Source of the DNA: Phycisphaerales bacterium
GTDB lineage: Bacteria > Planctomycetota > Phycisphaerae > Phycisphaerales > SM1A02
DNA length: 64,000 nucleotides
Assembly (NCBI GenBank): GCA_014238205.1
Contig: JABABM010000013.1
Coordinates: 1 to 64,000 of the forward strand
Direction of reading: 5' to 3'
Position numbers and translations under genes: made by a program. The notes under the pieces were generated by a model, which was not told the DNA's origin, did not search any database, and worked only from the letters and a program-made list of their open reading frames with translations. Position 1 is the stretch's first letter. The number at the start of each line of letters is the position of its first letter. This document shows positions 1 to 64,000 of the stretch, piece after piece.

Positions 1-288
1 CTTGTCATGGACCTGCTTGCGGATATCCATGAAGATTCTGGGTTCGGATCCGCGTTCGGCATTCTCAAGCGCCAGAACCCTCCCATGCTGCTCGACGAAG
101 TACACCGTCGAATCATCGCCTGGTGGAACAACTGCCTGGACAGGACGCTTGAACGTATGGCCACCGAACCAGGGCGACAACTTCACATCAGGAATAGGAC
201 GCACCTTCACAGGCTCGTTGACTTCCTGCGCAAATGCAGCCGAGAGCAGGAGGGCGGAAAGGACAAGGGACAGGCTGTTTCGTAGCAT
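1..288 (-). CDS. Glucose/sorbosone dehydrogenase-like secreted protein, N-terminal part (runs off the window)
   Basis: The reverse strand reads from an ATG at 288 without a stop to base 1, giving the first 96 residues. A GGGGG stretch lies just before the ATG. Residues 1-18 form a clear signal peptide (MLRNSLSLVLSALLLSAAFA, then QEV). The mature start contains a segment like FKRPVQAVVPPGDD followed by VYFVEQHGRVLAL. That resembles the first blade of PQQ-dependent glucose/sorbosone dehydrogenase-type beta-propellers, where a proline-aspartate loop precedes an F/Y-V-x-E-Q-x-G-x-I/V strand. Such proteins oxidise sugars or act as secreted propellers in planctomycetes. The catalytic part lies outside the window, so the family call rests on one short segment. 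Confidence 0.6.
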   Translation of the reverse strand, partial: MLRNSLSLVLSALLLSAAFAQEVNEPVKVRPIPDVKLSPWFGGHTFKRPVQAVVPPGDDSTVYFVEQHGRVLALENAERGSEPRIFMDIRKQVHDK

Positions 289-392
289 GACCCCCTTGTA
301 GCATGCTGGATCGCATCCTGCGAGGCTTCTGGAACATTTCTCATTGACAGGAAGCCCCTGCATCCAACATCATGCCTTGGAGAGGAACGCCA

Positions 393-983
393 ATGATGAA
401 ACGAATCACATCCTGCCTGGCACTGCTCCTTGCTGGAACATCCAGCGGAGGAACAGCCGTCCTCACCTTTGGTGAACCCGTTCATGATCCTTCCGGCTGG
501 TCCGTCGATGTGCGCTGGATCTCGGATAGTCCTACCCTCGCTGGATTTCAATTCGAGATCTCCATTCCGGAACTTCTTGAAGCCGGTGGTGGCTGGTGCG
601 CCGACAATGACTGGACACTGGAACACACGCAGGAAATGGTCCTCGGATTCGCATGGTCATTCGACGCGATGGTGCCACCAGGTACAGGGGTCACACTCTG
701 CACACTTCAACTTGGCGAAGAGGCCTCTGGCAGTTCGCTCGGATTCAAGAACGTCGTCTGCTCGGATGAAACTGCTACGGCAATCGAGGTGGATGCAACC
801 CATACAGTCCTGCTTGATGCATGTCCGGGCGACCTTGATGGGAATGGGTCCGTCGGCGTCGACGATCTGCTGTCGGTGATCGCCGCCTGGAACAGTGAAG
901 ATGAAACCGGGGATGCCGATGGCGACGGGTACGTGGATGTCTCGGACCTGCTGGTCGTGATCTCGGGCTGGGGCAGTTGCTGA
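393..983 (+). CDS. Secreted cohesin-like protein with C-terminal dockerin pair
   Basis: The start at 393 is chosen over an in-frame ATG at 372 because GGAGAGG at 379-385 sits seven bases before it and a signal peptide begins there (MMKRITSCLALLLAG). The middle (about residues 20-140) has a beta-sandwich pattern like cohesin domains: an AGFQFEI strand, an LGF segment, a PPGTGVTLCTLQL strand and a final NVVCSDE strand. The C-terminus holds two dockerin-like EF-hand repeats (GDLDGNGSVGVDDLLSVIAAW and ADGDGYVDVSDLLVVISGWG). A protein carrying both receptor-like and dockerin-like modules could bridge surface proteins. The cohesin assignment is by pattern only. It ends one base before the convergent STAS gene. 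Confidence 0.78.
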   Translation: MMKRITSCLALLLAGTSSGGTAVLTFGEPVHDPSGWSVDVRWISDSPTLAGFQFEISIPELLEAGGGWCADNDWTLEHTQEMVLGFAWSFDAMVPPGTGVTLCTLQLGEEASGSSLGFKNVVCSDETATAIEVDATHTVLLDACPGDLDGNGSVGVDDLLSVIAAWNSEDETGDADGDGYVDVSDLLVVISGWGSC

Positions 984-984
984 G

Positions 985-1329
985 TCAGGGCTCTCGGAAT
1001 GACAGACGGGCGCGGTTGACGTCCTCGTAGATCTCGAAGAACCCGTCGAGACGTGCCATGTGCATTGCCTGGACCACGATGCCCTTCAGCCCCGCAAGCT
1101 TGACCACTCCACCCCTTCCCTTCATCCGCTTCGAGAGCGTCAGGAGTACGCCGAGGCCGTAACTCGAGATGTACTCCAGTTTCGTGCAATCCACGATGAG
1201 ACGATCGAGTCCCCCGTCGATGAGCGTCTCGATCTCGGAAACGAACGTGGCCGAGTTCTCCGAGTTCAACCCGCCATCGGCGGCCAGGATCATCACGTCG
1301 CCTTCGATCTCGTGAGCGATCAATTCCAT
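985..1329 (-). CDS. STAS-domain protein (anti-sigma factor antagonist type)
   Basis: This 114-residue protein is a single STAS domain. In the family, members bind anti-sigma kinases and are switched by phosphorylation of a conserved serine. The helix cap reads LEYISSYGLGVLL, which aligns with the usual F-I-D-S-S-G-L-G-V-L. Ser56 matches the phosphorylated serine, while the aspartate before it is replaced by Ser55. The ATG at 1329 follows an AGGGG stretch and begins the first STAS strand (MELIAHEIEGD); longer in-frame starts lack domain support. No anti-sigma kinase or PP2C phosphatase is encoded nearby, so its partner must be elsewhere. It is divergent from folE2. Confidence 0.88.
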   Translation of the reverse strand: MELIAHEIEGDVMILAADGGLNSENSATFVSEIETLIDGGLDRLIVDCTKLEYISSYGLGVLLTLSKRMKGRGGVVKLAGLKGIVVQAMHMARLDGFFEIYEDVNRARLSFREP

Positions 1330-1538
1330 TGCTTCATCCCCTGCAGGAGCTTCAATCACGGTTGGACCGAAGGAGGATCCGCAATTTCCTTGCATCCAGC
1401 CCGACGTTTCATGATACTCGACGCAGTCGATCCCCAGTAAACATGGGCAGGTCGATGTGACGAGCCCGCTTGCACCGGATCGCATACAATCCCCGATTCG
1501 CGGCCGAAGAATGTCGTGATCAACATGGAGACCTGCTC

Positions 1539-2372
1539 GTGACCCACGTAGTTGACACCTCATCCCGACCTCCACTTGATGGCATCACCGAAACCATGGC
1601 CGATGTCCAGAGCCATGCAGACCATCGCCAGGTTCCGATCAACAAGGTTGGTGTGAAGGAAATTCGCTACCCCATCACTCTTGCCCGCCAGGATGGTGGC
1701 ACCTGCCAGACCGTGGCCGACATCAACATGTTCGTCTCCCTTCCCTCCGATCGAAAAGGCACGCACATGAGTCGGTTCCTGGAGGTACTCAATGAATACA
1801 ACGAGGGAATCCGCCCTGAGCGTCTCATGGAACTCTGCCGGGTACTGCGTAAACGACTCGACGCTGAAGTGGCACACGTTGAAATGGAGTTCACCTACTT
1901 CATCACGAAAGCCGCCCCGATCACCGGGTTGCAAGGCCTGATGGACTACAAGACGAAGTTCATCTGTGAGTCGAGCAGCGAACGGGAAGATCTTGTCATG
2001 AGCGTGGCGGCAGCCGCAACGAGTCTCTGCCCCTGCTCGAAGGAGATCTCGGCTCGAGGAGCACACAACCAGCGATGCCTGATCACGGCCGATGTCCGGT
2101 TCGACGGCATGCTCTGGATCGAGGAACTGGCCGAACTCATCGAGGAATCAGCCAGTTGCCGGGTCTACCCGGTGCTCAAGCGACCTGATGAAAAATGGGT
2201 GACCGAGGAAGCCTTCGACAATCCGAAGTTCGTCGAAGACATCGTTCGCGATCTTGCCGTCCTCCTCGATGGAGATTCACGAATCAAGTGGTTCCACATC
2301 TGCAGCGAGAACTTCGAGTCGATCCACTCCCACAATGCCTATGCGGAAATCACCAGGGATTGTTCCGAGTAA
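1539..2372 (+). CDS. folE2: GTP cyclohydrolase FolE2 (type IB)
   Basis: FolE2 converts GTP to 7,8-dihydroneopterin triphosphate, the first step of tetrahydrofolate synthesis (and of queuosine in some bacteria). Family motifs are clear: DVQ...DHR and VGVKEIRYP near the N-terminus, LPSDRKGTHMSRF, the CPCSKEIS segment carrying the conserved active-site cysteine, GAHNQR, and SENFESIHSHNA near the C-terminus. Length (277 residues) is normal. I chose GTG at 1539 because GGAG lies eight bases upstream; the ATG at 1596, directly before DVQ, is an alternative. FolE2 enzymes accept metals other than zinc, so a FolE2-type enzyme can serve under zinc limitation. It ends before a strong palindrome. Confidence 0.93.
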   Translation: MTHVVDTSSRPPLDGITETMADVQSHADHRQVPINKVGVKEIRYPITLARQDGGTCQTVADINMFVSLPSDRKGTHMSRFLEVLNEYNEGIRPERLMELCRVLRKRLDAEVAHVEMEFTYFITKAAPITGLQGLMDYKTKFICESSSEREDLVMSVAAAATSLCPCSKEISARGAHNQRCLITADVRFDGMLWIEELAELIEESASCRVYPVLKRPDEKWVTEEAFDNPKFVEDIVRDLAVLLDGDSRIKWFHICSENFESIHSHNAYAEITRDCSE

Positions 2373-2385
2373 CCATGTAAAATGA

Positions 2386-2413
2386 CAGGAGCCCGCATGC
2401 ATGCGGGCTCCTG
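2386..2413. terminator. Perfect palindrome between convergent genes, likely bidirectional terminator
   Basis: A perfect 28-base inverted repeat (arms of CAGGAGCCCGCATG type) lies between the end of folE2 and the end of the reverse-strand gene at 2446. On the reverse strand it is followed by a short T-rich stretch (TCATTTTA). Position and symmetry fit a terminator serving both genes. Neither side has a long uridine run, so the terminator class is uncertain. Confidence 0.6.
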
Positions 2414-2445
2414 GAGTTCATTTCAACTCAATGCCGGCAGGCTCA

Positions 2446-3234
2446 TTACCAGCCGCGACCGTAGCCACAGTCGCCGTAGTTGTCGCCGTAGTTGTTCCAA
2501 TAGCCATGCTGGTACTTCATGGCGTACTGGTCGTACTTCAACTTCTGGTTCGAGTTGAACTTGTGGTGCTGCCAGGCAGTCTTGAGTGCCTGCTGGTGAT
2601 GCTCCTCAATCGTCGCCCAGGCTGCCTTTGAATTCTTGTTCGCCTCTTCCCGGAGCGCCTCCTGCTTCTTGGCATTCTCCTCTGCAAGTTTCTTCGCAGA
2701 AGACATCATCTCGTCGTGCTTCTTCTGCTGCATGTCCCCTGCCCATTCGTGATACTCATCGAATGCGTTGGTTGCATTGAGAAAATCAGACATCCGAGCA
2801 ACGGTCTTCATCGCGTCCTGGTAATCCTCCCAGGTCGACCTTGCCAGTCCCGTATAGGCCCTGACCTGTCGATTCAACTCGGCCGAGTTGGCACCCTCCG
2901 CTGGTCCCATCGCCTCTTCGTGATGAACGGCAACTTTCAGTGCTTCTTCGAAGGACATTTCCTGGGGCATGTGCTCGGGTGGCGTTGTGTAGTTCTCCCA
3001 AGCATCCCAATTCCCCTTGGACTTGATGAACTCCGTCATCTGCTCGATGCGTTCCTTCGACTTGGCGAGGCTGTCGCCCGCAGTCGAATTCATGGTCTCA
3101 AGAGCCCGAAGCTGCATCGCAAGGCTCGCCGATTCAGACGAGGGGTTCGATGACGCTGTCAATTGGCTGGCTGAGGCGTACGTGGTGAATGTCAGCATCG
3201 CGATCAAGCTGAGGATCAGTGTTCGAACTGGCAT
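2446..3234 (-). CDS. Secreted helical protein of unknown function
   Basis: The start at 3234 is preceded by GGAGAA and begins a signal peptide (MPVRTLILSLIAMLTFTTYA). The upstream in-frame extension lacks coding character. The mature protein of about 240 residues is strongly helical and charged, rich in Lys, Glu, Gln and Ala. Stretches such as SAKKLAEENAKKQEALREE probably form coiled coil. The last part is unusual: HHKFNSNQKLKYDQYAMKYQ followed by a Tyr/Gly/Asn-rich end (YWNNYGDNYGDCGYGRGW). No family is recognised. A periplasmic or surface helical protein is a reasonable inference. It is convergent with folE2. Confidence 0.8.
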   Translation of the reverse strand: MPVRTLILSLIAMLTFTTYASASQLTASSNPSSESASLAMQLRALETMNSTAGDSLAKSKERIEQMTEFIKSKGNWDAWENYTTPPEHMPQEMSFEEALKVAVHHEEAMGPAEGANSAELNRQVRAYTGLARSTWEDYQDAMKTVARMSDFLNATNAFDEYHEWAGDMQQKKHDEMMSSAKKLAEENAKKQEALREEANKNSKAAWATIEEHHQQALKTAWQHHKFNSNQKLKYDQYAMKYQHGYWNNYGDNYGDCGYGRGW

Positions 3235-3374
3235 GTCTGGTTCTCCTCCATGGGCTGCTCGTAAACATGTGGACGAACGGGAATGTTCTCCACGGTCAAG
3301 ACTGGCAAGTATAGCGACGGAGCGTATGGGCAGGTAAATCACAGGTATACTCACCCCCCCCGAGGTACTGGTAT

Positions 3375-4589
3375 ATGCCCGAGTCTATTTCCCTTTCCAA
3401 ACGTGGCAAAAACGCCCCAGCTTCACCGATCAGGAGCCTTGCGGCCCTTGCCAGGAAAGCCGTGGACAAGGGAGTCCATGTTCACTTCATGAACATCGGT
3501 CAGCCTGACATACCCACACCCAAGGGCATGATCGAGGCCTACCAGTCGTACGATGAGAAGGTACTCGCCTACGCACCAAGTGATGGATACATCGAGTACC
3601 GGGAAGGCCTCGCCAACTACTACAACGACCTGCTCGAAGCAGACACGATCACGCCCGAGGACATCATTGTCACGGTCGGAGGATCCGAGGGTCTGCTCTT
3701 CGCCATGGCAGCCGTGACCGACCCCGGTGACAGCATTCTCGTGTGCGAACCCTATTACACGAACTACTCGGGCTACGCGAACATGCTTGGCCTCGGGGTC
3801 GATGCCGTCACGACGACGCCTGGGAACTCCTACAGAATCGATCCCTCGAGTATCGAAGCAGGCATCTCGAAGACGACCAGGGCGATCGTCATACCTTCTC
3901 CCGGCAATCCGACAGGTGTCGTCCTTGGGGAGGAGGATCTGGACGCGATTCTCGATATCTGCAATCGACATGGGATCTTCTACATCTCCGACGAGGTCTA
4001 CCGCGAGTTTGTCTATGACGCTCCCCAGGGAACACGTTCACCCTCGGTGCTGAGTCGACCCGGTTCGGAGAACATTGCGATCGTCATCGACTCTGTTTCA
4101 AAGCGATACTCGGCATGCGGCGCACGGGTAGGCTGCCTCGTAACACGAAACAAGGAAGTGCGTCGCGCAGCGCTTCATTTCGGACAAGCTCGCCTCTCTC
4201 CAGCCACTGTCGACCAGCATGCCGGTCTTGCCGCCCTGGATACACCACGCTCCTACTTCGACGATGTCGTCAAGGAATACACCCAGCGAAGAAACGTCCT
4301 CGTTGAAGGACTCGCCTCGATAGGGATCAACGTCGAACCCCCCCGAGGCGCCTTCTACCTTGCAGTCGCACTTCCTGTGGAGGATGCCGAGGCATTCAGC
4401 GAATGGATGGTGTCCGAGTTCACCCTTGAGAATGAATCGCTGTGTGTCGCCCCGCTTGAAGGCTTCTATCACACTCCTGGCCTGGGACGGAATGAAATTC
4501 GGATGGCGTACGTCCTGGAACAGGAGACGCTCAAGAAGTGCACGAACATTCTCGGAGCCGCGCTTGAAGCCTGGAAGCAGAAGAACTGA
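3375..4589 (+). CDS. Class I/II pyridoxal-phosphate aminotransferase (aspartate aminotransferase-like)
   Basis: A fold-type I aminotransferase of usual length (404 residues). The cofactor site is complete: GGSEGLLFA binds phosphate, PSPGNPTG is the family motif, ISDEVYREF holds the aspartate that contacts the pyridine nitrogen, and SVSKRYSACGARVG contains the Schiff-base lysine Lys243. A C-terminal arginine for the substrate carboxylate is present in NEIRMAY. The start ATG at 3375 follows GAGG by ten bases. The sequence resembles bacterial aspartate/aromatic aminotransferases, but the amino donor cannot be fixed. It stands alone, convergent with the small membrane gene downstream. Confidence 0.92.
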   Translation: MPESISLSKRGKNAPASPIRSLAALARKAVDKGVHVHFMNIGQPDIPTPKGMIEAYQSYDEKVLAYAPSDGYIEYREGLANYYNDLLEADTITPEDIIVTVGGSEGLLFAMAAVTDPGDSILVCEPYYTNYSGYANMLGLGVDAVTTTPGNSYRIDPSSIEAGISKTTRAIVIPSPGNPTGVVLGEEDLDAILDICNRHGIFYISDEVYREFVYDAPQGTRSPSVLSRPGSENIAIVIDSVSKRYSACGARVGCLVTRNKEVRRAALHFGQARLSPATVDQHAGLAALDTPRSYFDDVVKEYTQRRNVLVEGLASIGINVEPPRGAFYLAVALPVEDAEAFSEWMVSEFTLENESLCVAPLEGFYHTPGLGRNEIRMAYVLEQETLKKCTNILGAALEAWKQKN

Positions 4590-4598
4590 ACCAGTTGC

Positions 4599-4862
4599 TC
4601 AGGCCACGAGAATCGTTCCACCCAGCGCGATCATGAAGAGCCAGAAGATGCCGCTGTACAACCGGGTATACCCGACAGAGCACGCCTGCTTCCGAACCTC
4701 CGGACCCCAGGATGAACCCCCTGGTTCGATGAGCAGCATGACCACCATGAAATTCTGGACCAGGAGGCCGGGCCAGCAGAGCATCCCCTGAATGAAGCCA
4801 ATCCGAGGCGGAACAACTTCAGAAGCGTCCCGTTCCTCTCTCGTATATTCGACCTGGTACAT
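4599..4862 (-). CDS. Small membrane protein of unknown function
   Basis: An 87-residue frame with two hydrophobic stretches: FIQGMLCWPGLLVQNFMVVMLLI around residues 23-46, and the C-terminal IFWLFMIALGGTILV. The short N-terminus is charged (YTREERDASE). The frame fills the space between the aminotransferase and the ebo operon, and its ATG at 4862 has only a weak purine stretch upstream. Two plausible membrane helices joined by a loop with cysteine and arginine support a real protein. No family is recognised and it could be spurious. Confidence 0.5.
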   Translation of the reverse strand: MYQVEYTREERDASEVVPPRIGFIQGMLCWPGLLVQNFMVVMLLIEPGGSSWGPEVRKQACSVGYTRLYSGIFWLFMIALGGTILVA

Positions 4863-5071
4863 GTGAACCTACCATTCAGAGTGAACTACCCGGAATCCCG
4901 GGCTTCTCAATGACATGCGACATACGTGACAAGAGCACGCAGAAATGTACGCCTGTCTCATCGAGACACTGAAGAAAGGCAATAGGCGGACTGTTGTGCG
5001 CCCAGAAGGATAATTTTGCTCTTCAACCGCCCTGTTGCTGCTGCCAGGGGCATTTGGACTGATAGAACTGC

Positions 5072-5099
5072 TTGACCCCTTCCAATGCTGACGTACTGT
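5072..5099 (+). promoter_or_regulatory. Candidate sigma-70 promoter of the ebo operon
   Basis: TTGACC at 5072-5077 and TACTGT at 5094-5099 are separated by 16 bases, about 23 bases before the eboD start at 5122. The -35 box is good and the -10 box imperfect. It is the best match I found in the 259-base space before the operon. Confidence 0.35.
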
Positions 5100-5121
5100 A
5101 GGTGGGTTGGAAGGAATCCCG

Positions 5122-6318
5122 ATGCACGGTAATTCGGATCAACCAAGGCCAGTTGCAGCAGGCGATCACGCAGGTGCATTCACCGTTGAATGGAATCACC
5201 GGTTGATTACGACTCGTGATGCCCTTTCACCCGGCAATGACATCCTGTCCAACCTGCTGCCAGTCGAGGAAGGTCCCTCCCGGATGGTTGCATGTCTCGA
5301 CCAGGGGCTCGTCGATTCACATCCGGAACTTCCCGCCCAGGTCGAACTCTGGGCGGAAGCGAACACGCACCTCGTGAGGCTCATGGGCAAGGTTGAAACA
5401 ATGCCCGGGGGCGAGGAGGCGAAGAATGATTTCAACGTCTTCAATGAAGCAGCTCGGTTGATCAATGAACGAGGAATCTGCCGAAAGTCGTTCATGCTTG
5501 TTGCCGGAGGCGGCGCGTTCCTTGATGCGGTCGGCTTCGCCGCCGCCACCGCTCACCGGGGGGTCCGCGTCATCCGAATGCCCTCGACAACCCTGTCCCA
5601 GGGAGATGCAGGAGTCGGCGTCAAGAACGGAATCAATGCCTTCGGCAAGAAGAACTTCCTGGGCACCTTCAGTCCGCCATGGGCTGTCGTAAATGACTCC
5701 CACCTGTTGATGAGCCTGACCGACCGTGACTGGCGATCCGGCCTGAGTGAAGCCGTCAAGGTTGCGCTGCTGAAGGACGCTTCGTTCTTCGAGGAATTGA
5801 GAAGACTGGCCGGAAGAACTCGAACGCGTGATCTGGATGCCATGGAGGGAATAGTTCAGCATTCCGCTCACCTGCACATGAAGCACATCATCGAAGGAGG
5901 CGATCCATTCGAACTCTCCACGGCGCGCCCACTCGATTTCGGGCACTGGTCCGCCCACAAACTCGAACAGATGAGCGGGTTCGATCTGAAGCATGGGGAA
6001 GCCGTGGCAATCGGCCTGGTCATCGACATGACGTACGCAGCCATGATCGGCTGCCTTGATGAAGCAGTTCTCAAGTCAGCACGCCGCTGCCTTCTTGACA
6101 TGGGATTCACACTTGATCACGAGGCTCTTGGGAACCAGGAGGTTCTGCTTGAAGGTCTTCGCGAGTTCAGGGAACACCTCGGGGGCCAGTTGACAATTAC
6201 CCTCGTGCAGGGCATCGGAGAGCCGCTCGATGTGCATGAGATCGACTTGAATGTCATGCGCAGGGCCATCGAGGATGTCCGCAGCGTGAGCCTGAATGAA
6301 TCCAGCCGAGTGGGGTAA
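5122..6318 (+). CDS. eboD: EboD: 3-dehydroquinate synthase-family sugar phosphate cyclase
   Basis: A 398-residue member of the dehydroquinate synthase superfamily. Visible features are the NAD site AGGGAFLDAVGF, the segment MPSTTLSQGDAG, the KNGINAFGKKNFLGTF strand, and metal ligands Glu210 (GLSEAVK), His275 (LDFGHWSAHKLE) and His291 (KHGEAVAIG). The LDFGHWSAHKLE version differs from the LNFGHT-GHA-E of true AroB and matches the EboD type. The next genes are eboB/E/C/F homologues, which fixes the identity. Start ATG at 5122 is preceded by GGAAGGA; the in-frame TTG at 5107 overlaps that site and is unlikely. Its product is unknown; a cyclitol made from a sugar phosphate is inferred from the superfamily. 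Confidence 0.88.
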   Translation: MHGNSDQPRPVAAGDHAGAFTVEWNHRLITTRDALSPGNDILSNLLPVEEGPSRMVACLDQGLVDSHPELPAQVELWAEANTHLVRLMGKVETMPGGEEAKNDFNVFNEAARLINERGICRKSFMLVAGGGAFLDAVGFAAATAHRGVRVIRMPSTTLSQGDAGVGVKNGINAFGKKNFLGTFSPPWAVVNDSHLLMSLTDRDWRSGLSEAVKVALLKDASFFEELRRLAGRTRTRDLDAMEGIVQHSAHLHMKHIIEGGDPFELSTARPLDFGHWSAHKLEQMSGFDLKHGEAVAIGLVIDMTYAAMIGCLDEAVLKSARRCLLDMGFTLDHEALGNQEVLLEGLREFREHLGGQLTITLVQGIGEPLDVHEIDLNVMRRAIEDVRSVSLNESSRVG

Positions 6319-6329
6319 GATCGGCCCCC

Positions 6330-6647
6330 ATGGCGGAAACTCGAAACCCCAACCCGATGTCGCGGACCGATGTAGTCGATGCCTACTTCCTTGAGCACCG
6401 TGCCAAGCTCCTCGATATAGCAGCATTTCTCGACCGGGTCGATCGGGCAGACCATGGCACCGATGGACCGGAGGACTTCCGGATCACCGCCATGCGAAAT
6501 GCCCTCCAGGTACTTGATGACGACCAGGGAGAGCGGGCTCGAAGGGTACTTGAGTTGATGAGTGACGAAACGACAGATCTTGTCGACACGGCTCCGGGCA
6601 AGGGCGCCTGCGGCACACCACCACCCTCCACGGACAATGGTGCATGA
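6330..6647 (+). CDS. Small unknown protein inside the ebo operon
   Basis: A 105-residue protein between eboD (11 bases upstream) and eboB (ATGA overlap at 6644-6647), so it is cotranscribed. Residues 10-35 are helical (DVVDAYFLEHRAKLLDIAAF), followed by LDRVDRADHG, a helix EDFRITAMRNALQVL, and a segment ERARRVLELMSDETTDLVD. The tail is Gly/Pro-rich with CGTPPP. It has no signal peptide or membrane helix. It sits where EboA might be expected, but it is much shorter than the EboA proteins I know and I see no likeness. It may be a lineage-specific partner. ATG at 6357 is an alternative start; neither has a strong ribosome site. Confidence 0.78.
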   Translation: MAETRNPNPMSRTDVVDAYFLEHRAKLLDIAAFLDRVDRADHGTDGPEDFRITAMRNALQVLDDDQGERARRVLELMSDETTDLVDTAPGKGACGTPPPSTDNGA

Positions 6648-7450
6648 CCTACATCGATCCACACATTCACATGGTGTCCCGGACCACCGACGACTACCGT
6701 CGCATGGCGCTGGCTGGTTGCACTGCCATCACCGAACCCGCCTTCTGGGCAGGATTCGACCGAAGTTCGCCACAGGGCTTTTTCGACTACTACCGACAAC
6801 TCACCGAAACCGAGCCGGCACGAGCCGCACTGTATGGAATCAAGCACCACTGCTGGCTCTGTGTGAACCCGAAGGAAGCAGAGGACCCCGGCTTTGCCCG
6901 GGAGGTCATGTCACTTCTGCCGAAGTTTCTCGAGGAGCCCAACGTTCTGGGCATCGGCGAAATTGGCCTGAACAAGAACTCGAAGAATGAGATGGCCATC
7001 CTGGAAGAGCACCTTGCCTTTGCAGAGGATCGCAACCAGCTTGTTCTTGTTCATACCCCCCACCTCGAGGACAAGCGAAAGGGCACGCTTCTGATCATGG
7101 ACGCGATTGCAAACACCAAGCTCCAGCCGGATCGCGTGCTCATCGATCACGTGGAAGAACACACGGTGGCGGATGTGCTCGACCGCGGGTTCTGGGCTGG
7201 AATGACCCTGTATCCGGAGACGAAGTGCACACCACAGCGTGCAGCCGACATCATCGAGATCTTCGGCACGGAACGACTCTGGATGAACTCGGCAGGTGAC
7301 TGGGGTGACAGCGATCCACTGGCCGTACCAAAGGCGATTGTTGAACTCCGCCGACGCGGACACTCCCCTGAAACCATCCGGAAGGCCACGCTTGAGAACC
7401 CCAAGACCTTCCTGGGACAGAGCCCGCGTTTCGATGCCGGCGATGCCTGA
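6644..7450 (+). CDS. eboB: EboB: TatD-family metal-dependent hydrolase
   Basis: A 268-residue TIM-barrel amidohydrolase of the TatD group. Metal ligands are in place: His7 and His9 (DPHIH), Glu106 (GIGEIGLN), His137 (VHTPH), His169 (IDHVEEH) and Asp219 (NSAGDWG). TatD enzymes are metal-dependent hydrolases, some acting on DNA, but the ebo branch has no defined substrate. Its place between the EboD- and EboE-like genes supports the ebo assignment. The start overlaps the preceding stop (ATGA). The C-terminal KATLENPKTFLGQ matches the usual TatD ending N-p-x-x-f. Confidence 0.9.
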   Translation: MTYIDPHIHMVSRTTDDYRRMALAGCTAITEPAFWAGFDRSSPQGFFDYYRQLTETEPARAALYGIKHHCWLCVNPKEAEDPGFAREVMSLLPKFLEEPNVLGIGEIGLNKNSKNEMAILEEHLAFAEDRNQLVLVHTPHLEDKRKGTLLIMDAIANTKLQPDRVLIDHVEEHTVADVLDRGFWAGMTLYPETKCTPQRAADIIEIFGTERLWMNSAGDWGDSDPLAVPKAIVELRRRGHSPETIRKATLENPKTFLGQSPRFDAGDA

Positions 7451-7463
7451 GGAGCCCCGGACC

Positions 7464-8594
7464 ATGCAACTGGGCTACTGCACGAATGTCCATCCCGGCA
7501 TGACGCTCGATGAGATCGAGACACAACTTGATGAACATGCCCTCGAGGTTCGTGGACATCTCGACCTGGACGTTCTCCCCCTCGGTCTCTGGTTGCCCGC
7601 ATCGGTGGTCGAGTCCGTGGATGTCGAGGAACTTGGCCGTCGACTTTCGAATCGAGGTCTCCAGGTCTTCACCATGAACGCCTTTCCATATGGCGACTTT
7701 CACGGTGAGCATGTGAAACATGCCGTCTATGAACCTGATTGGGCGACCCCGGCTCGATCTCGCTACACGCTTCAATGCGCAAGACTGCTTGCATCGCTTC
7801 TTGGAAGTGGATCATCGGGAGGCATTTCAACCCTCCCACTTGGATGGGCGGCGGCAATGGATACCGCTCGCCTCGATGCCGCCTGTACGAACCTGCTCGA
7901 ACTCGTCCAGGCCCTGGCCGACCTGGAATCTGAAACCGGCTGCTGCATACACGTCGACATCGAGCCCGAGCCGGGCTGCGCAATTGGAACGATGGACGAA
8001 CTGGCTGCCTGCTTCGAAGAGAAACTGCTCGGGAAAGGTCAGGATGAACTTGTCCATCGGCACATCAGGGCCTGCATCGACCTCTGTCATGCCGCCGTGA
8101 TGTTCGAAGACCTCAAGCCGATCCAGGAACGTCTTCAAGGCCTCGGGCTCCTCATCGGAAAGGTACAGGTCAGCAATGCCATCGAGGTTGACTTCGAACC
8201 CATGGACCACGCCCGGAGACTGGCTGCTGCTGCTGCGCTTTCCACGTTCGATGAGCCTCGATGGATGCACCAGGTCGTCATTCAACATGATGGAAATCGC
8301 ACGTTCCATGAGGATCTCGGTGAGGCACTTCGCGAGAAACCGGCGGGATGCTGGAGAGTTCATTTCCATGTGCCGGTCCATGTTTCATCACTGGGGCCAC
8401 TCGGCACGACCCAGCAGCGACTGATCAACGATCTGCAACTGCTTGCTTCAAGCAAGGATGTGGCCAACTGGGAGGTGGAGACCTATGCCTGGGATGCACT
8501 CCCCGAAGATCGCCGAGTGTCTTCGCTGGCCCGATCGATTGCTGACGAGTTGACCTGGACACGGAATCAACTCTGCGGGGAGGACGATGCATGA
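7464..8594 (+). CDS. eboE: EboE: xylose isomerase-like TIM-barrel metabolite traffic protein
   Basis: The start at 7464 (MQLGYCTNVHPG) has GGAG nine bases upstream and gives a 376-residue protein; a long N-terminal extension in the same frame overlaps eboB and is rejected. The barrel fits the AP endonuclease 2/xylose isomerase fold: VFTMNAFPYGDFH, CIHVDIEPEPGCAIG, ACIDLCHAAVMFEDL and KVQVSNAIEVDF provide likely metal ligands (Glu, Asp, His). EboE proteins start with just this L-x-Y-C-T-N-x-H pattern. In cyanobacteria the ebo cluster is needed to deliver a scytonemin precursor to the periplasm; which step EboE performs is unknown. The stop overlaps the eboC start (ATGA). Confidence 0.9.
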   Translation: MQLGYCTNVHPGMTLDEIETQLDEHALEVRGHLDLDVLPLGLWLPASVVESVDVEELGRRLSNRGLQVFTMNAFPYGDFHGEHVKHAVYEPDWATPARSRYTLQCARLLASLLGSGSSGGISTLPLGWAAAMDTARLDAACTNLLELVQALADLESETGCCIHVDIEPEPGCAIGTMDELAACFEEKLLGKGQDELVHRHIRACIDLCHAAVMFEDLKPIQERLQGLGLLIGKVQVSNAIEVDFEPMDHARRLAAAAALSTFDEPRWMHQVVIQHDGNRTFHEDLGEALREKPAGCWRVHFHVPVHVSSLGPLGTTQQRLINDLQLLASSKDVANWEVETYAWDALPEDRRVSSLARSIADELTWTRNQLCGEDDA

Positions 8595-9478
8595 CCCGGC
8601 TTCATGACTGGCTCCAACTCCTGCGCATCTCCAACGCCCCGACGTGCGTTACCAATGTTCTCGTCGGCTGCGCAATCGGCATCGCCTCGCTCGGCCCGGA
8701 GCACCCGGGGCCATGGATCGACCCGGTTGCAGTCCTGCTTGTTCTTGCGGGGGTATTCGGGTTCTACCTGGGCGGCATGGCCCTCAATGATGTCCTTGAT
8801 GCGAAACACGACATTGAAACTGGTGCGTCACGACCCATTGCCCTCGGGCGAATCACCCGTTGGAAGGCGATGCTCCTTGCAATGGGCCTGCTGGGCATCG
8901 GCGTACTCGGCTGCAGCCTTGCTGGCGGGCTGGGGGGACTCGTCACGAGTCTCATCCTGCTTTCGTGCATCGTCCTCTACGACTCCTGCCACCGATCTGC
9001 CTGGCCCGCAATCTTCCTGATGAGCTGTTGCCGTTCGCTCGTCTACGTCGTTGCGGCATTCGCGGTCACCGCAAGTCCCGACGCAGGCCTCCTGATCGTC
9101 TTCGGACTCGGGCTGGGTCTCCACACCATGTTGGTCACGAGCATTGCCCGCAGTGAGCGAACTGCAAACAGACCCTCTGCGTGGCATGTTCTCCTGCTGC
9201 CTGTTGCTCCCTGCGGAGCCCTCCTTGCATATGGAGCCGCTGAACTCTGGGCGGTGGTGCTCTTCGGAGTGCTCCTGGCACTGTGGCTTGGTCGAATGAA
9301 CAGGCTTCTGCTCAACTCCCCCCCCAACGTGTTCAAGGCTGTCCTGGTGGGACTTTCTGGTATTGCCTTGCTCGATGCCTTCTATCTTGCGATGCTCGGG
9401 TGGGCCGTACTTGCTTTCCTTGCCACGGCCTGCTTCGCCTTGACCGCGATAGCACACAGATCCATCTCCGGAACCTGA
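8591..9478 (+). CDS. eboC: EboC: UbiA-family membrane prenyltransferase
   Basis: A 295-residue integral membrane protein with about eight or nine hydrophobic helices. The first UbiA aspartate motif is complete: Asn66-Asp67-x-x-Asp70-x-x-x-Asp74 in ALNDVLDAKHD, followed by SRPIALGRIT. The second aspartate-rich loop is poorer: only one clear acid is seen in VLYDSCHRSAWP, so prenyl diphosphate binding may differ from classical UbiA. In the pathway it probably attaches a prenyl group to, or otherwise handles, the molecule made by EboD and its partners at the inner membrane. It begins inside the eboE stop and ends three bases before eboF, showing one transcript. Confidence 0.9.
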   Translation: MTRLHDWLQLLRISNAPTCVTNVLVGCAIGIASLGPEHPGPWIDPVAVLLVLAGVFGFYLGGMALNDVLDAKHDIETGASRPIALGRITRWKAMLLAMGLLGIGVLGCSLAGGLGGLVTSLILLSCIVLYDSCHRSAWPAIFLMSCCRSLVYVVAAFAVTASPDAGLLIVFGLGLGLHTMLVTSIARSERTANRPSAWHVLLLPVAPCGALLAYGAAELWAVVLFGVLLALWLGRMNRLLLNSPPNVFKAVLVGLSGIALLDAFYLAMLGWAVLAFLATACFALTAIAHRSISGT

Positions 9479-9481
9479 GTC

Positions 9482-10858
9482 ATGCCCGTACCGACCGTCG
9501 TCCTGAATATCGTCGGACTTGATGCAGGACTGTTGCGGGACTTCACGCCCCGACTGCGGAGCATTGGAGAGCAGGGGACGACCAGGACCATCAAGGCTGC
9601 CTTCCCGGCATTGACCTGCAGTGCCCAGGCATCGATGGTGACGGGACTGCCTGCTGCTGATCATGGAATCGTCGGCAACGGCTGGTACGACCGTGAATCG
9701 CATGAGGTACGTTTCTGGAAACAGTCGAACCAACTCGTGCACGGGGAGAAGGTGTGGGAAACGGCCAGGAAGAGAAACCCCGATATCACGTGCTGCACCA
9801 TGTTCTGGTGGTACAACATGTACGCGTCCTCGAACTGGGCAGTGACACCACGGCCCATGTACCCGGCCGATGGACGCAAGATCCCAGACACCTGGACGAA
9901 TCCACCGGAACTTCGAGATCAACTCCAGGGAGCACTTGGCACCTTTCCCCTGTTCAACTTCTGGGGGCCGGGAGCAGGGCTGGCATCGTCGAACTGGATC
10001 GCCGATGCAAGCAGATGGGTCCATGACAGGCATCATCCCGACCTGCATCTGGTCTACCTGCCACACCTGGATTACGCGCTCCAGATGCATGGACCTGGAT
10101 CGAACGAAGCAGCTGATGCCGCCAGGGAGATTGATGAACTCGCCGGCAGTCTCGCGGAACACTTCATGGATGAAGGCTGCCGAATCCTCATCGTCAGTGA
10201 ATACGGAATTGGCAGTGTCGATGGGGCCACCGCCCCGAATCGAACACTCAGGGAAGAAGGACTGCTCACCGTTCGACATGAGCTGGGACGTGAATACCTT
10301 GACACCGGGGCATCGCGGGCATTCGTACTTGCAGACCACCAGGTGGCTCATGTCTATGTACGCGACCCGGATGACCTGCAGGCGACCAGGTCCGTACTCG
10401 AAGATATTGACGGTGTGGACCGTGTGCTCGGCAAGGATGAACTGGCGAAGTTTGGACTTGACCACGCTCGATCAGGAGATCTTCTGCTCATCAGTGACCC
10501 CCGTTCCTGGTTTACATGGGATTTCTGGTTCGACGATGCCATGGCCCCCGACTACGCAAGGACGGTCGATATCCATCGCAAGCCCGGGTACGACCCACGC
10601 GAGCTGTTTCTCGACCCGGGCATCTCAATGCCGAAAATGCGTATCGCTTCGAAACTGGCCAGGCGCAAGCTGGGATTCAGGACACTTCTGGACGTGATTC
10701 CACTGGACACCTCCCTCGTCAAGGGCTCACATGGCCGAACGGACCTGGGTGAAGATCGATCACCGATCCTGATGAGCAGCCACGTGATGAACGAGCTGCC
10801 CGATGAGGTGCCCTGCACGGATGTACGTGATGTCATGTTGAAGATGCTCGAGCCCTGA
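9482..10858 (+). CDS. eboF: EboF: type I phosphodiesterase/nucleotide pyrophosphatase-like protein
   Basis: A 458-residue alkaline phosphatase-superfamily protein. Asp14 (VGLD) and Thr45 (AFPALTCSAQAS) match the first metal ligand and nucleophile. YLPHLDYALQMHGPG provides the next Asp/His pair and KGSHGRTD the last His. The usual SDHGM motif is replaced by SEYGI, so one metal site has Glu-Tyr instead of Asp-His. I saw no signal peptide, although partners elsewhere suggest work at the membrane. As last gene of the operon it could release or trim a phosphorylated intermediate. Start ATG at 9482 follows the eboC stop by three bases. Confidence 0.88.
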   Translation: MPVPTVVLNIVGLDAGLLRDFTPRLRSIGEQGTTRTIKAAFPALTCSAQASMVTGLPAADHGIVGNGWYDRESHEVRFWKQSNQLVHGEKVWETARKRNPDITCCTMFWWYNMYASSNWAVTPRPMYPADGRKIPDTWTNPPELRDQLQGALGTFPLFNFWGPGAGLASSNWIADASRWVHDRHHPDLHLVYLPHLDYALQMHGPGSNEAADAAREIDELAGSLAEHFMDEGCRILIVSEYGIGSVDGATAPNRTLREEGLLTVRHELGREYLDTGASRAFVLADHQVAHVYVRDPDDLQATRSVLEDIDGVDRVLGKDELAKFGLDHARSGDLLLISDPRSWFTWDFWFDDAMAPDYARTVDIHRKPGYDPRELFLDPGISMPKMRIASKLARRKLGFRTLLDVIPLDTSLVKGSHGRTDLGEDRSPILMSSHVMNELPDEVPCTDVRDVMLKMLEP

Positions 10859-10869
10859 GGCTCCCGGGA

Positions 10870-11958
10870 CTACTTCCAGAGCATCATCAGGACAGCCATG
10901 TCCCTGCGATCCACATCGCCATCGCCATTGAGATCGCCTTCAACGTAAGTTGGGCACAGCGTAATGGTTGGTTCACAGACCGAGCCGTTGCCGCTGAATA
11001 CTCCTCCCGCTTCGATGCATGACTCCTTCTCGACGACAATACAGCCTCCACCAAGGCAGCAGGCGCCGGACTGGATGATCGAAGCCAGCCTGACCCCACG
11101 AGGACCGACGATCTCGTCGGAGGGCGTCATGAACCTGCATTCAGCAAATACGGGGTCGCTCCGATAGCCGCTGTAGACCGCCCCGCCCTTGAATGCTGCA
11201 GAGTTCCGTTCAAACGTACATCGTGACAAGCTTCCATGGCTTTCGTAATCGTAGATGGCCCCCCCGTTGTAGAGAGCCTGATTGCCCAGGAACCGACATG
11301 AAATGAAGGTCGGTGAGCAATGACTTGAATTGAAGATGCCGCCACCACTGAAACGAGCCAGGTTCTCGATGAACGTGCAGTCCGTAAATCGGCAGTTGCT
11401 CAGAAGACAGAAGACGGCCCCGCCTTTTTCCGATGTGTTCTTTCGGAAAGTGCAGTCGGAAAATGATGGATGTGCATCTCGAACGCTGTAGACCGCACCT
11501 CCCTGCATGGTCGCATTGTTGTTCTGGAAGATGCAGTCATTGATTCGAGGGCTGCTACCGGAAATGTACATGGCTCCCCCGACCGTCCGCCCGGGACCAT
11601 GAACCGAGAAGTCACCCGTTCCCCCACGCAGGGTGAACCCCTCGATTCCGGTCTCCCGGCTCTCTCCCTTGATGCAGTACACGATGCTGCCCGGCAGCGT
11701 CCTGCCATCGAGCACCGTTGCTTCCGGACCATCAGCGCTCTTGAGCACGATGGCCTTCCCCTTCATGTTGATCGTTTCGTGCCAGGTGCCTGCGGCGACA
11801 ATGATCACATCGCCGTCGGATGCTGCATCGACGGCTCCCTGGATCGTCTTGGCATCTGAAGGAACCTGAATCGTCGCTGCCGTCAATGAAGAACCACCCC
11901 ACATCGCAGCAACGGCTGCAAGCAATGTCAATGAGCGGGATCTGTGATTGATGTGCAT
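10870..11958 (-). CDS. Secreted right-handed beta-helix protein with dockerin-like C-terminus
   Basis: The ATG at 11958 starts a signal peptide (HINHRSRSLTLLAAVAAMWGG). Residues 35-85 carry the N-terminal cap common to parallel beta-helix proteins (AKTIQGAVDAASDGDVIIVA, GTWHETI). Then come six or so repeats of the kind GGAVYS...PSFSDCTFRKN, as in polymorphic outer-membrane-protein repeats. Near the end lies a cysteine-rich segment (GACCLGGGCIVVEKESC...GGVFSGNGSVC) and one dockerin-like EF-hand (GDLNGDGDVDRRDMAVLMML). Such proteins bind or cleave polysaccharide, but no lyase residues can be assigned. The same GACC and dockerin arrangement recurs in the gene at 58300. Confidence 0.85.
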   Translation of the reverse strand: MHINHRSRSLTLLAAVAAMWGGSSLTAATIQVPSDAKTIQGAVDAASDGDVIIVAAGTWHETINMKGKAIVLKSADGPEATVLDGRTLPGSIVYCIKGESRETGIEGFTLRGGTGDFSVHGPGRTVGGAMYISGSSPRINDCIFQNNNATMQGGAVYSVRDAHPSFSDCTFRKNTSEKGGAVFCLLSNCRFTDCTFIENLARFSGGGIFNSSHCSPTFISCRFLGNQALYNGGAIYDYESHGSLSRCTFERNSAAFKGGAVYSGYRSDPVFAECRFMTPSDEIVGPRGVRLASIIQSGACCLGGGCIVVEKESCIEAGGVFSGNGSVCEPTITLCPTYVEGDLNGDGDVDRRDMAVLMMLWK

Positions 11959-12257
11959 GACTGTTCCGTACCTGGAAGGTGTCCTGACAAGAACACTTTG
12001 GCACGAGTGCGGCACGCAAGCGCTCCAAAAATGGGCTTTGAGCATCTTCCAGTTCCACTGGTACGCCTTGGTGGGCTTGTGCGTTCTGGAATATCTCCAT
12101 GGAGGCCTCTGAAAGCAGTAAAGCATCAAAGAAAGGGCCAAAATACGCCCTGTGTGCACGCTGGAGGCCCTGCATCTGACCTACCCTGTTCGACCCGGAG
12201 TTGGCATGCAACATGCCGCTGTCCTTGAACGATTGAAAACTCAACAGGATATAGACC
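11959..12257. other. Divergent intergenic region, about 300 bases
   Basis: No coding sequence is convincing here. The region separates two divergent genes and must hold both promoters. A small hairpin (GGCATG-CAA-CATGCC) lies near 12205. A TTGAAC box at 12223 with TATAGA is too close to the start codon at 12258 to be the promoter. I see no clear regulatory site. Confidence 0.4.
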
Positions 12258-15200
12258 ATGAACTTCAGATTTTTCGGATTGCTGCTCCTCCTTGGAATAC
12301 TGCTCCCAACCAGTTCCTCGCCTGGAGCCGAGCCACACGCAGGAATGCTGCGATCCCCGGATATCTCCCGTGACCACATCGTCTTTTCCTATGCCAATGA
12401 CCTGTGGACAGTGTCTCGTGAAGGTGGAGAAGCTCGACCACTTGCCAGTCCTGCCGGCAGCGAGTGGCGACCTCGCTTCAATGATGATGGCTCCCTCATC
12501 GCATTCAGCGGGAACTACGATGGCGGCCAGGATCTCTACGTGATCAAGACCGAAGGTGGGCAGCCAAGTCGCGTCACGCACCACCCTTCCCGGGAAGACT
12601 TCTGCGACTGGAGTGGTGATCAACTCCTCTTCTCAGCTCGGGATTACCAGGGGCTGGGACTTGCGCCCCGGCTCTACACCGTCCATGCAACGGGAGGCAT
12701 GCCGACTGAACTGCCGGTCCCATATGGAGCTGCTGCTGCCATTCATGGCAACGGATCACTGCTGGCCTATACCCCCCACTCCCGCGATGGAAGAACATGG
12801 AAGCGGTATCGAGGTGGCATGGCTTCAGACCTGTGGCTCTTCGACCTTGAAGGCCTCGACGCGGTCCGGGTAACGGACTGGGAAGGCACCGACACGCAGC
12901 CCATGTGGCATGGAGAGGACCTGTACTACCTCTCCGATGAGGGTGTGAATCATCGACTGAACCTGTGGAAGCATGACCTGGCCAACGGCACTCGAACCCA
13001 GGTGACGAACTTCGAGAAGTACGACGTACTCTGGCCCTCCATCGGCCCCGGCCCGGACGGCGGCGGAGAGATCATCTTCCAGAATGGAGCTGATCTGCTT
13101 GTACTCGACCTTCAATCAGACGCGATACGAACCGTTGAAGTCACGATTCCAGGTGACCGGCCGAGTGTCCGCACCCGTCGCATCGACACGAGTGACAGCA
13201 TCAGCAACTATGCCATCTCCCCAGGTGGAAAACGCGTGACGGTCGAGGCCAGGGGTGACATCTGGACCCTGCCGGCTGAAGAGGGAAACCCGCGCAACCT
13301 CACATTCTCTCCAGACTCCGCTGAACGCGACCCGATGTGGAGCCCCGACGGCCAGTGGATCACCTACTTCAGTGATGCCTCGGACGAATACGAACTGTAC
13401 ATCACGCAGTCGGACGGCAAGGGTGAAACACGTCAACTCACGCATGACGGCACACCCTTCAAGCATGCAACGAGTTGGAGCCCGGACTCCAGCAAGCTGC
13501 TCTATACCGGCAAGGGTGGCGACGTGCATCTTGTCGATGTCGAGTCCGGAGAACGAACGCATGTCGTAACAGACCCCTATGCGCAACGTCCAAGCACGAG
13601 TTGGTCACACGACTCGCTATGGATCGCCTATGACCTCACGGAACCTGAAAACCAGATGTCTTCGATCTGGGTCTACGATGTTGCCGGGGACGTTCACCAC
13701 CGCGTGACAAGCCCGATGTTCAACGACCATTCTCCTGCATTTGATGTGGAAGGTGACTACCTCTACTTCACCAGTGGCCGGACCTTCCGACCTGAATATT
13801 CCCCCGTCGATGGAACCTTCATCTACACCGAGCCGGGCAACCTCTTCGCCCTCGCTTTGCGAAATGACATGGACCCCCTGTGGACCGTGGAATTCGACGA
13901 AGTCGAATGGGGAGAGGAAGAGGAGGAGGACGGCGAGGAAGATGAGGGCGAAGGCGAAGAGGATGAAGGCGATGAAGACGAGGACGAGGACGAGGGACAC
14001 GACGAGGATGAGGATGAAGGCGATGAAGACGAGGACGAGGGGCACGACGAGGATGAGGATGAAGGCGATGAAGACGAGGACGAGGGGCACGGCGAGGATG
14101 ATGCATCTGCCACCCCCGGCATCTTCAACATGTCATTCCTGCTCTTCGATGACCCCATCAGTGGGACCTGGAATGGATCCGTCGAGATCATCGGTGCTCC
14201 AGGTGAAGTCCCCCCGATCTCGTTCGTTCTTGAACTTGATATGGAAGAGGACCTGTCCGTCACAGGAACCGTTGACATCGACATGGTCGGTGTCCAGGAC
14301 CTCCACGGGAACTGGGACCCGGATGCAGGTGAACTCACTCTCAACAGCGAAGAGGATGATGAACCAACCGTCTTCACGGTCGATGGCAACACCATGGTCG
14401 GAGAGCGATCCGAGGAAGGCATGACGATGATCATGACCGCAACCCGGGCGGACCAGGATGAATCCAGCGGCGGAAGCAGCGAGAACGACAAATCAGAGAA
14501 GAAGGACAAGGATGAACCGGTTGAAATCGACTTCGAGAACATCGAGTCCAGGGCCGTCCTGCTGCCTACAGGCGTCGGTTCCTACGACAACCTGGCCGTC
14601 AACAGTTCCAATGAACTGCTGTACCTCAAGGATGGCGAACTCCATGCCTACGACATCACGGACAGTGATGACAAGGGAAACTCGGCCAATGCCTCCATGG
14701 GAAGCTTCGAGGTATCTGCAGATGGCAAGAAGATGGCCTATCGCCGAGGCGGCTCCGTCGCGATTCGCAATGCCAGCTCGGGAGGCAGCGGAGCCTCGGT
14801 GAAATCGCGTGGAATGATTGTCACCTTCGATCCCCGTGATGAATGGCGTCAGATCTTCAATGACGTCTGGCGTACCTTTCGAGACTACTTCTACGTGGAG
14901 AACATGCACGGCGTGGACTGGGATGAGATCCGCGTGCGGTATGCAGCGATGCTGCCCGATGTCGTGAGTCGCGAGGACCTCAACCACGTCATCGGGGAGA
15001 TGATCGGCGAACTCAATGTCGGTCATGCCTACCGCGGAGGTGGTGACCTGTCACCTGGAGGAGATCGCGTGCCAGTCGGCCTGCTCGGAGCTGATTTCGA
15101 ACTGGTCGACGGTGTATATCGAATCAAGACGATTCATCGAGGTGCGGCATGGGATACCGATGCACGCTCTCCACTGGATCAACCGGGGGTGGATGTACAT

Positions 15201-16061
15201 GAAGGCGATTGGCTGCTGGCAGTCAACGGCCAGCCACTGGATCCATTCAGTGACCCACACCATGCCTTCATCGGTACGGCAGGGCAATACACGGAATTGA
15301 CTGTCAATACGACTCCAACGCTTGGCGAAGAAGCTCGAACCGTCATTGTCAAACCTCTTCGCAACGATGGAGAGATCCGGTACCGGGCTTGGATCGAACA
15401 AAACCGAAAGTACGTTGAAGAAGCCACGAACGGACAGGTTGGCTACATCTATGTCCCGGACACCGGCGTCAACGGGCAGAATGACCTTTATCGCCAGTTC
15501 TATGGACAAGCCGGGAAAGCGGCACTCATCATCGATGAGCGGTGGAATGGAGGCGGGCAACTGCCGAATCGATTCATTGAACTGCTCAATCGACCCGTGA
15601 CGAACTGGTTCGCCCTGCGGGATGGCATGGACTGGAAGACACCACAGGCAAGTCATTCGGGGCCGAAGTGCATGCTCATCAATGGCCGGGCCGGGTCCGG
15701 GGGGGACATGTTCCCCTGGCTGTTCAGGCAAGCCGGGCTCGGGCCACTCATCGGCACACGAACATGGGGTGGACTTGTCGGGATTTCAGGCAACCCCAGA
15801 CCCGTCGATGGCGGTTTCATCGCCGTTCCCCGGTTCGGCTTCTATGAAAATGATGGCACATGGGGCGTTGAAGGCCATGGTGTCGACCCGGACATCGAGG
15901 TCATCGCCGATCCCTCGCTGATGGTCGATGGTGGTGATCCACAACTTGATGTCGCCATCGCTGAAATGTTGCAGGCCATCGAGGACCGGCCATTCGTGCC
16001 TGCAGTGCGACCTGCGGATCCTGATCGAAGTGGAATGGGCCTTCCGGTCGAAGAATATTAA
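12258..16061 (+). CDS. Tricorn-like secreted S41 protease with acidic insertion
   Basis: This 1267-residue protein begins with a signal peptide (NFRFFGLLLLLGILL). Two beta-propellers follow, with repeats such as SPDGQWITYFSDASDEYELY (to about residue 550). An extremely acidic stretch (about 552-615) comes next, then a small beta-rich domain (GTWNGSVEIIG..., to about 720) not normally present in tricorn. After a Lys/Glu linker come the C1 helical domain (WRTFRDYFYVENMHG), a PDZ domain (about 935-1020) and the S41 core. Ser1147 in RAGSGGDMFPW fits the nucleophile and His923 in NVGHAYRGGG the catalytic His. The residue before that His is Gly, where archaeal tricorn has Ser. GTRTWGGLVG and VEGHGVDPDIEV complete the core. 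Probable role: degradation of peptides in the periplasm. Confidence 0.93.
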   Translation: MNFRFFGLLLLLGILLPTSSSPGAEPHAGMLRSPDISRDHIVFSYANDLWTVSREGGEARPLASPAGSEWRPRFNDDGSLIAFSGNYDGGQDLYVIKTEGGQPSRVTHHPSREDFCDWSGDQLLFSARDYQGLGLAPRLYTVHATGGMPTELPVPYGAAAAIHGNGSLLAYTPHSRDGRTWKRYRGGMASDLWLFDLEGLDAVRVTDWEGTDTQPMWHGEDLYYLSDEGVNHRLNLWKHDLANGTRTQVTNFEKYDVLWPSIGPGPDGGGEIIFQNGADLLVLDLQSDAIRTVEVTIPGDRPSVRTRRIDTSDSISNYAISPGGKRVTVEARGDIWTLPAEEGNPRNLTFSPDSAERDPMWSPDGQWITYFSDASDEYELYITQSDGKGETRQLTHDGTPFKHATSWSPDSSKLLYTGKGGDVHLVDVESGERTHVVTDPYAQRPSTSWSHDSLWIAYDLTEPENQMSSIWVYDVAGDVHHRVTSPMFNDHSPAFDVEGDYLYFTSGRTFRPEYSPVDGTFIYTEPGNLFALALRNDMDPLWTVEFDEVEWGEEEEEDGEEDEGEGEEDEGDEDEDEDEGHDEDEDEGDEDEDEGHDEDEDEGDEDEDEGHGEDDASATPGIFNMSFLLFDDPISGTWNGSVEIIGAPGEVPPISFVLELDMEEDLSVTGTVDIDMVGVQDLHGNWDPDAGELTLNSEEDDEPTVFTVDGNTMVGERSEEGMTMIMTATRADQDESSGGSSENDKSEKKDKDEPVEIDFENIESRAVLLPTGVGSYDNLAVNSSNELLYLKDGELHAYDITDSDDKGNSANASMGSFEVSADGKKMAYRRGGSVAIRNASSGGSGASVKSRGMIVTFDPRDEWRQIFNDVWRTFRDYFYVENMHGVDWDEIRVRYAAMLPDVVSREDLNHVIGEMIGELNVGHAYRGGGDLSPGGDRVPVGLLGADFELVDGVYRIKTIHRGAAWDTDARSPLDQPGVDVHEGDWLLAVNGQPLDPFSDPHHAFIGTAGQYTELTVNTTPTLGEEARTVIVKPLRNDGEIRYRAWIEQNRKYVEEATNGQVGYIYVPDTGVNGQNDLYRQFYGQAGKAALIIDERWNGGGQLPNRFIELLNRPVTNWFALRDGMDWKTPQASHSGPKCMLINGRAGSGGDMFPWLFRQAGLGPLIGTRTWGGLVGISGNPRPVDGGFIAVPRFGFYENDGTWGVEGHGVDPDIEVIADPSLMVDGGDPQLDVAIAEMLQAIEDRPFVPAVRPADPDRSGMGLPVEEY
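13983..14102 (+). repeat. 45-base tandem repeat encoding the acidic insertion
   Basis: Two full units (13983-14027 and 14028-14072) and a partial third begin with GACGAGGACGAGG and include GGCGATGAA. Each unit encodes 15 residues of the type DEDEGHDEDEDEGDE. The units are nearly identical in DNA, which points to recent expansion by slippage or unequal recombination rather than old protein-level constraint. Confidence 0.85.
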
Positions 16062-16077
16062 ACAAGGAACTACACCA

Positions 16078-16692
16078 ATGTTGAAACGAACACTGATACT
16101 GGCAACACTTCTCACGCTCGGACTTGGGTCCATGGGAGCCTTCAGCACCGTCCAGGACGTCCCTGCCCCATCTGAATCTTCTGCAAAATCATTCAAGGTC
16201 GATACCGTCCATTCAACCGCCATCTTCCGGGTGCATCACCGCGGGGCTGGTCGTTTCTACGGACGATTCAATGATGTCACAGGCCTGATCGAATACACAC
16301 CAGGCAGCGAACATGGACTTTCGCTCGACATCAGCATCGACATCAACAGTGTTGACACGGGCAACGAGCAGCTTGACAACCATCTCAAGAGCATGGACTT
16401 CTTCAACGCCGTCGAGTTTCCAGCCATGACCTTCAAGAGCGATGAAGCCACCCTCATCAAGCCGAGGTTCTACCGGGTCAAGGGAATCATCAGCATGCAT
16501 GGCATTTCGCAACCACTGACCATTGAGTTGGAGGAAACCGGCCTTGCCTCGGGCCGTCGAGGTGAGTTGGTTGGATTCGAGACGACCTTCACTCTCAAGC
16601 GATCACTCTTCGACATGAACTACGGGGTCGAACAAGGTGCGCTTGGTGATGACGTTCGTGTCATCGTGTCACTGGAGGCGATCGCCCAGTGA
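16078..16692 (+). CDS. YceI family periplasmic protein
   Basis: The ATG at 16078 (MLKRTLILATLLTLGLGSMG) has AAGGA about ten bases upstream and begins a signal peptide; the longer frame runs into the tricorn gene and is rejected. The 204-residue protein has the YceI lipocalin-like pattern: KVDTVHSTAIFRVHH at the start, RFYGRFNDVTG, the ISIDINSVDTGNEQLDNHLK strand pair, FFNAVEFPAMTFKS, and the closing KRSLFDMNYG...VRVIVSLEA. YceI proteins bind amphiphilic or isoprenoid molecules in the periplasm. It starts 16 bases after the tricorn gene, so the two are probably cotranscribed. No ligand can be assigned. Confidence 0.92.
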   Translation: MLKRTLILATLLTLGLGSMGAFSTVQDVPAPSESSAKSFKVDTVHSTAIFRVHHRGAGRFYGRFNDVTGLIEYTPGSEHGLSLDISIDINSVDTGNEQLDNHLKSMDFFNAVEFPAMTFKSDEATLIKPRFYRVKGIISMHGISQPLTIELEETGLASGRRGELVGFETTFTLKRSLFDMNYGVEQGALGDDVRVIVSLEAIAQ

Positions 16693-16714
16693 ACCAACCC
16701 CGGGGCTCTGCATC

Positions 16715-17599
16715 ATGATCTCGCTGCTGGATGCGCTCGAACTCATCGGGTTACCCGTGCTGCTTGCATGCGTCGTACTTGTCCAGGGTTGGTGGTCTGG
16801 GCCACGACCCTGGCACGCCAAGCCACCAGCCTGGCCATTCCCTCTTGCACTTGGACTGGCCGCTCTCCTTGCGTTCGTCCTCTTCAAGTCGAACCTGAAC
16901 CCAGGCAAGCCCATATTGAAGTTTCCTCTCTCGGGTGTTGACTGGCTTGCGCCCTCCATACTGGCCGCAACCATCCTGGGAATGACCATACGCCTGTTTC
17001 CCCTGAAGAAGAAGATCCGGTTTGTGCCGGAGTTCACCCTTGCGTTCATCGCAGGATTCGCAATGGACTTCCCCGGACAGGAACACATCTTCAACCGGCT
17101 TGCCATAGGAATCGGTGTCTTCCTGGCAACCGCTGCCGGACGGACGGCGCTCCTGAGACGACCTGCGGTCCAACTCCCAATCCTGGGATGGATGAGCCTG
17201 GGCACACTGGCACTGTTGATGCGGCCGTGGGCCTTCGGAAACGTACACCTGTCGCTGTTCATTGTTGCTGCGTCAATGACATGCGGCGCCCTGGCACTCG
17301 TGACGATCCTCAGAGCACCCTCGTCACTTGGAATCGGTGGTCATCTGGTCATTGGCTTCCTGGTGGCTTCGACAGCCGCTTGCGCAGCCGCCTATGTCAC
17401 CCCCCAACATGGAGTCATGGCCCCATGGGCCCTCCCTGTCCTGGCCTTCCCTGCTGCAGCACTTGGGCGAGCCCTGGCCCCGACCGACCAGGAGTGGAAA
17501 TCCGTACTCTTCGGACTGGCTTCGGCTGCACTCTGCTGCCTTGCTGCGATCGCCTGGATGTGGCTCCAGGTACCGGCCCCGGAAACAGCCTGGCCCTGA
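16715..17599 (+). CDS. Polytopic membrane protein of unknown function
   Basis: From ATG at 16715 (MISLLDALELIGLP) the protein has 294 residues and about nine or ten hydrophobic helices with short loops, including VQGWWSGPRPWHAKP after the first helix and FPLKKKIRF between helices three and four. It lies 22 bases behind the YceI gene on the same strand, so it may be the third gene of the tricorn transcript. There are no recognisable transporter or enzyme motifs and no charged residues conserved within helices. The ribosome site is weak; the in-frame extension back to 16637 overlaps the YceI gene. Confidence 0.8.
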   Translation: MISLLDALELIGLPVLLACVVLVQGWWSGPRPWHAKPPAWPFPLALGLAALLAFVLFKSNLNPGKPILKFPLSGVDWLAPSILAATILGMTIRLFPLKKKIRFVPEFTLAFIAGFAMDFPGQEHIFNRLAIGIGVFLATAAGRTALLRRPAVQLPILGWMSLGTLALLMRPWAFGNVHLSLFIVAASMTCGALALVTILRAPSSLGIGGHLVIGFLVASTAACAAAYVTPQHGVMAPWALPVLAFPAAALGRALAPTDQEWKSVLFGLASAALCCLAAIAWMWLQVPAPETAWP

Positions 17600-17714
17600 T
17601 CTGTGCCCCTTGGCGGGGTTCTCCGCGATATTCCGGGTTCCAGATGTTGACGGGGCAGGTATACATTGAGAAAATCATGCCTTGGCATTCTCGAAAGCCA
17701 TCAGGAAACCATGG

Positions 17715-18932
17715 ATGACCAGCGACCTGCACCAACACGCGGAACAGATCTTCAGTGAAGCCATTGATCGCAACGGCTCTGCGCGGATTGCTTTTCTTGA
17801 AGAATCCTGCCTGGATGATCTTGAACTGAGGCAGGAAGTTGAATCCCTCATCTCCCACTACGAAACGACCGAGGGGATGCTGACATCTCCATCTGAGGCA
17901 TCCCACCAATTGACGACAGGGATGGATGATGAGTTCAGCATCGCCCGCACCGGGGCCGGTGGGGAGTCCCTCATTGGTTCCTATCGAATCATCAAGACGC
18001 TGCAGGACTGTGAACAGGGCACGAGCTATCTCGTCGAACAGGAGTCTCCCGCCAGGGCCTGTCGACTGGATCTCTACCAGCCTCTTCCTGACCGCAGTCG
18101 TGCAACTCGTCGATTCCGCGTGCTTGGGGATCAACTTGATCATTTCGAAGGTCCGGGAATTCCCGACATCCTGGAAACGGGAACTACTGATACAGGACGA
18201 GGACAACAGCCATTCGTCGTCACTGAATACGTTGAAACATGTGAGCTGCTCGAATACGCCACCACTTCGGATTCAAGAACCCGGGACCGGGTCAAACTCC
18301 TTCGTGCCGCAGGCAGGATTCTGATGCATGCCCACGCGATCGGCGTCGTGCACGGAGATCTTCGACCGGCAACAGTCCTCGTCGACACGGAAGGACAGGT
18401 TGTCATCCTCGATACCGGCATCGCGATCGCCCTCGGGTTGGATCGCAGCATTGCGCCTGGAACAACCGGATCGCTTGAATCCTCCTGTTGCGCACCTGAA
18501 TCCATCTTCGGAACCAGGGATACACGGGGAGATATCTATGCACTGGGAGTACTGGGAGATGCCCTTCTTGGCGGACAGGCCGACCAGGGGCTCCGGGCCA
18601 TCCTGGACAGGGCCATGCAGAATGATCCCAGCGAGCGATACCAGTCGATGGATGCTCTGGCGTCAGAACTCGATCGCTGGCTCCATGGCAAACCCCTCGA
18701 AGCCGGGGATGGCGACTTCATCAGTGAGGTTCGAAGCCTGGCTCGACGCCATCCTGTTGCATCGACATGCACGATCATCCTGGCGATCATCGCGCTCGCT
18801 GCATGCATCATGCTCGGTTCATTCAATGGAACGGCTGTCGATGAGCCTGTGACCAGCTCAGCAGTCAAGCAGCCCCTTGTTCCTGAACCAGTGGGCGACC
18901 CTGGAACAGGGTCACCCACGGGAAACAAGTAA
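17715..18932 (+). CDS. Membrane-anchored Ser/Thr kinase-like protein, probably a pseudokinase
   Basis: ATG at 17715 follows AGGAAA by six bases, giving 405 residues. Residues 5-50 (HAEQIFSEAIDR...FLEESCLDDLELRQEVESL) are the helical N-terminal segment common in planctomycete kinases. The kinase-like domain (about 85-335) is degenerate: the ATP-binding lysine is missing (RACRLDLYQ), the catalytic loop reads HGDLRPATV instead of H-R-D-L-K-P-x-N, and the DFG triplet is DTG (residues 233-235). GDIYALGVLGDALL retains the later D-x-x-x-x-G motif. One membrane helix (TIILAIIALAACIML) follows, then a short Pro-rich tail. It probably senses or scaffolds rather than phosphorylates; weak activity cannot be excluded. 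Confidence 0.85.
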   Translation: MTSDLHQHAEQIFSEAIDRNGSARIAFLEESCLDDLELRQEVESLISHYETTEGMLTSPSEASHQLTTGMDDEFSIARTGAGGESLIGSYRIIKTLQDCEQGTSYLVEQESPARACRLDLYQPLPDRSRATRRFRVLGDQLDHFEGPGIPDILETGTTDTGRGQQPFVVTEYVETCELLEYATTSDSRTRDRVKLLRAAGRILMHAHAIGVVHGDLRPATVLVDTEGQVVILDTGIAIALGLDRSIAPGTTGSLESSCCAPESIFGTRDTRGDIYALGVLGDALLGGQADQGLRAILDRAMQNDPSERYQSMDALASELDRWLHGKPLEAGDGDFISEVRSLARRHPVASTCTIILAIIALAACIMLGSFNGTAVDEPVTSSAVKQPLVPEPVGDPGTGSPTGNK

Positions 18933-18938
18933 TCATCT

Positions 18939-19613
18939 TCAGTCTCGACGACGGCCTCGGCAGCCCAGTGCCGCAACTCCGAGCAGCGCCAAGGCGCCGG
19001 GTGCTGGAACTGTCAGTATGTCAAGAGAAACGGCGTCAAGGCTCATGTGGGCAGCGGAACCCTGGAACATGACTCCGATTTCCCGAATATCCGCTCCGAT
19101 GGATGACAGGTCGAATGCATAACTGACGTTTGCATAGGCCCCAGTGAACCCTCCGAAATCAGCCACTTCGTGGTAGTTCATCGAATAGTTCATCCCTGGC
19201 ATGTAGCCCTCGGCTCCGTCTGCTCCAACCCAGAACAGGCCGACCGCGTCATAGAGCATCTCCGATCCTGCGACGGATATGTTGATGACGACCTGGTCGG
19301 CATCGGCCTGCGTATAGGCGTAGGTGTGAATATTCAAGGGACCACCGAATCCGTAGATGTTGTTGTCACCGGAGATGATTGCCCCTTCACCAAAGTTGAA
19401 GAGCATTGCATTCCCACTTGGAAAAGCCTCGTTCGTCGGGAAGTTCGGACCATTCACGTAGCCATCGGCCGACGTGAAGTCCTCCCAGTTGTAGTACACG
19501 CTTCCTGCATCACCCCGCCAGGTCGGCACATCTTCAACGGTGAAACCGGCTATAGCCGTGCCTGCACAGGCAACCAGTGAGCAGAGCATCATTACGACTT
19601 GTTTACTTGACAT
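18939..19613 (-). CDS. Secreted protein with PEP-CTERM-like C-terminal sorting signal
   Basis: The 224-residue protein has a signal peptide (SSKQVVMMLCSLVACAGTAIA) after a start at 19613, with AAGGA upstream. The mature part is rich in Gly, Asn, Tyr and acidic residues with no known domain. It ends with VPAPGALALLGVAALGCRGRRRD: a proline motif, a hydrophobic helix and an arginine cluster. That is the pattern of PEP-CTERM sorting signals, here with P-A-P in place of P-E-P. In the family this tail is recognised by an exosortase that attaches the protein to the envelope. It lies 49 bases behind the dockerin gene at 19663 on the same strand. Confidence 0.85.
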   Translation of the reverse strand: MSSKQVVMMLCSLVACAGTAIAGFTVEDVPTWRGDAGSVYYNWEDFTSADGYVNGPNFPTNEAFPSGNAMLFNFGEGAIISGDNNIYGFGGPLNIHTYAYTQADADQVVINISVAGSEMLYDAVGLFWVGADGAEGYMPGMNYSMNYHEVADFGGFTGAYANVSYAFDLSSIGADIREIGVMFQGSAAHMSLDAVSLDILTVPAPGALALLGVAALGCRGRRRD

Positions 19614-19657
19614 TGTTTTTCCTTCTCTTCTCTGAGTTTGGAAATAGTTATTCAATC

Positions 19658-19674
19658 GGCGGTCAGACACCGCC
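19658..19674 (-). terminator. Hairpin overlapping a stop codon
   Basis: GGCGGT and ACCGCC form a six-base stem with a five-base loop at the very end of the gene at 19663-20691. The reverse strand then becomes AT-rich. It may attenuate transcription into the PEP-CTERM-like gene, but it lacks a uridine run. Confidence 0.3.
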
Positions 19675-20691
19675 CCAGTTGGCGATGACAGCAAGCAGGT
19701 CCGTTACATCAACCTGTCCATTGCCCTCTATGTCCGAGGGACAGCAGGGACAGCGACCCCAGTCGGAAATAACACGTAGGAGGTCGCTTACGTCGACAAG
19801 ACCATCCGCATCGACATCTGCATCGACACCGGAAGGTTCAACAAGTTCAACCTCAAGTTGAAGGCCTGCCGCCTCGGCATATCCAAAGGCAACGAGCGAA
19901 TTTTCCTTTGCAATCCAGTCCGGGTACACCCCTCCGCCCTGGCCTGGTTCCTCAGCTGGATGCATTGACGTCATGACCAAGCTCAACAGCCCGTCATCCA
20001 TCGCCGTCCTGAGATAGCACTGGATATCCGGATCGGCAACATCCAGCTCAAGGTCCAGCCGTGTCAACATCGGCATGATCTCCCCGGGCATGACTTGGTC
20101 CGTTTGAGCCGTACCGAAGACTGCTGGATCAAATCCATTGGTGATGTTGTTGGATATGTCTCGAGCAATGCCCTCCGGGGTGAAATCAACCGGGTAGACA
20201 TTCCGACCTTCAACCTCGATGGGACCGTGCAACCCGGTCTCGTTGAAACTCCAACCGTCATACCCACCTCGAAATCCAGCTCCTGATATGACCGTGGCTC
20301 TGCCCGGGTCTGCATCGGCAGAACCACCTTCCAGGTATGTTTCCCAGCCATCTGCCGAGGGGTCATAGATGATGAAATCGCTTTCGATCATGATGCTGAC
20401 GGTGGCAGAGGTCACCTGGTAACTGGATGGGCCAAATCCCATCGGAACCGAATCACCAGTCACGAAGCCAAGGAGCATCTGCCCGTCGCGATTATCGAAG
20501 AAGTCGTACTCGGACCCGTAGGCAGTGAATGTCGAGCTGACTGCCCTTGAACCTGGAGTCCCATTGAAGGGGTACATCCAGCGGTCGTAGTCGGGCTCAT
20601 CGTAGGAAGCCTCAAACGATTGGGCTGAAACGACTGCAAGTCCTTGCATGGCAAGGAGCAATGTGCTCAGGATGGGGACAAATATTTTCAT
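19663..20691 (-). CDS. Secreted protein with C-terminal dockerin pair
   Basis: Start ATG at 20691 (MKIFVPILSTLLLAMQGLAV) begins a signal peptide of about 24 residues; the total is 342 residues. The central region (about 30-275) has no recognised family. It is rich in Asp, Gly and Tyr with beta-strand character (SATVSIMIESDFIIYDPS, TRLDLELDVADPD). It may be a DNRLRE-like or jelly-roll surface domain, but I cannot show that. The C-terminus has two dockerin-like EF-hands (DADGLVDVSDLLRVISDWG and EGNGQVDVTDLLAVIANWG) separated by CPCCP. A good promoter lies upstream. Confidence 0.85.
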   Translation of the reverse strand: MKIFVPILSTLLLAMQGLAVVSAQSFEASYDEPDYDRWMYPFNGTPGSRAVSSTFTAYGSEYDFFDNRDGQMLLGFVTGDSVPMGFGPSSYQVTSATVSIMIESDFIIYDPSADGWETYLEGGSADADPGRATVISGAGFRGGYDGWSFNETGLHGPIEVEGRNVYPVDFTPEGIARDISNNITNGFDPAVFGTAQTDQVMPGEIMPMLTRLDLELDVADPDIQCYLRTAMDDGLLSLVMTSMHPAEEPGQGGGVYPDWIAKENSLVAFGYAEAAGLQLEVELVEPSGVDADVDADGLVDVSDLLRVISDWGRCPCCPSDIEGNGQVDVTDLLAVIANWGGV

Positions 20692-20727
20692 CTGAAAGGG
20701 TGGATCCACAATGGGACAAGAAACGTA

Positions 20728-20756
20728 TATATATTTCTATTGAGACTCGGTTTCAA
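20728..20756 (-). promoter_or_regulatory. Candidate sigma-70 promoter for the dockerin gene at 20691
   Basis: On the reverse strand TTGAAA (20756-20751) and TATATA (20733-20728) are 17 bases apart, followed by about 37 bases to the start codon. Both boxes and the spacing are close to consensus, in an AT-rich patch of a GC-rich genome. Confidence 0.6.
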
Positions 20757-20793
20757 TACCATCTTCTGCAAGTTGTGAATATTATTTCCACCC

Positions 20794-21729
20794 ATGACCA
20801 TTCAGACAGCCATTCCGAGCAAGAAGGAAGCACCCAAGAATACGTGGGGATTAGCTCGCGGTTTCACCCTGACTGAACTGATGGTCGTGATCGCTCTTAC
20901 AGGCCTCCTGCTGGCGATCCTGATGCCTGTCCTGGCATTTGGAGAGCGGAGTGCACGTGCAACCGAGGAACTCAATGCTGCCAGGCAACTGCTCCGCGGG
21001 TATACGACTTCAAGCGAGGATGACAAGGGCAGGCTGATGGTGGGATACCTCTCCGAGGACCAGGATGACCCGGACTGGGAGGGAAACTACGAGGTACTCG
21101 GGCCGGATGGAACCCTGCTTGAAGGTCGAGAGAAACGACGGTGGGCGTGGAGGCTGCTCCCCTACCTGGACAATACGATCGAGGCATTGTTCGTCGGACA
21201 GGGACTTGCGATGCTCGATGCCGCTCGAGGAACGGAGGATTTTTCATACACCTCGAGCGTGCACCCTTCCTTTGGACTCAACGCTGAATGGCTTGGTGGC
21301 ATCAAGGGAGGCTCAGGCATTGATGACCTGCACACCCTTGGAAAAATGACAGGTGAAACCTACTACGCAGAGCGCAGGGCACAGATCAGGAAGCCTTCGC
21401 AACAACTGGTCTTCGCATCCAGTTTCTTTGCACTTGAAGGCTCCCAGTACATGAGCAACGAGGGGTATTTCCTCGTATCAAGTCCCTGGTACCACACCAC
21501 CGACTGGAGATGGAATACCCACGAAGAATCCGGCGAGAAGTCCTTCTCGATGGACCCGGCCAACTCGTGGAAGTCCGGGTTTGTTTCTGCACGTCATGGT
21601 GACAGGGCTGCAACAGTAATGCTCGATGGTCACACCGAGCTGGAATCACTCCTTGACCTGGCCGACATGCGACGATGGTCAAATGATGCCTGGAAAAGCG
21701 ACTGGGTTCTGGAACTACCAGCCCCTTGA
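20794..21729 (+). CDS. Type II secretion/type IV pilin-like pseudopilin (planctomycete type)
   Basis: A 311-residue protein with a prepilin signal: the leader ends in RG, then FTLTELMVVIALTGLLLAILMP. The mature protein thus begins with Phe and has Glu at position 5, as required by prepilin peptidase. A short helix follows (RSARATEELNAARQLLRGY), then a C-terminal globular part with aromatic-rich segments (SSPWYHTTDWRWN) and the segment SARHGDRAATVMLDGHTE. That last segment resembles the end of planctomycete pseudopilins of the DUF1559 kind. These are very numerous in planctomycetes and probably act in secretion or surface structures. The start ATG at 20794 has no strong ribosome site. Confidence 0.88.
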   Translation: MTIQTAIPSKKEAPKNTWGLARGFTLTELMVVIALTGLLLAILMPVLAFGERSARATEELNAARQLLRGYTTSSEDDKGRLMVGYLSEDQDDPDWEGNYEVLGPDGTLLEGREKRRWAWRLLPYLDNTIEALFVGQGLAMLDAARGTEDFSYTSSVHPSFGLNAEWLGGIKGGSGIDDLHTLGKMTGETYYAERRAQIRKPSQQLVFASSFFALEGSQYMSNEGYFLVSSPWYHTTDWRWNTHEESGEKSFSMDPANSWKSGFVSARHGDRAATVMLDGHTELESLLDLADMRRWSNDAWKSDWVLELPAP

Positions 21730-21738
21730 AGAGGGTGA

Positions 21739-22143
21739 TCAATGCCCGACGCGGACTGTTACGGTGAAAGTCTGATCAGAGGCCTTTCCACCGGAGCCAG
21801 GTGGAACAAGTGCATAGACAAGCCTTGCTTCACCCTCAGCTGCCGCACGATAGTGAAAGACTCGAAGCCCCCCGACGCCTACTCGTTGTCCTGCTCCCTG
21901 CCCGGGTGTGAAACTCACACCATTGGGCTCGAGGATGCCGTTGAGGGGTGCCTGAAGTTGCCACGTCCATCCCGTCGATGGATTCTCGGCAAGCTCGACA
22001 TCGACGACGCGACCCGATTCGACATCGATGATGGAATCATGCATGGCCTGCGTCAGGACCATGGGCCCTGTATTGCAGCCCTGCAGGATGAACACCAGCA
22101 AGGCAGGCACCATCACCTGGATGACACTTCGAAGCACTCTCAA
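21739..22143 (-). CDS. Lipoprotein with chagasin-like (inhibitor I42) domain
   Basis: A 134-residue protein with a lipoprotein signal (MVPALLVFILQGC, Cys23). The domain shows the chagasin pattern: a strand with VVDVELAENPSTGWTWQL, matching the N-P-T-T-G loop that blocks papain-like proteases, then FTPGQGAGQRVGVGGLRVFHY and a closing strand with TFTVTVRV. I42 proteins inhibit cysteine peptidases. It begins three bases after the stop of the similar gene upstream, so the two form an operon and probably arose by duplication. Location as a membrane-anchored inhibitor in the periplasm is inferred from the lipobox. Confidence 0.9.
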   Translation of the reverse strand: MRVLRSVIQVMVPALLVFILQGCNTGPMVLTQAMHDSIIDVESGRVVDVELAENPSTGWTWQLQAPLNGILEPNGVSFTPGQGAGQRVGVGGLRVFHYRAAAEGEARLVYALVPPGSGGKASDQTFTVTVRVGH

Positions 22144-22145
22144 GA

Positions 22146-22595
22146 TCAGCGACTCCCGGCAGCAGAGACCACGACATCGATGTTGAAGCGTCGTTGGACC
22201 GAGCCTTCTCCCAATCCGGGATGGTCATAGTTGAGTTGCAGTTTCGTTTCACCTGCTGCCTGGGCCTGGAAGCGGAGCTCCTCGTAGGCAATCAGGCTGT
22301 CGAACTTGACCTGGTCATTGCTGCGTACGACTCGCTGGCCGTCAGGCATGATGACGGCCTGGTTGGGTATGGCTTCCATTTCCCAACGCATGCCTCGATC
22401 ATTTGAAATGGGCAGTCTCACGAGCAGCGTCTGTCCAGGATTCAGGGCAACTCGCCCACCATCCTGGTCCTGGGTGACGATGACCGTATCAGCCCCGGCA
22501 GCCTTTGCGTTGATCGAGCTGCCCTGCTGCGACTGGCATGAAACAAGGGCGAGGAAGGCAATGGCCAGTACGGCGAATCTGATGTGCATCTTCAT
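22146..22595 (-). CDS. Lipoprotein with divergent chagasin-like (inhibitor I42) domain
   Basis: Start ATG at 22595 has AGGAGG upstream, a near-perfect ribosome site; the longer frame is rejected. The 149-residue protein has a lipobox ending at Cys20 (FLALVSC). The domain follows the same layout as its downstream neighbour: a VALNPGQTLLVRLPISNDRG strand and loop, MRWEMEAIPNQAVIMPDG, the strand pair EELRFQAQAAGETKLQLNY, and a closing strand FNIDVVVS. The key loop reads SNDRGMRWEM instead of N-P-S-T-G-W-T-W, so the protease-binding loop is altered. It may have lost inhibition or bind another target. Confidence 0.82.
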   Translation of the reverse strand: MKMHIRFAVLAIAFLALVSCQSQQGSSINAKAAGADTVIVTQDQDGGRVALNPGQTLLVRLPISNDRGMRWEMEAIPNQAVIMPDGQRVVRSNDQVKFDSLIAYEELRFQAQAAGETKLQLNYDHPGLGEGSVQRRFNIDVVVSAAGSR

Positions 22596-22702
22596 GTCTT
22601 TTTCCTCCTGATCCGGAACATGATACTCCGCAAGCCACCCTTGGAGCGAGAGCGCTTTGACAAGCCAACTGGGTCGAAGGACACTCGCTGCTGGAGCAAT
22701 CA

Positions 22703-23458
22703 ATGGTTCGGCCATCCATCAGCGTCATCATCATTTCCAAGGACGAAGAGCACGATATTGCTGGATGCCTCTCCAGCGTGGCATGGGCTGACGAGGTCAT
22801 CGTCGTAGATGCCCAGAGCAGCGATCGAACGGCTGAAGTTGCCTTGGAATACACCCCCCATGTCCATGTTGTTCCCTGGATGGGATTCGGCCCCCAGAAA
22901 AACCACGCACTGAACCTGGCTACAGGCGATTGGGTTCTTTCTCTGGACTGTGATGAACGCGTGACAGACCGACTCCAAGAAGAACTCATCAAGGCCTGTG
23001 ACAACCCGGCATTCGATGCATGGCTGATTCCCTTCCGTACGTCCTACTGTGGACAGTTCATGCGGTTCGGAGACTGGAGCATGGAGCGGAAACTCCGCCT
23101 CTTCCGGAAGGATGCCGGTCGCTTCAGTGATGTGCCGGTCCATGAAAAAATCAACGTCGAGGGATCGATCGGCAGGCTCTCCGAGCCCATCCTGCATTAC
23201 TCGGTGCCTACTCACGAGGAGTTGATGGACAAGGTCAGGAAGTATGCCGACCTCGGGGCACGACTTGCATATGACAGTGGCAGGCGTACGACCTCGACGG
23301 CTGCCGCCTGCCGATGTGCCTGGACATTCTTCCGAGGGTACATGCTCCGATGTGGATTCCTCGATGGAATACGAGGATTCAAACTTGCTCGAGCACTTGC
23401 ATACGGAACATGGCTGAAGCATGTAACGCTGGCAAGAATGTCGAGGGACTCAACCTGA
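22703..23458 (+). CDS. Family 2 glycosyltransferase (WaaE/lipopolysaccharide core type)
   Basis: A 251-residue GT-A enzyme. The N-terminus has the nucleotide-sugar fold SISVIIISKDEEHDIAGCL, then ADEVIVVDAQSSDRT. The acidic metal motif is in WVLSLDCDERV. The segment RFGDWSMERKLRLFRKD and the later VHEKINVEG are typical of the WaaE/KdtX group that adds glucose to lipopolysaccharide core. The C-terminal part (CAWTFFRGYMLRCGFLDGIRG) is amphipathic and probably lies on the inner membrane. ATG at 22703 follows a TGGAG box. Divergent from the inhibitor-like operon and apparently alone. The acceptor cannot be named. Confidence 0.92.
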   Translation: MVRPSISVIIISKDEEHDIAGCLSSVAWADEVIVVDAQSSDRTAEVALEYTPHVHVVPWMGFGPQKNHALNLATGDWVLSLDCDERVTDRLQEELIKACDNPAFDAWLIPFRTSYCGQFMRFGDWSMERKLRLFRKDAGRFSDVPVHEKINVEGSIGRLSEPILHYSVPTHEELMDKVRKYADLGARLAYDSGRRTTSTAAACRCAWTFFRGYMLRCGFLDGIRGFKLARALAYGTWLKHVTLARMSRDST

Positions 23459-23471
23459 CTCGATGCACGAA

Positions 23472-23534
23472 CCGCCACGCAGTAGAGCGTGGCGGCTGGT
23501 ACTCCCCGAAGCAGGTGGGGAGTCGTGCTACACG
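23472..23534. terminator. Three consecutive hairpins between convergent genes
   Basis: Stem one: CCGCCACGC at 23472-23480 with GCGTGGCGG at 23487-23495. Stem two: ACTCCCC at 23501-23507 with GGGGAGT at 23517-23523. Stem three: CGTG and CACG at 23524-23534. They fill the space between the glycosyltransferase end (23458) and the end of the reverse-strand gene at 23554. A bidirectional terminator block is the simplest reading; no long uridine run is present. Confidence 0.55.
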
Positions 23535-23553
23535 ATGATTCGAGTGGGGCTTT

Positions 23554-25080
23554 CTACTTCCTGCTCCTTGACTTCTTCTTGGACTTCTTGGACTTCTTCT
23601 TCTTCGACTTCTTCTTCTTCGACTTCTTCTTCGACTTCTTCTTCTTCGACTTCTTCAACTTCTTCGACTTCTTCTTCGACGAGGTGCTCAGGGAAGGCAC
23701 ATCCTCTGAAGAGGTGTCGGAACCCGAAGAGGTGTCGGAACCCGAAGAGGTGTCGGAACCCGAAGAGGTGTCGGAACTCGAAGAGGTGTCGGAACTCGAA
23801 GAGGTGTCATTGCCAACTTCGACATCCTGAGATCCAGCTCCATCGGATGGTGGAACTTCGCCAGCTGGCTCCTGTTCGGCGGTAGCTGACGCCATGTCCT
23901 GGTACATGCTCAGGTGGATCGCATCAACATCATCCCAGAGCATTGCGATTTCATCGTCGCCGAGGCTGTACCAGTCGGCGTTGTAATACTTCACGTAGAC
24001 GTATGCGTCCCAGAGGGCGATCCCGGAAACACGGTGCGTATGCCCGTCTTCATCAGTCCAGCGGGCGTCAAGCGTGGGATTTACCTGATCACGCATCAAC
24101 TCCTCGTTGGTGTGGAAGTGTCGCCATCCACCATATTCCTGGTCCTGGTATCGCGGGCTCATCTGGGCGTACACCGGAACGTCGCCTTCGACCTTCTCGA
24201 TGCATGTCTCGATGTGGGCCTTCATCCTGTTGTAATCGTTGCCACCGACGTTTGATTCATACGTGTCTGGGAAGATGGCTCCAGATCGTTTCAGCAGGCG
24301 ATCAACACTTGCGCCCGTGTAGCTGTCGAGAGTCATGTGCTTCTTGGGAAGACCCCAGTACCCGAACTTTGCGTTTGGACGCATGGATTCCGCATACTCC
24401 AGGCCCTGGATGTAGAAGTCGATGATTTCATCCATCTGATCCTGGTTTGCGTAGTTCATCATCTGCCACCACTCACCCTCCATGTCGAGAACAACGGGGC
24501 CTTCATAGTCATACGGAATGTTCTCATCGAGCCATGCCTGGAAGTTGTCCAGGTCCTCGTCGGTGTATTCCATGTCATGGTCGTAATCCACACCGCCGCC
24601 GTAGGCATATGGAAGGACTTCAACACCGTTCTGGCTGTTCCATCCACGAGTCTGCCATCCCTGGTCGAGATCCCAACCAAGGTTGACTCGTGACTGGGTA
24701 CGGGAGTACATGTCGTAGTAGATGGCATCCATGACGACCGGCTCGGGATCGACGAGGACTGCTTCCTGTTCGCTTGAGGTGTTTGAATTGTTGTCGGACT
24801 CGCTCTCGGAGTTCTCCGAGAACTCTTCCGTCGCACCGTAGTTGGCCATCACGATGCTGACATCAACATTATCAGTGATGTCGTCGCCGTTGAGATCCGT
24901 TGGGCACGACTCGGGACTCGGAGGGCAATACTGGTTCAGATTGCCCAGGACCAGGAGCAGGTCATTGACGTTGACGGCATGGTCTTCGTTGACATCACCT
25001 TCGAGGGTGCCTGCTGTGACAATCGAGGTGGCTGCAAGGATCGCGCATGCGGCATAGCCGCGGGTGGTCGAGGAGTTCAT
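23554..25080 (-). CDS. Secreted hyaluronidase-like protein with N-terminal dockerin and lysine-rich tail
   Basis: Signal peptide (residues 1-24) is followed directly by a dockerin-like pair (GDVNEDHAVNVNDLLLVLGN, TDLNGDDITDNVDVSIVMAN). After an Asn/Ser/Glu linker comes a TIM-barrel-like domain (about 115-400). VVLDMEGEWW (Asp199, Glu201) recalls the catalytic D-x-E of GH56 hyaluronidases, and NAKFGYWGLPKKH recalls their W-G-Y-Y-x-F-P motif. The end is low complexity: about six copies of SGSDTS-type repeats, then about 40 residues of almost only Lys and Ser, finishing SRSRK. The tail could bind polyanions such as uronic acid or sulfated polysaccharides. Enzyme class is inferred from two motifs; RBS GAAGGAC precedes the ATG at 25080. 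Confidence 0.8.
   Translation of the reverse strand: MNSSTTRGYAACAILAATSIVTAGTLEGDVNEDHAVNVNDLLLVLGNLNQYCPPSPESCPTDLNGDDITDNVDVSIVMANYGATEEFSENSESESDNNSNTSSEQEAVLVDPEPVVMDAIYYDMYSRTQSRVNLGWDLDQGWQTRGWNSQNGVEVLPYAYGGGVDYDHDMEYTDEDLDNFQAWLDENIPYDYEGPVVLDMEGEWWQMMNYANQDQMDEIIDFYIQGLEYAESMRPNAKFGYWGLPKKHMTLDSYTGASVDRLLKRSGAIFPDTYESNVGGNDYNRMKAHIETCIEKVEGDVPVYAQMSPRYQDQEYGGWRHFHTNEELMRDQVNPTLDARWTDEDGHTHRVSGIALWDAYVYVKYYNADWYSLGDDEIAMLWDDVDAIHLSMYQDMASATAEQEPAGEVPPSDGAGSQDVEVGNDTSSSSDTSSSSDTSSGSDTSSGSDTSSGSDTSSEDVPSLSTSSKKKSKKLKKSKKKKSKKKSKKKKSKKKKSKKSKKKSRSRK
23711..23808 (-). repeat. 18-base tandem repeat encoding the Ser/Asp/Thr linker
   Basis: Five units of 18 bases (read on the plus strand GAGGTGTCGGAACCCGAA, the last two with CTC for CCC) run from 23711 to 23800, followed by a partial unit. 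They encode six-residue Ser/Gly/Asp/Thr repeats. Next to them, 23554-23690 is a purine-biased tract of lysine and serine codons. There are no spacers, so this is not a CRISPR. Confidence 0.85.
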
Positions 25081-25404
25081 CGTGTGTCCTTCGAGGGGTT
25101 TGAGGGGCCGACACTTCGTCGGAGTCTGTTCACTCCCACCTATCCGCCTCTGTCTTGCCCATGTGACACATGAGCGATTTTCTGCTCAATCCCACTGGCA
25201 GGGTCGATTTCCAGGCTAAAAAGCCCGGTTCACCCTAGAGAACTCCAGGCCTCCATGCCAAGAACTCCCTGTGCCATGGATGTCAATCGCCACAGTCTGG
25301 GGCTCATTTCAATCTGATTTGAAGCTTGGTGGATTGGACTCATTCCACATCAGAAAAATCCACATAGCTGCCATAACCGGGCCCATTGTGCCCATATGAC
25401 CCGT
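25081..25404. other. Intergenic region of about 320 bases
   Basis: I see no gene. It lies upstream of the hyaluronidase-like gene and downstream of pspC, both on the reverse strand. It contains a 13-base palindrome CATGTGACACATG at 25160-25172, which could be an operator of the hyaluronidase-like gene about 80 bases from its start. A GC-rich AAAAAGCCCGGTT patch near 25217 and an AT-rich patch near 25350 are unexplained. Confidence 0.35.
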
Positions 25405-25599
25405 TCAATCCCCCTGGGGGGCCTCAGGCATGATGACCCAGAGGATGATGTAGACAAGGAAGAAAGGAATGAAGCCTGTCAGGAGTACAAGAAGGACAAA
25501 GATCAGCCTGACAAGCGTTGGATCCATGTTCCACTCCTTGGCCATGCCCCCGCAGACACCTCCAAGGAACTTGTTGTCGACTGTTCGCATCAATGCCAT
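25405..25599 (-). CDS. PspC-domain small membrane protein
   Basis: The 64-residue protein from ATG at 25599 (AAGGA upstream) is a compact PspC domain: LMRTVDNKFLGGVCGGMAKE, then WNMDPTLVRLIFVLLVLLTG, and a second hydrophobic part IPFFLVYIILWVIMP. PspC proteins belong to the phage-shock response and take part in membrane stress sensing, often with PspA or PspB. No psp partner is nearby. It is divergent from the small membrane gene at 25681, and the 81-base gap must contain both promoters. Confidence 0.93.
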   Translation of the reverse strand: MALMRTVDNKFLGGVCGGMAKEWNMDPTLVRLIFVLLVLLTGFIPFFLVYIILWVIMPEAPQGD

Positions 25600-25680
25600 T
25601 GCTGATTCCTTTCTCAAGAACACAAGCAGGCTATCAGATCCCCTGCGATCTACCCCTCCACCTGTGGATAGAATGACTCC

Positions 25681-25944
25681 ATGTGGCTCCTTCGCCTCCT
25701 GAGTTCATTTCACGACAACTTCGCCTACTGGCTCCTTGCGCTGCTCATTGCAGAAGGGTTCTTCGGCCTGGTAATGATGTTCATCTTCCCCCCGATATCC
25801 CTGGCCATGGTCTTCCTGGGCCTGATCAGCCTGGCCCTGGCCCTGGTCATCAAGCCACTCCTGGGCGGAAGCATCCAACTGCTTGCTCGAATCCTGGGCA
25901 AAACCCCCCCCGCCACCTCGGGTTCGGGAACCACGGTCGCATGA
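25681..25944 (+). CDS. Small membrane protein of unknown function
   Basis: An 87-residue protein with two or three hydrophobic helices (FAYWLLALLIAEGFFGLVMM, ISLAMVFLGLISLALALVI) and a short polar tail ending TPPATSGSGTTVA. It stands 42 bases upstream of the peptidase gene on the same strand, and next to divergent pspC. Membrane-stress context is possible but not shown. No family is recognised; start ATG at 25681 has a weak ribosome site. Confidence 0.6.
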   Translation: MWLLRLLSSFHDNFAYWLLALLIAEGFFGLVMMFIFPPISLAMVFLGLISLALALVIKPLLGGSIQLLARILGKTPPATSGSGTTVA

Positions 25945-25986
25945 CCTATCATGGAGGTTTCCCGTCCTTGACCCAGGGAGACTGCC

Positions 25987-27945
25987 ATGACACGCCCATC
26001 CACGGACTCCATCTGCACAACGCTGTGCTCCAGCCATGGCGAACCCCATGCACTTCGCATCAACGAGGGGCTTGAACGTGTCGCAAGACTCTGGGGGGAG
26101 CAGGACGGAAACCAGCAGGAGTTCGAGAGTTTCTGTGAGCAGTACTTCGTATCCGATCCAGTTGACCTGGATCGTCTCCTGTCACGATTCGAGACCCTTC
26201 TGACATCTGTACACGGTCACCTGTCGGAGATCGGTCGTGACCTGCGGCGATGGACAGACCTGCGAGGCGATGACTACGAGGGAGTTGATGACCTTCTTGC
26301 CACGTTCTCACCTGCACCGGATCTCTCAGACCAGTTCTACCAGCAGAAACTTGCATTCGTGGCGCTCCTGAACTTTCCCAGGCCCGACCTGGCAACAATG
26401 CTCAGTAAAGGGGATGACTGGAGCATCGACGAATGGGCTGCAGTCCGGGTCGGCAAGGCCTTCGGCCCACGCATTCCAGCAGAAGTCAATGACCTGGCAC
26501 GCGAACTTGGACACAAGTCGCATCAGTGGGTCTCCACCTTCCATGTTCCCGTCGGTGGCCTCCTGGATGAAAATGGGCATCAACCCTTTGAACCCGATCG
26601 AAAACTCCTTGCCCATTGGCTCATTCGCGAAGAGATTCGTTCCGGGTATGCACAGGAACACGGACTGGCAAAGCAACGGGCATTGATGTGGGTGATGAAG
26701 CGACAGATCGATGGAACCATTCCACGTGCAGTCATGGATGGATCAACGGCACCCTGGGATCCGGTTGCCAACACGCTCGGGGGAGATGATCCCGGCGAAC
26801 TGGTCGGTCCGGAGCGTTATGACCGCTGGCTTGATTGCTTCACCGTGGCCCGTGCCTACGACGAGCATTACCACGAGTATCCAACGGCCATCGCCCGCAA
26901 GTTCGAGCTTGCCCGTGAAATGCCGGAAGCTGAAGTCGAAGATCTCCTCGTCAACCTGCTCTCTGCGCCTGTTCGAGGTGAACTTGCCGAACTTGTTCGA
27001 AGCGCACTTGGCAGACCACTGGAATCCCATGACGTCTACTTTGATGAACTTGCTCCCAGTCCCCCCGTTGATGAGCTCAATGCGCTCGTTCGTGAGCGAA
27101 TCGGGAATCACGAAGGGATGCAGGAGAAACTTCCCGAGATTCTTCTCAGCCTCGGGTTCCCCGAGGAGGATGCCAGGTTCCTGGGCACACGTGTTCAGGT
27201 CGAGATTGCTCGCGGTTCAGGCCATGCCATGCGGCCGGGCATGCCCCAGTACGCGGCATGGCTTCGTACGAACTCGCTTCCCGATGAACTGGGATGGGAT
27301 GGATTCGATACGGCCATGCATGAGCTGGGTCACAACCTCGAGCAGTTGATCTCGACACACTGGGTACCCAGGCCGGCCCTGAGGAACGTACCGAATACAG
27401 GCTGTACAGAAGCCTTTGCATTCCTCTACCAGTCCAAGGCCATGGACGTTCTGGGTGTTAAAGGCGATCCCAGCCAACCGGACGCATGGACCATGGACAC
27501 GCTCCAGACGATGCTGGATGCCTGCCAGATCGCCGGACCGGCCCTGGTCGATCTTCAAGCATGGCGATGGCTGTATGCCAACCCCGGGGCAGATGCCCCA
27601 GCCTTCCGGGATGCCGTCATCGGCATTGCTACGGATCTCTGGGACCAGTTCTATGCAGCCGAATACGGGGAGGACCCCTGCCACATCCTGGCTGCCTACC
27701 AGCACATGGTTGCCCATCCCCTCTACCTGCCAGACTACGTGATTGGACATGTACAGAGCCAGCTCATCCGGACACACATGCGAACACGGGACCTGGCCGG
27801 GGAAACCCGGCGGATCTGCTCGATTGGTCGATGTACCCCGGATCTCTGGACCCGGAAGGCTGTTGGATCATCCATCAGCGTTGAACCGATGATCAAGGAT
27901 GTCGAAGCTGCCCTCCAGGCCTTTACCCTGCAGCAGTCGACCTGA
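25987..27945 (+). CDS. M3-like zinc metallopeptidase (gluzincin)
   Basis: A 652-residue, mostly helical protein without signal peptide. The zinc motif is MHELGHNLEQL (His445, Glu446, His449) and the third ligand is Glu475 in GCTEAFAFLYQ, spaced as in the M3 oligopeptidase family. Downstream helices with AYQHMVAHPLYLPDYVIGH fit the substrate-binding end of M3/M32-like enzymes. The N-terminal 250 residues are more divergent than in PepF or Dcp, so the subfamily is uncertain. ATG at 25987 follows GGGAG. It is 19 bases upstream of serA and probably cotranscribed. Likely an intracellular peptide-degrading enzyme. Confidence 0.85.
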   Translation: MTRPSTDSICTTLCSSHGEPHALRINEGLERVARLWGEQDGNQQEFESFCEQYFVSDPVDLDRLLSRFETLLTSVHGHLSEIGRDLRRWTDLRGDDYEGVDDLLATFSPAPDLSDQFYQQKLAFVALLNFPRPDLATMLSKGDDWSIDEWAAVRVGKAFGPRIPAEVNDLARELGHKSHQWVSTFHVPVGGLLDENGHQPFEPDRKLLAHWLIREEIRSGYAQEHGLAKQRALMWVMKRQIDGTIPRAVMDGSTAPWDPVANTLGGDDPGELVGPERYDRWLDCFTVARAYDEHYHEYPTAIARKFELAREMPEAEVEDLLVNLLSAPVRGELAELVRSALGRPLESHDVYFDELAPSPPVDELNALVRERIGNHEGMQEKLPEILLSLGFPEEDARFLGTRVQVEIARGSGHAMRPGMPQYAAWLRTNSLPDELGWDGFDTAMHELGHNLEQLISTHWVPRPALRNVPNTGCTEAFAFLYQSKAMDVLGVKGDPSQPDAWTMDTLQTMLDACQIAGPALVDLQAWRWLYANPGADAPAFRDAVIGIATDLWDQFYAAEYGEDPCHILAAYQHMVAHPLYLPDYVIGHVQSQLIRTHMRTRDLAGETRRICSIGRCTPDLWTRKAVGSSISVEPMIKDVEAALQAFTLQQST

Positions 27946-27964
27946 CCCAGAGGAGTCCAGAGCC

Positions 27965-29182
27965 ATGGCAGCAGAGGCACATGACATACTCCTGCTGGAG
28001 CGAGTCAATGACTCTGCCGACGCAACCCTTACAGGCGATGGGCTTCACGTCCGCCGCATTGATCATGCACTCGATGATGAAGGGCTGGCCAGGGAGCTTG
28101 CCAACACACGAATGCTCGGCATTCGTTCAAAGACGAGAATCACCGGCGACTTCCTCCGGACCGTTCCTCACCTGGAAGCCATCGGCTGCTTCTGCATCGG
28201 CACCAACCAGGTCGATCTCGATGCGGCAGCCGACCTTGGAATCGCGGTATTCAACTCTCCCTTCTCGAACACTCGAAGTGTCGCTGAACTGACGCTCGCC
28301 GAGATCATCGCCCTGCATCGACAACTCTTTGATCGAAGCAGGAAACTTCACGAAGGCCAGTGGGACAAGTCTTCGACATCGGCCCATGAAGTTCGCGGCC
28401 GGACGCTGGGAATCGTCGGGTACGGACACATTGGATCACAGGTATCCGTCCTGGCAGAAGCAATAGGCATGCGTGTGATCTACCACGACGTCCTTCCGGT
28501 ACTTCCACTTGGCAATGCCCGCGCATGTCGAGACCTCGGTTCACTCCTGAAGGAAGCCGATGTTGTCACGCTCCATGTCCCGGAAACACCCGTGACACGC
28601 GGGCTTGTCGATTCGGAGCAACTGGAACTGATGAAGCCGGGAGCCGTGTTGATCAACAATGCACGTGGAGAAGTAGTGAATCTCAAGGCACTCCGCTCAG
28701 CACTGGAATCCGGCACCATTGCCGGGGCAGCCATCGACGTCTTTCCAGACGAGCCGGCCACGAACAATGATTCCTACTCCTGCGAACTGGCTGGTCTCGA
28801 CAATGTCATTCTCAGCCCCCACATCGGCGGCAGCACGCTGGAAGCACAGGAACAGATCGCCGTCGAGGTCGCAACCAAGCTTGCTCGCTTTGCCGCTACA
28901 GGCACGACAACGGCTTCGGTCAATGTCCCTGAAGTCGAACTGCCGACCAGACCCGACGAGCAGGTCCGGATCCTCCATTTCCACAGGAATGTTCCTGGAG
29001 TGCTGAGCAAGATGCATGCAATCATCGCTGAGCATGACATCAACATCACGGCCGAATACCTGAGATCAAGCGGCAACCTCAGCTACATGATCATGGACTG
29101 CGGGCGGATGAAGGGAACCGATGCCTTGAAGCGGATCGAGGACCTGGATGAAACCATCCGGATCCGTGTACTCAGACCCTGA
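27965..29182 (+). CDS. serA: D-3-phosphoglycerate dehydrogenase
   Basis: Catalyses the first step of serine synthesis, oxidation of 3-phosphoglycerate with NAD. The 405-residue protein has the substrate domain, the NAD motif VGYGHIGSQV (Gly152-x-Gly154-x-x-Gly157), and catalytic Arg234 (NNARGEVV), Glu263 (FPDEPA) and His286 (SPHIGGST). The C-terminal 75 residues are an ACT domain (HRNVPGVLSKMHAIIAEHDI), the usual serine-sensing site. Length and layout match the E. coli-type enzyme. Start at 27965 follows a GAGG box. The serine made here could feed glycine, whose cleavage enzyme GcvP is encoded at 31161. Confidence 0.95.
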   Translation: MAAEAHDILLLERVNDSADATLTGDGLHVRRIDHALDDEGLARELANTRMLGIRSKTRITGDFLRTVPHLEAIGCFCIGTNQVDLDAAADLGIAVFNSPFSNTRSVAELTLAEIIALHRQLFDRSRKLHEGQWDKSSTSAHEVRGRTLGIVGYGHIGSQVSVLAEAIGMRVIYHDVLPVLPLGNARACRDLGSLLKEADVVTLHVPETPVTRGLVDSEQLELMKPGAVLINNARGEVVNLKALRSALESGTIAGAAIDVFPDEPATNNDSYSCELAGLDNVILSPHIGGSTLEAQEQIAVEVATKLARFAATGTTTASVNVPEVELPTRPDEQVRILHFHRNVPGVLSKMHAIIAEHDINITAEYLRSSGNLSYMIMDCGRMKGTDALKRIEDLDETIRIRVLRP

Positions 29183-29197
29183 GCACCTGCGTCCCGC

Positions 29198-31096
29198 TCA
29201 GTAGTTGTCCCTTGTCACGCGTGGCCATGCATCGGTTCGAAACGGACCGACTGGAAGACCACATCCACCGACGAGATTCGGTTCCGCTTCGCCGGCCCAT
29301 GCAAAGCGAGCGGCAACGGGAGCTGGAACCGCATCGGATCGAACTCGAACGAGGTGCCCATCGATCTCCGCGATGGCCGGGTGGAAGACCTTGTCATCTC
29401 CGGCAAGCTCGAAATGAGATGCAGTCTGCCCATCCCGCGTCGTAAGCGGCCCGCATCCACCTTCGAACTTCAATTCGAGCGCATCTCCATCGCGTTCAAG
29501 ACAACAATACGTCGGGGCACGAGATTCGACCTCCACGTCGTACACGTCGTCGAGGGCCAGCAGCGCCAATCGATGCCCCACCGGCCACTTGTTCCTTGGA
29601 TGGATGTCCGCTGGATTCCCGACGTCCATGGTCACGGCCATGCCCGTGTTGGGAAGATATAGCGCGCTGGCCTGTGCTTCCCGCAACTCTGCGCACGGTT
29701 CGGGAGCACCGTAGTTGTACGGTGCCAGTTGAACGAAGTAGAAGGGAAACTCACCCTGGTCCCAGTGTTCTCGCCAATCCTCGATCATCGCCGGGAAGAG
29801 AGTTTCGTACTGGACGGCACGACTCACGTTCGATTCACCCTGGTACCAGATGGCCCCTCGCATCGCGTAGGGAATGACCGGGTGCAGCATGGCATTCAAC
29901 AGGTGGGCAGGTCGATGATTCATCGACATCGCACGCCCACGTGGCTGTGTGGAGATTCTTCGAATCCACGCCCCTGACAGATCCATCCGTTCCATGCCGC
30001 CTTCCCGCCCCAACTGCATGTCCCCCACTGCACCTGAAAACCCGCCCAGGCCATGATCATCCTTGACGCGGATGCTCAGAAGAGCAGGTCCTTCCTGGAC
30101 CAGGCCACCCTTGATGACATAGCGACGAGGAGCCTGCCAGTTGGTGCCTCGGCCCACGAGCGACCCGTTGAAGTAGGTGTGATCCGCATCGTCGATCGGC
30201 CCGAGTGACAGTTCAAGGTCCTGCCCGACCCAGTCGGCCGGAATGTCCAGGTGCCGCCTGTACCAGACGACACCATCAAGATCCTCACCCTGGTCCTTGA
30301 ACAGCGATGGAAGATCGACCGGCTCCCAGGATGTGTCATCATGCAGGATGGACGTGAAGGCCTCGGTATCCGGATCGGGCTTCAGGGATGCATCGAAACG
30401 CCCCAGGATCGGAGTGGTTTCCGGCATGGATGCAAGCCGTTCCCGGCTTGTCCACGCTTCGGCGGTCGATCCCCCCCAGGAAACATGGACGAGCCCGATT
30501 GGAACATCAAGCTCGTGCTGCAGATCACGCCCGAAGAAGTACGCCACGGCGGACAGGCCGGGCGCCGTATCGGATCCGGCAACAACCCAGGAACCGGGAA
30601 CGTCGTCCTGCGGCTCCGGATGGCTGGTCCTCTGCGCGTTGTACATTCGAATCTGGTCATGATCAGCAGAAGAGAGATCGATGTCCTGCAACCCGGATGC
30701 GGACAGCGTCCATTGCATGTTTGACTGTCCTGAACAGATCCAGACTTCCCCGACGAGGACATCGGTGAACTCCGCCTGCTCCACGATCTCGCGTTTCTGG
30801 TTGATGACCTCCACGTGAAGCGACCTCGGCAATGAAGAAGCCTCCAATGCAGGAAGCCACACCTGCCAATGCCCTTCGTCATCGGTCCGGACATAATGAC
30901 TGCCGCCTTGAGTGTCCTCCAGTTCGATGTGGATCTGCTGGCCGGGATCTGCCCAGCCCCAGATCGGGACAACCTGCCCCTGCTGCAGCACCATGTGGTC
31001 TCCGAAGATGGAGGGCATTCGAAGTTCCGCATTGCTGACGGTTGAGAAGACGACAACAGCAGTGATGAATATGGCCATTCGAAGATACGAGATCAT
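29198..31096 (-). CDS. Sialate O-acetylesterase-like secreted esterase
   Basis: Start at 31096 has AGGAGG upstream and begins a signal peptide (SYLRMAIFITAVVVFSTVSNA). The 632-residue protein has the SASA layout: an N-terminal Ig-like domain (LRMPSIFGDHMVLQQGQ), the SGNH catalytic domain with Ser125 in ICSGQSNMQW, a jelly-roll insertion (about residues 280-420, FNGSLVGRGTNWQAPRRY), a second part with AIWYQGESNV, and the Asp-His pair in DIHPRNKWPVGHRLA. These enzymes remove acetyl groups from sugars, often in glycan or sulfated polysaccharide breakdown. It is 64 bases downstream of gcvP on the same strand, but a functional link is not evident. Confidence 0.93.
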   Translation of the reverse strand: MISYLRMAIFITAVVVFSTVSNAELRMPSIFGDHMVLQQGQVVPIWGWADPGQQIHIELEDTQGGSHYVRTDDEGHWQVWLPALEASSLPRSLHVEVINQKREIVEQAEFTDVLVGEVWICSGQSNMQWTLSASGLQDIDLSSADHDQIRMYNAQRTSHPEPQDDVPGSWVVAGSDTAPGLSAVAYFFGRDLQHELDVPIGLVHVSWGGSTAEAWTSRERLASMPETTPILGRFDASLKPDPDTEAFTSILHDDTSWEPVDLPSLFKDQGEDLDGVVWYRRHLDIPADWVGQDLELSLGPIDDADHTYFNGSLVGRGTNWQAPRRYVIKGGLVQEGPALLSIRVKDDHGLGGFSGAVGDMQLGREGGMERMDLSGAWIRRISTQPRGRAMSMNHRPAHLLNAMLHPVIPYAMRGAIWYQGESNVSRAVQYETLFPAMIEDWREHWDQGEFPFYFVQLAPYNYGAPEPCAELREAQASALYLPNTGMAVTMDVGNPADIHPRNKWPVGHRLALLALDDVYDVEVESRAPTYCCLERDGDALELKFEGGCGPLTTRDGQTASHFELAGDDKVFHPAIAEIDGHLVRVRSDAVPAPVAARFAWAGEAEPNLVGGCGLPVGPFRTDAWPRVTRDNY

Positions 31097-31160
31097 GAGC
31101 GAACTCCTCCTGGTGCGTGGTGCCGCAGGTGCATACCGTACAAGGTTCTGCCGGGGTGGC

Positions 31161-34055
<2,895 letters not shown>

Positions 34056-34114
34056 ATGAGGGGGTATCGTATTCGCCCCGTTGGATCCGGGCAATGAAAA
34101 GAGAGTATCGATCT

Positions 34115-34879
34115 TCAGGTGCTGCTCTTGATGCAGAGCAACTCCCCCTCGCCCAGGAGAGACAGGCCCGGATCAAGTGGTGGGGCCGTATCGGGTCGAT
34201 GCATGAGCCGCATTCGCGATCTCACCTCCTCCGGAAGCGTGGATAGTTCCTCGCTGGTCGTATGCTTTGGACCTTCACCGCATTCGTGCACGATGCAGTC
34301 GGACTCCGAAAGCCAGGTCACCAGTTCTGTGTCGAACTCTGTATCCGAAGACCAACCCAGGCATGCATCTGGACCGGCAATGAGGAGTGCCGCCGTGGGA
34401 ATTCCATGCGATGTCCTTCTTGCCTTGACACGGCACCCCGCGACATCGACCTCTCCGCCCTCAACCAGTGCATGGGGTTCAAAGTAGGTTTCAAGTTCAT
34501 GCACCGCCTCGGACGTTCCGCGTGAACCATCCATGGCTGCAGCAAGTCGCTCCCAGGTTCGTTCGAGTACTTCCGGTAATGCATGAAGGCGTGGCCGAGG
34601 CCCCGGCTTGCCTTCGCTTCCAGGGTACATGTACCTGAACATGAAACCGATCGTCTCAAGTCCACCGCAATGGTCGCCGTGGAGATGGGTCAGGATGATG
34701 TCCTTGACCTCGAATGGATCAACCAGGCAACCCGACACCTCGGATGCTTCACGCCATGCCCGCAGAACCCCCCCGGGACAGTCAATGGCAATCCAGCCCT
34801 CTGGGCCACGAACAAGCGAACTCGAGCCATGGTGCTGGCTCGAAAATGCATCCCCGGTTCCTGTAATAAGGACGTCCAT
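34115..34879 (-). CDS. Metallo-beta-lactamase-fold hydrolase (RNase Z-like)
   Basis: A 254-residue MBL-fold protein. The metal motif HLHGDH is at residues 65-70 (DIILTHLHGDHCGGLE); further ligands are likely in ARRTSHGIPTAALLI, GWSSDTEFD and IVHECG. The first strand and loop (VLITGTGDAFSSQHHGSSSLV) match the arylsulfatase/RNase Z-like branch, where the G-T-G-x-A-x-P pattern is usual. There is no flexible arm typical of tRNase Z. It lacks a signal peptide. Lying upstream of gcvP on the same strand, it may share its transcript. Substrate unknown. Confidence 0.9.
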   Translation of the reverse strand: MDVLITGTGDAFSSQHHGSSSLVRGPEGWIAIDCPGGVLRAWREASEVSGCLVDPFEVKDIILTHLHGDHCGGLETIGFMFRYMYPGSEGKPGPRPRLHALPEVLERTWERLAAAMDGSRGTSEAVHELETYFEPHALVEGGEVDVAGCRVKARRTSHGIPTAALLIAGPDACLGWSSDTEFDTELVTWLSESDCIVHECGEGPKHTTSEELSTLPEEVRSRMRLMHRPDTAPPLDPGLSLLGEGELLCIKSST

Positions 34880-35034
34880 GGTGACATGATGCCATCAAGA
34901 ACCTCCTATTGCCATTGCAATGCCGGATCAGACTTCATCGAATGTGTTTTTCGTACGAAGTCTATACAAGGCGGCCCGATAGAAAATGGTGGTAGACTTG
35001 ATGGAGGCTAACGCCTTCCAGAGGAGTTCCTACA

Positions 35035-36513
35035 GTGGCTTCAAAGGCGTATTTACCCCTTCCCAGCATCTGCCTGGCCCTCCTGGCCCTTGCATCTGTC
35101 GCACATGGTCAGGGTGGTGTCGTGGAAGCCAATCGGCAACTGGAAGTCATCACCCGCCTGGAGCAGGAACTCCAGGATCAGGACATGGCCTACCGCCGGC
35201 AGATGGCTGATGCCCAGACCGTCACCGAGCGATTGACCCTCGATGTCGGTGGCTCATTCCGCTTCGGACTTGCCAGCCTCGACGAGGCCACTGGCAGCAG
35301 CCGGACCCTCCGACAGTATGAAACCAACCTCTACCTGCTCTCGAAGTTCGATGGTGGCCACACCTTCTTCGGCAACCTGCGATTTCTCTACAACGACTGG
35401 AACACCGGGGACTCGCCGGATGATGATGGGTTGCTGACTCCATATGGAAACCGGTACTGGTACGAACTGGATACCCGTGCATTGAGCATGTACCAGCGTG
35501 GATATGCCGACGACCTGAACTTCAACATCCGGGTCGGTCGGCAGTTCATCAACTGGAACTCAGGTCTTGCCTACAGCAATGACATGTACGCATTCCTCGG
35601 CACGGCGTCGCTCGATGTCTTCAAGTTCACCGGCTTGTTCGGTCAGACGGCGCGCAGCGGACTCTACGACTTCGATGTAACACGCACGGAATACGATGAG
35701 AACACCGATCGAATCTACTGGGGCCTGAAGCTCGAGGCAGACCTGATGCCGGAGTTCAAACCCTACGTCAGCTACCTCGTCCAGCGTGACCACAATGATG
35801 ACCAGCCTCTCAATACGGTCTTCGGCCCCCTCGACTTCAAGTACGACTCCGAGTACCTGTCCTTCGGTGCTGCTGGAACCATCGGCCCACAGTTCACCTA
35901 TACGATCGAGGCCATCCACGAAACCGGGCATACGATGAGTTCGATCGACATCGACTTCCTCAACCTGAGAATCATCGAGCAGACTCGAAATCCGATCGAT
36001 GCCTGGGCTGGGGCCATGACCATGGCCTGGGCCTTCCGGAACAGGACGAATGCCGTCATCGACATGACTCTTGCAATGGGCACGAGCGATCCAGATCGAC
36101 TCATCTCCAACGGTACGATCGGTGGAGATGCGCCTTCCTCGACGGACCGGGCGTTCAACAGTCTCGGGTACATCAACACGGGACTCGCCTTCGCACCGCA
36201 GATCGCCAACCTCACGATGCTGCGAGCCGGCGGAAGCACCGCGATCCCGTTTGATCCCAAGCGACCGAGCGCCATGCGAGGCGGTGTCGACTTCTTCTTC
36301 TTCTCGAAGACCGATGCCGATCACGTCAACTCATCACCGACGACCGATGATCGTTGGCTCGGTTGGGAAATGGACTGGAAGCTCGATTGGCAGATCATGA
36401 GCGACGTGACCCTGAACTTCAGGTACGGCATCTTCTTCCCGGGCGATGGAATTCCCGACGCATTCGATGACACCAGGCACTTCGTCTATGGAGCAATCAG
36501 CTATGCATTCTGA
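35035..36513 (+). CDS. Outer-membrane beta-barrel protein (porin-like)
   Basis: GTG start at 35035 has GAGGAG eight bases upstream and opens a signal peptide (ASKAYLPLPSICLALLALAS). A short helical segment follows (NRQLEVITRLEQELQDQDMA), as in porins with an N-terminal coiled coil. The rest shows alternating strands with aromatic girdles (YETNLYLLSKFDG, FNIRVGRQFINWNSGLAYSN). It ends with VYGAISYAF, the C-terminal phenylalanine signal for outer-membrane insertion. Substrate unknown. It is the first gene of an apparent operon with a lipoprotein, a FecR protein and an adenylate cyclase; its stop overlaps the lipoprotein start. Confidence 0.85.
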   Translation: MASKAYLPLPSICLALLALASVAHGQGGVVEANRQLEVITRLEQELQDQDMAYRRQMADAQTVTERLTLDVGGSFRFGLASLDEATGSSRTLRQYETNLYLLSKFDGGHTFFGNLRFLYNDWNTGDSPDDDGLLTPYGNRYWYELDTRALSMYQRGYADDLNFNIRVGRQFINWNSGLAYSNDMYAFLGTASLDVFKFTGLFGQTARSGLYDFDVTRTEYDENTDRIYWGLKLEADLMPEFKPYVSYLVQRDHNDDQPLNTVFGPLDFKYDSEYLSFGAAGTIGPQFTYTIEAIHETGHTMSSIDIDFLNLRIIEQTRNPIDAWAGAMTMAWAFRNRTNAVIDMTLAMGTSDPDRLISNGTIGGDAPSSTDRAFNSLGYINTGLAFAPQIANLTMLRAGGSTAIPFDPKRPSAMRGGVDFFFFSKTDADHVNSSPTTDDRWLGWEMDWKLDWQIMSDVTLNFRYGIFFPGDGIPDAFDDTRHFVYGAISYAF

Positions 36514-37096
36514 TCGTTGCTCCATGATCTTCGTCGTTGCAGTGATGCTGGGCGCATTGACGCTGAACACGGGCTGTGACCTGTTCCAGCGCACGAGTGT
36601 CGAGCAATCGATCCTGCAGGCCCATCCAGGATCCATGGATGACTTCGACTTCTGGGATGCCCTGGCCGACCAGTCGGTGGTTTCAAACGACGACGCCCTT
36701 CATTCATTTATCCTGATCGAGGATGGAACCGATCCCAGCCCCGATTTCCAGGCTCGCATGGCCCTTGCAGCCCAAAAAGGCTGGTTAATTGGAACCCCAA
36801 CTTCACTTGAAGCGAACGAATCTGCAACTGTGGGGCTTCTCTCTGTAGCGGCTTGTGAAATCCTCGGAATCGAGGGCGGTCTCACGATGCGTCTCATGGG
36901 GCCTTCACCGAGGTACTGCACCCGCGAACTGTCATCCATGGGCATGCTGCCCGGGTTGACACCGAACGAGGCGCTCACCGGGCTCGAGTTCATTGCATTC
37001 GTTGGAAACATCGAACAGCGCATGGAGCTCCAGGAGGCATGGGCCGATCTGGATGAAGTCGAGGCCGGCAGGAACGTACAGGGGGATGATCAATGA
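36503..37096 (+). CDS. Putative lipoprotein of unknown function
   Basis: A 197-residue protein from ATG at 36503, overlapping the barrel gene by 11 bases and the next gene by four. The N-terminus is a signal with a weak lipobox (MLGALTLNTGC, Cys25), followed by DLFQRTS. The mature part is soluble and mixed alpha/beta (FDFWDALADQSVVSNDD, MALAAQKGWLIG, LSVAACEILGIEGGLTM). No family is recognised. The overlaps indicate that it acts with the barrel and FecR proteins, perhaps as periplasmic link. Confidence 0.8.
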   Translation: MHSDRCSMIFVVAVMLGALTLNTGCDLFQRTSVEQSILQAHPGSMDDFDFWDALADQSVVSNDDALHSFILIEDGTDPSPDFQARMALAAQKGWLIGTPTSLEANESATVGLLSVAACEILGIEGGLTMRLMGPSPRYCTRELSSMGMLPGLTPNEALTGLEFIAFVGNIEQRMELQEAWADLDEVEAGRNVQGDDQ

Positions 37097-38544
37097 ACAA
37101 CTCGCGAACCAGTCAACCGACACTTCACCTTCTCGGCAGCATTGCATGCATGCTGATGGTCGTTCCACTGATGGCCCAGGATGTGGATCCTGCAACACCG
37201 GCCCCGGGCGATTTGAATGAACAAATCCCGATGTCGACGATCGAGTTCGTACAGAAGCGACTCGATTCCATCGAGACCACTGCCCTGAAGGCCGTGAAAC
37301 CACTGCCCGAAGGTGAGTCCAAGGAACTGATTGCAATCGTCATGCACAGGACCGGCAAGGCCCAGTGGCGTGCAGACGAGAAGGCGACCTGGCAGTCTGC
37401 ACAGGTGGACGATGCATTGCCGGCAGGCTCGATGATTCGCACCGGACTCAAATCAGCATTGACCCTTCGAGTCGGGCTCAACTCATCGATTCTCATCGAC
37501 AGCAATGCACGCGTCGCCCTGCCGCGGATCATCCAGGACGGAGACCAGCTGCAGACAGCTGTCAAGGTCGAACGCGGTCGAGCTGACGTAAAGGTAAACC
37601 ATGTCGGGCTTACAAACGACTTCTCGGTCGTGACGCCCACCGGGGCACTGGCCGTCAAGGGAACCGGGTTCGCCTGCCGCTATGACGCATTCGATGGAAC
37701 ATCCATCGTCGGTGCCAAGACGAACACCATGAATGCCATCGAGGTGCACTACTACGCATCGAAACTGGCCTACTACCTTTCAGGTGGCGCCATCTCAAGC
37801 AACAAGAACGAGAACCCGACACTTGCAGCCCTGATCGAAGCTGCCCCACCACCATCATCGAACAAGGCAGAGGCCCAGGACGCCGCGGACCAGGAAGGGA
37901 CAGCCGGTGGCGCCGTGACAAATACGGACCCGATATCGCAGACGATTCGCATCGATCTGGCCATCCAGTCCCAGTCCCAGGCCGAAGCGATCCTCGAGGA
38001 ACTCGAGGAAGTGTACGAGGATGAGGTCCTCATCGACCCCATCGATCTCCCGGGATTCGAGTTCTTCGTCCAGGTTGGTCAACTCCACGAGGGGAATCTC
38101 AAGCAGGGCGCCCTCGCCGCGGCGATCTACTTCGACATGGTCGGGCAGAGCGGTGACATTTCCCATCCCGGGCAGCAGTTGATCCAGGGTGCCTTCCAAG
38201 AGAGGCTTCTCAATCGTCTGAACTACACAGGCAGCACGAACTCCATGGTGAACCAGATCATCTCATATGGAAACAGCCAGGGCGAGAACGAAGACTACGA
38301 CGGCCCACCGACATCGGTACACCTCCGTGCGGTCCTGACCATCGTGGACAACTTCTGCAGGGATACCTTCGCAGGTGATCAGGTCAAGATCCGGATCTGC
38401 CGCGAGTGCTTCTCCGATGCCGTGATCTATACGTTCGGCATCGATCTTCAGAACAACGAGGCAAATGCCTATCTCGGCTACCTGATGGAAAATCTCGATG
38501 GCAACAACAACAACGACAATGGGACCATCGAGGGCGGCCACTGA
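37093..38544 (+). CDS. FecR-domain periplasmic protein
   Basis: A 483-residue secreted protein (signal SIACMLMVVPLMAQ). Residues about 75-200 form a FecR domain: GKAQWRADEKATWQSAQVDD, the strand GSMIRTGLKSALTLRVGLN, GRADVKV, and the diagnostic TPTGALAVKGTGF. FecR domains sense periplasmic or surface signals and often occur beside CHASE2 proteins. The C-terminal half is low in known motifs but contains a disulfide-like pair (RICREC) and an Asn/Asp-rich end. It overlaps the lipoprotein gene by four bases and precedes the cyclase by 36. This suggests that it feeds a signal to the CHASE2 protein. Confidence 0.9.
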   Translation: MNNSRTSQPTLHLLGSIACMLMVVPLMAQDVDPATPAPGDLNEQIPMSTIEFVQKRLDSIETTALKAVKPLPEGESKELIAIVMHRTGKAQWRADEKATWQSAQVDDALPAGSMIRTGLKSALTLRVGLNSSILIDSNARVALPRIIQDGDQLQTAVKVERGRADVKVNHVGLTNDFSVVTPTGALAVKGTGFACRYDAFDGTSIVGAKTNTMNAIEVHYYASKLAYYLSGGAISSNKNENPTLAALIEAAPPPSSNKAEAQDAADQEGTAGGAVTNTDPISQTIRIDLAIQSQSQAEAILEELEEVYEDEVLIDPIDLPGFEFFVQVGQLHEGNLKQGALAAAIYFDMVGQSGDISHPGQQLIQGAFQERLLNRLNYTGSTNSMVNQIISYGNSQGENEDYDGPPTSVHLRAVLTIVDNFCRDTFAGDQVKIRICRECFSDAVIYTFGIDLQNNEANAYLGYLMENLDGNNNNDNGTIEGGH

Positions 38545-38580
38545 CGAGCATCCAACTCGTTCTGAACTTACACTGTCTTC

Positions 38581-41193
38581 ATGAATCGCAGCGTCCTCTC
38601 GATCGGTGCCCTGGTCGTACTGCTTGTCCTGCTCCTGGACCTGACCGGCGTCTTCAAGCCCCTTGATGCCCGGACCCGCGATCTCCAGCAGCAACATGCA
38701 GCCCGTGAACACTCCCCGATGACCGACGACATCGTCCACGTCGACATCGATGACGGGGCGCTCCAGAGAATCGGTCGTTGGCCATGGCCACGCTCACTCC
38801 TGGCAGGATGCGTCGAGGAACTTGGGGACGCAGGGGCGAGAACGATCGCCGTTGATCTCGAACTTTCCGAGCCCTCCTCCGACCCCGGGGACGATGCCCT
38901 GCTTGCCGTCTCGCTCCAGGACAGAGCCATCCTTGCGATCCTCGTCCAGGCCGATGACGTGCGACAGCAGTGGCGTGACTCGGGGGGGAGCGACCAGGGA
39001 TTCGAACTGGTCCGGATACGGCTTCGAGAAGACATCGACCTCCATCCCGAGGACCTGGCAGGCGAACTTGAATCGGCAGATCTGGCGGCCTTCACTTCGA
39101 GTGAACTTGCACTGAAACGAAGCCTCCTCTGGGAGGACCCTGGAACCGATCTGCCGACCGGATTCGCAGAGCAGTCACTCCAGGCAGCCTATGCAAGGCA
39201 ACGCCAGGCCGAATCGATTGCAGCCCGCCGTGAATTGCTTGATGGAGCATCCTCGGTCGAGGGATCACCGATGGATCGACTCCCTCTGCCGGAACTCGTT
39301 TCGACCGCCGGGGGGCTTGGCTACGTGAACATTTCCATGCGTGACGGCGATGGTGTCGTCCGCAGCATCCAGCCAGTGCAATCGACGCGGGCTGGTTCTG
39401 CCACCTCTCTTGGTGCAGCAGCGGCATTGCACTATCTCGGCCAGGATCATCCTCATGCAGCGGCATTCAATGTGTACGGCAGTGTGCTGGATATCCAGGG
39501 TGTCATGGTGCTGCCGATGCATGAAGGCTCGCTTCCTCTGGCCTGGCCTTATACCGAGCATGGCACCGGCTGGCAGCACCTGTTGAGAAACTCCCCTGCC
39601 GATCCGATCAGTACAGGGCACATCTCGATTGCAGGTATTGCGGAACTGGTCCAGGCCCGGCAACTGCAGGAATCCAACAGGGTGGAACTGACCTCCATCA
39701 GCCTCGACCTTCTGCGAGTCGTCAGGCAGGATGCCGAGTTCAACACGCCTGATCCGATGGAACACGGCCTGCAAGCGGAAATCGCAGACGAATACGAATT
39801 CACCCTTGGTGACCTTGAAGAAGACGCCGAACTTGACGAGGTCTTCGAAGATCCGGATGCACTGGAACTTGCCCGGGCGCTTGAGACCTGGCATGGTCTT
39901 GCCGGGTCGATCACCGCCAATGACGTTGAGATCCAGCAGGTCGAGCTGGCGTTGCATGAGCAGGTTGATGGAAAGCTGGTCTTCCTCGGCTGGACAGCCA
40001 CTGGATCAATCGCCGACTTCGTTCCAACCGTTGCAGGCCCTCGTACTCCAGGTGTTGTCGTTCATGCCGCGGTCGCGAACATGATCCTGTCCGGACACAG
40101 TCACTTCTATGCTCCCAGGTGGCTTGGGCCCCTGCTGGTAATTCTCCTTGGGGGCTGGGTTGTTGTCCTCGTTGCAAGTACGACACCCTGGACCTCCACG
40201 GCAGGCTCGCTGGTCCTGCTGGGAATCTATGCCTACCTCGCGACGATGCTCTCCTTCGCTTCGTGGGAGTTGTTCCTGCCGATCGTCGCCCCCACTACCA
40301 GCGGTCTCTCGGCGTGGGCAGCCTGCACCGGGATGAATGCCATCCTGATCCAGCGGGACAAGCGGCGCATTACGCGCCAGTTCCGGGCCCGTGTCTCCGA
40401 CAGCCTCGTGGACACGCTGATCGACAATCCCTCTGCGCTGAGCATGGCCGGGCAGAAACGGGAGATTACGGTGCTGTTCGCGGACCTGGCCGGCTTCACT
40501 TCCATCAGTGAACAACTTGGCAGCGAGCGGACGGTCGCACTGGCCAACAAGGCACTCTCTGCGATGTCATCCGCCATCGTGAATCATGACGGGTACGTCA
40601 ACAAGTTTCTCGGCGATGGACTGATGGCCTTCTGGTCAGCCTTCGAACCCCAGGCTGACCAGGCCAAGCTGGGATGCAATGCGGCGGAAGCCTGCCTGGC
40701 CGCCCTTGAAGCGGTCAACCGCGACAGCGAGGTGGAACTCGGGCTGCGACTGGGCATCGCGACCGGTGAAGCCATCGTGGGTGACTGCGGAGCCCCACCG
40801 GATCTGAACGACTACACCGCCATCGGAAACACGGTGAACCTCGCCGCGAGACTCGAGAGTGCCAACAAGCAGCTTGGGACAACGGTTCTCATCGATGCAG
40901 CAACATGCGCACAGGCCGGTGGTGCTGCCCGGACCCTTCCCATCGGCCCGGTGGTCGTAGTCGGCCAGACGCAGCCGGTATCACTGCATGCGATCGTCGG
41001 CGGTACTGTCACCGATGACGAGATAGCTGCCGCAACTACGCTCCAGGATGCCGTCACTTCCGGTGACCGGGCTGGTGCCCAGGCGGCGCTTGAAGCCATG
41101 GGCGATCATCGATCACTTGATGCCCTGGCGGTTCTCTGGGCCGAGGTCATCGATGGCAGCGGCGACCTGGTACTGCAACTGGCTTCCAAGTAG
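38581..41193 (+). CDS. CHASE2-domain adenylate cyclase (class III)
   Basis: An 870-residue membrane receptor. After an N-terminal helix comes a CHASE2 sensor (about 30-500; VHVDIDDGALQRIGRWPWPR is its hallmark). Three membrane helices lie around 510-590 (LGPLLVILLGGWVVVLVAS and following), then the cyclase domain (about 625-815). Catalytic residues are complete: metal-binding Asp635 (VLFADLAGFTS) and Asp679 (KFLGDGLMAFW), adenine-selecting Lys675 with Thr746 (NDYTAIGNTVNL), and Asn753/Arg757. The Lys/Thr pair indicates an ATP-specific class IIIb enzyme making cAMP. Coupling with FecR is recurrent in bacteria. A tail of 40 residues follows the cyclase. Confidence 0.95.
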   Translation: MNRSVLSIGALVVLLVLLLDLTGVFKPLDARTRDLQQQHAAREHSPMTDDIVHVDIDDGALQRIGRWPWPRSLLAGCVEELGDAGARTIAVDLELSEPSSDPGDDALLAVSLQDRAILAILVQADDVRQQWRDSGGSDQGFELVRIRLREDIDLHPEDLAGELESADLAAFTSSELALKRSLLWEDPGTDLPTGFAEQSLQAAYARQRQAESIAARRELLDGASSVEGSPMDRLPLPELVSTAGGLGYVNISMRDGDGVVRSIQPVQSTRAGSATSLGAAAALHYLGQDHPHAAAFNVYGSVLDIQGVMVLPMHEGSLPLAWPYTEHGTGWQHLLRNSPADPISTGHISIAGIAELVQARQLQESNRVELTSISLDLLRVVRQDAEFNTPDPMEHGLQAEIADEYEFTLGDLEEDAELDEVFEDPDALELARALETWHGLAGSITANDVEIQQVELALHEQVDGKLVFLGWTATGSIADFVPTVAGPRTPGVVVHAAVANMILSGHSHFYAPRWLGPLLVILLGGWVVVLVASTTPWTSTAGSLVLLGIYAYLATMLSFASWELFLPIVAPTTSGLSAWAACTGMNAILIQRDKRRITRQFRARVSDSLVDTLIDNPSALSMAGQKREITVLFADLAGFTSISEQLGSERTVALANKALSAMSSAIVNHDGYVNKFLGDGLMAFWSAFEPQADQAKLGCNAAEACLAALEAVNRDSEVELGLRLGIATGEAIVGDCGAPPDLNDYTAIGNTVNLAARLESANKQLGTTVLIDAATCAQAGGAARTLPIGPVVVVGQTQPVSLHAIVGGTVTDDEIAAATTLQDAVTSGDRAGAQAALEAMGDHRSLDALAVLWAEVIDGSGDLVLQLASK

Positions 41194-41262
41194 GCGACGC
41201 ACGACTTTCGTTATCCTGTTTGAAGTACCATCCAGTACACTCTTGAACCTGGAGGCATAACA

Positions 41263-41652
41263 ATGTGGCTGATCATCATCCTCTTCGCAATCATCGTCCT
41301 GACAATCGCGGCCGCGATTCAAGGCTTGGTCCTCCAAATCGCGTTCAAGATTGTGACAAACGACACACCTGCATTCGGTGATGCCTTCAAGACATGCTTC
41401 GCAGCAATAATCGTAAATGCCCTCCTCTCCTTTGTGTTCTGGCAGATCGAGATAGAAACGATCCTGGCGCAGGCGATTGGAGTCTGTGCAGGCATCACCG
41501 TCTACGCGATCGCCATCAGCATGTTCATTGCAACTGAACTGAAACAGGCGATCATCATTTCCCTCATCATGGCAGGCATCTGGTACATGATTAACCTCAT
41601 GTTCCTAGGCATCGTTGCGGGCTTGAACACCCCAGGCGCAGTCGGCGGTTGA
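41263..41652 (+). CDS. Small integral membrane protein of unknown function
   Basis: A 129-residue protein with four hydrophobic helices (WLIIILFAIIVLTIAAA, CFAAIIVNALLSFVFW, AIGVCAGITVYAIAISMFIA, QAIIISLIMAGIWYMINLMF). GGAGG stands eight bases before the ATG. Its base composition is noticeably more AT-rich than its neighbours. It lies 69 bases after the cyclase on the same strand and may or may not belong to that operon. No family is recognised. Confidence 0.75.
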   Translation: MWLIIILFAIIVLTIAAAIQGLVLQIAFKIVTNDTPAFGDAFKTCFAAIIVNALLSFVFWQIEIETILAQAIGVCAGITVYAIAISMFIATELKQAIIISLIMAGIWYMINLMFLGIVAGLNTPGAVGG

Positions 41653-41662
41653 TGCGTCGAGA

Positions 41663-42412
41663 TCAGCCATGGATTCGTCCCAGGCGCAGCCCGACCTGAC
41701 ATTGCACGAGCCGGGGTTGATTCAGGTCATTCCAAGCCTTGCAGAGATCCGGCTCGATGCATTCGACCGCATCCTCGCCATGGCGATTGGCGTACTCCTG
41801 TACCGCGGACCAGGTCCGCAAGTAGCCCAGCAGGTGATCCCGTGTCCACTCCATGGTGATGTTCGGAGCTGACACCTCGATGTCCTCGAAGGGAAATGGC
41901 AGGGTCGTGTACAGGGAATCAACATATGCTCGGCGCGGATCCCAGCATCCCTCGAGTACCTCGAAATACAGGTGATCCTGGATCATGTCCAGTTCCGGGT
42001 CGATCCGGGGCCGATCGTAGGTCCACAGTGCCACGATGGCTTCCGGCGCTGCGACCCTTCGGGCCTCCTCGGCGAAGGCAGGCATGTCAAACCAGTGGGC
42101 AGCCTGTGCCGAGGCGACCAGGTCTGCTTGGCCGTCTGCAAGCGAGGACGACTCGGCTCTGCCGACACTGAAATGCACACCGGGAATGGAGGGTGCTTTC
42201 GCAATTGCAGTCGGCGCAGGATCATTTGCCTCGACCCGCTCAAAGCGAGCCGCCAGCTCAGCCGTTGCCTGGCCGCTGCCACAGCCGACCTCCAAGGCCA
42301 GGCCCCGGTTCGCACAATGCGACACGACAAGATCGAACAATGATGCCGGGTAATGCGGCCGGAAAGATGCGTAGCCATCAGCAACGCGATCAAAGCTCTC
42401 CTCAATGGCCAT
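41663..42412 (-). CDS. Class I SAM-dependent methyltransferase
   Basis: A 249-residue Rossmann methyltransferase. The SAM site is seen in ALEVGCGSGQATAELA (motif I), ERVEANDPAP (motif II) and ADLVASAQAAHWFDMPAF (motif IV). FDRVADGYASFRPHYP at the start is typical of the UbiE/Tmt-like group related to trans-aconitate-type methyltransferases. The substrate cannot be predicted. The ATG at 42412 follows GAGGAGAAG; a GTG codon immediately before it could also be used. It sits 20 bases after the NAD(P)-binding gene on the same strand, so both may share a transcript. Confidence 0.92.
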   Translation of the reverse strand: MAIEESFDRVADGYASFRPHYPASLFDLVVSHCANRGLALEVGCGSGQATAELAARFERVEANDPAPTAIAKAPSIPGVHFSVGRAESSSLADGQADLVASAQAAHWFDMPAFAEEARRVAAPEAIVALWTYDRPRIDPELDMIQDHLYFEVLEGCWDPRRAYVDSLYTTLPFPFEDIEVSAPNITMEWTRDHLLGYLRTWSAVQEYANRHGEDAVECIEPDLCKAWNDLNQPRLVQCQVGLRLGRIHG

Positions 42413-42432
42413 CACTGCTTCTCCTCGATCAA

Positions 42433-43371
42433 TCAGAGTTGTTCATATGCTTTGGTGCGTGTGATGCGACGTCCAACTTCGCTCGCGTAGCGATGCCCGA
42501 GTGTTTCACGGTGTTCTTGAGCCCACTCGGTAAGCTTGATCCTGCCTGTCGCGGGTTGGTCCGAATCAAGCAGGCCTCGCATGAGACCCTTGATCTCCTC
42601 CCTGGTAATGATGACGTCCCTGAGGAATGGGTTGAGGAGTTTTGAAACTGCCAGCCCGAGAACCGGCCAGGTGCGGAGGATCGGCCGGCGTACCTGGAGA
42701 ATGTCCGCCAACGTGCGAACCAGCTCGATGTAACTGAACCCTTCGGGCCCGACGGCATCGACCATCGTGTTCCCCTCCCCATCAGCATGCTCGATGAGCA
42801 GTTCGGCCATGTCATCGACGTGAAGCGGGCGAAGCCGATATGTGCCATCGCCGAAGATGCCGAAGAACGGCATGTGCCGAAGGACCCATGCGATGTTGTT
42901 GACAAGGATATCCCTGCGACCGAAGAGGACGCCCGGGCGGATGATGGCATGCGGGATTTCGATCTCCCGGAGAGTGTCTTCGAGTTCGTGCTTTCCGTTG
43001 TAGTACGAGAGGTCATCAGCCTGGTCTGCGTGGAGAATGCTGACATGCACTATTCGCCGTACACCTGCGCGTTTCGCAGCATCCAGGAGTGTCTTCGTAT
43101 TGGCAACGGCCTGCTTGAACGTAAAGAGCCTGTGATTGAACCGGACCCAGTAGGTGTTGTACAGAACATCGGCTCCATCGAGGGAACGGGCGAGCGCGTC
43201 GACATCGTCGAAGGCGAGCGGCTTGATGTCGATCGCATCACCGAAGGGATTGGGCCGGTCTGGAGAGTTGGTCAGCGTGCGAAGGCGTACCCCGCGTTCA
43301 AGAAGACGCTCGGCAACAGCTTTCCCGGTGTAGCCAAGTGCCCCGGTGAGAACCTGGAATCCCTCTTTCAT
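42433..43371 (-). CDS. NAD(P)-binding epimerase/NmrA-like protein
   Basis: The Rossmann motif opens at FQVLTGALGYTGKAVAERL. The chosen start (43371, MKEGF) places it at the N-terminus; a longer start at 43437 has a better AGGGGA ribosome site and is possible. Other features are PLAFDDVDALARSLDGADV, LYNTYWVRF, RRIVHVSILHA, YYNGKHELED (Tyr and Lys of the SDR type), and IIRPGVLFGRRDILVNNIAW. This matches the atypical short-chain dehydrogenase branch that includes the NDUFA9-like proteins. They often bind NAD(P)H without known catalysis. Divergent from the cupin gene. Confidence 0.9.
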   Translation of the reverse strand: MKEGFQVLTGALGYTGKAVAERLLERGVRLRTLTNSPDRPNPFGDAIDIKPLAFDDVDALARSLDGADVLYNTYWVRFNHRLFTFKQAVANTKTLLDAAKRAGVRRIVHVSILHADQADDLSYYNGKHELEDTLREIEIPHAIIRPGVLFGRRDILVNNIAWVLRHMPFFGIFGDGTYRLRPLHVDDMAELLIEHADGEGNTMVDAVGPEGFSYIELVRTLADILQVRRPILRTWPVLGLAVSKLLNPFLRDVIITREEIKGLMRGLLDSDQPATGRIKLTEWAQEHRETLGHRYASEVGRRITRTKAYEQL

Positions 43372-43488
43372 GGGTGGATGGTACATGGGATCGGGGAATC
43401 CCCTCTTCTGCAAGGCCTCTCGTTGATCTTCACCCATTCATTCCCCTGAAGCCAGCCCATGGGTCCTGGAATCGACTACCGTTTGACC

Positions 43489-43869
43489 ATGAAACCCCTC
43501 GACCTGAAACAGGCACTTTCGACGTTTGAGGAGCACTGGTCACCGCGGATCATCGCCCAGCTCAACGGGCAGCACGTGAAACTGGCGAAGTTCATCGGTG
43601 AATACGTGTGGCATTCCCACCCGGATGAAGACGAGTTGTTCATGGTCATCAGCGGTTCGTTCACGATGGAATTCCGGGATCACTCCGTGGAACTTGGCGA
43701 AGGCCAGGTGATCGTGGTCCCCCGCGGCGTCGAACATCGGCCAGTCGCCGAATCGGAATGCGCCGTGATGCTCTTTGAACCGGTCGGGACGGTGAGTACT
43801 GGTGATGCTGCAACATCGGACAGAACCAGCAGCGGAACCTGGATCGGCGATGAGCAGCCGGGTGGATGA
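43489..43869 (+). CDS. Single-domain cupin protein
   Basis: A 126-residue cupin from ATG at 43489 (MKPLDLKQALSTFEEHWSP); an in-frame ATG at 43459 is the alternative. Metal ligands are two His and a Glu in VWHSHPDEDELFMV and a later His in VPRGVEHRPVA, a full cupin set. Family members of this length (W-S-P-x-I-I/V, then N-x-x-x-V-K-L-x-K) bind a divalent metal; the reaction is not known. It stands alone between divergent and parallel genes. Some of its 3' end lies within the long upstream frame of the caspase-like gene, which is rejected. Confidence 0.9.
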   Translation: MKPLDLKQALSTFEEHWSPRIIAQLNGQHVKLAKFIGEYVWHSHPDEDELFMVISGSFTMEFRDHSVELGEGQVIVVPRGVEHRPVAESECAVMLFEPVGTVSTGDAATSDRTSSGTWIGDEQPGG

Positions 43870-44056
43870 GTCCGGACCAAGGTCATTTAAACTGAGATTT
43901 GACCAACCCAATCGACCTCGATGCTGGCATGAGGGCAATTACTGCCGTGGGAATACGGCAGGCTCGATTGACCGGACTGGAGATTGCCCATCTAATGGCC
44001 AGCATTCGAATCCGGGGCTTGGATGGAAACGAACCAATCACCAGGAGGGAAGAATC

Positions 44057-46747
44057 ATGAAATCTGTCAAGGGTTCTATCGTGGTCATATTGACCTGTGG
44101 CTGGGCTGTAACTGCTGCCGCAAGCAGCATGGATTTCAGCGCCTTTCTTCCGGCAGCTCTTGCTGCAGGTGGAAACGAACAGGCTGTTCACAATGTAGTT
44201 CTGGACGGACCGGAGGACAGACCGCTTCGATCGATGACGCCGGTTCCCAATCCAGTCAACCGGTTCGACCTGTCACGCATTGCTGTGAGAAGTTCAACTA
44301 GCCGCCTTGATCTGAAGGGTCGTGAACTTGCGGTACTCGATGGCGATCTCTCCACGAAGACACGGCTCCCCGCCGAGGAGGGTATCTCGCTTGAGATCCA
44401 TTTCATGGGGCACGCACGATTCTTCAACACCATTGAGGTACACACTTCTGCAAGGGAACTTCGTATCGACTGGCTTACACCTGATGGTCGATGGTTGCCG
44501 TGGTTGGATTCCATTGATACTTCGGGAGGTTCTGCCTCGGCCAGCGGCCCGGAAGTACGAGCGTGCGGTATTCGACTGGCGCCACTAGGTGAAGAGGTGG
44601 TTGAGATCAGCGAGTTGCATGGTTCTTTCGTGCAGGTCGATCCGGACACCGCTCGCGGTCAGGGTGATGGCAAATCCTACCTGCAGGAGTGGGTTGAAAA
44701 CTATTCACCCAGTGACGGTCCACTCAGCAATACCAGCGAGGACGCATGGGGCCTTCGCAATGCACTTCCTTCCGACTGGTCCAAGACCAGTTATGGCAAT
44801 TGCGACGCCTGGGAAGAAGATTTCAAGCGCAATTCGTATGGCGGGACAAACTCCTTGTATGCAGATGCCCATGACCTGGTGTTCTTCTCGGGGCATGGAT
44901 CGACAGGAAGTGATCCAACCTTCGGTGGCACCTCACGCTCAATCATGTTCAGCGCCTCGATTGATGACACCCAATGCTCTGCAGGCGATACATATGCATG
45001 CCTGGGCGACTCCGATCTCGAGTGGATTGGCTTCAGTGCCTGCCAGACAATGAGGGATGACAGCATCTGGGCCGCTGGCATGAACGGCGTGCACCTGATA
45101 ATGGGATGGCAGACAAACATGTGGGATACTGCGAACTTCGGTAAGAAATTTGGAAAACGCATGGTGGACAGCGGCATCACCGACTCTCCCCATACCGTGA
45201 AGAGTTCATGGTTCCACGCTGGAGAGAAAACGCATGGATCAGGATGGACCATGGAGGTCATCGGAGAAAACTCCACCATGGGAAACGATTATCTCTGGGG
45301 CGAGGGATCTGTGAACAGCGACCCGACTGTCAACAATTACTACACCAGATGGAGCTACGACACGCGGGGCAGGAATGACACCACGTCGGAGGACAAGGCG
45401 CCCTCGTTCAAGGATCCTGTGACCTTCTCTGGCAAGGTGGCTACTGTTCGTATCGAACGAGCACTCCTCGATGAGCAGAATGAACAGATTGAACGTGGTT
45501 CAGGTGAAATCTACAAGGTCCTGCCCCGGGATGTAACCGCAGATACAGTCTCTGAACTGGCTTCCAAGTTGTGCGGCGTAATAGAACTCGTATGTAATGG
45601 GGATGTCGCTCCCGATGCTGACATGATTGAAATGATCGCTGCATCGACGAACTCGGAATTGCGAGTCTGCCTTGTCGATGGTTCCTTCTCTGCGACTGAT
45701 CTCGGGTTCTGGACCCGGGAGTACACCTCGCCACCGAACCTTATTCCTGGAAGCGAGGCCGTGGATCGAACCTTGGCACTCCTGGACCAGTGTGGCTTTG
45801 CGCTTGATGATGTATTGATTTCAAGAGTTCATAACCTCAACCAGGACAGGATCGAAGTCTCTTCCAGCGGTGAACCGATCATCGTCGAGGAGGAGTCGTT
45901 CCCGATTACGGTTCAGGTCGAGTTCAATCGCATGATTCCTGGTTCCAACCTCAGGTTGATGGGGGCAGGAACAGCAGGACAGGTATCGTTCGGCGAAAAT
46001 GGACAGGTAGTCGACTTCTCCAGGGGTGCATGGCCCAACCTCACACCCAGCGGCAGTGAACCACTGGTGAGCATTGGAGGGGCTCTTGAGCGAATTGCGG
46101 AACTTGGCAGTGTTGCGACCATCAATGGGCTCCGCATACCTCTCGCCCAGATCGATGTCATGGATGTCGTCCTTGGGTACTGGACCGAGAATTGCCAGGA
46201 TGGCCAGGAGTATCTCTACCCTGTATTCGGAATCGATTGCCTCATCATCGAGCCAGGCGGCGCCAAGTCGATGGAGACGTTCATTGTTCCAGCTACCAAC
46301 ATCATTCCCAGGGTCAACATCTACAGCGAACAGGATCGATGTTACAAGGTCGGAAATGACGTCTGTGTCCAGACATCGTCTGACGGCGCGCCCTTGGCAG
46401 GCCCAATTGAGGTCTTTGCAGACGACGGAACCTATCTCGGCTCAGGCGAACAAGTCTGCTTCAACATCTGGGAGCCTGCCGGTCGCGAAGGTGTCCGGAC
46501 CGTTTCCATCGAAGCAAGAGCCACGGATATCCATGGGTATGTCGTGAGCAACTCGATCGCATTGTGTACAGGGCTCGCAGCTGACTTGAACGGCGATGGC
46601 ACTGTCGCGGTCCAGGATCTCCTTGCCCTTCTTGAATGGTGGGGGCAGGAAAGCGAACCCTGGGCGGGCGGAGATGCCAATGGTGATGGGATGGCAGACG
46701 TGACCGACCTCCTGGTCATTCTTGAACAGTGGGGTGAGTCCATCTAG
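44057..46747 (+). CDS. Secreted caspase-like (DUF6345-type) protein with C-terminal dockerin pair
   Basis: ATG at 44057 has AGGAGGGA before it and starts a signal peptide (KSVKGSIVVILTCGWAVTA). Length is 896 residues. Residues about 205-420 resemble a clan-CD cysteine peptidase fold of the DUF6345 kind: HDLVFFSGHGSTG carries His280 and WIGFSACQTM carries Cys329, the classical His-Gly and Ala-Cys positions, and HLIMGWQTN follows. The remaining part is beta-rich and unknown. The C-terminus carries two dockerin-like EF-hands (ADLNGDGTVAVQDLLALLEW, DANGDGMADVTDLLVILEQW). Peptidase activity is inferred, not shown; such folds may also be inactive. Confidence 0.85.
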   Translation: MKSVKGSIVVILTCGWAVTAAASSMDFSAFLPAALAAGGNEQAVHNVVLDGPEDRPLRSMTPVPNPVNRFDLSRIAVRSSTSRLDLKGRELAVLDGDLSTKTRLPAEEGISLEIHFMGHARFFNTIEVHTSARELRIDWLTPDGRWLPWLDSIDTSGGSASASGPEVRACGIRLAPLGEEVVEISELHGSFVQVDPDTARGQGDGKSYLQEWVENYSPSDGPLSNTSEDAWGLRNALPSDWSKTSYGNCDAWEEDFKRNSYGGTNSLYADAHDLVFFSGHGSTGSDPTFGGTSRSIMFSASIDDTQCSAGDTYACLGDSDLEWIGFSACQTMRDDSIWAAGMNGVHLIMGWQTNMWDTANFGKKFGKRMVDSGITDSPHTVKSSWFHAGEKTHGSGWTMEVIGENSTMGNDYLWGEGSVNSDPTVNNYYTRWSYDTRGRNDTTSEDKAPSFKDPVTFSGKVATVRIERALLDEQNEQIERGSGEIYKVLPRDVTADTVSELASKLCGVIELVCNGDVAPDADMIEMIAASTNSELRVCLVDGSFSATDLGFWTREYTSPPNLIPGSEAVDRTLALLDQCGFALDDVLISRVHNLNQDRIEVSSSGEPIIVEEESFPITVQVEFNRMIPGSNLRLMGAGTAGQVSFGENGQVVDFSRGAWPNLTPSGSEPLVSIGGALERIAELGSVATINGLRIPLAQIDVMDVVLGYWTENCQDGQEYLYPVFGIDCLIIEPGGAKSMETFIVPATNIIPRVNIYSEQDRCYKVGNDVCVQTSSDGAPLAGPIEVFADDGTYLGSGEQVCFNIWEPAGREGVRTVSIEARATDIHGYVVSNSIALCTGLAADLNGDGTVAVQDLLALLEWWGQESEPWAGGDANGDGMADVTDLLVILEQWGESI

Positions 46748-46774
46748 TCGGTCCAGGATCAATCCACCAACGTG

Positions 46775-46806
46775 CAGCACCCCTGGTCAGATGGCCGGGG
46801 GTGTTG
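46775..46806 (+). terminator. GC-rich hairpin after the caspase-like gene
   Basis: CAGCACCCC at 46775-46783 pairs with GGGGTGTTG at 46798-46806 and is followed by TCTTGG. It resembles the CAGCACCCC...GGGGTGCTG hairpins at 54859 and 63891, so it belongs to a repeated terminator type. Confidence 0.6.
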
Positions 46807-46849
46807 TCTTGGTGGAGAGTGCTGATCCCCGCAGGACGGGTGGATGATC

Positions 46850-47947
46850 CTACTCGCACGAACCCCAACTGCTGATGACAGCAAGCAGGTCTGTCACATC
46901 CACGATGCCGTCGTTGTTGATGTCCGCAGGAGATGCGTTGCTTCCCCAGTCGCTGATCACCTGCAGCAGGTCGGTGACATCGACCTCCTCATCGGCATTG
47001 ACATCCCCGGGGCATTCCAACGGCGGACGTACGTGCGTATCGAGGTAGTCGAACAGCACGTTGATCCCCTCGTCGGAGAACGACGGGAAGTGGCCGCAGC
47101 CGGTGACCTGCCAGAGCTCCGATGAACCTGCCGATGAATCATCGCACTGGCCGTAGATCCACCGAGTCGTCTCACTGAACAGGATGAGCCAGTCCAGGTC
47201 GAAATTCCCACCATCCGTCGCATTGGTCGAACACCCGTTGTGAGCTGCCCAGTACTCGACCGAGGTATTCGCTCCGGGGTACGGTGTAAATCCGATGTAG
47301 CCGCCCATCCACCAGATCACGGGGTCGAGTGTGCCGTGAATCTGAAGTACGTGAACCGGATCAGTGGGCTGGCAGTTTGATTCATCATTCCACATTGCAC
47401 CGGCGATGCTTACGACCGATGCAAGCCTTCCGGATGCTTCGCAAGCCATGCGATGACACATGAAGCCGCCGTTGGAGTGCCCTATGAGATGAATGCGCCG
47501 TGGGTCGATGTTGTACTCGGCCTCGATCGCATCAAGCAGCGCAAGCAGGTATCCGACATGGTCGGGTTCATTTCCCCACATGTCGCAGCAGGCATCGGTC
47601 GCGTTCCAGTAGAACTCACCGAGACCATCCTGGCTGCCATCGGGCTTTGCGAAGATGTACCCGTTGTCATTCGCATCTTCCTGGAGTGGAAGCAGGATGT
47701 CGTACCAGGCGGTGGTCAGCGGCGCGTACCCGTGCAGGAAGATGAGCAGGGGCATGGCAACTTCAGGGTCATAGTCAGCCGGCACGTATACAGGGACATC
47801 TTCGGGTGGAAGCTGGCCGTCCCACTGCGCATGCGATACCGCTGCAGACAGGCAGACACAGATCAATAGCGGGATGATGCGAAACACACTTGATTGTATT
47901 CGGCATGCAACCTGGGGCAATGAAGAAATCTCCAGGGAAGCGCCCAT
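46850..47947 (-). CDS. Secreted PHB depolymerase/feruloyl esterase-like hydrolase with dockerin pair
   Basis: A 365-residue alpha/beta hydrolase. After a long signal region (cleavage near SHA-QWDG) come PLLIFLHGYAPLTTAWYD, the nucleophile in IHLIGHSNGGFMCHRMA (Ser158), VLQIHGTLDP with the likely acid, and the GCGHFPSF histidine. This layout is that of the LpqC/PHB depolymerase group (carbohydrate esterase family 1-like). Two dockerin-like EF-hands close the protein (GDVNADEEVDVTDLLQVISD, ADINNDGIVDVTDLLAVISSW). It probably cleaves esters on plant or algal polysaccharide or polyester outside the cell. Convergent with the caspase-like gene. Confidence 0.92.
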   Translation of the reverse strand: MGASLEISSLPQVACRIQSSVFRIIPLLICVCLSAAVSHAQWDGQLPPEDVPVYVPADYDPEVAMPLLIFLHGYAPLTTAWYDILLPLQEDANDNGYIFAKPDGSQDGLGEFYWNATDACCDMWGNEPDHVGYLLALLDAIEAEYNIDPRRIHLIGHSNGGFMCHRMACEASGRLASVVSIAGAMWNDESNCQPTDPVHVLQIHGTLDPVIWWMGGYIGFTPYPGANTSVEYWAAHNGCSTNATDGGNFDLDWLILFSETTRWIYGQCDDSSAGSSELWQVTGCGHFPSFSDEGINVLFDYLDTHVRPPLECPGDVNADEEVDVTDLLQVISDWGSNASPADINNDGIVDVTDLLAVISSWGSCE

Positions 47948-47968
47948 GCCTCATGCGAGTTGTTTTTT

Positions 47969-49687
47969 CTAGAAAGCCTCGATCTTTTCAAGTGGGATGC
48001 TGGCTTTGAAACGGATCCCATCATCCGTCCGCTCAAGCTCGGCAAGGCCATCAAACTCGTATGGGATCGATGATTTCAAGACCATCGTGCCGAAGCCGCC
48101 TTCGAGGAGACTGGAAACTTCCCCTTGATGGCGTTCCCGCCAAGTCAGTTCCAGTTGACCGTTGGATCGTCTCCAGCTGACCTCGATCAGGCCTTCATCG
48201 TACTTCAAGGCTCCATGCTTGGAAGCATTCGTAGCAAGTTCGTTGAAGACCATTACAAGCTTGACGGTTGCAGTTGGATTCACTCTGACGTTCGGACCAC
48301 TGAGCTGAAGTGACTGGGCTTGTTCCTGTTGAAACGGATTGACACATGTGAATATCAGTTTACGGAGGTCAATCCATGACATCCCCTGCTTGCTCAGCAG
48401 CTCATGGATGTTCGAGAATCCCATGACGCGATTGGTCAGATCCTTGAAAAGTTCCGTGTCAGTCGTTGCACGTTCCGCCACCTGACTGCAGAGCGCCATG
48501 ATGGTGGACAACATGTTCTTCACCCTGTGATCCAGTTCCCTGTTGAGAAGCTGGAGATGAGCCGCATGTTCGACCTGCTCGGTCACATCCATGAGGCACA
48601 GGATCTGGCCCCTTTCGCCCGGAACATTCGCAGAGATCAACTGCACCTTCCGAGGTTCGCCCTGGCCATCGATCAAATCATGCTCGCCATCTCCGAGTTC
48701 AAGCAGCGGGCCGATGGGCAGATCCTTGACCAGCAGGCCGATCACATCGTATGGAGTCGGAATTCCGAAGAAATTCAGGTAAGCCGGATTGCACTGCTGG
48801 AACATGCCCAGCCCGTCAATGAGCGCCAACGGAAATGGAACCGTGTCGAGGACAATCTTACGAAGCTCGGACATCACCCTGATATCCGCAGTTCGTTCCT
48901 CCACCATGGATTCGAGCGATCCAGTCAGCGAAAGGACCGATTGGGTCAACATCTGGATTTCACGAGGCCCGCTTGATATGACGGCAAGCGAGTCACCTGT
49001 TTCAAGCGATTCACGTGTCGCGTTAGCAAGTTGTTCGATCGGTCGTGTGATGGTCTTTGCGGCCCATCGCCAGAGAATCGCTATGAACAGCAGGTACAGG
49101 CATATCGCCACCCAGGACACGATTCTCAGGTAGTTCCGGGATTTTTCCACGTCGAGTCGCTGGGAGAGAACCAACTGGGTGACTTCAGATATAGCATCGT
49201 GAAATTGTTCCAACACGACTGTGAACTCTGCATCGGAAGCAATGACCGCCTCGGCAATTAGTTCCTGATGGTCTTCGCTGAAATCGACGGATATGTTCTT
49301 GAGTCTCTCGAGTTCGTGATCGAGGTAGATGTTGACATCTTCCTTGACCGACTGGACCTCGTCCCATTCCAGCCGTACCAGCAATGAACGCATCCGAGCA
49401 GCGGATCGTTCAAGATCCGGCAGGAACCAGGTATTGCTGTCGCTCGAAAGGACGAGATCGACCTTCGTTGCCCACTCCGCCAGTTCGTCATCAAGCCGGT
49501 GCATATCATGCACCGGCCCCTCCTCCCGTGACAACTCGGTCCCTCGCTGATCCACCCACGACCATGCAAGTGCAAGCAACGTGGCAAGGAGAAGGCCGCC
49601 AAGCCCCCCCCCTAACACAACAATCCCAATTGATGTTTCAATCCGAAGTGATCTGGGATTCTGCTGGGAGGAGTTCGATATGTTCAT
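47969..49687 (-). CDS. Membrane sensor histidine kinase of the HWE/HisKA_2 type
   Basis: A 572-residue kinase: membrane helix at about 19-45, periplasmic helical sensor (46-188), second helix (189-208), HAMP linker (209-262), PAS domain (about 270-370), then the HisKA_2/HWE dimerisation helix with the phosphorylated His387 in ELDHRVKNMLSTIMAL. The ATPase part has FNELATNASKHGAL (N box) and a short glycine loop GGFGTMVLKSSIPYEF. No response regulator is encoded nearby. The start overlaps the preceding gene by four bases, and two more upstream genes form the same operon, so the sensor probably reads an envelope signal. Confidence 0.94.
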   Translation of the reverse strand: MNISNSSQQNPRSLRIETSIGIVVLGGGLGGLLLATLLALAWSWVDQRGTELSREEGPVHDMHRLDDELAEWATKVDLVLSSDSNTWFLPDLERSAARMRSLLVRLEWDEVQSVKEDVNIYLDHELERLKNISVDFSEDHQELIAEAVIASDAEFTVVLEQFHDAISEVTQLVLSQRLDVEKSRNYLRIVSWVAICLYLLFIAILWRWAAKTITRPIEQLANATRESLETGDSLAVISSGPREIQMLTQSVLSLTGSLESMVEERTADIRVMSELRKIVLDTVPFPLALIDGLGMFQQCNPAYLNFFGIPTPYDVIGLLVKDLPIGPLLELGDGEHDLIDGQGEPRKVQLISANVPGERGQILCLMDVTEQVEHAAHLQLLNRELDHRVKNMLSTIMALCSQVAERATTDTELFKDLTNRVMGFSNIHELLSKQGMSWIDLRKLIFTCVNPFQQEQAQSLQLSGPNVRVNPTATVKLVMVFNELATNASKHGALKYDEGLIEVSWRRSNGQLELTWRERHQGEVSSLLEGGFGTMVLKSSIPYEFDGLAELERTDDGIRFKASIPLEKIEAF

Positions 49688-50679
49688 CTGGAACTTGGCT
49701 GAGACCTTGGTTTTGAGGTAACTGAGTTGTCAACACAAGACAGTATCTGCTTCGCCGTGACACCTGCTGAAGAAGCACACTGGTCCACCCTGATGAGATC
49801 CATCCCGATCACTTCACTGAAGGCTGCATTGACCTGAACAGATTTACTGCCTTGGATGTCGATTCCGATGATGCGACCATTCGGATCCAGTTGCCACCAG
49901 AGTTCGGCCTGGTGTCCGCCAAGTCCCCAAGGTGACCGTACCAATGAACCGAGCGGAGATCCATCGGGCCGTGACACACTCCAGGTGAAGATGGTTTCGG
50001 CCTGAAGCCCGGAAGCGGGTGTCACGGCCGACTGATCAATCGACTCCGCGGACAGAACCGGGTCTGTTCCTGGCCAGGCATCCATCGCTCGAACCTTGGC
50101 CTCCGCAGGCAGAACATCTTCCTCCCACACGATCCTGGTCACTGCTGCAGTCTTGGCGGCGCTTTGAAGCAGCATCCGAGATTCCTCCGACCACCCCTCC
50201 TCATCGAGGATGTCCAGGATCGTCTGCACGTCCGCTCCCTTCAGCCTGGCACGCAGTTCATCGTTGGCCGCATTTCGCAAGGCAGAATTACGGCAGCGCT
50301 GGATGGTGATGTCCGTGATCCGCCCGTGCAGGTCGAGTGACCAGGCCAACTCCGCCAGCCCGTAGCGACCTCGTTCTGATCGCACGTGGAGGAAGCCGAT
50401 CGGTCGCTCTTCCTTGACCAGGACATAGAGCGTGTGCCTGCCAAGCTCATCAAAATGGATGGTGAATGGGAGAATCTTGCTGATGGCCACCCGGTCATCA
50501 ACCGTCACGGTCCTGATGATCGATCGGTGTCCATCTGCTTCGGGATATGCCTCGTACAAGGATCGCACTGGATCCCGAAGGGCGCAATACGCCTGACCAA
50601 TCGCTACCTGCAGCGGGGCAGCCATCAGTACTGCTGACACGAGGAGGAGAAACCGGAATATACGTCGATCAATAATCAT
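49684..50679 (-). CDS. Periplasmic protein with two FMN-binding-like repeats (weak)
   Basis: A 331-residue secreted protein (signal FRFLLLVSAVLMAAPLQVA). It contains two similar halves: RYGLAELAWSLDLHGRITDI with ITIQ, and LGGHQAELWWQLDPNGRIIG with IDIQG. Each shows the strand-turn-strand D-x-x-G-R-I pattern of the FMN-binding domains found in NqrC/RnfG, but the Thr used for covalent FMN attachment is not evident. It overlaps the barrel gene by one base and the kinase gene by four. Such tight coupling suggests that it transmits or senses a redox or ligand signal for the kinase. The family call is tentative. Confidence 0.75.
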   Translation of the reverse strand: MIIDRRIFRFLLLVSAVLMAAPLQVAIGQAYCALRDPVRSLYEAYPEADGHRSIIRTVTVDDRVAISKILPFTIHFDELGRHTLYVLVKEERPIGFLHVRSERGRYGLAELAWSLDLHGRITDITIQRCRNSALRNAANDELRARLKGADVQTILDILDEEGWSEESRMLLQSAAKTAAVTRIVWEEDVLPAEAKVRAMDAWPGTDPVLSAESIDQSAVTPASGLQAETIFTWSVSRPDGSPLGSLVRSPWGLGGHQAELWWQLDPNGRIIGIDIQGSKSVQVNAAFSEVIGMDLIRVDQCASSAGVTAKQILSCVDNSVTSKPRSQPSSR

Positions 50680-51809
50680 CAGAATCTATACCTCGCTTGT
50701 AATCGCACAATGGTGTCCCGTGAACCAGTCGATGTCTTCTCGAGATTCTGCACCCACTCGGCAGAAAGGATCCAGTGACGATCAGGAGCCCACTCGATTC
50801 CAAGCGCTGATTGAAACGGCCCTCCCCAGCCCGTCACACTGCTCTCCTGCTTCTGGGTCCGCAGTTGGCCGTAGACAAACCAGTCTTCGGTCGGGTCTCT
50901 CCAACTGAGTTCTCCAAGCGCATGGATCGCATCGTTGGAATCGTTGCTTCCTCCCGATACCTCTCCCATCAACGTCCATGCGCCAAATTCCAATCCGGCA
51001 TCGATGCCGATTCGTCGTCGCTCGATCGTCGTGCCAGGACGGTAGAGATCCGCAGCGAAACCGGACAAGCCCAGCCACCATCCCTGCGTCGGATCGGTTC
51101 CGACCCGTCCAACGACGGCGTATGGAGATCCCGCTGATTCCCAGTCATTCCCGCTTCCCCGGCTGAGTCCAACCTCGTACTCAAGGCCACTTGCAACACC
51201 ATTGAGTGTTACTCCCCAGTCGGCCTTGATGCCCAGGTTCGGCGCCGTGCCAACCTGGCGCAAGGTGCCATTCGTGTCCAGGAGCATTTCAAGCCCGAAC
51301 GGCATCTCGAAGTGGCCGACCTTGAGATTGAGTGCATCTCGTGGCGCAAGTTTCCAGTTGATGTACATCATGCGGTTGATCCACTGCCAATCGGTCGGGC
51401 CGTCGAAGAACCACGGTGGTGCCGGGTTGTTGTCGATCCGGGTGGCAAAGCCCTGCGCCAGGATCGTTGCATAATCACCACGCTCGTTGGACAGCACCTT
51501 GAATAGATCGAATCCATAGAACTGGGTGATCGACCAGTCCTCGCGAGCCGTGTCGTATTCGAAACGGCCACTCAGGTCGAGCGTGAACCGCAGGTTGTCC
51601 GAGAGTGAGCCCATCCATTCCAGGTCCAGGCCGGAAGGAAATGGGTCACCTACACCCTGTGCAGACTCGGGAACCGCCGCGCCTTCAGGGGAACCGGCCA
51701 GGGCATCTTCCTCCCGGGTGGTAACCTTCTCATCATCAGGCTGGGCAGCAACTACGACCATGTCAGTCGTCGCAACAAGAGACAAGCATATGGCCAGTGT
51801 TTTCAGCAA
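50679..51809 (-). CDS. Outer-membrane beta-barrel protein with TTG start
   Basis: The only start with a ribosome site is TTG at 51809 (GGGAG seven bases upstream). It opens a signal peptide (LKTLAICLSLVATTDMVVVAA). The 376-residue protein is a beta-barrel: alternating strands with aromatic ends (FYGFDLFKVLSNERGDYATI, LNLKVGHFEMPFGLEM) and a final strand IVRLQARYRF ending in Phe. The G-H-F-E-M-P-F-G pattern resembles phosphate-selective porin-like barrels. It is the first gene of a three-gene operon with the FMN-binding-like protein and the histidine kinase. Transported substrate unknown. Confidence 0.87.
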   Translation of the reverse strand: MLKTLAICLSLVATTDMVVVAAQPDDEKVTTREEDALAGSPEGAAVPESAQGVGDPFPSGLDLEWMGSLSDNLRFTLDLSGRFEYDTAREDWSITQFYGFDLFKVLSNERGDYATILAQGFATRIDNNPAPPWFFDGPTDWQWINRMMYINWKLAPRDALNLKVGHFEMPFGLEMLLDTNGTLRQVGTAPNLGIKADWGVTLNGVASGLEYEVGLSRGSGNDWESAGSPYAVVGRVGTDPTQGWWLGLSGFAADLYRPGTTIERRRIGIDAGLEFGAWTLMGEVSGGSNDSNDAIHALGELSWRDPTEDWFVYGQLRTQKQESSVTGWGGPFQSALGIEWAPDRHWILSAEWVQNLEKTSTGSRDTIVRLQARYRF

Positions 51810-52151
51810 AGAACCGCTCCCGACGAACTGCTTGCAGTGAACAGGGGCTGCTTCATAAACGCACAGGAAGTGAAACTAGCCAAACGGTTGTTCATCCCAT
51901 CAACTGTACTTCATGAATGCTCCCCAAACCCTCCCAATAGGATATTTCTGTTTGCACACATCTCCTTACCCACTTGCTGGTCCACGAATACCCTTGTGGC
52001 CGTTATTTGTGAAGAATGAACGCGAAAAATAACCTCCGGGCAATGCACAGGTGGTCTTGATATGAGAATCATTCAGATACTTTCTTACGTTGTGGCTGGC
52101 GCAAGGAACTTCTAAAGACAGTTGTTGACCTACCACGGGCGCGGCTCTCTA
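51810..52151. other. Divergent intergenic region of about 340 bases
   Basis: No gene is visible. The region separates the barrel-kinase operon (reverse) from the arylsulfotransferase-like gene (forward) and is more AT-rich than coding DNA. It holds a Fur-like box at 52063-52074 (separate entry). TTGACC at 52125 has no usable -10 before the start codon. Confidence 0.45.
52063..52074. promoter_or_regulatory. Fur-box-like sequence
   Basis: TGAGAATCATTC matches the core of the classical ferric uptake regulator box (TGAGAATCATTCTCA type), with a poorer right flank (AGA). It lies about 80 bases before the forward gene and about 250 bases before the reverse operon. This is a single motif match, so the evidence is modest. 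Confidence 0.3.
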
Positions 52152-53528
52152 ATGGTACCTATGCATTCCATTGTTCTTGCAGTTGTAATTGCATCGGTTC
52201 CCTTCGACGGGTTGACCCTGTTCAACAACACGATGGGCAATGGGGTCAACCGCACCAGTCTGATCAACAACGATGGCCAGATTGTGCAGGAATGGAATGA
52301 CCTCGCTCCAATTGCGAGCACGCCATACCTGCTGCCCGGCGGCGAACTACTGCGACCATGCCGAGTGCAACCGCCTCCACCGATGACCGGCGCCGCATAC
52401 GGGGGTCGCGTGCAGCGATTTTCGTACAAGGGTGAACTGCTCTGGAACTTCAGATTTTCAGACCAGGACAACCAGCCACACCATGACATCTGCCCAATGC
52501 CCAATGGGAATGTCCTGATCGTGGCCTGGGAGCGAAAGACGCAGCAGGAAGGCCAGGCCATGGGAAGACAGAATCTCAATGGTGAAATCTGGCCGACACA
52601 GATTGTTGAAGTGCAGCCGACCGGGCCTGAGTCCGGTGAGATCGTCTGGGAGTGGCACGCATGGGATCACCTCATCCAGGACATCAACCCGTCACTGCCC
52701 AACTACGGCGTGATCTCCGAGCACCCGGAGAAACTGGACATCAACAAGGGCAATATCCACCCGCAGAATGGTGACTGGATCCACATAAACGCGATCGACT
52801 ACAACCCGGACCTGGACCAGATCGTGATGAGTTCCAACACCCTCGACGAGATTTTAATCATCGATCACGACACGACTACCGAGGAAGCTGCGGGCCCTGC
52901 GGGCGACTATCTGTATCGCTGGGGCAACCCCTCCAACTACGAGCGGCCGGGCGACCATGTCCTGTGGAACGTGCACGGCGTGAATTGGATTGATGACGGT
53001 CTTCCCGGCGCTGGCAACGTGCTGCTGTTTAACAACGGCAATGACGACAATACATCAGACCTGATCGAGTTCATTCCACCACTGTTGGCCGATGGCACGT
53101 ACGAAATCAGCGTGACCGATCCCTATGATCCACTGCCTGGAGACTACGTCTTCTTCTATGAAGAGCCCGGGTTCCACGGCGATCACCTCTGCGGCGTCTA
53201 CCGGTTGCCCAATGGAAACACCATTGCAACGAATGGTCCCGGGCAGGAGATACGCGAACTCGACACCGATGGAAATACCGTCTGGCAGTACTTCACGCCA
53301 GAGTCCCTCATGCGCGCAATCAAGTACCCGTGGGACATACTTGATCCAGAGGATAAACCCTGTGATCCCGACATCGATGGTGATGGAGTCGTAGGCGTCA
53401 AAGATCTGCTTGCAATCATCGCCTCATGGGGCCCGTGCGCAGGCTGCGATGCGGACATCAATGACGACTCCCTGGTGAATGTCAATGACCTGCTCCTGCT
53501 GATTGGCAGTTGGGGGGCCTGTGGATGA
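52152..53528 (+). CDS. Secreted arylsulfotransferase-like beta-propeller protein with dockerin pair
   Basis: Start ATG at 52152 (or 52161) gives about 458 residues with a short signal (VPMHSIVLAVVIASV). The propeller repeats follow the ASST type: TSLINNDGQIVQEW, QRFSYKGELLWNFRFSDQ, HHDICPMPNGNVLIVAWE, SGEIVWEWHAWDHLIQD, and IRELDTDGNTVWQYF. The DHLIQD and HHD segments match places where catalytic His residues occur in arylsulfate sulfotransferases. In family members that act, these transfer sulfate between phenols; many homologues lack activity. Two dockerin-like EF-hands end the protein (PDIDGDGVVGVKDLLAIIAS, ADINDDSLVNVNDLLLLIGS). The ribosome site is weak. Confidence 0.87.
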   Translation: MVPMHSIVLAVVIASVPFDGLTLFNNTMGNGVNRTSLINNDGQIVQEWNDLAPIASTPYLLPGGELLRPCRVQPPPPMTGAAYGGRVQRFSYKGELLWNFRFSDQDNQPHHDICPMPNGNVLIVAWERKTQQEGQAMGRQNLNGEIWPTQIVEVQPTGPESGEIVWEWHAWDHLIQDINPSLPNYGVISEHPEKLDINKGNIHPQNGDWIHINAIDYNPDLDQIVMSSNTLDEILIIDHDTTTEEAAGPAGDYLYRWGNPSNYERPGDHVLWNVHGVNWIDDGLPGAGNVLLFNNGNDDNTSDLIEFIPPLLADGTYEISVTDPYDPLPGDYVFFYEEPGFHGDHLCGVYRLPNGNTIATNGPGQEIRELDTDGNTVWQYFTPESLMRAIKYPWDILDPEDKPCDPDIDGDGVVGVKDLLAIIASWGPCAGCDADINDDSLVNVNDLLLLIGSWGACG

Positions 53529-53565
53529 AGCGGGAGCGTCAACAGGTTGACGGTACGATAGCTTG

Positions 53566-53757
53566 ATGAGAATTCCAAGATCCAATAATTGGATAGTCGT
53601 CCTCCTCTGTCTGCTCGTTGTAAACGTGATCCCACCTGCAACCACTCCGGTTGACCAGTGGACGGGCTGGACCTTCTCTTCACTGCTGGCCGCCGTGCTC
53701 TGCATCGTGTTCCTCCTGGTTGAAATCACCAGGCGGATGAAGATGAAGCACGACTGA
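53566..53757 (+). CDS. Small membrane protein of unknown function
   Basis: A 63-residue frame with two hydrophobic helices (WIVVLLCLLVVNVIPPA, FSSLLAAVLCIVFLLVEI) and a basic end (RRMKMKHD). It follows the arylsulfotransferase-like gene by 37 bases on the same strand. The helix pair and positive C-terminus favour a real protein. The ribosome site is weak and no family is recognised. Confidence 0.5.
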   Translation: MRIPRSNNWIVVLLCLLVVNVIPPATTPVDQWTGWTFSSLLAAVLCIVFLLVEITRRMKMKHD

Positions 53758-53786
53758 CGACCACTCCGGCAGGCTTTGATCCGAAC

Positions 53787-54158
53787 CTAGGCCTGGTGTC
53801 GCCTCGCCCCGGTGATCTTCCTGGCAGCGAACAACCCGATCCTCACGGTGTACCACCACGCGAAGGTCGCCAGCCCGGCGGGCATCCAGCCGAAGAGAAC
53901 GGAGCCCGTCAGTTGGGCCCCGTCGACGAAGGCTCTATCGGGCGCATCGGGCATCGACTGCCAGGCGCCGTACCCGTAGTGGGTACCGAGCACCAGCCCG
54001 AACCAGACGATCAGCGTTCCGATCAGGAAGGCGATGCACTGGACCCAGAAACGAAATCTCCAGGTCACCAGCAGGACCAGGGCGAGCATCAGAAGCATCG
54101 ATATGCCCAGGCAGGTGAAGAAGACGGTATGGAACGGGGTGATTTCGATATCTGTCAT
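53787..54158 (-). CDS. Small membrane protein, last gene of a three-gene operon
   Basis: A 123-residue protein from ATG at 54158, overlapping the previous stop as ATGA. It has four hydrophobic segments (TVFFTCLGISMLLMLALVLL, WVQCIAFLIGTLIVWFGLVL, QLTGSVLFGWMPAGLATFAW, VRIGLFAARK). The loop YGYGAWQSMPDAPDRAFVD is the only long polar part. No family is recognised. Its length and overlap indicate real translation coupled to the gene upstream. Confidence 0.7.
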   Translation of the reverse strand: MTDIEITPFHTVFFTCLGISMLLMLALVLLVTWRFRFWVQCIAFLIGTLIVWFGLVLGTHYGYGAWQSMPDAPDRAFVDGAQLTGSVLFGWMPAGLATFAWWYTVRIGLFAARKITGARRHQA

Positions 54159-54457
54159 CCGGTCACGATCAACACCATCCAGGCGAACCATGCGAGGCAG
54201 AGGGCAAGCATGACATACGACCAGATTCGCCAGTGCCCCTTGCAGATCGAGATGATTGAAAAGATCATGCAGAGGACCGCACTGCAACTGATCAAGAACG
54301 CATCGCCTATGAGGTCCAGCCCAAGGCCGATGCCCTCGCTCATCGATGTCGTCGTTTCTTCGGATTGCAGCAGCATGATTCCGAGCCAGATCACACCCAG
54401 CCCGAGAAACACGGTCGCGATGATTGGCAGCGGCTTCATGTCAATACGGTTCTTCAT
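54155..54457 (-). CDS. Small membrane protein, middle gene of a three-gene operon
   Basis: A 100-residue protein starting at 54457, where ATGA overlaps the stop of the upstream gene; this supports the start. It contains three hydrophobic helices (LPIIATVFLGLGVIWLGIML, LGLDLIGDAFLISCSAVLCM, RIWSYVMLALCLAWFAWMVL). Its own stop overlaps the next start in the same way. No family is recognised; the arrangement suggests a small membrane complex. Confidence 0.7.
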   Translation of the reverse strand: MKNRIDMKPLPIIATVFLGLGVIWLGIMLLQSEETTTSMSEGIGLGLDLIGDAFLISCSAVLCMIFSIISICKGHWRIWSYVMLALCLAWFAWMVLIVTG

Positions 54458-54801
54458 GAAGGGAGCGTACCATTCCTGAATCGGTTTTCGTATGAGCCCT
54501 CGACCGGCGCCCGGTTGATGATCGTTTCCTCGTCGACCTCGTACCATCCTGGACTTCCCCTTGGTGGAACCATCGTCCAGTAGATGAGACCATCCTGTTC
54601 GAAGTAGGTGAACAGGTTGTCGTAGAAGGGTTTCAGATCGCCGTGTTCACGGATGTGGATGACGGCCTTCCTGAAACAGTCCTGGTCGACTCGATCCTTG
54701 ACGATGTATTCATGGGGCCAGATTTCCGCGTACGTCGTGGCGAACGTCCACTCCACCTCGTTCATGAACTGTTCCAGTTCTCCGGGCCATGGCGTAGTCA
54801 T
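54454..54801 (-). CDS. Conserved-looking small soluble protein, first gene of a three-gene operon
   Basis: ATG at 54801 follows a GGGGGA box; the longer frame upstream runs through a hairpin and is rejected. The 115-residue protein has WTFATTYAEIWPHEYIVKD, a helix CFRKAVIHIREHGDL, FYDNLFTYFEQDGLIYWTM, and an end with TIINRAPVEGSYENRF. I have seen this layout (P-H-E-Y-I-V, Y-W-T-M, T-I-I-N-R) in small uncharacterised proteins of many bacteria, but I know no function. Cotranslation with two membrane proteins is shown by the ATGA overlaps. Confidence 0.8.
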   Translation of the reverse strand: MTTPWPGELEQFMNEVEWTFATTYAEIWPHEYIVKDRVDQDCFRKAVIHIREHGDLKPFYDNLFTYFEQDGLIYWTMVPPRGSPGWYEVDEETIINRAPVEGSYENRFRNGTLPS

Positions 54802-54858
54802 TGGCTGATCCCCCGTGGTCACCACCATCCTACACCCTCCTCCATCCATACAACACCA

Positions 54859-54886
54859 CAGCACCCCCGCTCCCGCGGGGGTGCTG
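54859..54886 (-). terminator. Strong GC-rich hairpin after the dockerin gene at 54922
   Basis: CAGCACCCCCGC and GCGGGGGTGCTG form a perfect 12-base stem with loop TCCC. It lies just beyond the stop of the reverse-strand gene at 54922 and upstream of the small operon. Same sequence type as the hairpins at 46775 and 63891. Confidence 0.7.
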
Positions 54887-54921
54887 TTGATCTTCTTCAT
54901 GTTGCGGCACGCACGTCTCGG

Positions 54922-55893
54922 TTACATGTTGTCACCCACAGGGTCACCGAGAATGACCATGCTCTGGAAATACTCGATCACGCCCGAATCCGACACCAGC
55001 AGGGCAGGCCACTGTGGCCAGTCGAAGGTGTCGTTGTAGAAGGGCAATGTCTGTTCCCAGTTGAGCACCGTAAGGTGATTGATGTCGTGGTTGATGGCAA
55101 CATCTTCGATCGGCAGGAATCCGTGGCAACGACCGTGCATCCAACCACCGTAGTGCGGCTCCATCTTGATGGTGTTGATGAACGTGTCGTCAAGACCGTT
55201 CAGTTCAAGATAGTCGGCGTATCCATCGATTCCGAACTGGCGAACCATGTCCATCACCGCAAGCTTCATCTCAGCCTGATCGCAGACGGTACGAGCGGTG
55301 CGTTGTATGTCGGCCAGGATCTGCGGGTCATAGGCCTCGTCCGTGATCCAACCGACCTTGGCACCCTGCATGGCGTACCAAAGTCCGACGCCCAGGAGAT
55401 CATTTTCCCAGGCCTGGCTGTTGTTGGTCAGCGCTTCGTCGAACGCCCACTGCCCGACCTCTTCATAGGTCAGTGCCGGGAGATCAAGGAATGCACGCAG
55501 GTTGTTGTAGGCCTCCATGGCCTCGGTGGTAATGGCTGTTCGGCCACCCACCATTTGATGGTGATGAGAGTTGTCATTCGAGTCGTGAAAACTGCCCCAC
55601 TCCGTAATGTCCATGTAATCGCCATGATTGTGGTCATGGCACATGCCCCAGCTGGACAGCACCGCCAGCAGGTCGTCGACTCCGACGGCACCGGATTCAT
55701 CGATGTCCATTGGGCACGGGTCGGGCTTCCCGGGGCAGTCTCCCCACCCGGAAATGATGGCAAGCACTTCATCGATGTTGACGTGTCCATCTCCGGTGAA
55801 GTCCGCCGGGCAGCATTCGCTGCTGAAGGCTGGTGAACTCGTGGCTAGAAGGCCTGTCATCAAGGCCAGTTGAAATACACTCCGATGTTTCAT
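54922..55893 (-). CDS. Secreted protein with N-terminal dockerin pair and unknown domain
   Basis: Start at 55893 has GGAGA upstream and gives a signal peptide (KHRSVFQLALMTGLLATSSP). Two dockerin-like EF-hands follow at once (ADFTGDGHVNIDEVLAIISG, MDIDESGAVGVDDLLAVLSS). The rest (about 100-323) is an unrecognised helical domain rich in His, Asp, Asn and Trp, with clusters such as DSNDNSHHHQMVGG and VAINHDINHLT that could bind metal. The N-terminal placing of the dockerin is shared only with the hyaluronidase-like protein in this window. It lies downstream of the propeller gene on the same strand. Confidence 0.85.
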   Translation of the reverse strand: MKHRSVFQLALMTGLLATSSPAFSSECCPADFTGDGHVNIDEVLAIISGWGDCPGKPDPCPMDIDESGAVGVDDLLAVLSSWGMCHDHNHGDYMDITEWGSFHDSNDNSHHHQMVGGRTAITTEAMEAYNNLRAFLDLPALTYEEVGQWAFDEALTNNSQAWENDLLGVGLWYAMQGAKVGWITDEAYDPQILADIQRTARTVCDQAEMKLAVMDMVRQFGIDGYADYLELNGLDDTFINTIKMEPHYGGWMHGRCHGFLPIEDVAINHDINHLTVLNWEQTLPFYNDTFDWPQWPALLVSDSGVIEYFQSMVILGDPVGDNM

Positions 55894-56123
55894 CTTGATG
55901 TCTCCTGTACTGGGTTGGTACTCCTCCCCCCAACTTCGTACTTGAACCACCAACCTTAAAATGGATTCTTGTTCTCTACCGTGAGAACTGCCTAACAGCC
56001 TGAGATGGAACTTGAGTTGGTCAAACGATTTGTGAGTTAATACATGCGCCTCACAGCCCATTAAACTTCATTTCAATTTGAATGCGAGTGCTGACGTACA
56101 TCCCCCCACTCCTCCACAACCCA

Positions 56124-56177
56124 CCCGTCTTCACGGGGGTGTTGTTTAAGCAACAAAGGCCCCAGGCGATGCCGGGG
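56124..56177 (-). terminator. Compound hairpin region after the beta-propeller gene
   Basis: Three small stems occur in a row: CCCGT/ACGGG near 56124-56137, GTTG/CAAC at 56141-56154, and CCCC-A-GGC/GCC-GGGG at 56160-56177. They lie between the end of the gene at 56226 and the start of the gene at 55893, all on the reverse strand. The first part shares the TTCACGGG and GTGTTGTT pattern with the intergenic repeats near 62620 and 63900. Confidence 0.45.
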
Positions 56178-56225
56178 GGCTGGGTTGGTGCGTGGATCGA
56201 TGACGACTGACCACCCCTGCAGGAT

Positions 56226-58133
56226 CTACTCGGGAAGACGAACGAACTTCGTCCACTTCCTGTAGTCACCAGTCTGGATTGACGCGTACAGCTCCGGTGC
56301 ATCGTCCGGGGTGTCCAGTTCAAGCGAATAGGTGCCCGCCCGGTGGAACTCGTCGACAGGACGGTCATGGAGCAGGCCGCCGAAGATGAAGACATTCATG
56401 ACCACGTGCCCATCCTCGGGCACCGTGTAGGTGATGGTGCTCGATGTTCCCCTGGTGATCGCCTTGATGGAGCAACGGTCGTTGTCGAAGGCGGGTTCAG
56501 TGGGTCGGTCCTGCCTGCCCGGTGAATACGGCGAATACCTGTACACCCGGTTGCCGACGGCGTACATCTCGTCCTCGCTCACCTTCAGGAACTTGTTGAT
56601 GACATCGCCGTACACCAGGTCGATCTGGATGGGCTCCCATGTCTCGCCACCGTTCCAGGTCTGGAGGGTGTGGCTGGGATATCCGCCGATCCACCCCACC
56701 TGGTCGTTGAGAAACCCGATGCCGTTGGCATGGAACCCGTCGGTGAACGACCGTTCCGTCCAGGTTGCACCGCCGTCGTAGGTCTGGATCCACTTGTCGA
56801 TGTCGTATCCACCTGAACAGACTGCGTAGCCGAACAGGTCGGAGGCAAACCCCATCTTCCAGTAATGGCCGGACTGGTTCGTCTTCCTGGTGACCCAGGT
56901 CACCCCACCGTCCTCCGTGTACACGAGTGATGCTCGGCCCTGCAGGTTCGAACCGGTGATGTAACCGCGCAGGGGTGTCTCGAAGTGGATATCGACGAGG
57001 GTCCAGTAACTGTCATTCAGATCCCGCGAGACCCACGTCGCCCCCCCATCGGTTGACGAGACGAAGTACGCCTCTCCGGCATACCGCCCGGCACCATGAA
57101 TCGTGTCTGCGTCGACTGCCTGGATGCCACAGATGCCATCGGGAATCGGGCCATCAATGGCGCTCAGCGGAACGGCTGTCCAGGTGAGTCCTCCGTCGTC
57201 GGTGACATACAGGGGGTTGGTATCGGTCGTGTGACCGATCCAGCTTCCGGGTCCGAGATTCCCGACGAAACCGTGCAGTTCATCGGAGAACGAGATCGTC
57301 CTGAAGGATGTGCCGGGCTGATTCGCCACGAGCAGCCAGCTGTCACCGGCATCCGTCGACTTCCAGATTTCACCACTGACGTTGCAGATCCAGATGGTGT
57401 CGCCGATGACATCGATGCTGTCATGGTGCAGGAAGGGCGCTACTGGCGAGTTGATCAGCACCTCCCATGAACCCTGCAGCGGGCACGGGCCCCAGCCGGC
57501 GATGACCTGAAGCAGGTCATTGACCCCGACCTGACCATCCTCGTCGAGGTCCTCGGGGCAATCTTCACACGTACCCCATTGGGAGATGATCGCCAGAATG
57601 TCCATAACGTTCGTCACCTGGTCCTCGTTGACGTCGGTCGGGCAGTACTGCGGGATGTCCTGGTCGTTGTTGTTCAGGGTCAGCATGCCGCTGCCGAATG
57701 AATCTTCCTGCCAGCCGCCGACGCGGATCAGGTACTGGCAATCCGGTTGCGCAGGGAACTCGACGACGGAGTGATATGGCTGGCAATCGGAATTGCCGGC
57801 GGCATCGCCACTGCAAGCGAGGTACTCCAGTCCATCACAGCCTGCATCCGTTGCCTGGTAGACAATGATGCTCGTGTCGAAGGAGTCCGGGTCGCATGTC
57901 GAGAGCGTGACCACGCCCTCGTTCCTGGCGTGGTATGAGAACCAGATGTCCTTGTGCAAGCCTCCCATGAGGGTGCACTCGCTGTAGAGGTCGTACTCGC
58001 TGTCGGTGTGGTTCGTCGTGTCATAGGACGTGATGCCCTCGTCGACTGCAATCGGATCGGCGCACGTATCACCATCGACGCCGAGGCCCTGGACACCGAC
58101 TGCCGCCATGAGAATGATGGTGTGTACTGGCAT
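56226..58133 (-). CDS. Secreted beta-propeller (BNR/Ycf48-like) protein with internal dockerin pair
   Basis: A 635-residue secreted protein (signal PVHTIILMAAVGVQG). Residues about 22-150 form a beta-sandwich of the pre-peptidase or surface type (TCADPIAVDEGITSYDTT, HKDIWFSYHA). Two dockerin-like EF-hands sit in the middle (TDVNEDQVTNVMDILAIISQ, EDLDEDGQVGVNDLLQVIAG). Then come six or so propeller blades with the BNR/Asp-box (STDAGDSWLLV, TDDGGLTWTAV, STDGGATWVSR, TEDGGVTWVTR, TYDGGATWTER, TWNGGETWEPI), like Ycf48/HCF136 or sialidase-type propellers. A short beta domain ends it. No catalytic site is evident; probably binding or structural. AGGAG precedes the ATG. Confidence 0.88.
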   Translation of the reverse strand: MPVHTIILMAAVGVQGLGVDGDTCADPIAVDEGITSYDTTNHTDSEYDLYSECTLMGGLHKDIWFSYHARNEGVVTLSTCDPDSFDTSIIVYQATDAGCDGLEYLACSGDAAGNSDCQPYHSVVEFPAQPDCQYLIRVGGWQEDSFGSGMLTLNNNDQDIPQYCPTDVNEDQVTNVMDILAIISQWGTCEDCPEDLDEDGQVGVNDLLQVIAGWGPCPLQGSWEVLINSPVAPFLHHDSIDVIGDTIWICNVSGEIWKSTDAGDSWLLVANQPGTSFRTISFSDELHGFVGNLGPGSWIGHTTDTNPLYVTDDGGLTWTAVPLSAIDGPIPDGICGIQAVDADTIHGAGRYAGEAYFVSSTDGGATWVSRDLNDSYWTLVDIHFETPLRGYITGSNLQGRASLVYTEDGGVTWVTRKTNQSGHYWKMGFASDLFGYAVCSGGYDIDKWIQTYDGGATWTERSFTDGFHANGIGFLNDQVGWIGGYPSHTLQTWNGGETWEPIQIDLVYGDVINKFLKVSEDEMYAVGNRVYRYSPYSPGRQDRPTEPAFDNDRCSIKAITRGTSSTITYTVPEDGHVVMNVFIFGGLLHDRPVDEFHRAGTYSLELDTPDDAPELYASIQTGDYRKWTKFVRLPE

Positions 58134-58203
58134 GCATCCTGCTCCTGAGCATCATTGAACCACCCCAGGCACGGCCAATCAAGAAATCAATTCAAACTCC
58201 CCT

Positions 58204-58279
58204 CCTGCCGCCCAGAAACGCTCACTATCCTCTGAATTGCCAGAATTTCATTGCCCAGGTTCGGCCCATCAACTGTAAT
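58204..58279 (+). promoter_or_regulatory. Conserved promoter module, copy A
   Basis: An upstream element CCTGCCGCCCAGAAACGC (from 58204) is followed by CTGAAT and AATTTC words, then TTGCCC at 58251-58256, a 17-base spacer and TGTAAT at 58274-58279. The gene start is at 58300. The upstream element lies 47 bases before the -35, exactly as in copy B at 62674, and the same module begins at 63951 (46 bases). Confidence 0.65.
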
Positions 58280-58299
58280 GGACAGTTGGAGAAAGAACC

Positions 58300-59358
58300 A
58301 TGAGACACCTGGTTGCATGTGTAATTGTGCTTGGGCTAGCCGGCTCGAGCCTTGCCGATACCTGGACCGTCGATGACGACGGACCGGCTGACTTCGACAA
58401 CATTCAAAGTGCGATCATCCTGGCTTCACCCGGCGACACGGTACTGGTCGCACCGGGAACATATACGAGGCTCTTTCTCAACAACTACGTGATTGATCTG
58501 ATGGGCAAGCCGATTTCGGTCCGTGCAACGGGATCTCCCGGCAAGACCATCCTCGACGGCGAAGGACTGTGCTTGAATGTGGTTCAATGCAGTACCGGCG
58601 AAATAGCCAATACACGCATTGAAGGATTCACCATCACTGGTGGCAGCAGCAGCGGAATCCTCATCAACGAAGGGTCGAATGGAAGTGTGCCCAGCTGGCC
58701 CACGATCATCGGGTGCACGATCTCCGGAAACCCACAAGGGGCAAAAGTCCTGGGGACCAGTTCCCTTGTCCCTGAGTTCATCGACTGCACGATCGAGAAC
58801 AACACCGCGGCAGGAATCTATCTCGGACTCGCATCCTCCCTGACAGGCTGCACGATCAGGAACAATACCGGCGACTATGGAATGTTTGCGAACGACAACA
58901 GCGTCATCAGTGACTGCGAAATCACGGGAAACAACTGCGCGTATGGCGGCGTCGTCTGCGGATCCGCCGTGTTCACGCGATGCATCGTTTCGGGCAACAC
59001 GGCTCTTACGGGAATTGGTGGTGGAATCAGGAGCAATCCAGCCAGCCCCGACCCGACACTGTCGGAGACCAGCGTGTGTGACAACGTTCCAAACCAGGTC
59101 GACGGTGGGTACATCGATGCCGGGGGCAACACGATTGCAGAAGAATGCCCGCCGACAGGAGCGTGCTGCACGAACGGCGGGTGTGTCGCTGCCCTGGAGG
59201 AAGACTGCCTCGCCTTCTACGGCACATGGCATGGTGTAGGCACGACCTGCTATGAACAGAACTGCCCAGAACCCTGCCAGGGCGACGTGAACACCGACGG
59301 CACCGTCGACGTGCTCGACCTGCTTGACGTAATTTCGGCCTGGGGCCCCTGCCCGTAA
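58300..59358 (+). CDS. Secreted parallel beta-helix protein with C-terminal dockerin
   Basis: A 352-residue protein with signal peptide (RHLVACVIVLGLAGSSLA); GGAGAAAG precedes the ATG. The cap DNIQSAIILASPGDTVLVAP is followed by beta-helix coils (IEGFTITGG, PTIIGCTISGN, PEFIDCTIENN, SSLTGCTIRNN, SVISDCEITGN, AVFTRCIVSGN). Near the end is the cysteine segment GACCTNGGCVAALEEDC, and the protein closes with one dockerin-like EF-hand (GDVNTDGTVDVLDLLDVISA). The layout is that of the protein at 10870, but shorter. Polysaccharide binding or lyase activity is possible; no catalytic residues can be named. Confidence 0.87.
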   Translation: MRHLVACVIVLGLAGSSLADTWTVDDDGPADFDNIQSAIILASPGDTVLVAPGTYTRLFLNNYVIDLMGKPISVRATGSPGKTILDGEGLCLNVVQCSTGEIANTRIEGFTITGGSSSGILINEGSNGSVPSWPTIIGCTISGNPQGAKVLGTSSLVPEFIDCTIENNTAAGIYLGLASSLTGCTIRNNTGDYGMFANDNSVISDCEITGNNCAYGGVVCGSAVFTRCIVSGNTALTGIGGGIRSNPASPDPTLSETSVCDNVPNQVDGGYIDAGGNTIAEECPPTGACCTNGGCVAALEEDCLAFYGTWHGVGTTCYEQNCPEPCQGDVNTDGTVDVLDLLDVISAWGPCP

Positions 59359-59390
59359 CACTCGGGCCATCCCCCACTCCAGCTTGGATT

Positions 59391-61805
59391 TCAGGGGAGT
59401 GACGAGGCGAGAGGTCGCAGTTCGACAGGATCGTCATCGGCTTCGATCTCGATGATCAGTTCCGGTATGCCGAGGGACTCGATCTTCTCGGGCTTCCATC
59501 TCTTTCGCTCCAGTTCACCTTCGAGCTTTCGCAGTTCCGGGATCTCGCTTCGAGCCGCACCGCCGTACTGGCGGAGGATTGCAAGGCAACGATTGATCCG
59601 GTTGTCCAACCCCCACCGATCTGGATCGATCATCGACATGCAGAGTGGCACACCCTCGGCAATCCGGTGCTCGGCCAGGACCTCCAGTCCTGCAAGTCGG
59701 ATGCCGTCGGCGAACATGATGCCGCTGGGCGCCGGTTCGATGATTGCCTCGTGTATCGCCGGAAGCAGTGGTTCGATCGCCTCGTAGGAAAGGTTCTTGT
59801 AGACGGAACTGAAACTCTCCCTTGCACGTCCGTCCTCGTTGCCAAGCCCGGCAACGACTGCGATCTGCAGTGCTTCCGGGTCTACGCCTTCCAGCGAGCG
59901 ACCGAGCATGCCATTTCGTTGATCGAACAGGGCGAAGCACAGGTAACGCTGCTGCATCCCGCGTGGGTCGGCAGCGTCAGGACCTTCCGCAAGCATCGCC
60001 AGCAGATCGGGCATGACCGGCATCGCAGGCTGGCCGATCGCGGCAATCGCTTCTGCAGCCTTGATCCGGAGCCAGAGGTCGTCGGCTTCGAGTTTCGATC
60101 GAATCGCAGGGATCAGCGGTGCCGCCCGTTCCTTGAGCATGATCGCAGCCTGGCAGGCGCCAATCTGGGCATGCAGGTCCCCGTCGCGAAGCAACAGTTC
60201 CAGGGCAGGCGTCGGATCGCCTTCGCGACGAGCGAGTTCGATCGCGGCACGTTCACGCACCACGGGCGACCAGCTCTCGAGATTCCCCACCAGCGTCTGC
60301 TCGGAACGGTCAGCCCACGTCGTAAGACGGGTCCGAGACCCCCAGTCCCGCCCATCGGCAACGAGTGACTCGGCGGTCTCGCGAGTGACCTGGGGAACCA
60401 TGCTTGGGCTGCGACCTGCGAGATAGGTCGTGCCCAGGGGTTGCGCATAGGCAAGCAGGAAGGCGCCGGTCGCGTCCCAGCCACCGTAGCTGTCAGGCTT
60501 CGCCTGGGGAGGCCCTTGGTGCTGGAATGACCCATCCCATCGACGCGCAAGGTCGTAGTACCAGCCGAACTCCTCCATCCACGCCCCGCTTGCGCGCGGA
60601 CCAGACAGCGCGACGCCTGGCATCGCCCAGAGCATGTTGAAGTAGTTGCCGGTGTGCCCGTTGTCCCGTTCGTTTCCATGCGAAGCGACACTCATGCGAG
60701 AGAAGTACTCGGCGGCCTCGGCATCCTCCAGCAGGTTGAAGAGTACGGCGGAGACGCCGTTCTTCCCATTGTCGTCGTGGGCCTCGATCCACGGGTGGTG
60801 GTCGCCGTAGGGAACGCTCCCCTTGCCGACGTAGAAACGGATGAGTCGAGCGCTTTTCTCGATCGCCTCGTCGAGTTCGGGATTCTCGACGCCGGCCTTG
60901 CGGGCGAGCACCAGGGAGACACTCAGCGGCAGCCCGGGGGCGTTCATCATGCCGTATCCGGCCAACCGACCATTCCCTTGCACGAATCGATGACCCCAGG
61001 ATCCAACTGCGCTCTGACCGCGAACGATCTCCATCGTGATGCGCTCGAGATCCGGCATGAAGGTGCGATCGCCGGTGGCAAGCACGTATTCCGCCATCAG
61101 GATGTTCACGGGGCCATACCACCACGAATGCAGTGACCTTCGTTCAAGATCGGAGTACGTCGATGCCCACTCGACTTCTCTTCTCACCAGCGGGAGGTAC
61201 TCGGGATTGCCGCTGGCGAGCAATGCCAGCGCATTGAGGGAACGTTCGATGGGGTTGCCCTTGCCCGGGTTGTCCGCCATCTGTTCCGCCAGGGCGGCGC
61301 ATCCATCCTCGAAGATGCGTGTCGACTTCGAGCAGTCGAAGGGGGCGGTGGAGGCGTAGGGCCCGAGAACCGGGAGTGGCACCGTGATCTCCTTGCGTCG
61401 ACCATCACGCCACCTTTCAAGAAGCAGCTTGCCGTTTGAGGCCTCGGCATCGCTTATTGCGCGACCCAACTCGGTTCGCGGGTCGAACCTGAATGACCGG
61501 CCAGCAGCCCCGAGAATCACGTCACCGGGTTGCAGGATGCCATCGGCGGGAGAGCCGGCCTCGACGCTGGTGACCATGATCTGTCTGGCCTCGGAGGTTT
61601 CCAGCTTGTTGCTGTACATCCATCCGCGCGCACCGGTCGGTCCGAGATTCCAATCATGCGTCGAGTTCTCGGGGATGGAACCGCCCTCGGTGAAGTCGGG
61701 AATGTCCGGATTCACGTGTACGTCGGCGGCCGGGGAAGGTGCAACGAGCATGCACAGCAACACGATGGGTGCAATGAATGATTTCCGAGTAGCCATACCC
61801 CACAT
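59391..61805 (-). CDS. DUF6288-like secreted protein with PDZ, helical toroid and HEAT-like repeats
   Basis: ATG at 61805 has an AGGGGAG box seven bases upstream; ATG at 61796 (MATRKSF) is an alternative. The roughly 800-residue protein has a signal peptide (SFIAPIVLLCMLVAPSPAA), a PDZ-like domain with the DGILQPGDVILGAAGRSFRF signature, and a large alpha/alpha-barrel region (PGKGNPIERSLNALALLASG, SVPYGDHHPWIEAHDDNG, WDGSFQHQGPPQAKPDS). It ends with HEAT-like repeats (RIKAAEAIAAIGQPAMPVMP). This matches planctomycete DUF6288 proteins. Function unknown; the toroid resembles those that bind or cleave glycans or prenylated peptides. No dockerin is present, unlike its neighbours. Confidence 0.87.
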   Translation of the reverse strand: MWGMATRKSFIAPIVLLCMLVAPSPAADVHVNPDIPDFTEGGSIPENSTHDWNLGPTGARGWMYSNKLETSEARQIMVTSVEAGSPADGILQPGDVILGAAGRSFRFDPRTELGRAISDAEASNGKLLLERWRDGRRKEITVPLPVLGPYASTAPFDCSKSTRIFEDGCAALAEQMADNPGKGNPIERSLNALALLASGNPEYLPLVRREVEWASTYSDLERRSLHSWWYGPVNILMAEYVLATGDRTFMPDLERITMEIVRGQSAVGSWGHRFVQGNGRLAGYGMMNAPGLPLSVSLVLARKAGVENPELDEAIEKSARLIRFYVGKGSVPYGDHHPWIEAHDDNGKNGVSAVLFNLLEDAEAAEYFSRMSVASHGNERDNGHTGNYFNMLWAMPGVALSGPRASGAWMEEFGWYYDLARRWDGSFQHQGPPQAKPDSYGGWDATGAFLLAYAQPLGTTYLAGRSPSMVPQVTRETAESLVADGRDWGSRTRLTTWADRSEQTLVGNLESWSPVVRERAAIELARREGDPTPALELLLRDGDLHAQIGACQAAIMLKERAAPLIPAIRSKLEADDLWLRIKAAEAIAAIGQPAMPVMPDLLAMLAEGPDAADPRGMQQRYLCFALFDQRNGMLGRSLEGVDPEALQIAVVAGLGNEDGRARESFSSVYKNLSYEAIEPLLPAIHEAIIEPAPSGIMFADGIRLAGLEVLAEHRIAEGVPLCMSMIDPDRWGLDNRINRCLAILRQYGGAARSEIPELRKLEGELERKRWKPEKIESLGIPELIIEIEADDDPVELRPLASSLP

Positions 61806-61853
61806 CCTACGACTCCCCTCTTGCCGCCTCAAGAACACGTGTTGTTTTTGGCA

Positions 61854-61883
61854 TTGACCTGCTGCCGCAAACAGGTCTAATAC
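61854..61883 (+). promoter_or_regulatory. Candidate sigma-70 promoter for the dioxygenase-like gene
   Basis: TTGACC at 61854-61859 and TAATAC at 61878-61883 are 18 bases apart, about 50 bases before the ATG at 61933. Both boxes are near consensus. A CCCCTCTTGCCGCC word at 61815-61828 recalls the upstream element of the conserved promoter modules, but its spacing to the -35 differs. Confidence 0.55.
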
Positions 61884-61932
61884 GTATTCCCCGGGCTTGG
61901 CCATATGAGTCCCTGCAGGAGAGTGACCTTCC

Positions 61933-62610
61933 ATGCGATGGTTCAATACAACCGTCATCATCTTCCTGACCTTTGCATGCACTGCATCGGCCGGTCCCGT
62001 GTGCGAACTAACTCGCCCGGATGCCGAGGGTCCATACTGGATTCCAGGCTCGCCTGAACGATCAGATCTGCGCAACCCCGGGGATGGTCCCCTGCTTGAT
62101 CTGCACCTGTCCGTAGTCGACCTTGATTGCATGCCTGTCCCGGGCGCCTGGATCGACATCTGGCATACAGACCCCGATGGCGGCTATGACAACAACGGCT
62201 GGGGATACCGCGGACACCACTTCACCGACGGCACAGGGGGATCACTCCTCGAGACGGTGGTTCCCGGCATGTATCCAGGTCGCACACGCCACATCCACGT
62301 GAAGGTTCGTGGTGCGACACCGACCACCTTGACAACGCAGTTGTACTTTCCAGACGTGCCTGAAAATGAGAATGACGGTCTCTACCATCCGGACCTCGAG
62401 GTCACGGTCCTCGAAGAAGATGCCGAGGGCAACATGATCGCCGAGTTCCTCTTCGTACTCGAGGAGACGAATCCCTGCCCGGCGGATGTTGACGGTGATG
62501 GCCAAGTCAACGTGTCCGATCTGCTTGCCGTCATCGCAGGCTGGAACGACCCATACGACGTCGATGACCTGTTGATCGTAATTTCGGAGTGGGGCAACAA
62601 CTGCCCCTGA
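61933..62610 (+). CDS. Secreted intradiol dioxygenase-like protein with dockerin pair
   Basis: GGAGAG precedes the ATG. The 225-residue protein has a signal peptide (RWFNTTVIIFLTFACTASA) and a single intradiol ring-cleavage dioxygenase-like domain: PDAEGPYWIPG, PVPGAWIDIWHTDPDGGYD, then PGMYPGRTRHIHVKVRG. The four iron ligands expected for the family are present: Tyr85, Tyr114, His120 and His122. The domain is minimal and lacks the N-terminal linker of catechol 1,2-dioxygenases. Two dockerin-like modules end the protein; the second is shortened (VDDLLIVISEWG). Family members cleave catechols with O2; here the substrate may be an aromatic released outside the cell. Confidence 0.88.
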   Translation: MRWFNTTVIIFLTFACTASAGPVCELTRPDAEGPYWIPGSPERSDLRNPGDGPLLDLHLSVVDLDCMPVPGAWIDIWHTDPDGGYDNNGWGYRGHHFTDGTGGSLLETVVPGMYPGRTRHIHVKVRGATPTTLTTQLYFPDVPENENDGLYHPDLEVTVLEEDAEGNMIAEFLFVLEETNPCPADVDGDGQVNVSDLLAVIAGWNDPYDVDDLLIVISEWGNNCP

Positions 62611-62615
62611 CTCCA

Positions 62616-62643
62616 CAGCACCCCCGACTTCACGGGTGTGTTG
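62616..62643 (+). terminator. Hairpin after the dioxygenase-like gene
   Basis: CAGCACCCC...TTCACGGGTGTGTTG forms an imperfect hairpin just after the stop at 62610, followed by TTGTCGGGGG. It aligns base by base with the perfect hairpin at 63891 and is part of the repeated intergenic module. Confidence 0.5.
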
Positions 62644-62673
62644 TTGTCGGGGGCCATGCTTGTTTGGTCCCCC

Positions 62674-62749
62674 CCTGCCGCCCAGGAACGCCGCCTGGCC
62701 CTGAATCTGCTCAATTTCCTTTGCTTTGGACACGCCCCGCTGCTGTAAT
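62674..62749 (+). promoter_or_regulatory. Conserved promoter module, copy B
   Basis: CCTGCCGCCCAGGAACGC starts at 62674. Then come CTGAAT and AATTTC words, TTGCTT at 62721-62726, a 17-base spacer and TGTAAT at 62744-62749. It precedes the cupredoxin-like gene at 62799. Upstream element, -35 and -10 have exactly the spacing of copy A. Confidence 0.65.
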
Positions 62750-62798
62750 GGGGTCTTCGCGGCACCCGCCGCCATCACCTTGTGGGAGACAAGACCAA

Positions 62799-63857
62799 AT
62801 GCGATATCCATGCCTCTTGATCGTGGCGACGTTGTTGCTTGCCAGCGCGACCTTCGCTGAAACACATACCGTGACTACCTCCGGGTTCTCCTTCGACCCC
62901 TCGTCGCTCGATGTACAACCAGGCGACGAGATCATCTTCGAGATCGCCGGTACACACACTGCAACCTCTGGATCGTCATGTGCCAGCGACGGCCTGTTTG
63001 ATTTCAGCGCTGGAACCAATAGCTGGACAGTGCCGGATTCGGTTGCTGGAACCACTGTTGACTATTTCTGCGTGCCACACTGCGCAATGGGCATGACCGG
63101 TGTCATCAACGTCGCCAGCCTCGGGGGCGGAGACACCATGGCTCTGATCTCTGTTACATCCGCAGCGGCAGATCATTTTTACTGGTACAGGAATGACTCT
63201 ATCGGTGGGGACACATTCTACATCGACACTGACACGCATCATCCTTACCAGATCGCGATCGAGGTGGAAGGCAGCTGGGACATCGATGTTACCTCGGCCA
63301 CTAATGTGTACGTCTATACCGTAGGCGCCGGCACGGTTGCGCTTACCACCGGCACCGTCACGCTTGGTGACGGATATCACATCCTCTTTAACGATCCCGA
63401 CAACTACAGCTTGCTTGAATTTGATCTGCCCGGTCCGGCCATGATGGGGACGGGATCAGAACCACTGTGGGAAGATGTTGAAGTGTTTCACGGTTATGTT
63501 GAATGGAAGATCAGGAACGGAGCCATGACGTATCGTTACATGGGAAACAATGCAGCCAGTTCCCTGTTTGCCACACTTAATCAACCTGGTGGAACCGGTG
63601 AAATTGAAGTCTCGTACATCGGTGATACCGAATGCCTTTCGTTGACATTGCCCGCGGAACTTGAAGAGGGTGCTGTAAGTGTGCCCGCTGGTTTGCACTA
63701 CTTTGATGCGGGCTATACCGGCACCGGCCCCTGGACGTTGTACGTCGCGATTGGCGGTGCGCCGGAATTCTGCGATGAAGACATCAACGAGGATGGCGAG
63801 GTCAATATTCACGACCTGCTGGCCATCATCAGCGCCTGGGGCTCCACCTGCCCGTAA
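62799..63857 (+). CDS. Secreted cupredoxin-like protein with C-terminal dockerin
   Basis: ATG at 62799 follows a GGGAG box; the long upstream frame crosses the promoter and is rejected. After a signal peptide (RYPCLLIVATLLLASATFA) residues 22-102 form a plastocyanin-like domain: GFSFDPSSLDVQPGDEIIFE, His53 in GTHTAT, and Cys91, His94 and Met99 in YFCVPHCAMGM, a full type-1 copper set. The next 200 residues are beta-rich and unknown, and one dockerin-like EF-hand closes the protein (EDINEDGEVNIHDLLAIISA). A small blue copper protein tethered to the surface could carry electrons for extracellular redox enzymes. Confidence 0.9.
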   Translation: MRYPCLLIVATLLLASATFAETHTVTTSGFSFDPSSLDVQPGDEIIFEIAGTHTATSGSSCASDGLFDFSAGTNSWTVPDSVAGTTVDYFCVPHCAMGMTGVINVASLGGGDTMALISVTSAAADHFYWYRNDSIGGDTFYIDTDTHHPYQIAIEVEGSWDIDVTSATNVYVYTVGAGTVALTTGTVTLGDGYHILFNDPDNYSLLEFDLPGPAMMGTGSEPLWEDVEVFHGYVEWKIRNGAMTYRYMGNNAASSLFATLNQPGGTGEIEVSYIGDTECLSLTLPAELEEGAVSVPAGLHYFDAGYTGTGPWTLYVAIGGAPEFCDEDINEDGEVNIHDLLAIISAWGSTCP

Positions 63858-63888
63858 CCGTTCGGGTCACCCCACTCCATATACAACC

Positions 63889-64000
63889 CCACAGCACCCC
63901 CGTGTTCACGGGGGTGCTGTTGTTGGGGGCATGCTTCTTTGGGCCCCCCTCCTGCCGCCCTTGAACGCCGCCTGGCCCTGCAATGTAGGATTTCCATTGC
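63889..64000 (+). repeat. Intergenic repeat: terminator followed by promoter module, copy C (cut by window end)
   Basis: From CACAGCACCCCCG through GGGGGCATGCTT and CCTGCCGCCC to the ATTTCCATTGC word at the window edge, this stretch aligns with 62614-62724. It joins the terminator of the cupredoxin-like gene to what should be the promoter of a gene beyond the window: the -35 TTGC begins at 63997. Confidence 0.75.
63891..63920 (+). terminator. Strong GC-rich hairpin after the cupredoxin-like gene
   Basis: ACAGCACCCCCGTG (63891-63904) and CACGGGGGTGCTGT (63907-63920) are perfectly complementary across two bases, giving a 12-base or longer stem once the loop is allowed for. TGTTG follows. This is the best preserved copy of the repeated terminator type. 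Confidence 0.75.

Follow-up and report, generated by a model that had tools for sequence, protein, structure and literature searches.

A short promoter module recurs in front of genes for secreted proteins in the 64,000-nucleotide stretch of DNA analysed here (the window, which covers positions 1-64000 of a contig 67,041 bases long in a 2.44-Mb draft genome of 78 contigs). With somewhat better than even confidence, we read it as a σ70-type, lineage-specific promoter with a probable activator site, which appears to have spread by exchange of 5′ or intergenic DNA among secreted-protein genes. Judged from the sequences, the promoter part on its own merits higher confidence than the whole, and the chances that a candidate activator binds the upstream region seem evenly balanced.

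Three copies of the module begin in the window, all on the plus strand. The upstream element, CCCCT-CCTGCCGCC-CAGA-AACGC in copy 1, lies at 58199..58221, 62669..62691 and 63946..63968. All coordinates in the original prediction are right. CCTGCCGCC starts at 58204, 62674 and 63951, is followed 13 nt on by AACGC (CCTGCCGCC-N4-AACGC) and stands 46-47 nt before a TTGCyy −35 box (at 58251, 62721 and 63997), and in the two complete copies (TGTAAT at 58274 and at 62744) the spacer between the boxes is 17 nt long. The promoter of copy 1 (58251..58279) consists of TTGCCC at 58251-58256, the spacer and a −10 TGTAAT at 58274-58279; that of copy 2 (62721..62749) consists of TTGCTT at 62721-62726, 17 nt and TGTAAT at 62744-62749. 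The window ends within the −35 of copy 3 (63997..64000), which is completed beyond it as TTGCCT-17-TGTAAT with its leader and gene, and position 66365 of the contig holds a fourth copy. Between element and −35, copy 1 carries the words CTGAAT...AATTTC (58232..58249, plus strand), which correspond to the imperfect palindrome CTGCAATGCAG-GATTTC of other copies. These two words had been described as shared; they are so in the copies at 58204, 62674 and 66365, but the copy at 63951 reads CTGCAAT...GATTTC. Dyads beside the −35 (GCAATG-N9-CATTGC, GAAAT-N5-ATTTC) differ from copy to copy.

Genome-wide tests were based on pattern and model searches. The recurrence is beyond chance: the exact pattern gave four matches in the whole genome, all within this cluster, and a reversed control gave none. 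When up to two mismatches were allowed, 24 more places appeared, every one overlapped by open reading frames, although this is a soft test since long open reading frames arise by chance in G+C-rich DNA. Use of the C-rich extension CCCCyCyTGCCGCC as the pattern additionally caught a solitary element at 61815 (see below).

The genes behind the four copies encode exported proteins and are unrelated. Copy 1 precedes a gene (58300..59358, plus strand) for a protein with a signal peptide, a right-handed beta-helix and a C-terminal dockerin, and copy 2 a gene (62799..63857, plus strand) for one with a signal peptide, a plastocyanin-like (cupredoxin) domain and a dockerin-like C-terminus read from the sequence. 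Behind copy 3 is a GH9 cellulase (contig 64074-66185; L005:74-2185) whose dockerin repeats are N-terminal, a layout also seen in its orthologues in three other genomes (G007, G008 and G014), and behind copy 4 an FG-GAP protein gene at 66490 that is cut by the contig end. A further exported protein, encoded at 61933-62610, has an intradiol-dioxygenase-like domain fused to dockerin-like repeats. Several dockerins near the module score below the Pfam cut-off and were partly read from the sequence. The proposal that a conserved module fronts genes for secreted proteins stands, but its extension to dockerin genes as a class does not: 27 dockerin hits were counted in the genome, the elements occur in a single 8-kb cluster, and in relatives the module stands before genes for beta-helix or FG-GAP proteins. 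The module is narrow and lineage-specific; it does not switch dockerin genes in general.

Copies 2-4 (62674, 63951 and 66365) are 83-84% identical over 215 nt and are paralogues of one block of ~250 nt, which comprises a terminator, the promoter, the leader, a ribosome-binding site and a signal peptide. The terminator hairpin that opens the block lies at 62614..62650 in copy 2 and at 63890..63922 in copy 3 (both plus strand), and the leader and ribosome-binding region of copy 2, CACCTTGTGGGAGA, at 62776..62789 (plus strand). The edges of the block are sharp, at −189 (the terminator) and about +60 (the end of the signal peptide); outside them nothing aligns, and the block fronts cupredoxin, GH9 cellulase and FG-GAP genes. 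Because the three copies derive from one duplicated block, their equal spacing was inherited by copying. Fixed spacing therefore loses its value as an independent sign of regulation in three of the four copies. A terminator hairpin of almost the same sequence each time, CACAGCACCCCCGTCTTCACGGGGGTGTTGTTG, occurs in the window at 54848-54889, 56106-56147, 62605-62646 and 63881-63922, on two other contigs of the same genome (C8 and C11) and in the relatives G002, G004, G008 and G099. It often directly follows dockerin genes, and two contigs of G008 (C45 and C50) end in or beside it.

A model spanning element to −10 was run against 181 genomes of the taxonomic family, after smaller searches; its filters were stricter, and weak matches were lost. 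Among the genomes used, the two others from the present genus are 65-70% complete. The set now stands at 12 promoter copies from four species, which belong to three genera: the present genome (including its contig C44), Phycisphaerales bacterium UBA3160 (G008), a member of the same genus as UBA3160 (G183), and G099. TGTAATG is present in all 12, and TTGCyy-17-TGTAAT in 11, with 16 nt in the remaining one, so that σ70-type spacing is kept. The leader, CAyCTTGTGGGArA, is likewise found in 11 of 12. In 9 of 12 copies the element precedes the −10 by 67-70 nt (copies 2-4 not being independent), and this nearly fixed spacing of a conserved upstream word, which the prediction had taken for an activator site, is as expected of one. 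In the other three (C44, G8a and G8c) it is absent or hardly recognisable, and thus is not obligatory. These counts make the promoter the best-conserved part of the module and the element the second, which can be lost. Conversely, relics with the element and no promoter occur in G004, on contig C50 of G008 and in G111.

The copy on C44 (about 116771-117263; L078:11771-12263) has the promoter and leader core without the element; it lies directly behind a tmRNA gene and its terminator and before a long RCC1/beta-helix/dockerin gene. On contig C17 of G004 (L077:15850-17100), two unrelated genes that look A+T-rich come after a terminator and a decayed element, as though inserted into the module. 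Weak model matches in G046, G023, G028, G024 and G002 were inspected and showed no module there. The leader pattern, searched in 84,980 genomes, was found only in UBA3160 and in 11 unrelated records, near the chance expectation, and viral scans gave one unrelated match, or 77 matches with a pattern that was too loose. A leader hairpin, GCGGC..GCCGC, was considered and rejected: it folds in most copies, yet no better than shuffled sequences, its paired positions do not covary, and pairing is just as good in a slid register.

The alternative that has to be weighed most seriously is common descent alone, in which the upstream word was carried along, without function, in duplicated 5′ blocks, and only the core promoter and leader matter. 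We regard this as unlikely, although several of the above observations fit it: copies 2-4 are similar throughout their length, C44, G8a and G8c retain promoter and leader without a clear element, and solitary elements exist. Against it stand the nearly constant distance of the element and the fact that the element outlasts the promoter spacer in copy 1 and in the copies of other genera. Copy 1 (58204) is older than copies 2-4 and is without the leader and signal peptide of their block. It was nevertheless recovered by an HMM trained without it (E=1e-9, 516 kb searched) and by an HMM from a single UBA3160 copy, of another genus (E=1.3e-5, 516 kb). In an ungapped comparison, copies 1 and 2 agree at 53 of 86 positions, and the best of about 900,000 other placements reaches 44. 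The matches of copy 1 amount to 17-18 of 19 positions in the element and 8-9 of 9 in the −10 region, compared with 7-9 of 17 in the promoter spacer, for blocks that were named once the alignment had been seen; in the copies outside the window, CCTGCCGCC is kept at 8-9 of 9 positions and the spacer at 5-9 of 17. Such conservation of element over spacer in copy 1 looks as a constrained upstream site would.

The solitary element (61815..61838, plus strand), CCCCT-CTTGCCGCC-TCAAG-AACAC, lies in a divergent intergenic region and is identical to the UBA3160 element at 20 of 21 positions. The promoter next to it differs (TTGACC at 61854) and is only 34 nt away, so the spacing of element and promoter is not universal. 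On the other side, the minus-strand gene at 59391-61799, which diverges from the dioxygenase gene, encodes a DUF6288 protein that has PDZ and HEAT regions, and the element overlaps a possible minus-strand promoter of the DUF6288 gene, TTGAGG-17-TAGGAT.

There are two further possibilities, both very improbable. The repeated unit might be a site-specific recombination or integron-like cassette-insertion site with the promoter as a passenger, which would fit the same intergenic DNA lying between unrelated genes and the breaks in homology near the same place, followed by unrelated DNA, in G004, on C50 of G008 and in G111. However, promoter spacing and leader are kept, which a recombination site would not need, an RNA family search at the module gave no Rfam match, and no integron integrase exceeds the curated cut-off in the draft genomes G000, G004 and G008 (matches below the cut-off occur in all 14 control genomes). 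Alternatively, the C-rich word might belong not to the promoter but to the tail of the transcript before it, as a second hairpin or termination aid. This would suit copies 2-4, where a terminator precedes the word and a G-run located 3′ of that terminator can pair with the word's C-run, but not copy 1, the 61815 element or the orthologous place in G099, all of which are divergent, with no transcript arriving from upstream.

For the promoter with a probable activator site, which we prefer, the following mechanism is proposed. TTGCyy-17-TGTAATG would be recognised by the housekeeping sigma factor of RNA polymerase. A −35 that departs from TTGACA is commonly compensated by activators, and the module resembles activator-dependent σ70 promoters in having a conserved site at a nearly fixed distance upstream of a non-TTGACA −35; it differs from them in that the distal site is no clean palindrome and that neither an activator gene nor a known binding motif was matched. 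The upstream region would comprise a distal word (in its fullest form CCTGCCGCCTCAAGAACGCCGCCTG) and the proximal imperfect palindrome. A putative activator would sit there, some 65-85 bp upstream of where the transcript begins, and activation would come from a regulator on the distal word and perhaps on the proximal CTGCAATGCAG palindrome as well. Where the arrangement is divergent, at 58204 and 61815, a single site could serve both genes; at copy 1, a candidate divergent promoter, TTGATT-17-TTCAAT (58154..58182, minus strand), may serve the minus-strand gene that ends at 58133. Since the same control DNA is reused before unrelated secreted-protein genes, the module genes are probably switched on alike.

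The module would have spread as whole blocks, intergenic or 5′, that were duplicated and exchanged. Some of these reach from the preceding terminator through the end of the signal peptide and one is a divergent intergenic region, and new mature domains would thereby acquire the same promoter, leader and export signal. Two comparisons between genomes bear on this. The GH9 orthologue of UBA3160 is 66% identical; its signal peptide differs, and the DNA in front of it shows no similarity. At copy 1, the left half of the intergenic region, which holds the candidate divergent promoter, is identical at 42 of 45 positions in G099, where the divergent gene differs from that of copy 1 save for a short dockerin-like match. 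Different genes have thus come to lie beside one and the same control DNA, on either side of it. The simplest mechanism would be recombination between repeated flanks, such as terminators, dockerin ends and signal peptides.

Horizontal regulatory transfer, or switching of intergenic regions, has been reported among strains of one species (PMC5890482). Its marks are one intergenic control region with different genes, or orthologous genes with non-homologous control regions, and both are found here, in the divergent region of copy 1 compared with G099 and in the GH9 orthologues, respectively. Unlike in that system, the exchange described here links paralogous places and different genera, and the signal peptide is often part of the block. 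In terminal reassortment of secreted proteins, reportedly described by Stavrinides et al. in 2006 (cited in PMC5895054), a 5′ end with its secretion signal is joined to a new mature part. The same kind of joining is seen here, but with a signal peptide for general export; the terminator and promoter are included, and nothing ties it to virulence.

A literature search for mapped promoters in this planctomycete order returned nothing specific, and the module offers a concrete, testable promoter with a candidate activator site. Its 12 copies allow a prediction of transcript starts that can be checked in metatranscriptomes. It is also a small natural example of how new domains in a bacterial group can come under a promoter and export signal that already exist. 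A broader and doubtful proposition, for which we would claim little confidence, is that Phycisphaerales have self-contained expression cassettes (terminator, regulated and partly divergent promoter, leader and signal peptide) that were repeatedly recombined onto unrelated domains. If this is true, the cassette family would be a dedicated one-step route to the secretion and co-regulation of new proteins.
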